Source: Bacteroidota bacterium (GTDB lineage: Bacteria > Bacteroidota > Bacteroidia > Cytophagales > Thermoflexibacteraceae). From it: a stretch of 33,134 nucleotides of DNA. The stretch covers positions 1-33,134 of the forward strand of contig RDXG01000202.1 of NCBI GenBank assembly GCA_004292785.1, in the 5' to 3' direction. The notes under the pieces are model-generated. The model was not told the origin of the DNA. It did not search any database and worked only from the letters and a program-made list of their open reading frames with translations. This document shows, one piece after another, positions 1-33,134 of the stretch; position 1 is the stretch's first letter; every line of letters starts with the position of its first letter. The position numbers were made by a program, and so were the translations under genes.

Positions 1-2201
1 CTAGCTCCAGAGTGCATCATCATATAAATAGAGTTAAACCCTTGATTGTCTTCTTCTAATTGTTTGAGCAAAGTATTGGTAATGTTGTTGTTTACCCTTG
101 TCCAAACGTCAATTACTTGGTTATAACGTTCATTGTCCGTAATTAGACCCATGTAATAGTTACTCCAAACGTTATCCACTTCTTTTTTGGCTTCCGAAAT
201 TAAGTGCATTTTAATATCAGGCACTTGCACGTCAGATAAACCAATAGACAAACCTCCTCGGAAAGCCGATTGGAAACCAAGCGTTTTAATATCATCAAGG
301 AAATGAGCTGTTCTAGCCATTCCAGAAATACTCAATACGCGAGCAATGATTTTTTGCAATTCTTTTTTGGTCAATTCTTTGTCCACATAACCAACTTCTC
401 TTGGAACAAATTGATTGATCAACACACGACCTGCCACTGTATCTACAAGTTGTGTAGTCAATTCTCCTGTCAAATCATTTCTTACTTCTGCTCTGACTTT
501 GATATGTGCGTGTTTAGAGAGTTTGCCTTCATTCATCGCAATAATTACTTCTTCTGCGGAATAAAAACGCATTCCTTCCCCTGCCACAATATGATCAGGA
601 GTTGATTTTCTGCCTTTTGACAAATAATAAAGCCCTAAAACCATGTCCTGTGAAGGTACAGTTACAGGTGAACCATTTGCAGGATTCAGAATATTATGCG
701 AAGCCAACATTAACATAGAAGCCTCTAAAACAGCTTCTTGTCCAAGTGGAACGTGAACCGCCATCTGATCACCGTCAAAATCGGCATTGAAAGCCGTACA
801 AACCAAAGGGTGCAACTGGATCGCTTTTCCTTCGATCAATTTTGGCTGAAACGCTTGAATACCCAAACGGTGCAAAGTTGGAGCGCGGTTGAGCATAATT
901 GGGTGTCCTTTCAACACATTTTCCAAAATATCCCAAACCACAGGCGATTTTCTATCTACAATTTTTTTAGCCGATTTAACCGTTTTAACAATTCCCCTTT
1001 CAATTAACTTACGGATAATAAACGGTTTAAACAATTCTGCTGCCATATCTTTTGGCAAACCGCATTCGTGCAATTTCAATTCAGGTCCTACCACAATTAC
1101 AGAACGACCAGAATAATCCACACGTTTTCCTAATAAGTTTTGTCTAAAACGACCTTGTTTTCCTTTGAGCATATCACTCAAAGACTTCAAAGCACGATTT
1201 CCGTCTGCGCGAACCGCATTTACTTTGCGAGAGTTGTCAAATAAGGAATCAACGGCTTCTTGCAACATACGTTTTTCGTTACGCAAAATTACTTCAGGAG
1301 CTTTGATGTCGATCAAACGTTTCAAACGGTTGTTTCTAATGATTACTCTGCGATACAAATCGTTCAAATCCGAAGTTGCAAAACGCCCTCCATCTAATGG
1401 CACAAGCGGTCTTAACTCTGGCGGAATGACAGGCACCATTTTGATAATCATCCATTCTGGTTTGTTTTCAACCCTAGTATTTGCTTCTCTAAAAGCCTCA
1501 ATTACTTTCAAACGTTTCAAAGCTTCTGCTTTTCTTTGTTGAGAAGTATCGTTGGCTGCCGAGTGGCGAAGTTTATAAGACAATTCGTCTAAATTAACCC
1601 GACAAAGCAACATTTCCATTGCTTCTGCTCCCATTTTTGCAATAAATTTTTTGGGATCGGAGTCTTCCAACAACTGGTTTTCGCGTGGCAATTTGTCCAT
1701 GATGTCCAAATACTCGTCTTCGGTTAAAAAATCGAGTTGTTGTACGCCATCGTCTTCTTTTACACCAGGCTGAACCACCACATAGCGCTCATAGTAAATG
1801 ATTTGATCAAGTTTTTTGGTAGGAAGTCCTAACAAATAGCCAATTTTGTTGGGCAAAGAACGGAAATACCAAATATGAGCCACAGGAATCACCAACTGAA
1901 TGTGTCCCATGCGTTCTCTGCGAACCTTTTTTTCGGTAACTTCTACGCCACAACGATCACAGATGATATCCTTGTATCGGATTCGTTTGTATTTGCCACA
2001 ATGACATTCCCAATCCTTGACTGGACCAAATATTCTTTCGCAAAACAAACCCCCCATTTCTGGTTTGTAAGTACGATAATTGATGGTTTCTGGTTGGGTA
2101 ACTTCGCCATGTGAACTACTGAGTATCGACTCTGGCGAGGCAAGACTGATCGTAATTTTCGAAAAGTCACTACTAACTTTTTTGTTCTTCTTGAATGTCA
2201 T
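1..2201 (-). CDS. rpoC: DNA-directed RNA polymerase subunit beta' (N-terminal part, truncated by left window edge)
   Basis: Reverse-strand translation from ATG at 2201 gives [101 protein letters not shown]..., with the zinc-site cysteines and catalytic NADFDGDQM motif. Absent from the ORF track because it has no stop inside the window. Confidence 0.98.
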
Positions 2202-2243
2202 TACCTTAGATTGCCGTTAATATTTGAACTTGTATTGAACTTG

Positions 2244-2251
2244 CAAAGTTA
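2244..2251 (-). promoter_or_regulatory. Bacteroidota-type -7 element (TAnnTTTG) for rpoC
   Basis: Reverse strand reads TAACTTTG about 43 nt upstream of the rpoC ATG; matches the known TAnnTTTG consensus. No convincing -33 element seen. Confidence 0.5.
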
Positions 2252-2371
2252 TTGTAATTTTTTTATAAAAGAAATTGTTTTTGTAATTATTTTTTTGTAA
2301 ACCACAAAAATAAAATATTTTCCTTCCTTTTTTTATTTTTCACAAAAAATAACAACAAAAAATCACGATTA

Positions 2372-2965
2372 ATGAAGTTTAATATTAGTTTTGCGCAAAA
2401 ATTAATTTCTCAAAAAATGTATTGGTTTATATTTGCTTTTATTCTGTTGTTTTTTAGTTCTTGTGAAGAAGAACAAATTACAAAAAAACAAGAAAATAAG
2501 CCTAAAAACGACAGCACACTGATTTATAAGGGGCCCAACGTAATGTTTTGGAACGTGCAAACTTTGTATAGTGAAGATGCCAAACTCAAAATTAAACTCA
2601 AAAGTGCTGAGCAGTTGGTTCAACAAAACGGAGACGTGCAATACCCAAAAGGTGTAGACATTGGTGTTTATAACGATTTGGGAGTCAAAACAACTACTCT
2701 CCGAGCCGATTCAGCCTATTATTTGAAAGCGACAAGTACATACAGAGCCGTTGGGCAGGTGGTGGTAGTGAATTTACAACAAAAACAAACCCTTTATACA
2801 GAAGAATTGAATTGGGATCAGAATCAACACGTCATTTTTACCGAAAAAAATATTAAAATAGTTACTGTTCAGGAGATTTTATATGGAATTGGCTTAAAAT
2901 CGAATGAGGATTTTAGCAATTATACCATCAAAAAACCAACAGGAATTTTTGCAGTCAAAGAATAA
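2372..2965 (+). CDS. lptC: LPS export ABC transporter periplasmic protein LptC-like lipoprotein
   Basis: Signal peptide with lipobox (FFSSCEEE) followed by an LptC-like beta-rich domain (NVMFWNVQTLYSEDAKLKIKLKSAEQLVQQNGDVQYPKGVDIGVYNDLG...LRADSAYY). Confidence 0.72.
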   Translation: MKFNISFAQKLISQKMYWFIFAFILLFFSSCEEEQITKKQENKPKNDSTLIYKGPNVMFWNVQTLYSEDAKLKIKLKSAEQLVQQNGDVQYPKGVDIGVYNDLGVKTTTLRADSAYYLKATSTYRAVGQVVVVNLQQKQTLYTEELNWDQNQHVIFTEKNIKIVTVQEILYGIGLKSNEDFSNYTIKKPTGIFAVKE

Positions 2966-2967
2966 AA

Positions 2968-3600
2968 ATGTGTATGAAAACTTTATTTTTTTTGTTATTA
3001 ACGCTGTTTTTATTTTCTAAAAATGCGGTTTGTCAAAGCAATAAACCACCCTTAGACAGTTTGCGAAAAGCCGTTAGAAATTCCAAATTAGACACGCTTG
3101 GGCAACAAGAAAGGGACAAACCCATGCGTGCCGCCTTGCTTTCTGGTATTTTCCCTGCGGGAGGACAAATGTACAACAAAGGTTCGCTTTGGTATGTCAA
3201 AGTTCCAGTAATTTGGGCTGGTTTTGCTTATTTTGCTTATACAGTTCAAGCAAATAACAACGAATTTGTAGGAGCTAGAAATGAATTGTTATACCGTTTA
3301 GACCCCAACCCGCTAACCGTTCCAGACCCTAAATATAGTCGTTACGACAATGATGGCTTACTTAACCAACGAGATCGTTTTGAAAGAGATCGAGATTATA
3401 ACGCAATTTTGATGGCAGGTTTTTATGCTTTGACCATTTTGGAAGCAGCTGCAACAGCACATTTGAAAAAATTTGATGTTTCTAACGATCTTTCTTTCCG
3501 AATAAAACCTAGTTTTGCACCGATGGCAAACACAGCAGGAATGTATGCGGTTGGTATTGGGTTGCAGTTTAGTTTTGAGAAAAACAAAAAAAATTATTGA
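2968..3600 (+). CDS. DUF5683 domain-containing protein
   Basis: Signal peptide plus MRAALLSGIFPAGGQMYNKGSLWYVKVPVIWAGFAYFAYTVQANNNEF, typical of Bacteroidota DUF5683; 2 nt downstream of the lptC stop. Confidence 0.75.
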   Translation: MCMKTLFFLLLTLFLFSKNAVCQSNKPPLDSLRKAVRNSKLDTLGQQERDKPMRAALLSGIFPAGGQMYNKGSLWYVKVPVIWAGFAYFAYTVQANNNEFVGARNELLYRLDPNPLTVPDPKYSRYDNDGLLNQRDRFERDRDYNAILMAGFYALTILEAAATAHLKKFDVSNDLSFRIKPSFAPMANTAGMYAVGIGLQFSFEKNKKNY

Positions 3601-3606
3601 TATCCA

Positions 3607-3633
3607 AACATGAACACATTTATTGTTCATGTT
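3607..3633. repeat. Stem-loop (10-bp perfect stem AACATGAACA/TGTTCATGTT)
   Basis: Perfect inverted repeat just after the DUF5683 stop; no strong T-run follows. Confidence 0.5.
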
Positions 3634-3738
3634 CGAACAAGAACTAAAAAAATAAAATATAAGTTGTTGAAAATCAATATTTTAAAAATTGGTACTATGT
3701 TGGTGCATACAAACTCGTCACAAACAAACTTATAAAAT

Positions 3739-4854
3739 ATGAATGTTTTTTTAAGCCAAAAATTCAAAGTATATAGTTTTTTATCCATGATATTTTTAGT
3801 TTTTGTTCACGGCTATAATCTGAATAATACCTATTTAGAGCCTTTTAGTATGGTTAATGAACAGATGACTTTTACTACTTTTACCGAATACTTGTTTTCC
3901 AACGGTTTACTTCGTTTCAGAATTCCAATGCTTTTTATCATTTCTGGTTATTTATTTGCCCTTCATGACCAAAAAACGTACAAAGAACGAACCTTAAAAC
4001 GTCTCAAAACTTTAGGTTTACCTTATATTTTGTGGAGTGTCTTGTCGCTTTTATTTGTTTTTTTATTGGAATTTACACCCGCCAAAACCGCACTTGCTGC
4101 TACCAATTTGGCTTGGGGAATTAGCCAACCGAATATTATTTTTGTAAGCCAATATGCTTGGGACGATTATTTGTTCAGAATTTTATCCATGCCTATTGCT
4201 TTTCAATTATGGTTTATTCTTACTTTATTGCTTTGCAATATTGCCTATCCGCCAATTAAATGGTGTGTTCAAAAATATCCAATGATTTGGTTTGTAATTA
4301 TTGCTTTGTTGTGGCTTTTATCTATTCAACTCCCTTTTTTTCAAAGTGAAAGTTTGTTGTTTTTTAGTTTGGGAGTAATCATACAAAAAAGAAACTTCGA
4401 TATAGAAATTCCAAAAAAATACTTAAATCCTAAAATATGGGGCTTTATATTTATTTTTTCGGCTTTGCTCAAAACTTATCTTGCGTTTGAAGCTTTTTTG
4501 TATTTAGGTAATGTAACACGCATTTTACTTAATTTTTTGCATAAAATTACAGAGTTCAGCGGATTAATTAGCATCTGGTATGGTGCAGATAGTTTGGTGC
4601 GTTGGATTTGGGAAAAAAAATGGTTTCAAATCTGTTCCCCTTTTACTTTTATGATTTATGTACTTCATGTACCTACGCTTTATTTTGTGGTTTACGCAAG
4701 TGATCAATACTTTATAGATTGGCAGTATCACAGACTTTTTACTTATTTATGTATGCCTTTGCTCATTATTTTTTCCTCAATCTTTATTGCTTTTTTATTA
4801 CGCAAAATTTCACCCTTTATTTATGGAATTTTGACAGGAGGACGTGGTTTATAA
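3739..4854 (+). CDS. Acyltransferase 3 family membrane protein
   Basis: Multi-TM protein with RFRIPMLFIISGYLFAL near the N-terminus and C-terminal TM/loop pattern of acyltransferase family 3. Confidence 0.8.
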   Translation: MNVFLSQKFKVYSFLSMIFLVFVHGYNLNNTYLEPFSMVNEQMTFTTFTEYLFSNGLLRFRIPMLFIISGYLFALHDQKTYKERTLKRLKTLGLPYILWSVLSLLFVFLLEFTPAKTALAATNLAWGISQPNIIFVSQYAWDDYLFRILSMPIAFQLWFILTLLLCNIAYPPIKWCVQKYPMIWFVIIALLWLLSIQLPFFQSESLLFFSLGVIIQKRNFDIEIPKKYLNPKIWGFIFIFSALLKTYLAFEAFLYLGNVTRILLNFLHKITEFSGLISIWYGADSLVRWIWEKKWFQICSPFTFMIYVLHVPTLYFVVYASDQYFIDWQYHRLFTYLCMPLLIIFSSIFIAFLLRKISPFIYGILTGGRGL

Positions 4855-4929
4855 ACTATTTACTAATTTAGATTAAGTTTAACCTGCAAAAAGTAAAAAG
4901 AAAAACACATTAAATTTTTTTTACTTAAT

Positions 4930-5092
4930 TAGAACTTACGTAAAAATAGCAAACATTACAACAAATAAGTAATCCTGCAAAATTAAGTTGGATTATTTTT
5001 TATTGTAAATGTTTGATAATCACGACTATCGGATATCTTAAAGGTATCCGATAATTGTTATCGATTACTTATTCTTTTTTGCGTAAGTCCTA
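4930..5092. mobile_element. Non-coding MITE-like element, 163 bp, with TIRs and 5-bp TTAAT target duplication
   Basis: Left end TAGAACTTACGTAAAAATAG; right end reverse complement TAGGACTTACGCAAAAAAGA (17/20 identical). Flanks: TTAAT at 4925-4929 and TTAAT at 5093-5097. Subterminal inverted repeat AATAAGTAATC (4964-4974)/GATTACTTATT (5063-5073) and central hairpin ATCGGATATC..GGTATCCGAT. Confidence 0.75.
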
Positions 5093-5142
5093 TTAATAAA
5101 ATAAACTAAGTTTAACTTAAATTTTAAAGTATAACTTAATAT

Positions 5143-5619
5143 TTATTTTTCTGTATTTGGCTTTATTCGTTGCTTAGTTTGCCCTTTAAAACGTTGTTGA
5201 AGTTGTTCAGCAACTGTTTTCATTCCTGCTTCAGACTTCGCAGCGGTTTTTACATAATCATACACGGTCAAAGATGCTTTCATTGCTTCGTTGCCTATAA
5301 CAATGGAAGTATCATTTAACTTTTCGTTTAATGTATTTAATAATAATTGTAGTTCAGATAATTGTGTAAATAGTTTGCTATCTTTGGCTAACTCTACTTT
5401 GTCAAAATTAGCAGGTAAAATATTAGGATAGTTTTCTGCAACTTGATTACAGTTATTTACAAAGTCTGTACTTTTTGAGCCTAATTTGAACAAATTACGC
5501 TTTTCATCTACGCTTAATGCAATCAAAAAAGGCATTTTGTTGCCTATTAATTGAATTGCATCTTTAATTGCTTGTAAATCTGTATCAGAAATACTAGCAG
5601 AAATGTTTTGATACGCCAC
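5143..5619 (-). CDS. Conserved-type hypothetical helical protein (GTG start proposed; ORF track extends it to 5649)
   Basis: ORF reads (V)AYQNISASISDTDLQAIKDAIQLIGNKMPFLIALSVDEKRNLF...; the first codons of the longer ORF overlap the 21-bp repeat, and a GTG at 5619 directly precedes the plausible N-terminus. Confidence 0.6.
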   Translation of the reverse strand: MAYQNISASISDTDLQAIKDAIQLIGNKMPFLIALSVDEKRNLFKLGSKSTDFVNNCNQVAENYPNILPANFDKVELAKDSKLFTQLSELQLLLNTLNEKLNDTSIVIGNEAMKASLTVYDYVKTAAKSEAGMKTVAEQLQQRFKGQTKQRIKPNTEK

Positions 5620-5624
5620 GATAA

Positions 5625-5855
5625 ACAAATTTATATAATAAAAGAACAAATTTATATAACCAATTAGTAATATTTACGTATCTAAAAATAAAAAGTTGTC
5701 TTTGATTAATAAATTTTACTCTTTAAGCAATAAATTTTATTAATAAACGAGTAGTTTTTATTATTAAGCGAGTAAATTTTATTAATAAACGAGTATAATT
5801 TAGTGTTAAGTGAGTAAATTTTACTGTTAAAAAATATATTTTATATAAACGATTA
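5625..5855. repeat. Degenerate tandem repeat array, 21-bp period (about 11 units; best six at 5709-5834)
   Basis: Units in strict 21-bp register: ACAAATTTATATAATAAAAGA / ACAAATTTATATAACCAATTA / ... / ATAAATTTTACTCTTTAAGCA / ATAAATTTTATTAATAAACGA / GTAGTTTTTATTATTAAGCGA / GTAAATTTTATTAATAAACGA / GTATAATTTAGTGTTAAGTGA / GTAAATTTTACTGTTAAAAAA. Confidence 0.85.
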
Positions 5856-5918
5856 TACTTTTTATATGTTCCTAGATGTATTTATTGAAAATTAACTATA
5901 AAAATTAAAGTAATAAAT

Positions 5919-6563
5919 ATGAAAACTTCAAATTTTAAAGATTGGACTTTAACAACATTAGATAAAACTTTTGATTTATGTCAAATTTTAGATTATAAAT
6001 GTCAAATATTACAAGATTGGCAAAAGTTAGCTGCTACTTTTGAAGTATCTGATTTTGAAAGTCAAAATTTGCTTAATCTGCAAGAACCATTACAATGGGG
6101 TGGAAAAGCATGGAATGAAACAGAACTTGAAAACAAATTTATTAGTCCTGTAATCATGTTGGCTAAAATTGATGATCGAATTGTTGGTTATTTTTTAGAA
6201 CGACCTTTAAAAGCCGTTGTAAAAAACTATGAGCTTTCTGGAATTGTTGATGGAATGATTGCTACAGGTTTTCGTGATCCTGATGTACCATTTTTTTGTA
6301 TGCACGAATATAAACGTAGTGTAGATAATCATGGAAATCCTGATGCACAAGCATTGGCTGCTATGTTGGTTGTTAGAGAGCTTAATAATAATAATAAACC
6401 AATTTACGGGTTATATATTGTAGGTTTAACTTGGAACTTTATAGTCTTAAATGCAAATGAATATTGTGTTAGCAAAGATTATAAATCAGATAATGAAGAG
6501 CTTTTTAATATTTTTAAGATGCTAAAAGCATTAAAACATATTATTAGGACAGAATTGATGTAA
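5919..6563 (+). CDS. PD-(D/E)XK nuclease-superfamily-like protein (orphan, 214 aa)
   Basis: NETELENKFISPVI (E69 helix), SGIVDGMIA (D111), FFCMHEYKR (E130-Y-K132) and DAQALAAML (Q144) follow the E...D...ExK...Q order of HsdR-N-like PD-(D/E)XK domains. Confidence 0.65.
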   Translation: MKTSNFKDWTLTTLDKTFDLCQILDYKCQILQDWQKLAATFEVSDFESQNLLNLQEPLQWGGKAWNETELENKFISPVIMLAKIDDRIVGYFLERPLKAVVKNYELSGIVDGMIATGFRDPDVPFFCMHEYKRSVDNHGNPDAQALAAMLVVRELNNNNKPIYGLYIVGLTWNFIVLNANEYCVSKDYKSDNEELFNIFKMLKALKHIIRTELM

Positions 6564-6565
6564 AA

Positions 6566-6610
6566 AATAATCCAAATACTTATAAAGCAAGTATTTGGAT
6601 TATTTCTTTT
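6566..6610 (+). terminator. Rho-independent terminator
   Basis: 15-bp perfect stem AATAATCCAAATACT/AGTATTTGGATTATT with 9-nt loop, followed by TTCTTTT, directly after the stop of the 5919-6563 gene. Confidence 0.85.
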
Positions 6611-6646
6611 AATTATATTTTATAATAAGCGAAATTTGTAGTCTAA

Positions 6647-7945
6647 TTAAAAACTATAAGTTTCTCTAATGTCTGCGCCAAATTCAGGTTCGTAACTCTT
6701 TTTTACAATCATACAAGCCGCCACAGTCAAATTAGAATTTGGATCAACCAATACGCAACTACCGCCTGCTCGATTTTTTTGATAATCCTCAAAAACGATA
6801 GAAGTTGCAGTGTGAAACGTTACTCTCGCCATGTCGTTGAGTTGCAAACGTTGTTTGTCTTCGTATATTTTTTCGGTGGTATTGACATTGACTTTGTAAG
6901 CGATCTCTTTGACAATGCAACGAATGAATGCTCCGTTTTTAAGCAACAAATATTTTTCGCGAGGATTCATCATTTTGGTGTCAAGCCAGCACAAATCTAC
7001 TTCAATTTCTCTAGAAACTTGTGGTTGATACTCACTTTTTACAATCACGTCGCCTCTACTAATGTCTATGTCGTCTTCCAAATGCAAAATAACGGACATT
7101 GGAGCAAAAGCCTGTTCAATTTCTTTACCGTTGATCTCAATAGCTTTGATCGTACTCTCAAAACCAGATGGAAGAACGGTTACAGAGTCACCTTTTTTAT
7201 ACAAACCACTACTAATTCTGCCTGCATAACCTCTATAATCGTGTAATTCGGTGGTCTGCGGTCTGATCACATACTGCACAGGGAAAAAAGTTTGGTTTGC
7301 ATTGAAATCGGAATGTAGTTCCACACTTTCTAAATGCTCTAACAAAGAACCGCCTTTGTACCAATCCATTGACTCGGATTTATCTACAATATTATCACCA
7401 AACAAAGCCGAAATAGGAATATAAACCACGTCAGGAATGCGCAAATTGCTGATAAATTGCGTGCAATCGGCTACAATTTTGTCATAAACTTCTTGCGAAT
7501 AACTCATTAAGTCCATTTTATTTACACAAACCGCCAAATGCCTAATGCCAAGCAAAGAAGCAATGTAAATATGTCTGCTAGTTTGTTCGACTACGCCGTG
7601 CCTTGCGTCGATCAAAATGATGGCTAGATCGGAGTTTGAAGCTCCTGTAACCATATTTCGCGTATATTGAACGTGTCCAGGACAGTCTGCAATGATAAAT
7701 TTGCGTTTGGGAGTATGAAAATACTTATAAGCCACATCAATCGTAATTCCTTGCTCTCTTTCGGCGCGGAGTCCGTCTGTAAGCAATGACAAATCAGGTG
7801 TTTGGCTTCCTTTTTTTTCACTTGCTTTTTCAATGGCTTCTAATTGATCAATCAAAATAGACTTGCTGTCGTACAACAGTCTGCCGATTAGCGTACTTTT
7901 GCCATCATCTACGCTACCAGCAGTTATAAAACGTAATATATCCAC
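6647..7945 (-). CDS. cysN: Sulfate adenylyltransferase subunit 1 (CysN); GTG start proposed at 7945
   Basis: VDILRFITAGSVDDGKSTLIGRLLYDSKSIL...DCPGHVQYTRNMVTGASNSDLAIILIDARHGV...NKMDLM: GTPase of the CysN family. The ORF-track N-terminal extension to 8029 covers repeat sequence. Confidence 0.96.
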   Translation of the reverse strand: MDILRFITAGSVDDGKSTLIGRLLYDSKSILIDQLEAIEKASEKKGSQTPDLSLLTDGLRAEREQGITIDVAYKYFHTPKRKFIIADCPGHVQYTRNMVTGASNSDLAIILIDARHGVVEQTSRHIYIASLLGIRHLAVCVNKMDLMSYSQEVYDKIVADCTQFISNLRIPDVVYIPISALFGDNIVDKSESMDWYKGGSLLEHLESVELHSDFNANQTFFPVQYVIRPQTTELHDYRGYAGRISSGLYKKGDSVTVLPSGFESTIKAIEINGKEIEQAFAPMSVILHLEDDIDISRGDVIVKSEYQPQVSREIEVDLCWLDTKMMNPREKYLLLKNGAFIRCIVKEIAYKVNVNTTEKIYEDKQRLQLNDMARVTFHTATSIVFEDYQKNRAGGSCVLVDPNSNLTVAACMIVKKSYEPEFGADIRETYSF

Positions 7946-7978
7946 GATAATGTCTTTAAATTTCTTTTGAAAAACTTT

Positions 7979-8055
7979 TGTAACACAGAGTTTAGTCTGC
8001 GATTTTATGAATGATTTGATGTAACACAAACTTTAGTTTGTAATTTTTGTGAATG
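7979..8055. repeat. Two tandem copies of a palindromic repeat (TGTAACACARASTTTAGTYTGYRATTTTWTGAATG-like, about 41-bp spacing)
   Basis: 7979-8013 TGTAACACAGAGTTTAGTCTGCGATTTTATGAATG and 8020-8055 TGTAACACAAACTTTAGTTTGTAATTTTTGTGAATG. Confidence 0.75.
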
Positions 8056-8081
8056 TATGCACAAAAAAACAACGCTACATT

Positions 8082-8987
8082 TTAGAAATATCCATTTTTT
8101 TTGCGGTCTTCCATAGCCGATTCAGACACTTTGTCATCAACTCTTGCGCCGCGTTCCGAACTTCTTGATGCTGTAATTTCATCAATTACTTCGTCCAGAT
8201 TTTTAGCATCAGAATCAACACTTGCCGTACAAGTCATATCTCCGATGGTTCTAAAACGAACAGTACGGCGAGCAACAGTATCTTCGTGATCAATTCCCAT
8301 AAAATCTGAAAAAGCCAACCATTGTCCTTGACGCAATACACAATCGCGCTCATGAGAAAAATAGATGCTAGGCAGATCAATTTTCTCTCTGCGAATGTAA
8401 TTCCAAACGTCTAATTCAGTCCAATTACTGATCGGAAATACGCGCACATTACCGCCTTTGTTAATTTTGCCGTTGTAAATATTCCAAAGTTCAGGGCGTT
8501 GATTTTTAGGCTCCCATTCTCCAAACTCATTCCTGATCGAAAAGATTCGTTCTTTTGCACGTGCTTTTTCTTCGTCTCTTCTAGCTCCGCCAATGCAAGC
8601 ATCAAATTGATATTGTTCGATGGTGTCGAGCAAAGTAACGCTTTGTAGGGCATTTCTGCTGGCATTTTTGCCTTTTTGCTCTGTTACTCTACCTTCATTT
8701 ATTGAGTCTTGAACGTATCCAACAATCAATTTTTCGCCTGTTTTTTGGATCAGTTGATCTCTAAACTCGATGGTTTCAACAAAATTATGTCCTGTGTCAA
8801 TGTGTACCAATGGAAAAGGAAATTTGGCGGGGCGAAACGCTTTTAAAGCCAAATGAACCAAAGTAATCGAGTCTTTTCCTCCTGAAAAAAGCAATGCAGG
8901 TTTTTCGAATTGCCCTGCCACTTCTCGCATGATATGGATAGACTCGGCTTCTAATTGATCAAGATAATCTAAGGAATATGCCGACAT
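8082..8987 (-). CDS. cysD: Sulfate adenylyltransferase subunit 2 (CysD)
   Basis: LDQLEAESIHIMREVAGQFEKPALLFSGGKDSITLVHLALKAF ... FPISNWTELDVWNYIRREKI ... VSESAMEDRKKNGYF; hallmark CysD PP-loop. Confidence 0.97.
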   Translation of the reverse strand: MSAYSLDYLDQLEAESIHIMREVAGQFEKPALLFSGGKDSITLVHLALKAFRPAKFPFPLVHIDTGHNFVETIEFRDQLIQKTGEKLIVGYVQDSINEGRVTEQKGKNASRNALQSVTLLDTIEQYQFDACIGGARRDEEKARAKERIFSIRNEFGEWEPKNQRPELWNIYNGKINKGGNVRVFPISNWTELDVWNYIRREKIDLPSIYFSHERDCVLRQGQWLAFSDFMGIDHEDTVARRTVRFRTIGDMTCTASVDSDAKNLDEVIDEITASRSSERGARVDDKVSESAMEDRKKNGYF

Positions 8988-9194
8988 AACGCTATGATTT
9001 TTGTGGTCGATTATAAAATATAAATCTTTTTAGTATATAGTTATAATAGACTATATATTTTTTATAAACGCAAATATGAATAAATATTTTGGAATAAAAA
9101 AAAAAATGTAAAATATTGTAGTGGAAGCCAATTAATATTTTCAGAAATATAAAGCACTAAAAATTATTAATTTTACTTTTTTAATAATTCTTAA

Positions 9195-9202
9195 TATCTT
9201 TG
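9195..9202 (+). promoter_or_regulatory. Bacteroidota-type -7 element (TATCTTTG) upstream of the E2 gene
   Basis: TAnnTTTG match about 63 nt upstream of the ATG at 9265; -33 element not obvious. Confidence 0.4.
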
Positions 9203-9264
9203 AACTGAAAATTGAACTGCCAACGATTCTAAAAAAATCGTTTTACAAAATAAAAACACAAAAT

Positions 9265-10491
9265 ATGAACAACACTGGACAAGTGATCGATATGAAAATC
9301 CCTGCTGTCGGGGAGTCTATCGCCGAAGTAACTTTGGCAAAATGGAGCAAAAAAGATGGCGATTTTGTCAAATTAGACCAAATTATTGGCGAATTGGAAT
9401 CGGACAAAGCCACTTTTGAAATTACAGCCACCGCCACAGGCGTTTTGCGTACCGTTGCAAACGAGGGCGATGTGCTTGCCATCGGCGCATTGTTTTGCAA
9501 AATAGAAGTAGGAGAGGCTTCGGCAACTCCTGCGGTTTCTGCACCTGCCAAAGAAGAAAAAATAGTTAAAACAGAAGTCGTTACAAATAATCCTACTTAT
9601 GCTTCAGGTCATGCGTCGCCTGCGGCTTCCAAAATTTTGTCCGAAAAAGGAATTTCTAGCGAAAGCGTAGAAGGTTCAGGAGTTGGTGGAAGAATTACCA
9701 AAGAAGATGCCATCAACGCAAAACCAGAACAAAAAACTGCTCCTGCAACGGAAAGCAAGCCACAAACCGTAGTAGCAAGTCTTTCAAACGGAAGAAACAC
9801 TCGCAAAGAAAAAATGTCTGCTTTGCGAAAAACCGTTGCAAAACGCCTAGTTGCCGTAAAAAACGAAACCGCCATGCTCACTACTTTCAACGAGGTAGAT
9901 ATGCAAGCGATCATGGATTTGAGAACAAAATACAAAGATATTTTCAAAGAAAAACATCAGATCGGTTTGGGTTTTATGTCGTTTTTTGTGAAGGCTTGTT
10001 GTACGGCTCTCAAAGAATTTCCTTCGGTAAATGCACAAATTAATGGTGAAGAAATTGTTTTTCACGATTTTTGCGACATTTCCATTGCCGTTTCTGCCCC
10101 AAAAGGACTCGTTGTGCCTGTGGTCAGAAATGCGGAAAGTTTGAATTTGGCGGGCATCGAAAAAGAAATTTCGCAGTTAGCCATTAAAGCCAGAGATAAC
10201 AAATTGAGTATTCCAGAAATGACAGGCGGAACTTTCACGATCACCAACGGAGGAGTTTTTGGTTCTTTGATGTCCACACCTATCATTAATGCCCCGCAAG
10301 TGGCGATTTTGGGTATGCACAACATTGTTCAAAGACCGATGGCGATCAACAACCAAGTTGTGATCAGACCGATGATGTATGTGGCACTTTCTTATGACCA
10401 CCGAATTATTGACGGCAGAGAATCCGTAGGATTTTTGGTAAGAGTCAAACAATTACTCGAAGACCCTACCAGATTGTTGTTGGAGGTTTAA
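9265..10491 (+). CDS. sucB: 2-oxoacid dehydrogenase E2 component (dihydrolipoyllysine acyltransferase, probably 2-oxoglutarate dehydrogenase succinyltransferase)
   Basis: Lipoyl domain ([39 protein letters not shown]), peripheral-subunit-binding domain ([14 protein letters not shown]), catalytic core ending [28 protein letters not shown]. Confidence 0.93.
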
Positions 10492-10513
10492 AAAAAATTA
10501 TAATTTCAATCCA

Positions 10514-10556
10514 AATCCCCCCTGCCCCCCTTTTCAAAGGGGGGGGCAGGGGGATT
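10514..10556. repeat. GC-rich intergenic palindrome (C6/C6 versus G8/G5 tracts)
   Basis: AATCCCCCCTGCCCCCCTTTTCAAAGGGGGGGGCAGGGGGATT: about 20-bp arms, in an otherwise AT-rich intergenic region 18 bp before the next ATG. Confidence 0.85.
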
Positions 10557-10574
10557 AACAACAAGCAAAAACTC

Positions 10575-13500
10575 ATGCAAAACGCCCAAAACTATTTCCA
10601 AGATTTACAAAAAATTGACAATCAAGAACTTAGCGAACATTCTTTAAGAACGGCACTCGAAAACTTGTTGAACCAAATCAAAGCCGAAGCCGAATTTTTG
10701 AAAGAAGTAAACATTTTGCAAGAAGGCAAAAGAATCGGCAAATCAGGTGTGCCTGATTTTAGAATCACGTCTTCAAAAGGAAGTGTTGGTTACATCGAAA
10801 CCAAAAAAATTGGCGAAAATTTGGCTGAAATCGCAGTTTCTGATCAAATACAAAAATACCAAGAACTCAACGACAATATTTTATTGACCGATTATTGTGC
10901 ATTTTGGTGGTTAAAAGGCAATACGATTGTCCAAAAATTAGACTTTTGTCAGCCCGAAGAAGTGGGAAATATCGAGGCAAAATTTGATTCTGAAAAAGGG
11001 CGAAAGCTAGAAATTTTGATCCAAAATTTTTTGAGAGAAACCCCAAAAGGAGTCAATAATGCACACGATTTGGCGAAAGCTTTGGCGGTAAGAACGCGCT
11101 TTTTGAAAAATAATTTGCAAGAACTTTTGCAAAGCCAAATCCAAAACGAAGAATTACTGCCTTTGAGAGGTTTGTACGATTATTTTAAAAGCATTGTTTC
11201 TGACGAGTTTAGCATCAAAAATTTTGCTGATACTTTTGCGCAAACTTTTTCTTACAGTTTGTTTTTGGCAAAACTCAACGCCGAAAATCAGGTTTTGACT
11301 TTGCAAAATGTCAAAAATTTTATTCCTATTTCCTTTGGCGTAATTCGTGAAATTGCAGGCTTTTTGGAAAAATTGGAATCTGACGAATACAGAAAAATAG
11401 CTTGGGTTATCAAAGAAATTATCAATGTAGTCGATAATTTGGATTTAGAACCGATCCGAAATAGCCTTTCGTTTAACAAAAATATACAAGTTCAAAACGA
11501 AACCGCCGCCGACCCTTATTTGTATTTTTATGAAGATTTTTTAGGGCAATACGACCCAAAATTGCGCAAGGCAAAAGGCGTTTATTATACTCCTCCTGCG
11601 GTAGTAAATTTTATTGTCAGGGCAATAGATCAGGTTTTGCAAAAAGATTTTCAGATCGAAAGCGGTTTGGCAGACAAAAACAAAGTTACAGTTTTGGATT
11701 TTGCCACAGGCACAGGAACGTTTATTTTGGAAATTTTGAAAGTCATTTTTGAGAAAATTCCGCAAGATTCCACATACAGAAACGATATTGTGCAAAATCA
11801 TATTCTCAAAAATTTGTACGGTTTTGAATATTTGATTGCCCCTTATACGGTTGCGCATCTCAAATTATCGCAATTTTTAAAGGATAATGCCTATGATTTT
11901 AACAAAAAAGATCGTTTGCAAATTTATCTAACCAATACGCTAGAACCGCTTGAAACACAGCCCAATTTTTTCTTACCTGAACTTTCAAAAGAGGGAACAA
12001 AAGCTCAAAATTTGAAAAAGCAACCTGTTTTGGTGATTTGTGGAAATCCGCCTTATTCATATCATTCTGCCAACAAAAATAAATGGATTTTGGATAGAAT
12101 TAATGAATATAAAAAAGTAGGAAATGAAAGTCTTGACGAAAAAAACTCGAAAGGATTACAAGACGATTATGTCAAATTTATTCGTTTTGCAGAATGGAAA
12201 ATGCAACAAGTGGATCAGGGAGTGGTGGGTATTGTTTCCAATCATTCGTTTTTAGACAATCCTACTTTTAGGTTGATGCGAAAAAGTTTGATGAACACTT
12301 TTGGGCATATTTATTTGATTGATTTGCATGGAAATGCCAAGAAAAAAGAAACAACTCCTGAGGGACAAAAAGATCAAAACGTTTTTGACATCGAACAAGG
12401 TGTAAGTATTTCTATTTTTGTCAAAAATCCTAAAATCACGGAATCTAAGATTTTTTATGCCGATTTTTATGGCACAAGACAGCATAAATTTGATTTGTGC
12501 CTCGAAAACGACCTTAAAAGTATAGATTGGCAGGTGCTTAATCCAAAAATGCCTTTTTATTTGTTCAAACCACAAAATATTACGCATGAAGTTCAATACA
12601 ACACTTTTTGGTCTGTGAAAGATATTTTTAATGTGCAAAGTGTGGGTGTGGTTACTGCTAATGACAATCTATTAATGGCTAAAAATTTTAAAATCCTCAA
12701 TAAAAGGGTTGAAAAATTGATAACTGCTGAAGATGCAAGGCAAATAGTAGAATGGTTTAAATTGGACAATAAATATAAACCTATCTTAAAAAAGTTTTTA
12801 CAAGATTTTGAAAATGGTACAAAAAAACGTGAAAATGTAAAAATAGATGCCATTAATTATAAGCCATTTGACAAACGAGTTCTTTGGTACGACAATGATT
12901 TGGTGGAGAGAATGAGAAGTTCTTTTGTTAAAAATTTTGAACAAGAAAACATAGGACTTGTATTTGTGCGATCTACGTCTAATATTCCTTATTCTCACGT
13001 ATTGTGTGTGGACAAACCAATTGTTGGAAGATTTTTTACTGATGCGGCTTGTGTGAGTTATCTAAGCCCACTTTACGTTTACCAAAAAAAAGAACACAAA
13101 TTAGACCTAAACCAAAATCCAAAATATGCTCGCAAACTCAAAAAATTGCAAAAAGAGTTTCAAATTGCAGAAGAAGTTTTGGAAGAAAGCAAAATTTTAG
13201 CAGAAAATATTGCTGATGGCAAACAAAAAAATGTTTTTTTAGATAGTTTAAACAAGGTTTTTGAAGAAGCCAAAACTTGTTACGAAAAAAATATTTCCAA
13301 TTTGGAAAGCGAATACAGCACGCAAAAACCAAACGCAAACGGCTATGAAAAAACTGAAAATTTTACGCCCGCTTTTCAAAAATTTTTGGAAAATTACAAT
13401 GATGACGCAAGTCCTGAACAAGTGTTGGCGTACATTTATGCCGTTTTGCACAGCCCAAATTACCGCTTGCAATATGCAGATTTTTTGAAAATGGATTTTC

Positions 13501-13895
13501 CTAAAATTCCTTTTCCTAATTCTTTGCCAACTTTCGAAAATTTAGCAAGGCTCGGTCAGGAACTCATAGATGCCCATTTGTTGCGCAAAATTCCAGCTCT
13601 GGAAGTAGGTATGGCAATAGGAAATGGCACAAATGAAGTGTCTGAAATTCGTTATGTATCCGAGTCTGAGGTTTTGGGCAAAAAAATAGGCAAACTTTAC
13701 TACAACAAAACCCAATATTTTGACAAAGTTAGTCCCGAAATTTGGGATTTTCAAGTGGGAGCTTACAAAGTTTTAGAAAAATATTTGAAAGATCGCAAAG
13801 GCGAAATACTTGAAAATGAGGAAGTTAGGCATTTGGAAAACGTGATCAAAGTTTTGGCTTTTACGCTAGAAAAAATGCTAGAAATAGACAAATAA
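10575..13895 (+). CDS. Single-polypeptide restriction-modification enzyme: PD-(D/E)XK nuclease + N6-adenine methyltransferase + Type ISP-like C-terminal specificity domain (Type IIG-like)
   Basis: N-terminal SGVPDFRITSSKGSVGYIETKK (D61...E75-x-K77); MTase motif I LDFATGTGTFILEIL; motif IV GNPPYSYHS; C-terminal part (LVERMRSSF...NIGLVFVRS...FPNSLPTFENLARLGQELIDAHLL) resembles LlaBIII-type specificity domains. No SF2 helicase motifs seen. Confidence 0.88.
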   Translation: MQNAQNYFQDLQKIDNQELSEHSLRTALENLLNQIKAEAEFLKEVNILQEGKRIGKSGVPDFRITSSKGSVGYIETKKIGENLAEIAVSDQIQKYQELNDNILLTDYCAFWWLKGNTIVQKLDFCQPEEVGNIEAKFDSEKGRKLEILIQNFLRETPKGVNNAHDLAKALAVRTRFLKNNLQELLQSQIQNEELLPLRGLYDYFKSIVSDEFSIKNFADTFAQTFSYSLFLAKLNAENQVLTLQNVKNFIPISFGVIREIAGFLEKLESDEYRKIAWVIKEIINVVDNLDLEPIRNSLSFNKNIQVQNETAADPYLYFYEDFLGQYDPKLRKAKGVYYTPPAVVNFIVRAIDQVLQKDFQIESGLADKNKVTVLDFATGTGTFILEILKVIFEKIPQDSTYRNDIVQNHILKNLYGFEYLIAPYTVAHLKLSQFLKDNAYDFNKKDRLQIYLTNTLEPLETQPNFFLPELSKEGTKAQNLKKQPVLVICGNPPYSYHSANKNKWILDRINEYKKVGNESLDEKNSKGLQDDYVKFIRFAEWKMQQVDQGVVGIVSNHSFLDNPTFRLMRKSLMNTFGHIYLIDLHGNAKKKETTPEGQKDQNVFDIEQGVSISIFVKNPKITESKIFYADFYGTRQHKFDLCLENDLKSIDWQVLNPKMPFYLFKPQNITHEVQYNTFWSVKDIFNVQSVGVVTANDNLLMAKNFKILNKRVEKLITAEDARQIVEWFKLDNKYKPILKKFLQDFENGTKKRENVKIDAINYKPFDKRVLWYDNDLVERMRSSFVKNFEQENIGLVFVRSTSNIPYSHVLCVDKPIVGRFFTDAACVSYLSPLYVYQKKEHKLDLNQNPKYARKLKKLQKEFQIAEEVLEESKILAENIADGKQKNVFLDSLNKVFEEAKTCYEKNISNLESEYSTQKPNANGYEKTENFTPAFQKFLENYNDDASPEQVLAYIYAVLHSPNYRLQYADFLKMDFPKIPFPNSLPTFENLARLGQELIDAHLLRKIPALEVGMAIGNGTNEVSEIRYVSESEVLGKKIGKLYYNKTQYFDKVSPEIWDFQVGAYKVLEKYLKDRKGEILENEEVRHLENVIKVLAFTLEKMLEIDK

Positions 13896-13899
13896 ACTC

Positions 13900-13925
13900 T
13901 GTAACACAGACTTTAGTCTGTGTAA
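13900..13925. repeat. Palindromic repeat copy (ACACAGACT-TT-AGTCTGTGT)
   Basis: TGTAACACAGACTTTAGTCTGTGTAA; shares the TGTAACACAGA-TTTAGTCTG core with 7979-8055. Confidence 0.7.
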
Positions 13926-13941
13926 CTTATTGAAAAAACAC

Positions 13942-13973
13942 AACTGTCAGACATTTGTCGGACAGTTTTTTTG
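13942..13973 (+). terminator. Stem-loop/terminator-like (AACTGTCAGACA-TT-TGTCGGACAGTT + T-run)
   Basis: 12-bp stem with one mismatch followed by a T-run, downstream of the RM gene and before lipB. Confidence 0.65.
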
Positions 13974-13991
13974 GGATTAAATCGAAAAATC

Positions 13992-14705
13992 ATGAAAAAT
14001 ACAGAAGTTTTTGTGCAACAAATTGGGATTATGCCTTACGCAGAGGCTTGGGCGTATCAAGAAAAATTATTCCAGAAAGTAATTGATCAAAAACTCGAAA
14101 ACCGAGATGCGCAAAGCCAAAATCCTACGGAAAATTATTTGATTTTTTGCCAACATCCTCATGTTTATACGCTTGGCAAAAGCGGAAAAGATTCGCATTT
14201 GTTAATTGACGAACAAAAATTAAAGGAAATTGAGGCAACTTATTTCCAAATTAATCGCGGCGGCGACATTACTTATCACGGTTTTGGGCAAGTGGTGGCT
14301 TATCCGATTTTGGATTTAGACAATTTTTTTACCGACATTCACAAATACTTGCGTTTTATGGAGGAGGCAGTCATCAAAACTTTGGCAGATTATAGCATTT
14401 TGGCAAGCCGAATCGATAAATTGACAGGCGTTTGGATTGGTGCAAACACAGAAAATCCGCGCAAAATTTGTGCGATTGGCGTAAAAACGAGTCGTTGGGT
14501 AACCATGCATGGTTTTGCCTTAAATGTGAACACAGATTTGAGTTATTTTCAGCACATTGTCCCCTGCGGAATTACAGACAAAGCTGTTACTTCGATGCAA
14601 AAAGAATTAGGTAAAACTTTGATTATCAGCGAAGTAGAACAAAAACTCATGTTTCATTTGGCAGAATTATTTGGCATGAAACTCAAACACGTTGTCAATT
14701 TTTGA
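13992..14705 (+). CDS. lipB: Lipoyl(octanoyl) transferase LipB (ATG start at 13992 rather than TTG 13971)
   Basis: FCQHPHVYTLGKSGKDSHLL, INRGGDITYHGFGQVVAYPILDL, KICAIGVKTSRWVTMHGFALNVNTDLSYFQHIVPCGI: LipB signatures. Confidence 0.96.
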   Translation: MKNTEVFVQQIGIMPYAEAWAYQEKLFQKVIDQKLENRDAQSQNPTENYLIFCQHPHVYTLGKSGKDSHLLIDEQKLKEIEATYFQINRGGDITYHGFGQVVAYPILDLDNFFTDIHKYLRFMEEAVIKTLADYSILASRIDKLTGVWIGANTENPRKICAIGVKTSRWVTMHGFALNVNTDLSYFQHIVPCGITDKAVTSMQKELGKTLIISEVEQKLMFHLAELFGMKLKHVVNF

Positions 14706-14727
14706 TCATTGACAACGCCTATTTTTA
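14690..14727. terminator. Stem-loop at lipB 3' end
   Basis: CGTTGTCAAT (14690-14699) / ATTGACAACG (14708-14717), perfect 10-bp stem overlapping the lipB stop; T-rich downstream. Confidence 0.7.
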
Positions 14728-15072
14728 GCCGCGAGTTTTTTTGTGCCAAACATACCAACCCAAAAATCCTGTTAAAAAAATGAAGGCATAATTTCCAAAT
14801 TCCATATACAAATACACAAAAAATAAGGAAAAAACCACAAATAAAAGTTGGCTAAAATCTGTGCCTTTTTTGGCTTTGTTTCTTGCAAATGCACCTTTAA
14901 TTTTAGAAATCCGCCTTTCTCTGATCAAATTTTCCGCTTCGGTTTCGTTCAAAGTTTTTTCCATTTCTGCTTTTCTTTGTTTGCGTTCCTCTTCCTCTGG
15001 ATTATAATATCGAGGTTGATAACTGAAACTTTTGTATTTGGGTAATTTGACTAACGAAGGTAGTTTTAGCAT
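14725..15072 (-). CDS. Hypothetical small membrane protein
   Basis: 115-aa ORF, charged N-terminal half then two predicted TM segments (FSQLLFVVFSLFFVYLYMEFGNYAFIFLTGFLGWYVWH). Confidence 0.65.
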   Translation of the reverse strand: MLKLPSLVKLPKYKSFSYQPRYYNPEEEERKQRKAEMEKTLNETEAENLIRERRISKIKGAFARNKAKKGTDFSQLLFVVFSLFFVYLYMEFGNYAFIFLTGFLGWYVWHKKTRG

Positions 15073-15185
15073 ATTTTTAGATGTTTTTATAATTTTTATC
15101 TCAAAAACAAAGTTACTAATTTTTTTTTGAAAAAACTTTTTGCTTTCAAATTTAACAAAAAATTTATCTTTTTTAGAAATATTAC

Positions 15186-15193
15186 TACTTTTG
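15186..15193 (+). promoter_or_regulatory. Bacteroidota-type -7 element (TACTTTTG)
   Basis: TAnnTTTG match 23 nt upstream of the ATG at 15216. Confidence 0.4.
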
Positions 15194-15215
15194 CAGATAT
15201 TTTAAAAAAAAGTCC

Positions 15216-15821
15216 ATGAATCCTTTTGAAACTTATTTTTTGCTTGGTTTAGAACACATTACAGATGCCAATGGTTACGATCACATCTTGTTTATTGTTG
15301 CTCTTTGTGCCGTTTATCAAATCTACGAATGGAAAAAATTATTGTTTTTAATTACTTCTTTTACTATCGGGCATTCTATTACTTTGGCTTTGGCAACTTT
15401 GCAAGTGCTTCAAATTCCTAGTGATTTTATCGAATTCTTGATTCCTGTTACCATTTTAATTACTTCTTTTCTTAATTTTTCTGAAAGTCCGCAATCGTCT
15501 TTTAATGCTGCAAGTCGTGAAAAAAATCAATTTTCTTTGCGCAGATATTTTGTTGCCATCGGTTTTGGGCTAATTCATGGCTTGGGTTTTTCCAATTATT
15601 TGCAAAGTTTATTAGGAAAACAACAAGATTTGTTTGTTCCGCTTTTATCGTTTAATTTGGGCTTAGAAATTGGGCAATTATTGATTGTGGCGGTGGTTTC
15701 TGTGATTACTTTTTTGTTAGTGAATGTTTTGATGATCAAAAAACGTGATTTGGTTTTGACTTTATCAGGAGCAACCGCAGGAATTTCTTTAATTTTGATC
15801 GGACAAAATTGGATTTTTTAG
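15216..15821 (+). CDS. HupE/UreJ family membrane protein
   Basis: FLLGLEHITDANGYDHILFIVALCAVY, ITSFTIGHSITLALATL, GLIHGLGFSNYL: conserved His motifs of HupE/UreJ-like proteins. Confidence 0.8.
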   Translation: MNPFETYFLLGLEHITDANGYDHILFIVALCAVYQIYEWKKLLFLITSFTIGHSITLALATLQVLQIPSDFIEFLIPVTILITSFLNFSESPQSSFNAASREKNQFSLRRYFVAIGFGLIHGLGFSNYLQSLLGKQQDLFVPLLSFNLGLEIGQLLIVAVVSVITFLLVNVLMIKKRDLVLTLSGATAGISLILIGQNWIF

Positions 15822-15888
15822 CTTTTTAATCAATTAATACCAAAAAAATAGCGTAATTGCGCAAATTTTCAATACTTTTTTATATTTT

Positions 15889-16110
15889 ATGGAAATCGAA
15901 AAAAATAAAGAATCCAACGAACCAGATTTTGCGTTCAAAAGTGTAAATTATCAATTTATGCTTGCGGGAATTGCGGTTTTACTTATTGGTTTTGTGGTAA
16001 TGTCTATGGACAAAGAACCTTATGGATTTGGCTTTTATGGGCTAACTTTGGGGCCTGCGATTGTGATGATTGGTTTTATTTTCCAATATTTTGCTATTTT
16101 TAAAAAATGA
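15889..16110 (+). CDS. DUF3098 domain-containing small membrane protein
   Basis: FAFKSVNYQFMLAGIAVLLIGFVVMSMDKEPYGFGFYGLTLGPAIVMIGFIFQYFAI; stop overlaps yaaA start (ATGA). Confidence 0.75.
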   Translation: MEIEKNKESNEPDFAFKSVNYQFMLAGIAVLLIGFVVMSMDKEPYGFGFYGLTLGPAIVMIGFIFQYFAIFKK

Positions 16111-16874
16111 TTAGCTTAATTTCGCCTGCAAAAACCCTTGATTTTGATACCAAATCGAGGGTTACAAAATTTTCTATCCCCGATTTTTTGACAGATTCAG
16201 AACAATTAATGGATCAACTCAAAAAATGCTCTGCGGCGCAAATTTGTGAATTGATGAGCATCAGCCAAAATTTGGGAGAACTCAATCATCAGCGTTTTCA
16301 GTCGTGGAATCCTGAATTTGACTTAAAAAATGCCAAACAAGCCATTTTTGCTTTTAAAGGAGAGGTTTATTTGGGTTTGCAAGCCGAAAATTTTGAAAAC
16401 AAAGACTTGAATTTTGCACAAAAAAATCTGCGAATTTTGTCAGGACTTTATGGTTTGCTCAAACCTTTGGACTTGATAAAACCTTATCGTTTGGAAATGG
16501 GAACTAAGTTTTTGAACCACAAAGGTAAAGATTTATATGTTTTTTGGGACAAAAAACTAAGCCAAAAAGTAGAGGTCGAACTAGAAAATCATGCCGACAA
16601 AACCCTTGTCAATTTGGCTTCCAACGAATATTTTAAGGCGATCAAAAGTAAACTTTTTGCACACAAAATCATTACACCAATTTTCAAAGATTTTAAAAAT
16701 AATGAATACAAAATGATCGGTTTTTTTGCCAAAAAAGCAAGAGGAATGATGGCTGCTTTTATTGTCAAAAACAAGATCGAACAACCAAAACAAATCAAGG
16801 ATTTTGATAGCGAAGGATATGTTTTTAACCCAAAACTAAGCACTGAATCGGAATGGGTTTTTACCAGAAATTAG
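16107..16874 (+). CDS. yaaA: Peroxide stress protein YaaA (DUF328)
   Basis: ISPAKTLDFDTK, AIFAFKGEVYLGL, LSGLYGLLKPLDLIKPYRLEMGTK, NLASNEYFKAI, FFAKKARGMMAAFIV. Confidence 0.96.
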   Translation: MISLISPAKTLDFDTKSRVTKFSIPDFLTDSEQLMDQLKKCSAAQICELMSISQNLGELNHQRFQSWNPEFDLKNAKQAIFAFKGEVYLGLQAENFENKDLNFAQKNLRILSGLYGLLKPLDLIKPYRLEMGTKFLNHKGKDLYVFWDKKLSQKVEVELENHADKTLVNLASNEYFKAIKSKLFAHKIITPIFKDFKNNEYKMIGFFAKKARGMMAAFIVKNKIEQPKQIKDFDSEGYVFNPKLSTESEWVFTRN

Positions 16875-16985
16875 TTGCAGTAATAAATAATTTCATTGAC
16901 GATCAAATTGTTTTTGCAGGTATTCCTTTTGTTTTGGATTTGAAAAAGATTTATAAACGAATAATTTAATTAAACAAAAAATAAG

Positions 16986-17648
16986 ATGCTTACGGCTTTT
17001 ATCACAGGAATTTTAGGTAGTTTTCACTGCGTTGGGATGTGTGGGAGCATTGTGTTGGCAGTCCAGTCCAAAAATTGGCAAAACGGACTTTTATATCATT
17101 TGGGGCGTTGTTTGACCTACGCTATTTTGGGTTTGATGTTTGGCTTTTTTGGAAAAGGTTTATATGTAGCTGGTTTTCAACAAAATATATCCATTATTTT
17201 AGGTTTTCTGATGATTCTTTTTGTGCTTTTGCCCAATCAAAATTTTCCATTTTTATACCAATTTTATACAAAAGTGAAGCAATATTTACAACCTTTTCAT
17301 ATTCAAAATAAGTCTGTTTCGGCATTTGTTTTGGGTTTTTTGAACGGGTTGCTGCCTTGTGGATTGGTTTATGTGGCAATTTTTGCAGCAATTTCTACCG
17401 CTGACGCCTATTATGGAGCTTTGTATATGTTTTTGTTTGGTTTAGGCACAATTCCAATGCTTTTGTTGTTGAGTATTTCTCAAAAAATGCTGTCGGTCAA
17501 ATGGCGAACTCAATTTGTTAAAATTGTGCCTGTTTTTGTGGTGGTGGTGGGCATTTTATTAATTTTGAGAGGTTTAAATTTGGATATTCCGTATTTAAGT
17601 CCTTACATCGACGAATATTCAGTAAGTTGTTGTTATACCGAAGATTAG
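16986..17648 (+). CDS. Sulfite exporter TauE/SafE family protein
   Basis: GILGSFHCVGMCGSIVLAVQ, GLLYHLGRCLTYAILGLMFG, FLNGLLPCGLVYVAIFAAISTADAYYGALYMFLFGLGTIPML. Confidence 0.87.
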   Translation: MLTAFITGILGSFHCVGMCGSIVLAVQSKNWQNGLLYHLGRCLTYAILGLMFGFFGKGLYVAGFQQNISIILGFLMILFVLLPNQNFPFLYQFYTKVKQYLQPFHIQNKSVSAFVLGFLNGLLPCGLVYVAIFAAISTADAYYGALYMFLFGLGTIPMLLLLSISQKMLSVKWRTQFVKIVPVFVVVVGILLILRGLNLDIPYLSPYIDEYSVSCCYTED

Positions 17649-17753
17649 TATTTTGCCGAAAGATTTGATGTTTTAACAAAATGAAACTTTTTTTCTTGTT
17701 TAATTTTTATATTTGCAAAAAAATAGATCGTTTTCCTTTAAATCAATTCTAAA

Positions 17754-18527
17754 ATGAATAAAATATCTTTTCTTATCCTAATTTCTTTTCTAGTATTTTC
17801 TTGCAAAAAAGATACGGATACTACCCAAAGTAAGCCTTCTGCTTCTAGCAAAATGTTGCTTTCAAAAGTAAAAGTTGGCGGCAAGACAGCAAGCGAATTT
17901 TTTTATGATAACAAACAGCAATTACAAGAATATCGTCAATATGAATTTAGCGGAAATTTGGTGCAAACCATCAAATATACTTATAATTCACAAGGACAAA
18001 TTTCCAAATCAGAGAATTTACAAGGCAATAACACCATTATTTCTGCCTTTGCTTATGATGCACAAGATCGTCCTTTAAAAAGAACTTACGATTATAAAGA
18101 TGCAAGTGGCAAAATAGTAAAAGCCGTAGATAGTTTGGAATATAATTCTGTTTCACAGATAACAAAGGCTTTTTATTTGTCTGATTCTCAATTAGATGGC
18201 TATAGCACTTACGAATATGACAGCAGCCAAAAAAATGTGCTTAGCGAAAAATATTTTTTTATCAAAGACAAAAAAGCAGTTTTGGAAAGTCAATGGGGAT
18301 ATGATTTTGATAAAAAACGCAATCCTTACCAAATATTTGGGTACTTTTTTTCGAGCAAAGCAGGTATTAATATGAATAACAGTACCATTATTATAGAAAC
18401 ATTAAAAATGTCTTCTGTTGCGCCTCAAACCACAATTATTAGAGGAATTGTTTACGAATACAATTCTACAGATTTTCCAATTAAACAAACCATTAACGGG
18501 CAAATTATTACTTTTGAATATCTTTAA
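17754..18527 (+). CDS. Hypothetical lipoprotein (YD-repeat-like Tyr/Asp strands)
   Basis: Lipobox LVFSCKKD; repeated EYxYDsxx / YTYNSQGQISK-type strands as in Bacteroidota secreted YD-like proteins. Confidence 0.65.
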   Translation: MNKISFLILISFLVFSCKKDTDTTQSKPSASSKMLLSKVKVGGKTASEFFYDNKQQLQEYRQYEFSGNLVQTIKYTYNSQGQISKSENLQGNNTIISAFAYDAQDRPLKRTYDYKDASGKIVKAVDSLEYNSVSQITKAFYLSDSQLDGYSTYEYDSSQKNVLSEKYFFIKDKKAVLESQWGYDFDKKRNPYQIFGYFFSSKAGINMNNSTIIIETLKMSSVAPQTTIIRGIVYEYNSTDFPIKQTINGQIITFEYL

Positions 18528-18720
18528 TATTTTGCTATTAAAAATTGATTGGTCTATAATTTTTTTGTAAAAAAAAATTTATAAAAAAAAGAAAAAAGTA
18601 TTTTTTTTATACACTAAACTTTTTTTTTCAAAAAAATATTACTTTAATTTGCAAATACTAACATTGTAAAATAAAACTACACTCATCATTGTAAAAATAT
18701 AATTAAACTCTTTTAATCTC

Positions 18721-20010
18721 ATGGAAGATTTACGTAAAGTTCTTTTTGAAAACGAGTATTACAGAAATACTGCCGCAGAGTGGTTACTGTCCTTTGGCTT
18801 GATGATCGCTTCTATCCTTGTGGGTAGAATCCTTTATTATGTCATTGGCAAAGTGGTAAAAAAATTGACTGCCAAAACTAAAACCAATTTTGATGATATT
18901 TTGGTAGATATGGTAGAAGAACCCTTTGTTTTTGGAGTTACGCTTGTTGGTATTTGGTACAGTATTCAACAGTTGGATATGTCCGAAGATGCCACCAGGA
19001 TTGTTACCAATGGCTATCATTTCCTAATTATTTTTAATATTACTTGGATGATCACCCGATTGTTCAATGCTTATGTTGAAGAATATATTGTGCCTTTGGT
19101 TGCAGAATCTGAAAATGATATGGACGATTTGCTTTTGCCATTCATCAGACGTTCTGTAAATATTGCACTTTGGGCAGTAGCAACCATTATGGCATTAAAT
19201 AATGCAGGCTATGATGTAGGAGCTATTTTGGCAGGTTTGGGTATTGGTGGTTTGGCTTTTGCTTTGGCAGCAAAAGATACTGTTGCCAACTTGTTAGCCG
19301 CAATTTCTATCATGATTGCCAAGCCTTTTGTGGTTGGAAGTATTGTACAAGTTAAAGGTTTTGATGCAAAAGTAAAAGAAATTGGTATGAGAACAACACA
19401 TTTGGAAGTAGTTTATACCAACCGTTTGTTAATTGTACCAAATTCAGACATGGTGAATGCCGTAATTTTGAATGTGAGCAATGAACACGCCAGAATGATG
19501 GAAATTTTTGTACGTTTACCACTAGAGGCAGACGCAAAAACACTAGATTTAGGTATGAAATTAATGAAAGAAGCAGTCCTTAAAAATGATTTGGCAACTG
19601 ATAAAGTCATCAATTTTGTTACTATGGGAGAAGCTACAATAGACCTTACCACCAGATTTTGGGTAAAACACGAAGCCGTTAAAATTTTAGGTGATTATGC
19701 AGAAGTAAGAAACCAAATTTATTTGACAGCAATAGAAGATTTTAAAGCAAATAGTTTGATTATACAACCTAAAAAACCACCTCCGCCAAAAGCTCCAGCA
19801 GCTCCAAAAGCTCCAGTAGCAGCAGCAGAAGCACCAAAAAAGAAGAAAAAAGTAGAAGGTGCAGAGGGCGAGCCGAAAAAGAAATTACCACCAGAAACAG
19901 CATCTAGTGATCCTAATGACGCACTAAGAATAGCAGCTGTAGCAGCTGCCGCAGGCTCGTTGCCAAATTCAGACGATGACGATCCTAATCATGACGGACA
20001 TCACGAATAA
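18721..20010 (+). CDS. MscS-family mechanosensitive ion channel with low-complexity C-terminal tail
   Basis: LAGLGIGGLAFALAAKDTVANLLAAISIMIAKPFVVGSIVQVKGFDAKVKEIGMRTTHLEVVYTNRLLIVPNSDMVNAVILN; tail PKKPPPPKAPAAPKAPVAAAEAPKKKKKVEG. Confidence 0.92.
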   Translation: MEDLRKVLFENEYYRNTAAEWLLSFGLMIASILVGRILYYVIGKVVKKLTAKTKTNFDDILVDMVEEPFVFGVTLVGIWYSIQQLDMSEDATRIVTNGYHFLIIFNITWMITRLFNAYVEEYIVPLVAESENDMDDLLLPFIRRSVNIALWAVATIMALNNAGYDVGAILAGLGIGGLAFALAAKDTVANLLAAISIMIAKPFVVGSIVQVKGFDAKVKEIGMRTTHLEVVYTNRLLIVPNSDMVNAVILNVSNEHARMMEIFVRLPLEADAKTLDLGMKLMKEAVLKNDLATDKVINFVTMGEATIDLTTRFWVKHEAVKILGDYAEVRNQIYLTAIEDFKANSLIIQPKKPPPPKAPAAPKAPVAAAEAPKKKKKVEGAEGEPKKKLPPETASSDPNDALRIAAVAAAAGSLPNSDDDDPNHDGHHE

Positions 20011-20017
20011 ATTTTTA

Positions 20018-20042
20018 TAGCCAACAGTAAAACTGTTGGCTA
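20018..20042. terminator. Bidirectional terminator between convergent genes
   Basis: TAGCCAACAG-TAAAA-CTGTTGGCTA perfect 10-bp stem, T-rich on both sides; overlaps the stop codon of the 20040-23411 gene. Confidence 0.8.
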
Positions 20043-23000
20043 ATTTTTTATTTCCAAAACCTCTATTTTTTCGGTATAAACCAAAAATTTATTGATCTTT
20101 TCAAAACCCATGCTCTCAAAATATTGCCCATAACGGTTGATTTGTTTTTCGTGAGTTTCTAGTTTTGTACCTGTTTTATAGTCAATAATCGTAACTTCTT
20201 TTTGATCAATAACTACTCGATCTGGGCGTTGTGCCAACATTTTTTCGCCTATTTTTACCAAAACTTCCATCTCATTTCGTACTTTTCTGTTATTTTTTGG
20301 CAAAAAATAAGGCTTTATTTCGGGCAAATCCATAATTTTAATCATGTTTGCTTTGATATTTTCTACATCTTTTTCCAAAATCCAACCTTCATTTAACAAA
20401 CGCCTGAGGGCTTTGGGCAAATCACTTTGGTAGCGAATTTTCTCAAAAGCATAATGCATGAGCAAACCCTGTTGTTTGGAACGGTGCAAATCTTCCACAG
20501 TCAGCCTTTTGTCTGTATTTTTTAGGTCATTTCGCCTCATCCTAATTTTATCTCTGGACTCGGTACTTAAAAAGACAGGCAAAATCATACCTATTTCATT
20601 TTGTTCAACCGATTTTTTAACAAAATCTGGATCATCATAAATTTTGAAATGTTTGCAATTTCCGATTTCCAAACGATCTTTTGGGTTCACAAAATTATCT
20701 GCATAACGTTGCAATAATTCGCTAACTCGCTTAGAATTGTCTTTTAATTTGTCGTTCCATTTGCCCAAAATATACAAACGATCTTCAGGGCGAGTGAGAG
20801 CAACATACAACATATTTATCGAATCGATGAAGGTTTTTTCTTGTTCTTTGACAAAATCTTCGGCAAAAATGGTTTCTGTTAACTTTTCATTGACAGGCAA
20901 CAAAATGGTTTTTAGATTTGGCACCAAATCATTTTCCCAAGAAAGCCAAAGTTTTGAGTTTGGGCGAGGTTTCAATCCCCAATCTGCAAAAGGCACAAAA
21001 ACCACAGGAAACTGCAAACCTTTTGACTTATGCAAAGTCATAATTTGGATCGCATTGCCCGTTTTTGGACTACTCACCGATATAGATTTCGATTTTTTAT
21101 CCCAATATTCTATAAAATCCAACAAATTATTACTTTGTTTCAAACCAAAATCCAACAAAACGTCTAACAATTTTTGCAAATAAATTTGTTGGCTATTGTT
21201 TTCGTTTAGCCTAAACAAACGGATCAACTCCTCTGCAATTTCGTACATCGACAAGTATTGCAAAGCCCTAAAATTGAGACGTACAGCGGTTTTTTGCTTT
21301 AAAAACATCAAAAATTTGCTAAAAAAAGGTTCATTTGCAATTTGACTCACTTCTTCATGTAAGATTGCATTAATAACTAAATCTTTTTTTTCTAATTCTT
21401 CGTTAAAATGTTTGTAAACAAAATAAATTAATTCGGCTTTAACCATCGGATTCAAGGGTTGCGCCATGATCCGCAAAAAATTTACAATAAAATTGACTTT
21501 TGGGGAAGAACTTAGTAAAAGCGACTCACTAGAAATTACTTGGATTTGTTTTTGCAAAAATTGCTCTGCCAAAAAAGAAGCATTTGAGTTTAAACGAGTC
21601 AAAATAGCCATGTCTTTGTACATAAAGCCTTTATTTTGAACCAAATCCTGTACAATTTCATAAATTTTGTTGAATGTTTGTTGGCTATAATCTCCTTCTG
21701 CCTGATCTTCATCTTTGACATTTTGTTCTTCTGATTCTTCAGAATGGTTTGAATGTTCAGCTGTTTTTTGGTTTTCAAAAAAAATCATGTCCACTTGACC
21801 GCCTTTTTTCTTGTTTTTTTCTTGTTCAATTTCTGCATAATAAGCCCTCAAATCAGGAAATTCTTTGCCAAATTGATCCGTAATACTTTTGAAAAAAAGA
21901 TTGTTAAAAGAAATAATATTTTCCCTACTTCTCCAATTTGTTTGCAAATTTTCGGCTTGATAATGCCTTTCAAAAGTAGGAATATGATCCAAAATTGGCG
22001 ATTCTTCGCTTGCTGTAGGCACATCTGGCAAACGAACAATGAGTTCAGAATTTCCGCCTCGCCAACGATAAATGGCTTGTTTGGCATCACCTACGATCAG
22101 GTTTTGCAAATTAAAATCCAATGAATTAGAAATTAGCGGAATCAAATTGTGCCATTGCATTTGCGAAGTGTCCTGAAATTCGTCAATAAGAATGTGTTTA
22201 AACTTTTCTCCCAGACGTTCATAAATGTAAGGTACAGGTTCTTTTTCAATAATTTTATTAATTTTTTCGTTAAATTCGCTAATGTGAACCTTATTTTCTT
22301 CAGTCATCTGTTTTTTGACTTCCTTGTCCATTTCGCTAATCGTGGAAAGTAGGTAAATATTAGGCAACAAAAGATCGACAATAATAAAATTATTTCTGTT
22401 TTCGGCTTTTGTGGTTTCCATTTCCTCAAAAATTTCAGCCAATTCGCCTTTAATTTTGTCTATGGCATTTTCATTGCTTATGCCAATTTTGGAGGCATAC
22501 CATTTGTCATCATTCATTGTTTTGGCAATAAAAGAGTTGGTATTTTGGGAAATTTCGATTTTATCTAGTGAACAACTTCTCTGAAAATAGCCATAAATTC
22601 CTTTAATTCCGTAGTAAAAATGTTTTTCGCTAAGTTTCTCATTTTCAATAAGTTGCATGGCTTTTTCTGCATTTTTTTTGAGTTTAGACAAAATATTATT
22701 TCTGAACCCAAAAAGCGTATTTCTGATGTTTGTAAAATCGGCTTTACTCAAAAATTCGAGTTCTGCAATCAATTTTTTGCTGTCTTCTTTAAACAAATGC
22801 AAACCAAAATCTTGCAAGGCTTTTTCGATGTTCCAATCTTTTGAGTTTTCGGCATTTCTTTTGGCAAAATCGAGCAAGGTTTTTGTTAAATAAGCGTCGC
22901 CTCTGTCGCCTGCTTTGTTCAAAAGGGCAAGGGTGGCATTTTCCAAAACCGCCACGCTGTCCATTTCAATTTCATAATTGTAGGGCAAATCTAAATCTTT

Positions 23001-23411
23001 GGTAAAAGAACGCACCAAACGGTTATTAAAAGAGTCGATGGTGCTGACCGCAAAATCGGAATAAAAATGCAACAATCTTTCATAAATTTTTTGAGAACGC
23101 AAAATCAAATCCCTGCGAGTCAATGTTTTTTCGGGATATTCTTCTGCAATTTCTTTCAAAATAATGTTCAAAAGTTCGTATTTATCCTCATCTTTCAGGT
23201 TCGAAATGGCGGACAAAGCCTTCACAATTCGGTGTTTCATTTCGTTGGCGGCTTCGTTGGTAAAAGTTACCGCCAAAATATTTTTGTAATAATCAGCCGA
23301 AAATTGTTCGTTTGCGGGGCATAAAAACAATAATTTCAAATATTCTTTAGTCAAAGTAAAGGTTTTGCCCGAACCTGCCGAACTTCGATATACTTTAAAT
23401 TTTTTTGTCAT
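20040..23411 (-). CDS. UvrD/AddA-like helicase-exonuclease (ATG at 23411; ORF-track extension to 23603 is not supported)
   Basis: MTKKFKVYRSSAGSGKTFTLTKEYLKLLF (Walker A), HILIDEFQDTSQMQW, VGDAKQAIYRWRGGN, TLHKSKGLQFPVVFVPFA, NMLYVALTRPEDRLYI, C-terminal nuclease RPDRVVIDQKEVTIIDYKTG. Confidence 0.93.
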   Translation of the reverse strand: MTKKFKVYRSSAGSGKTFTLTKEYLKLLFLCPANEQFSADYYKNILAVTFTNEAANEMKHRIVKALSAISNLKDEDKYELLNIILKEIAEEYPEKTLTRRDLILRSQKIYERLLHFYSDFAVSTIDSFNNRLVRSFTKDLDLPYNYEIEMDSVAVLENATLALLNKAGDRGDAYLTKTLLDFAKRNAENSKDWNIEKALQDFGLHLFKEDSKKLIAELEFLSKADFTNIRNTLFGFRNNILSKLKKNAEKAMQLIENEKLSEKHFYYGIKGIYGYFQRSCSLDKIEISQNTNSFIAKTMNDDKWYASKIGISNENAIDKIKGELAEIFEEMETTKAENRNNFIIVDLLLPNIYLLSTISEMDKEVKKQMTEENKVHISEFNEKINKIIEKEPVPYIYERLGEKFKHILIDEFQDTSQMQWHNLIPLISNSLDFNLQNLIVGDAKQAIYRWRGGNSELIVRLPDVPTASEESPILDHIPTFERHYQAENLQTNWRSRENIISFNNLFFKSITDQFGKEFPDLRAYYAEIEQEKNKKKGGQVDMIFFENQKTAEHSNHSEESEEQNVKDEDQAEGDYSQQTFNKIYEIVQDLVQNKGFMYKDMAILTRLNSNASFLAEQFLQKQIQVISSESLLLSSSPKVNFIVNFLRIMAQPLNPMVKAELIYFVYKHFNEELEKKDLVINAILHEEVSQIANEPFFSKFLMFLKQKTAVRLNFRALQYLSMYEIAEELIRLFRLNENNSQQIYLQKLLDVLLDFGLKQSNNLLDFIEYWDKKSKSISVSSPKTGNAIQIMTLHKSKGLQFPVVFVPFADWGLKPRPNSKLWLSWENDLVPNLKTILLPVNEKLTETIFAEDFVKEQEKTFIDSINMLYVALTRPEDRLYILGKWNDKLKDNSKRVSELLQRYADNFVNPKDRLEIGNCKHFKIYDDPDFVKKSVEQNEIGMILPVFLSTESRDKIRMRRNDLKNTDKRLTVEDLHRSKQQGLLMHYAFEKIRYQSDLPKALRRLLNEGWILEKDVENIKANMIKIMDLPEIKPYFLPKNNRKVRNEMEVLVKIGEKMLAQRPDRVVIDQKEVTIIDYKTGTKLETHEKQINRYGQYFESMGFEKINKFLVYTEKIEVLEIKN

Positions 23412-23470
23412 TTTTATAATTTTTTTTACGTTTGCCAAGCTTTTAGGCTGTTTGTAATTTATTGATCTAC

Positions 23471-23520
23471 ACGGTCTGACGCTTGCGTCTGCACCGTACA
23501 GACCGAAACGGTCAGACGGT
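23471..23520. repeat. GC-rich nested palindrome (two inverted units with GACGC-TT-GCGTC and GACCG-AAA-CGGTC cores)
   Basis: ACGGTCTGACGCTTGCGTCTGCACCGT followed by ACAGACCGAAACGGTCAGACGGT; the reverse complement of unit 2 aligns to unit 1; ends pair 9/10. Confidence 0.8.
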
Positions 23521-23533
23521 TTAACAATGTAAT

Positions 23534-24727
23534 TTATTTGCCTAAATACAATTTTTTTTCGTTCAAAGTTTCTTGCAAAAGCACTGCACCTGCCGCGCTC
23601 CATGTGCAGAATTTTGTACCGATTCCGTTTGCGTTTAGGCTATGGAAATTTTCGTAAAAACCCCAATCTTCTAAGGAATTTGCCGAATTTATGGCTTTTA
23701 GCAATGTTTTTGCCTTTTCTTTTTCTGAATTTTGGCACAAAGCCATGCCCCAAAAACCGTTTACCATTGTCCAAGTTCCGCCATTATGAAATTCATAAGG
23801 CAAATTTCTGAACTCATATTTGTTATTATTTTGCAATTCTATCCATTCTTTGTCATTTTCTTGGACAGGTTTCCAAAAACAAGGAAGTAAGTTTAAAGGT
23901 AATTCTGCACAAATTTTGTCTGCAAAATCGATCAAATTCGAAGCATTTTTTTTGCCCAAACCCAACATCAAAGCAATGGCGTTTCCGAAGGGATCAAATT
24001 TATAATTGTAACCACTTGGCGCAAGACTAGCCAAAAAATAAGGATAAGTGCCTGATTTTGAGGCAATTTCGAAGGCTTTTTCGTGATAAACAGATTTATG
24101 GTTTGCATTGGCAGGATCGATCCAAAAATTGACTTCCAAAAGTTCGGTTAAGTTTTCGGCTTGCTCTCTAACTTCCTGATTATCAAACAGATCGGCATAA
24201 CAACGCAAAGCCCAAAGCCTTAACACTTGATCGTAAAAAACATAGCCATGCAAAATGTATTCGTCTGCCCAATCACCAGACTGTGGCACATACATCAGCC
24301 CTCTGTTGTTAAATTCCCAAGCCTGCATCAAACGCAAACCTTTGTCCAGTTTTGGCTTTAATTTGTTTGCAAAGTCTTGATTATCAGTTAGTTTTGCATA
24401 ATTGCAAACGCCAATAACAAACCAAGCAATCGTGTCGGCTCTGCCTGCCAAACCGCCCAAACTAATTTTCGCTTTTTCGCCTTCGAAATAAACGTTTGAA
24501 GGAATATGCCCCAAATCAGTTTGGTGGTCGGCAAGGGTTTGTAGGGTTTTTTTTAAGCCTTCGGTCAGAATTGGGTCGGAAGTAAGTAAGCCTGCCAATC
24601 CGCAAATAGTGCCATCTCTAGCCCAAATTCTGCGATAATTGGTGATTTGTGTGGTGCTTGCCAAAAAGCCTTTTTCGCTTAAAGCCTCTGCGAGCATGGC
24701 AACTGATTTTTTGTAGGCGGTTTGCAT
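23534..24727 (-). CDS. GH100-like / amylo-alpha-1,6-glucosidase-like glycoside hydrolase (ATG start 24727 proposed)
   Basis: TNYRRIWARDGTICGLAGLLTSDP, LGGLAGRADTIAWFVIGVCNYAKLT, YVPQSGDWADEYILHGYVFYDQVLRLWAL, FHNGGTWTMVNGFWGMALC: (alpha/alpha)6-barrel invertase/glucosidase motifs. Confidence 0.75.
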   Translation of the reverse strand: MQTAYKKSVAMLAEALSEKGFLASTTQITNYRRIWARDGTICGLAGLLTSDPILTEGLKKTLQTLADHQTDLGHIPSNVYFEGEKAKISLGGLAGRADTIAWFVIGVCNYAKLTDNQDFANKLKPKLDKGLRLMQAWEFNNRGLMYVPQSGDWADEYILHGYVFYDQVLRLWALRCYADLFDNQEVREQAENLTELLEVNFWIDPANANHKSVYHEKAFEIASKSGTYPYFLASLAPSGYNYKFDPFGNAIALMLGLGKKNASNLIDFADKICAELPLNLLPCFWKPVQENDKEWIELQNNNKYEFRNLPYEFHNGGTWTMVNGFWGMALCQNSEKEKAKTLLKAINSANSLEDWGFYENFHSLNANGIGTKFCTWSAAGAVLLQETLNEKKLYLGK

Positions 24728-24792
24728 TTTTGTTTTTTGTTGAAAGAAATGAATTTTTTTTGTAAAATAAAAATATATTCGTAACAATTTTT

Positions 24793-27700
24793 TCACAAAC
24801 GAAGTCCCCAAACGGTAATGTCGTCTCGTTGTTCTGCATTTTTTTGGTGATCTTGCAAGGTACTTTCTAAAATATCGCGTTGTTTTGCAAGGCTCAAATT
24901 CATATTTTTTTGCAATAATTCTTTGAATTGATTTGTCCCAAATTTTTCTCTTTCCAAATTATTTTGATCCATAAAACCGTCTGTGGTCAAATAAATGAGA
25001 TCGTTTTTTTGCAAAATAATTTGTTGTTCTGTAAAAAAAAGTTTTTTGGTTTTCAAGCCACCTATGGCTTTGTGATCGCCTTTGAGTTCGTGTAAAACTT
25101 GGTTTTTTGTATAAAAAAGCGGTCTTTTTGCACCAGAAAAGGTAATTTCCATGTCTATATTTTTTGTAAGTCTGCACAAACAAATGTCCATTCCGTCATC
25201 ATTCGAATTTTCTTTTTGGTTCAAAGCCCTGATTACACCTTCGTTTAGCATATCCAAAATTTGTGCAGGTGAAGCAATTTGTTTTTGGTTAATAATTTCA
25301 CTAAGCAAAGTATTTCCAACAATGGACATAAAAGCGGCAGGAATTCCGTGTCCTGTGCAATCAATGGCTGCCATAAAAATTCCCGCAGGATTTTTTTCGC
25401 CTGAAAAGAAATAAAAATCACCTGAAACAAAATCTTTTGCCTTATAAATGATAAAATGTTCTTCAAAAAAAAGATTTATTTTAAGCGTTCTGGGCAAAAA
25501 TCCTTGTTGAACAGTTTGCGCGTATCTAATACTATCTGTAATATCCTGATTTTTTTGTTTCAGAATTTCGTATGTTTTTTCAACTCTCTGATAAGCAATT
25601 TGCGTTTCATTTTCCTGTTTTTCCAACTTATTTTTTTCTGATTGTAATTCAGAAGTTCGCTGCGAAATTAGCTTTTCTAGCATCAAATTTCTGATGCTTA
25701 CTGCTCTGATTCGCCATTTGTAAAATCCAAAAATACTCAACAAAAAAGCAAAAATCATTACTAAAATAAATTGTGTGGTTTGATAAAAATACGGTTCAAT
25801 TTCAAAAGCAATTTGATCGCCTTCTTCGTTCCAAAGTCCGTCATTGTTGCTTGCTTTTATTTTGAAAGTATATTTTCCGTGTTCCAAATTGGTATAAATT
25901 GCGTATCGATGTTGGTCATTTCCCTCGATCCAATTTTTGTCAAAACCTTCCAATTTGTACTTAAATTTTACTTTTTCGGGTCTAATAAAACTCAAAACCG
26001 AAAAATTAATGACAATTCTTTGCGTTTGTGCATCAAGGACGATGCTTTTTTCCAAATTAACAGAATGTTCATCAACGTTAAATTCTGTAATTTTTATCAA
26101 AGGAATTTGCGTATTTTTTACTTCTTGTTCGGGTTTTGTGGTGCATAAACCGCCAATGGTTGGAAACCATAAATCTCCATTTTTGGTGTATATTGCCTTG
26201 CAAGTTCCATTACATTCCCCCAATATTCCAGCCCCTTTGTCGTACAATATCCAGTTAATTTTTTGACTGTTGTCTTTTGCAAAAGCATCAAGTTCTTTGC
26301 GTTTTACTTTGATAATTCCCTCCGCAGTGGGCAGCCAAAAATTGTTATTTTTATCTTCGATAATGTCATAAACTCCCTCCGCAGGAAGTCCTTGTTTGTT
26401 GGAATAATTAACTATTTTTTTATTTTCTATTCGGCTTAATCCGCCATTACTTGCCACCCAAATTACTTGATTTTCGTCTTTGTGAGCATAAAAAATAACA
26501 TTTGTAGGCATTTGTTCTTTTTCTGTAAAAGATTCGTTTTCAAGGTTTTTTTTCAAAATATTCAAGCCGCCGCTATTGGTAGCAATGAGCATATCTCCAT
26601 TTTGGGCTTGGTTAATAGACATAATAAAATTTGAATTTAAACCATTTTCCTTGTTAAATTCTGCAACTTTTTGGTCTTTTTTATCAATTTTAATGATGCC
26701 TTTGTTTCGAGTTCCAATCCAAATAAATCCTTCTTTGTCTTCAAAAACATATCGAACCAAATCTTCGGGCAACAAATTTTTTTGGCTAAAAAAAGTTTCT
26801 TTCCCGTTTGGATTCATTTTTATTAAACCGTTATTTGTACCAATCCAAATATTTTTTCTGCTGTCAAATAAAATTGTTCTGATGCGAAAATTGTCTAATT
26901 TGGTTTTTAAATCAAAAGAAACCACCGAATCGCCTTGTATTACACTTAATCCGTTTTCTGTGCCTACCAAAATTCTATTCTGATCAAGTTCTGCCGCAGC
27001 GGTTACTCCATTGGCTTTCAAACCGTCTAAGATATCATAATTTATAAATTTAGAATCCCTGATTCTGCATAATCCTGCGTTATAAGTAGTGATCCAAAGG
27101 CTATTTTCGTTGTCAAAAAACAGGTGCGAAATGTGTTTGTCGGGCAGCCCGTTTTTTTCTGTAATTTTTTCAAAAATATTTGTTTTCCCATTTTTTCTGA
27201 ACAATCCATCTGCGGTAGCAAACCAAATAGAGCCATAAGAATCTTCCAAAATTTCGATGACATTGTTGTTTTTGAAAGCAGAAACTTCTGTAATTTTTTT
27301 GCCATCATAAGTAAAAAGTCCGCTGGTTGTTCCTAGCCAAAAAACTCCTTTCTTGTCTTCAATAATCATTTCTACATTATTTTTCAGCCCATTTTTTTCA
27401 TCTAAAATCTTAAATTTTCCATCTTTATAAATTATCAATCCGTTTCCTTGTGTGCCAAACCAAATTGCCCCTGATTTGTCTTTATAAATTGTTCCTACTG
27501 TAACATCTAGCAATTTTGGGCAAGTATTAAAATGTTTAAATTGCTGATAATCATATATATAAACTCCTTTCCCTCTAGAACCGATCCATAATTTATCTTT
27601 GCTTTCTACATAAATATCTTCGATGGAATAATTTTTTAGGATCGTAGAATCCTTAAATGAATGATATTTTCCGTTTTGGTAGGCAATCAAACCACTGCCT

Positions 27701-28023
27701 TGTGTGCCAAACCAAACTATATTTCGTTGATCTTTTTCTATCACATAAATACCGTTTGTACTCAATACAGGCAAATTTCTTTTACTTTTATTCAAAAACT
27801 TTACGCCATCAAACTGCGAAAAACCGTTGTAAGATGCAATCCACAAAAAACCTTCCGAGTCTTGCACGCCAGAATTGAGTTTGTTAGAAACCAAACCGTT
27901 TTCTTTTGTCCAAGATTCTACTAAATATTTGTCTAATGTTTTATCGGGATTTAGTCCTTTGGGTTGCGCAAACAAAATTTTACAAAGTAAAAGAAGTATA
28001 AACAACAAGAAAATTCTATCCAT
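24793..28023 (-). CDS. Two-component-regulator-propeller sensor with Y_Y_Y domain, TM helix, coiled coil and C-terminal SpoIIE/PP2C-type phosphatase
   Basis: Repeated IWFGTQGxGLxxYxxGKF / WIGTNNGL blades, YKLEGFDKNWIEGNDQHRYAIYTNLEHGKYTFKIKASNNDGLW, TM ILVMIFAFLLSIFGFYKW, then ISERTSEL-type coiled coil, DFVSGDFYFFSGE, FMAAIDCTGHGIPAAFMSIVGNTLL, LIYLTTDGFMDQNN, RDDITVWGLRL. Confidence 0.93.
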   Translation of the reverse strand: MDRIFLLFILLLLCKILFAQPKGLNPDKTLDKYLVESWTKENGLVSNKLNSGVQDSEGFLWIASYNGFSQFDGVKFLNKSKRNLPVLSTNGIYVIEKDQRNIVWFGTQGSGLIAYQNGKYHSFKDSTILKNYSIEDIYVESKDKLWIGSRGKGVYIYDYQQFKHFNTCPKLLDVTVGTIYKDKSGAIWFGTQGNGLIIYKDGKFKILDEKNGLKNNVEMIIEDKKGVFWLGTTSGLFTYDGKKITEVSAFKNNNVIEILEDSYGSIWFATADGLFRKNGKTNIFEKITEKNGLPDKHISHLFFDNENSLWITTYNAGLCRIRDSKFINYDILDGLKANGVTAAAELDQNRILVGTENGLSVIQGDSVVSFDLKTKLDNFRIRTILFDSRKNIWIGTNNGLIKMNPNGKETFFSQKNLLPEDLVRYVFEDKEGFIWIGTRNKGIIKIDKKDQKVAEFNKENGLNSNFIMSINQAQNGDMLIATNSGGLNILKKNLENESFTEKEQMPTNVIFYAHKDENQVIWVASNGGLSRIENKKIVNYSNKQGLPAEGVYDIIEDKNNNFWLPTAEGIIKVKRKELDAFAKDNSQKINWILYDKGAGILGECNGTCKAIYTKNGDLWFPTIGGLCTTKPEQEVKNTQIPLIKITEFNVDEHSVNLEKSIVLDAQTQRIVINFSVLSFIRPEKVKFKYKLEGFDKNWIEGNDQHRYAIYTNLEHGKYTFKIKASNNDGLWNEEGDQIAFEIEPYFYQTTQFILVMIFAFLLSIFGFYKWRIRAVSIRNLMLEKLISQRTSELQSEKNKLEKQENETQIAYQRVEKTYEILKQKNQDITDSIRYAQTVQQGFLPRTLKINLFFEEHFIIYKAKDFVSGDFYFFSGEKNPAGIFMAAIDCTGHGIPAAFMSIVGNTLLSEIINQKQIASPAQILDMLNEGVIRALNQKENSNDDGMDICLCRLTKNIDMEITFSGAKRPLFYTKNQVLHELKGDHKAIGGLKTKKLFFTEQQIILQKNDLIYLTTDGFMDQNNLEREKFGTNQFKELLQKNMNLSLAKQRDILESTLQDHQKNAEQRDDITVWGLRL

Positions 28024-28147
28024 CTGATTTATAAATTATCCAAAAGCATTTTAGTAAATTTCTATTGATTTTAAAGTAATTTAATCATTTTTTTTTGATA
28101 TTTACAAAATTCTTTTTTTTATAACGAAAAACTTAATAAAAAAATCC

Positions 28148-29200
28148 ATGAACCGACTCCAACACATTGATTTTATCAGAATAATTGCGTGCTTAATGGT
28201 ATTGTTTGCGCACACAGGCGAGCTATTTTATATTACTCCCACAGGTGGCGTGGCAGAAAATTTTACGGATTTTGTGAATATCTACGGCAGTTTTTTTAGA
28301 GTTCCTGTGCCTATTTTTGTGGTCATTTCGGGCTATTTGCTGTTGCCTAGCAAAGAAAGTCAAGGCGTTTTTTACAAAAAAAGGTTTGGTAGAATCGTGT
28401 TTCCGTTTTTGTTCTGGTCGTTTGTCTATGTGTTGGTTTCTTTTCTGAAAAATGAATATAGTTCTTCGCAAGCCTTAGTACGAGCCGCTTCTATTTTTGT
28501 GAATTTTAATTGGAATTCTGGACATTTGTGGTTTGTTTATATGCTTTTGGGTTTGTATTTGTTCATTCCTGTCATTTCGCCTTGGGCTAGTTTAGCGGAC
28601 AAATCACAAAAAGAATTTTTCCTGATCATTTGGGGAATTACTTTATTTTTTCCTTACATACGCACCCAAATTCCGAATTTGTTGGGCGAAGAATTTTGGA
28701 ACGAATTTTCTACAACCTATTATTTTAGTGGTTTTATTGGCTATTTGTTGCTCGGAAATTATATCAAAGAACACTTGAAAATGAATTTAAAACGCGATTT
28801 TTTGCTTGGTTCTACCTGCATTTTATTGGGTTATGCTATTACTTTTTTGGTTTTCAAAAATCAAATGACTTTTGCAAAAACGCTAATCGTTTTGGAGCTT
28901 TCTTGGCGTTTTAATAGCATTAATATTGCTTTGATGGTTTTTGGCTTGTTTATTATGGCAAGACATTTTCAAATTTCTTCAGTTTTTGTGTCAAAATGGA
29001 TCACTGATATTTCGGCTTTTACTTACGGAATTTATATCATTCATATTTTAGTTTTGGGCGAAACTTTCAAAATTTTGAAGCAAATTACGCCAAATCCTGC
29101 AATTTTGATTATTTTAAACGGTTTTTTTGCTTTTATAATTTGTTATTTTTTATTAAAAATTATTTCATTTTTGCCAAAAAGCAAATACATTACAGGTTAA
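28148..29200 (+). CDS. Acyltransferase 3 family membrane protein
   Basis: NRLQHIDFIRIIACLMVLFAHTGE, FFRVPVPIFVVISGYLLLPS, NFNWNSGHLWFVYMLLGLYLFIPVISPW, FTYGIYIIHILVL. Confidence 0.88.
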   Translation: MNRLQHIDFIRIIACLMVLFAHTGELFYITPTGGVAENFTDFVNIYGSFFRVPVPIFVVISGYLLLPSKESQGVFYKKRFGRIVFPFLFWSFVYVLVSFLKNEYSSSQALVRAASIFVNFNWNSGHLWFVYMLLGLYLFIPVISPWASLADKSQKEFFLIIWGITLFFPYIRTQIPNLLGEEFWNEFSTTYYFSGFIGYLLLGNYIKEHLKMNLKRDFLLGSTCILLGYAITFLVFKNQMTFAKTLIVLELSWRFNSINIALMVFGLFIMARHFQISSVFVSKWITDISAFTYGIYIIHILVLGETFKILKQITPNPAILIILNGFFAFIICYFLLKIISFLPKSKYITG

Positions 29201-29212
29201 TAAAAAAAAGTG

Positions 29213-29245
29213 TAGCATACATTTTTAGTGTATGCTATATTTTTT
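29213..29245 (+). terminator. Rho-independent terminator
   Basis: TAGCATACA/TGTATGCTA perfect 9-bp stem followed by TATTTTTTG. Confidence 0.75.
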
Positions 29246-29310
29246 GTTTTCAAATACGAGAAAGAATACTTTTGAGCAATTTCAATTTCAACAAACCAAA
29301 ATTTTCACAT

Positions 29311-29859
29311 TTATTCTTCTATCTTTTTCCACAACGCTTGCACTTCTGTTTGACTCATTTTTTTCAGTCGTTTGTCATTTTCAGTTTGTACATCTTTTTT
29401 CATGGCAGCACCCAAATTTTCAACTGAAGGAGTTCGCAAAATATGAACGATTGGATAAGGTGCCATGGCGATCAGATTTCGAGCAGAATTTGCAGGAATA
29501 CCTGTAAAACGTGCAAAAGGGTGAAAAGAAACAAGTTGAAATTTTTTTTGGGCTTGATTAAAAACAATGGTTTTTTCGCAAAGTTGAAAATATGGCAAAA
29601 AATGTTCTGTAATATTTCCTAAAGCAGGTAGAATCAATAGCGTAGTTTCTATCGTTTCGTCTTGCTCCATAAGTTCTAATTCTTTTACAAAAAGTTCGAG
29701 AAAACCATTGATATTTTTGGCATCAATCACTGAAAAGCGAATTTTGTTGTGTTGAAAAGGACTTTTTGCAAAAGGACATAAATTTAGTCCAATAATTATT
29801 GTTTCGACCCATTTTTTTGTGGTGGCAATAGTTTCTGCAATTTTTTCTTCGGATAACAT
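29311..29859 (-). CDS. DUF1415 domain-containing protein
   Basis: TKKWVETIIIGLNLCPFAKSPFQHNKIRFSV, SFHPFARFTGIPANSARNLIAMAPYPIVHILRTPSVENL. Confidence 0.88.
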   Translation of the reverse strand: MLSEEKIAETIATTKKWVETIIIGLNLCPFAKSPFQHNKIRFSVIDAKNINGFLELFVKELELMEQDETIETTLLILPALGNITEHFLPYFQLCEKTIVFNQAQKKFQLVSFHPFARFTGIPANSARNLIAMAPYPIVHILRTPSVENLGAAMKKDVQTENDKRLKKMSQTEVQALWKKIEE

Positions 29860-29960
29860 AAATGATGGTATTTTTGGTAAAATTAATGCTTTTTATATGC
29901 TTATCAAAAATATTTTGTCAATATTTATTGGAATGTTTTAAGCAAATTTTGCTTTTAATA

Positions 29961-29996
29961 AAAAATGCTTGAAGACTTTAATCTTCAAGCATTTTT
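29961..29996 (-). terminator. Rho-independent terminator for the BlaI/BlaR1 operon
   Basis: AAAAATGCTTGAAGA-CTTTAA-TCTTCAAGCATTTTT: 15-bp perfect stem immediately after the blaR1-like stop. Confidence 0.85.
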
Positions 29997-29998
29997 TA

Positions 29999-32119
29999 TT
30001 ATTCTTTTACATTAATGTCAATATTAAATGGTTTCCCATCTTTTATAGCCTCTGGTGCTAAAAAATTGGCATATTTTTGACGTACTTCCTCTGAAACGGC
30101 TTGGTCATTGACTTCCATTATTTTGTCAGTCAATTTGATTTTAACATTTTTTGAGTCAGAAATTAAACCGTCTTTCTTCAATTCTTCACGCATTTTTGTG
30201 AACTTTTCTTCCTGTTCTTGCGCATTTTTTTCATGTTTTTGTGCATTTTTTTCATGCATTTGTGCTAATTTTTCATGTCTTTCAGCCATTTTTTCATGAT
30301 TTTTGATCATTTTTATGTGCTGAATTTTCATGATGGAATCTTGTTTTTTGCCAAACTTGTCCATCTGTTTTTCAAAACTCCTTTGTTCTTTTTCGAAGTT
30401 TTTTTGGTCTTTTTCAAACTGTTCTTGTTGTTTTTGGAAATGCTTATCCAAATTTTTCAACTCCACTTCTGTTTCTTCTTCGCCAAATCTGTTGTTCATA
30501 CGAATAACAATTTTTTTGCCTAAAGAATCGTTGGTAAAAATTTTGACCGAATTTTTGATTTTTTTGCTCACGTCTCGCAAAGAATCAGAATTGAAATGAT
30601 AGATAAAATGATCGCCATTTTCCGAATCTATTTCTACAAAACCATGACGCACAGGCGGCACAGGTGGAGCTATATCAGGCATTTCAAAATTGAAATTTGT
30701 AGAGTCAAAATTGAAATTAAAATCAAAATTCGACAATTTGTCTTCTGCATCTTCTACTTCTGCCAAAGATTCTTTAATGCTTTGTTCGATCTCGATTTTG
30801 GTCATTTTCTGGTCATTTTTGCCCGTTTTTTCTTCGATCAAATCTCTGTATTGGTCAATATCTGAACCAGAAACTTTCTGACCGTTTACAAAAAGTTGCG
30901 TAATTTTGCCTTTTTTGTTTTTCACAATTACCAAAGATTTCTTTTTTCCTGTCGAATCTTCGAGAGTCAAAATGTCGGCTTCTAGGCTTTCGTCTTCCAA
31001 AATTTCCAGAATTTCATTGGTTTTTTTCTGATTATTTTCTTGGATTTTGTCTTCAAAAACATTCAAATTTTCGTTTTTCCATTCTGAAAAATTGGCGTTT
31101 GCAACCAAAGACATTGCCAACAAACCAATAATCATCAAGCAACCTGCCGTAAAACCTTCTGAAAAAGTAGCATTTTTTTGTTTACTTGTTCCCAACAACA
31201 TTCTTTTGATTCGATTCAACAATTTGCCATCTTTGCCCGAAATTGCCATCGCAAAACGCGGTGTTTGCAAATTCATTTGTTCCAAATTGGTTAAGGCTTT
31301 CGCAAAAGTCAAAGAATCTCCGCAAACACTGACCGCCAAATCATCACAACAATTTTCTCTTTCTTCAGAAATTAAGCGCGAAATCCACCAGATCGCAGGG
31401 TGAAAGAAAAACGTAATTTCTATTAAAGATTGAAAAATATTGATCAAATAATCGTTTCTGCGAATGTGCGCCAACTCATGCGCCAAAATACTCTCGATTT
31501 GTTGAGCAGAAAGCCCTGTAATCAAACCCATCGGCAACAAAACCACAGGTTTAAAATAGCCAATCGCCATTGGAACGTTCACCAAAGCCGATTCTAAAAT
31601 TCCAACTTTTGTATTGATTTGTAATTTGTACGCCAATTCGTCAATTTTATCTTGCCAAAGCGTAGCCAAAGAAATGGTTTTATACGATTTTAAGCGTTGC
31701 ACATACGCCCAAGCCCCCATAAAACGCAAACTCAACACCAAAATTCCCAACAACCAAATCGTTACAATTAAAGGCAAATGTTTTTCGAAATAACTGCCAA
31801 AATCGATCATTTGCGGCTCGGATTCTTGCGAAAAACTTGCCTGATAAACCACAGAAACGTTGTTAGAAAGCGTATTTTGATTTGCAAAAATTTGCTGTTG
31901 TTCTGCCGATTCGTAAAGATTTGCAAAGGTCAAACAAGACAAGATCAAAGCCGAAAACATGGCGATCATTGCCGTAAAATAGCGCGTTTGCGAAGAATGT
32001 TTATGCAAAACCAACATCAAAACTGCCAAAATAATAGCAATAAGGGCAATTTGCCACAAAGAATGTAGGATTGTCCAGCCCATAGCTTGAACAAAAGCCT
32101 GTGAAATGAATGGGATCAT
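29999..32119 (-). CDS. BlaR1/MecR1-type M56 family metallopeptidase with coiled-coil C-terminal extension
   Basis: TM-rich N-terminus, VPMAIGYFKPVVLLP, ILAHELAHIRRNDYLINIFQSLIE, FFHPAIWWISRLISEERENCCDDLAV; C-terminal EKMAERHEKLAQMHEKNAQKHEKNAQEQEEK. Confidence 0.93.
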   Translation of the reverse strand: MIPFISQAFVQAMGWTILHSLWQIALIAIILAVLMLVLHKHSSQTRYFTAMIAMFSALILSCLTFANLYESAEQQQIFANQNTLSNNVSVVYQASFSQESEPQMIDFGSYFEKHLPLIVTIWLLGILVLSLRFMGAWAYVQRLKSYKTISLATLWQDKIDELAYKLQINTKVGILESALVNVPMAIGYFKPVVLLPMGLITGLSAQQIESILAHELAHIRRNDYLINIFQSLIEITFFFHPAIWWISRLISEERENCCDDLAVSVCGDSLTFAKALTNLEQMNLQTPRFAMAISGKDGKLLNRIKRMLLGTSKQKNATFSEGFTAGCLMIIGLLAMSLVANANFSEWKNENLNVFEDKIQENNQKKTNEILEILEDESLEADILTLEDSTGKKKSLVIVKNKKGKITQLFVNGQKVSGSDIDQYRDLIEEKTGKNDQKMTKIEIEQSIKESLAEVEDAEDKLSNFDFNFNFDSTNFNFEMPDIAPPVPPVRHGFVEIDSENGDHFIYHFNSDSLRDVSKKIKNSVKIFTNDSLGKKIVIRMNNRFGEEETEVELKNLDKHFQKQQEQFEKDQKNFEKEQRSFEKQMDKFGKKQDSIMKIQHIKMIKNHEKMAERHEKLAQMHEKNAQKHEKNAQEQEEKFTKMREELKKDGLISDSKNVKIKLTDKIMEVNDQAVSEEVRQKYANFLAPEAIKDGKPFNIDINVKE

Positions 32120-32120
32120 A

Positions 32121-32501
32121 TTATTTATTTTTTTCTATTTGTTCAATTAATTTTTTGATTTCGTCTAATTCGTTTTGGCTAGTTTGGTGGTTTCCCAAAG
32201 CCTGCATAACCAATTTCATGGCTGATCCTTTGAAAGTTGCGTCAAGGAATTTGTCAAGCAATTTTTGTTGCGTTTCTTGTTCGCTGATGGCGGCTTCGAA
32301 AATGTGCGCCTTTTCGTCAGTTGAAACCCTTTTGAGCAAACCTTTTTCGGTCATCATTTGCATGATTTTGAGGGTGGTCGTGTAACCAACCGTTTTTTGT
32401 TTGGCAATTTCGTCATTGACAAAACGCACCGTAGAAGCTCCGTTTTGCCATAAAACTTGCAAAACTTGCAATTCCGATTCTGTCGGTTTTGGAATTTCCA
32501 T
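32121..32501 (-). CDS. BlaI/MecI/CopY family transcriptional repressor
   Basis: PTESELQVLQVLWQNGASTVRFVNDEIAKQKTVGYTTTLKIMQMMTEKGLLKRVSTDEKAHIFEAAISEQETQQKLLDKFLDATFKGS. Confidence 0.95.
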   Translation of the reverse strand: MEIPKPTESELQVLQVLWQNGASTVRFVNDEIAKQKTVGYTTTLKIMQMMTEKGLLKRVSTDEKAHIFEAAISEQETQQKLLDKFLDATFKGSAMKLVMQALGNHQTSQNELDEIKKLIEQIEKNK

Positions 32502-32527
32502 AGAATTTATTTTTGTTTTTTATGAAT

Positions 32528-32596
32528 TACGATAAATTTCGTAGGTTTTGTTTGTCTATACGATAAGTTTCGTAGATGGTTACGAAATTTATCGTA
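32528..32596. promoter_or_regulatory. Cluster of three 16-bp palindromic operator-like sites upstream of the BlaI-like gene
   Basis: TACGATAAATTTCGTA (32528-32543), TACGATAAGTTTCGTA (32559-32574), TACGAAATTTATCGTA (32581-32596, inverted orientation of site 1). Confidence 0.8.
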
Positions 32597-32677
32597 GATC
32601 AGAAAAAAAATTGAAATATTTTTTGTGGGAGATAAAAAAAGGTGGAATTAGATTAGAATTTGTAGATATTTTGATTC

Positions 32678-32715
32678 AAAAAAATGTTGCCAAAGTTTTT
32701 TATAACCTTAGCAAC
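32678..32715 (-). terminator. Terminator-like stem-loop downstream of the fumarylacetoacetase-like gene
   Basis: Reverse strand GTTGCTAAGG-loop-CTTTGGCAAC followed by ATTTTTTTG. Confidence 0.6.
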
Positions 32716-32726
32716 ACGTTAATATT

Positions 32727-33134
32727 TTATACAGTTGGCAAAACTTTGCTTACAACTTCGCCAAAACCCACACGAATACCGTTTTTTTCGGCAAAACCGC
32801 GCATAATTACGGTGTCATGGTCTTGTATAAAAGTTCGAGTTGTGCCATCAGACATTGGCAACGGTTTTGTGCCTTGCCAAGCCAATTCGAGCATAGAACC
32901 GTAGGAATTAGGCAAATTTCCGCTTAAAGTTCCTGAAGCCAACAAATCTCCAATTCGCAAATTACAACCGCCAGAGGTGTGGTGTGCAATTTGTTGCGCC
33001 AAATTCCAATACATCAACGCATAATTGCTTTGACAAACTAAGGTTTCAGGAGCATTTTTTGGCTGAATAAATACTTCCAAAGCAATGTCAAAATTTTTGT
33101 TACCCTCAAATTGCAAATAAGGCAAGGGAGCAGG
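32727..33134 (-). CDS. fahA: Fumarylacetoacetase (C-terminal part, truncated by right window edge)
   Basis: YALMYWNLAQQIAHHTSGGCNLRIGDLLASGTLSGNLPNSYGSMLELAWQGTKPL, C-terminal FAH signatures; reading frame open to the window edge. Confidence 0.92.
   Translation of the reverse strand, partial: PAPLPYLQFEGNKNFDIALEVFIQPKNAPETLVCQSNYALMYWNLAQQIAHHTSGGCNLRIGDLLASGTLSGNLPNSYGSMLELAWQGTKPLPMSDGTTRTFIQDHDTVIMRGFAEKNGIRVGFGEVVSKVLPTV

Follow-up and report, generated by a model that had tools for sequence, protein, structure and literature searches.

The region between two divergently transcribed genes in a 33,134-nucleotide stretch of a Thermoflexibacteraceae genome (hereafter the window) is filled by degenerate 21-bp units, raising the question of whether these are the remnants of a tandem repeat, or sites kept for a function. 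The array itself, at positions 5625-5855, is real. Autocorrelation confirmed the 21-bp register reported in the preliminary description, with a peak far above shuffles: identity at lag 21 was 0.62 across the array, eight standard deviations over dinucleotide shuffles, and 0.71 within 5700-5840, with the top values over lags 5-59 in 1000 such shuffles being 0.51 and 0.54, respectively. The only strong lags were 21, 42, 63 and 84, with no peak at 7, 10-11 or 14, and Tandem Repeats Finder called a repeat of period 21 (also 42) at 5710-5830. The GC content of the array is 16%.

Along the lattice that starts at 5625, the identity of each unit to the next was 17, 8, 8, 13, 15, 16, 17, 14, 15, 7 and 12 out of 21 bases. 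The core consists of six solid plus-strand units in exact register (5709-5834; consensus GTAAATTTTATTATTAARCGA), identified by Tandem Repeats Finder, autocorrelation and unit-by-unit comparison. The last of these also placed two extra plus-strand units (ACAAATTTATATAAnnnnnnn) on the same lattice at 5625-5666, which match one another at 17 of 21 positions and each contain TAAATTTG on the minus strand. Two decayed units at 5667-5708 score weakly as reverse-orientation units against a profile of the genome's own units, and one more decayed unit lies at the right-hand end (5835-5855); the orientation of units across the array is weakly divergent. Hence the exact register of the approximately 11 consecutive units originally described has stood, although the count was generous, as beyond the six solid units and the pair the others are decayed. 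There is no alternation of conserved repeats with unique spacers, as would characterise a CRISPR, and no cas operon is present among the ORFs neighbouring the array. Elsewhere in the window, a 21-bp repeat at 30204-30435 is an ordinary coding repeat that specifies heptads in the coiled-coil part of a minus-strand M56/BlaR1-like protein (29999-32119) and has no relation to the intergenic array, and a stand-alone type IIG restriction enzyme-methyltransferase is encoded at 10575-13895 (PADLOC REase_MTase_IIG, E 6.7e-254).

The position of the array invites an explanation based on local control, in which tandem operator sites or promoter boxes would regulate both flanking genes. On the minus strand, 5143-5619 encodes a protein of 158-168 aa (start at 5619 or 5649), with patchy relatives within the family; on the plus strand, 5919-6563 encodes a PD-(D/E)XK nuclease-like protein that matches PADLOC's Cas-associated model of this fold (PD_DExK, E 1.6e-10) and has no Pfam or NCBIfam assignment. 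Genes of the cysN/cysD type are also neighbours at this locus. The array fills the divergent intergenic region between the two genes, and the TAAATTTG boxes, on the minus strand at 5654 and 5633, are closely upstream of the 5143 gene. The preliminary description had read these boxes as TAnnTTTG promoter elements. Both are present, yet their occurrence is close to chance, with 84 TAnnTTTG matches in the whole window; neither has a partner TTG at the usual spacing upstream, and sigma-70-type matches did not exceed those in shuffles. Nor were similar arrays found beside homologues of the flanking genes at the loci checked, an absence which that description had named as refuting its reading. The two loci examined with relatives of the 5143 gene (G001 and G011) lacked adjoining tandem repeats, and a link to this gene was rejected. 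The family of the 5919 gene has approximately 44 matches in the 3.7-Mb source genome (including loci L032-L060), several in tandem (contig C325) and some truncated; among the copies fetched, the only one with an array was that in the window, and the array was rejected as a piece of this gene family. Hence the array appears to be part of a dispersed intergenic element, rather than of either gene. Local operator function is further disfavoured by the only other array of the same consensus, which lies between convergent genes with no gene start beside it, and is considered distinctly unlikely.

This second array emerged when the source assembly (391 contigs) was searched by BLAST, by pattern, and with a profile model built on sequence alone; all three agreed on one further array of the same consensus: 13 units at 12981-13253 of contig C128, with no indel. 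It separates the ends of an amylase-like gene (plus strand) and a glycosidase-like gene (minus strand), as named by sequence inspection, and all of its units point in one direction. A 374-kb sample of the source genome contained no other intergenic period-21 arrays. The genome search for same-consensus arrays proposed in the preliminary description therefore yielded one, which is not beside homologues of the 5143 or 5919 genes. The context of these arrays is independent of the identity and orientation of the adjacent genes, being convergent on C128, divergent at 5625-5855, and of all kinds in relatives.

The two arrays together provide 19 units, with the consensus GTAWAWTTTRNTATTAAGNGA, through which constraint can be distinguished from drift. 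The main rival to a functional interpretation is that replication slippage generated an intergenic 21-bp minisatellite that has no function and is now decaying. Such arrays do have the head-to-tail tandem units of more than 10 bp expected of a minisatellite or VNTR, they lack a conserved gene neighbour, and intergenic tandem repeats are common in relatives, where some are near-homogeneous. In the array at 5625-5855, unit identity at lag 2 (42 bp) is slightly above that at lag 1, which suggests the array was made by tandem duplication of dimers. However, several features of the units misfit unconstrained decay. Firstly, columns T2, A3, T7, T8 and T9 are invariant across all 19 units, whereas columns 11 and 19 vary almost at random (p < 0.001 when permuting mismatches among columns with an A/T consensus). 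Secondly, between neighbouring units of the C128 array the five invariant columns never change, while column 11 changes in 11 of 12 steps; hence the contrast is not explained by a shared origin of the units. Thirdly, the free columns contain all four bases evenly, and so A/T mutation bias is not its cause. Fourthly, local homogenisation was not observed: likeness was 14.4 of 21 bases between the unlinked arrays, and 14.9 and 14.6 within them. Fifthly, the 13 and 6 units contain no indels, despite approximately four to five substitutions per unit. In a drifting satellite, units should resemble one another most inside their own array, and register should be lost, whereas a set of binding sites fits the observed pattern; the invariant columns and unbroken lattice thus look more like sites under constraint. 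A functionless minisatellite, while a serious possibility, is regarded as rather unlikely.

Two further mechanisms raised by the preliminary description fared less well. The first was that A/T tracts phased by the 21-bp period would intrinsically curve the DNA. The low GC content and period are compatible with this idea, but predicted curvature was at or below that of dinucleotide shuffles (z of -0.7 at 5625-5855 and -1.7 on C128, with most other arrays around zero or below), using a dinucleotide-wedge model, in which a positive control of phased A6 tracts was strongly curved. The 10-11 bp periodicity of phased A-tracts is likewise absent, making curvature highly improbable. The second was that the units represent a decayed heptad-coding sequence on the minus strand; an active one was considered as well. 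The described peptides are indeed present in the sequence, and the frame SLNxKxY is open through six units at 5625-5855 and all 13 on C128. However, a 21-bp unit that is open in one frame repeats that openness, and hence such frames are expected of any repeated 21-mer. Variation was highest at the third codon position (6.7 bits), then the second (5.4) and the first (3.5), rather than following the coding order of third, first and second; in addition, the frame lacks a start codon served by a ribosome site, and is closed on either side. Coding is hence the least credible of the explanations considered.

Comparable arrays recur in other Cytophagales, albeit with different units. A pattern of two units of the source-genome consensus, allowing one mismatch, matched only two of the 391 genomes of the order: the source genome (G000; eight matches) and G064 (one match, a two-to-three-unit array directly after a terminator), with no matches to a backward control. 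A looser pattern of five A/T-core units identified arrays in G069, G082, G127, G169 and G254 besides the source genome; a match in G042 was rejected as a 7-bp repeat. A class-wide sample added only one 21-bp array (G519) and one 7-bp repeat, while in viral contigs the two-unit pattern had no matches, and the long pattern found one 7-bp repeat and a single 21-bp array of unrelated appearance. Many matches from a scan of the whole collection were discarded as 7-bp repeats of the (TTTAGTA)n type, and profile-model matches in relatives with E above approximately 1e-3 were mostly chance. Similarity to the source-genome consensus was significant only for G064 (p 0.002) and G127 (p 0.013), values which are flattering, as the arrays were found by pattern; it was not significant for G082, G069 or G169 (p 0.2-0.7). 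Hence a single ancestral 21-mer behind all Cytophagales arrays was rejected. What appears to recur is mainly the 21-bp lattice, not clearly common ancestry. Pattern searches favour a 21-bp outcome, but an unbiased 289-kb sample of G082 contained two tandem arrays, both of period 21 or 42, and hence the period in that genome is not a selection effect.

The most ordered arrays were those of G082, the Microscillaceae MAG SKYG84, of which 19 were examined. All share a unit of approximately TTTAATACTAAATGTTTAGTT, consisting of a palindromic 12-bp core, TTTAnTAnTAAA, and a 9-bp asymmetric spacer; of 15 genomes of the family, this alone has that consensus. They lie between unrelated, mostly housekeeping genes, such as lysS, ligA, nadD and an ispE-like gene, as judged by sequence inspection. 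Column conservation ranges from 93% to 40%, and the 147 lattice units contain 794 substitutions and no indels, a count taken on stretches picked for an unbroken lattice; near array ends, there are a few breaks in register. Unit likeness was 13.3 of 21 bases between loci and 14.0 within them. In 15 of the 19 arrays (for example L149:12031-12345, L284:1150-1548 and L286:1320-1739), the lattice continues unbroken from forward units into reverse ones, and the opposite order was never seen; a model-free G/C count gave the same convergent layout in 16 of 17. This pattern of facing half-arrays is stronger than that of the array at 5625-5855, and the convergent architecture was not seen in the source genome, in which the C128 array is one-directional and that in the window weakly divergent. 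Eleven of the G082 arrays had no shared flanking sequence, and a MITE or other dispersed mobile repeat, copies of which would share ends or flanks beyond the unit, was rejected.

The array could alternatively act through a long imperfect hairpin, as RNA or as a cruciform. Predicted folding of the array at 5625-5855 was somewhat below that of shuffles (z -2.3), with pairing on one shared axis, and the G082 arrays had z of -2 to -9. By contrast, z was -0.4 on C128 and +0.2 for the L100 array of G069, and Rfam gave no match for the array. Mirror-image unit pairs in G082 did not clearly exceed other pairs in likeness; hence the hairpin as such is not being kept, and selection on it was rejected for want of mirror covariation. 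The inverted borders of arrays in G069, also a Cytophagales MAG, nevertheless fit a hairpin. All four arrays examined there (L100:1001-1572, L142:8796-9225, L143:1925-2300 and L144:13241-13793) are bordered by runs of inverted heptamers, GGTTTAA or GTTTAAG on the left and TTAAACC or TTGAACT on the right. Some begin no more than a few bases from a start or stop codon, and a tie between polarity and transcription was rejected, as unit orientation relative to genes is inconsistent. Taken with the evidence on both sides, a hairpin element is very unlikely.

The explanation that best accommodates these data is that the array at 5625-5855 is a helically phased docking row for a putative DNA-binding protein, a reading held tentatively and put at somewhat below an even chance. 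Same-face binding had been suggested from the outset, and this remains the best interpretation, now joined by column conservation, an indel-free lattice and a second array of the same consensus. It is favoured because of the contrast between invariant and free columns, the equal likeness of units within and between arrays, and the lack of indels; because of the exact two-turn period without other periodicity, in a gene-independent context; and because the ordering of units in G082, convergent in 15 of 19 arrays and divergent in none, would not be expected of drift. Against this, the source genome has just two arrays, and palindromy of the unit is partial, as half of the units pair at column 4 and column 11 is free. 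Furthermore, arrays in G127 and G069, including a 42-bp array in the latter that is 96% identical, are near-homogeneous, as a young minisatellite would be.

Under this docking reading, the protein would bind as a dimer and recognise the A/T core TAnAWTTTA, which is quasi-palindromic in part. Sites two helical turns apart would place protein copies on the same helix face, enabling them to touch one another and form a phased nucleoprotein assembly, with binding that is probably cooperative. The role of such an assembly may be at the level of the chromosome, as an insulating or organising intergenic site, rather than in the control of the two flanking genes. The array probably originated by tandem amplification, of which the similarity persisting at the level of 42-bp dimers would be a trace, followed by divergence under constraint.

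Known systems resemble this arrangement in part. Plasmid iterons and partition centromeres, such as ParR or ParB-type sites, are direct repeats of approximately 20-22 bp with same-face spacing and motif-like conservation. The array at 5625-5855 shares their unit length and exact helical phase; unlike them, neither array of the source genome has a replication-initiator or partition gene beside it, and relatives carry several dispersed arrays per genome. Bacterial minisatellites and VNTRs are similarly intergenic tandem repeats with units of more than 10 bp, but differ in that the units here exhibit no local homogenisation, strong and unequal column constraint, and exact register. In prokaryotic genomes, phased A-tracts generate a genome-wide 10-11 bp signal tied to curvature (PMC3431218, PMC3940949); the array likewise has A/T tracts related to the helical period, yet only multiples of 21 bp and no excess curvature. 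The nearest published case is that of the intergenic TAACTGA heptamer repeats of Beggiatoaceae, cyanobacteria and five Bacteroidetes (PMC4679880). These repeats, like the STRR sequences of cyanobacteria, are also scattered between lineages, intergenic, present in some Bacteroidetes, without a common neighbour function, and suspected but unproven to bind a regulator. However, they are near-perfect copies of a 7-bp unit, often just upstream of start codons (PMC4679880), whereas the units here are 21 bp and degenerate, with no 7-bp signal at lag 7 or 14, and no start-codon preference. No paper on a class of 21-bp arrays in Bacteroidetes or Cytophagales was found in a search that mostly covered literature outside subscription journals.

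A wider proposal is that the Cytophagales arrays constitute a hitherto undescribed class of dispersed intergenic docking sites, with genome-specific 21-bp units kept in helical phase by a co-evolving putative DNA-binding protein, and half-arrays facing one another in some genomes, which would organise or insulate the chromosome between unrelated genes. This generalisation is viewed as rather unlikely. Were the units docking sites, they would represent a dispersed, helix-phased nucleoprotein element absent from current annotation, the sequence code of which varies from genome to genome, and which in one lineage has a strict inward polarity independent of neighbouring genes. It could then be tested which protein reads the lattice, and whether it serves chromosome organisation or the separation of transcription units. 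Were they only repeats, the case would instead illustrate how a decaying array may be told from an array of binding sites, through column constraint, the count of indels, and likeness within and between arrays.

Tandem arrays of 21-bp units were also observed in other bacteria, with units that either are hairpins (TTTTCTACTGATAGAAAATAG, TTTCCTACTCATTAGGTAGGA) or contain an inverted ACTC...GAGT (TTTGATACTCAACGACGAGTG, TTTTTTACTCAACGACGAGTC). These hairpin or inverted-unit arrays occur in Chitinophagaceae (L196:3235-3429 and L199:1412-1691), a Bacteroidetes MAG (L187:1632-1842), cyanobacteria (L171, L174, L180 and L189) and Flavobacterium amniphilum (L184).
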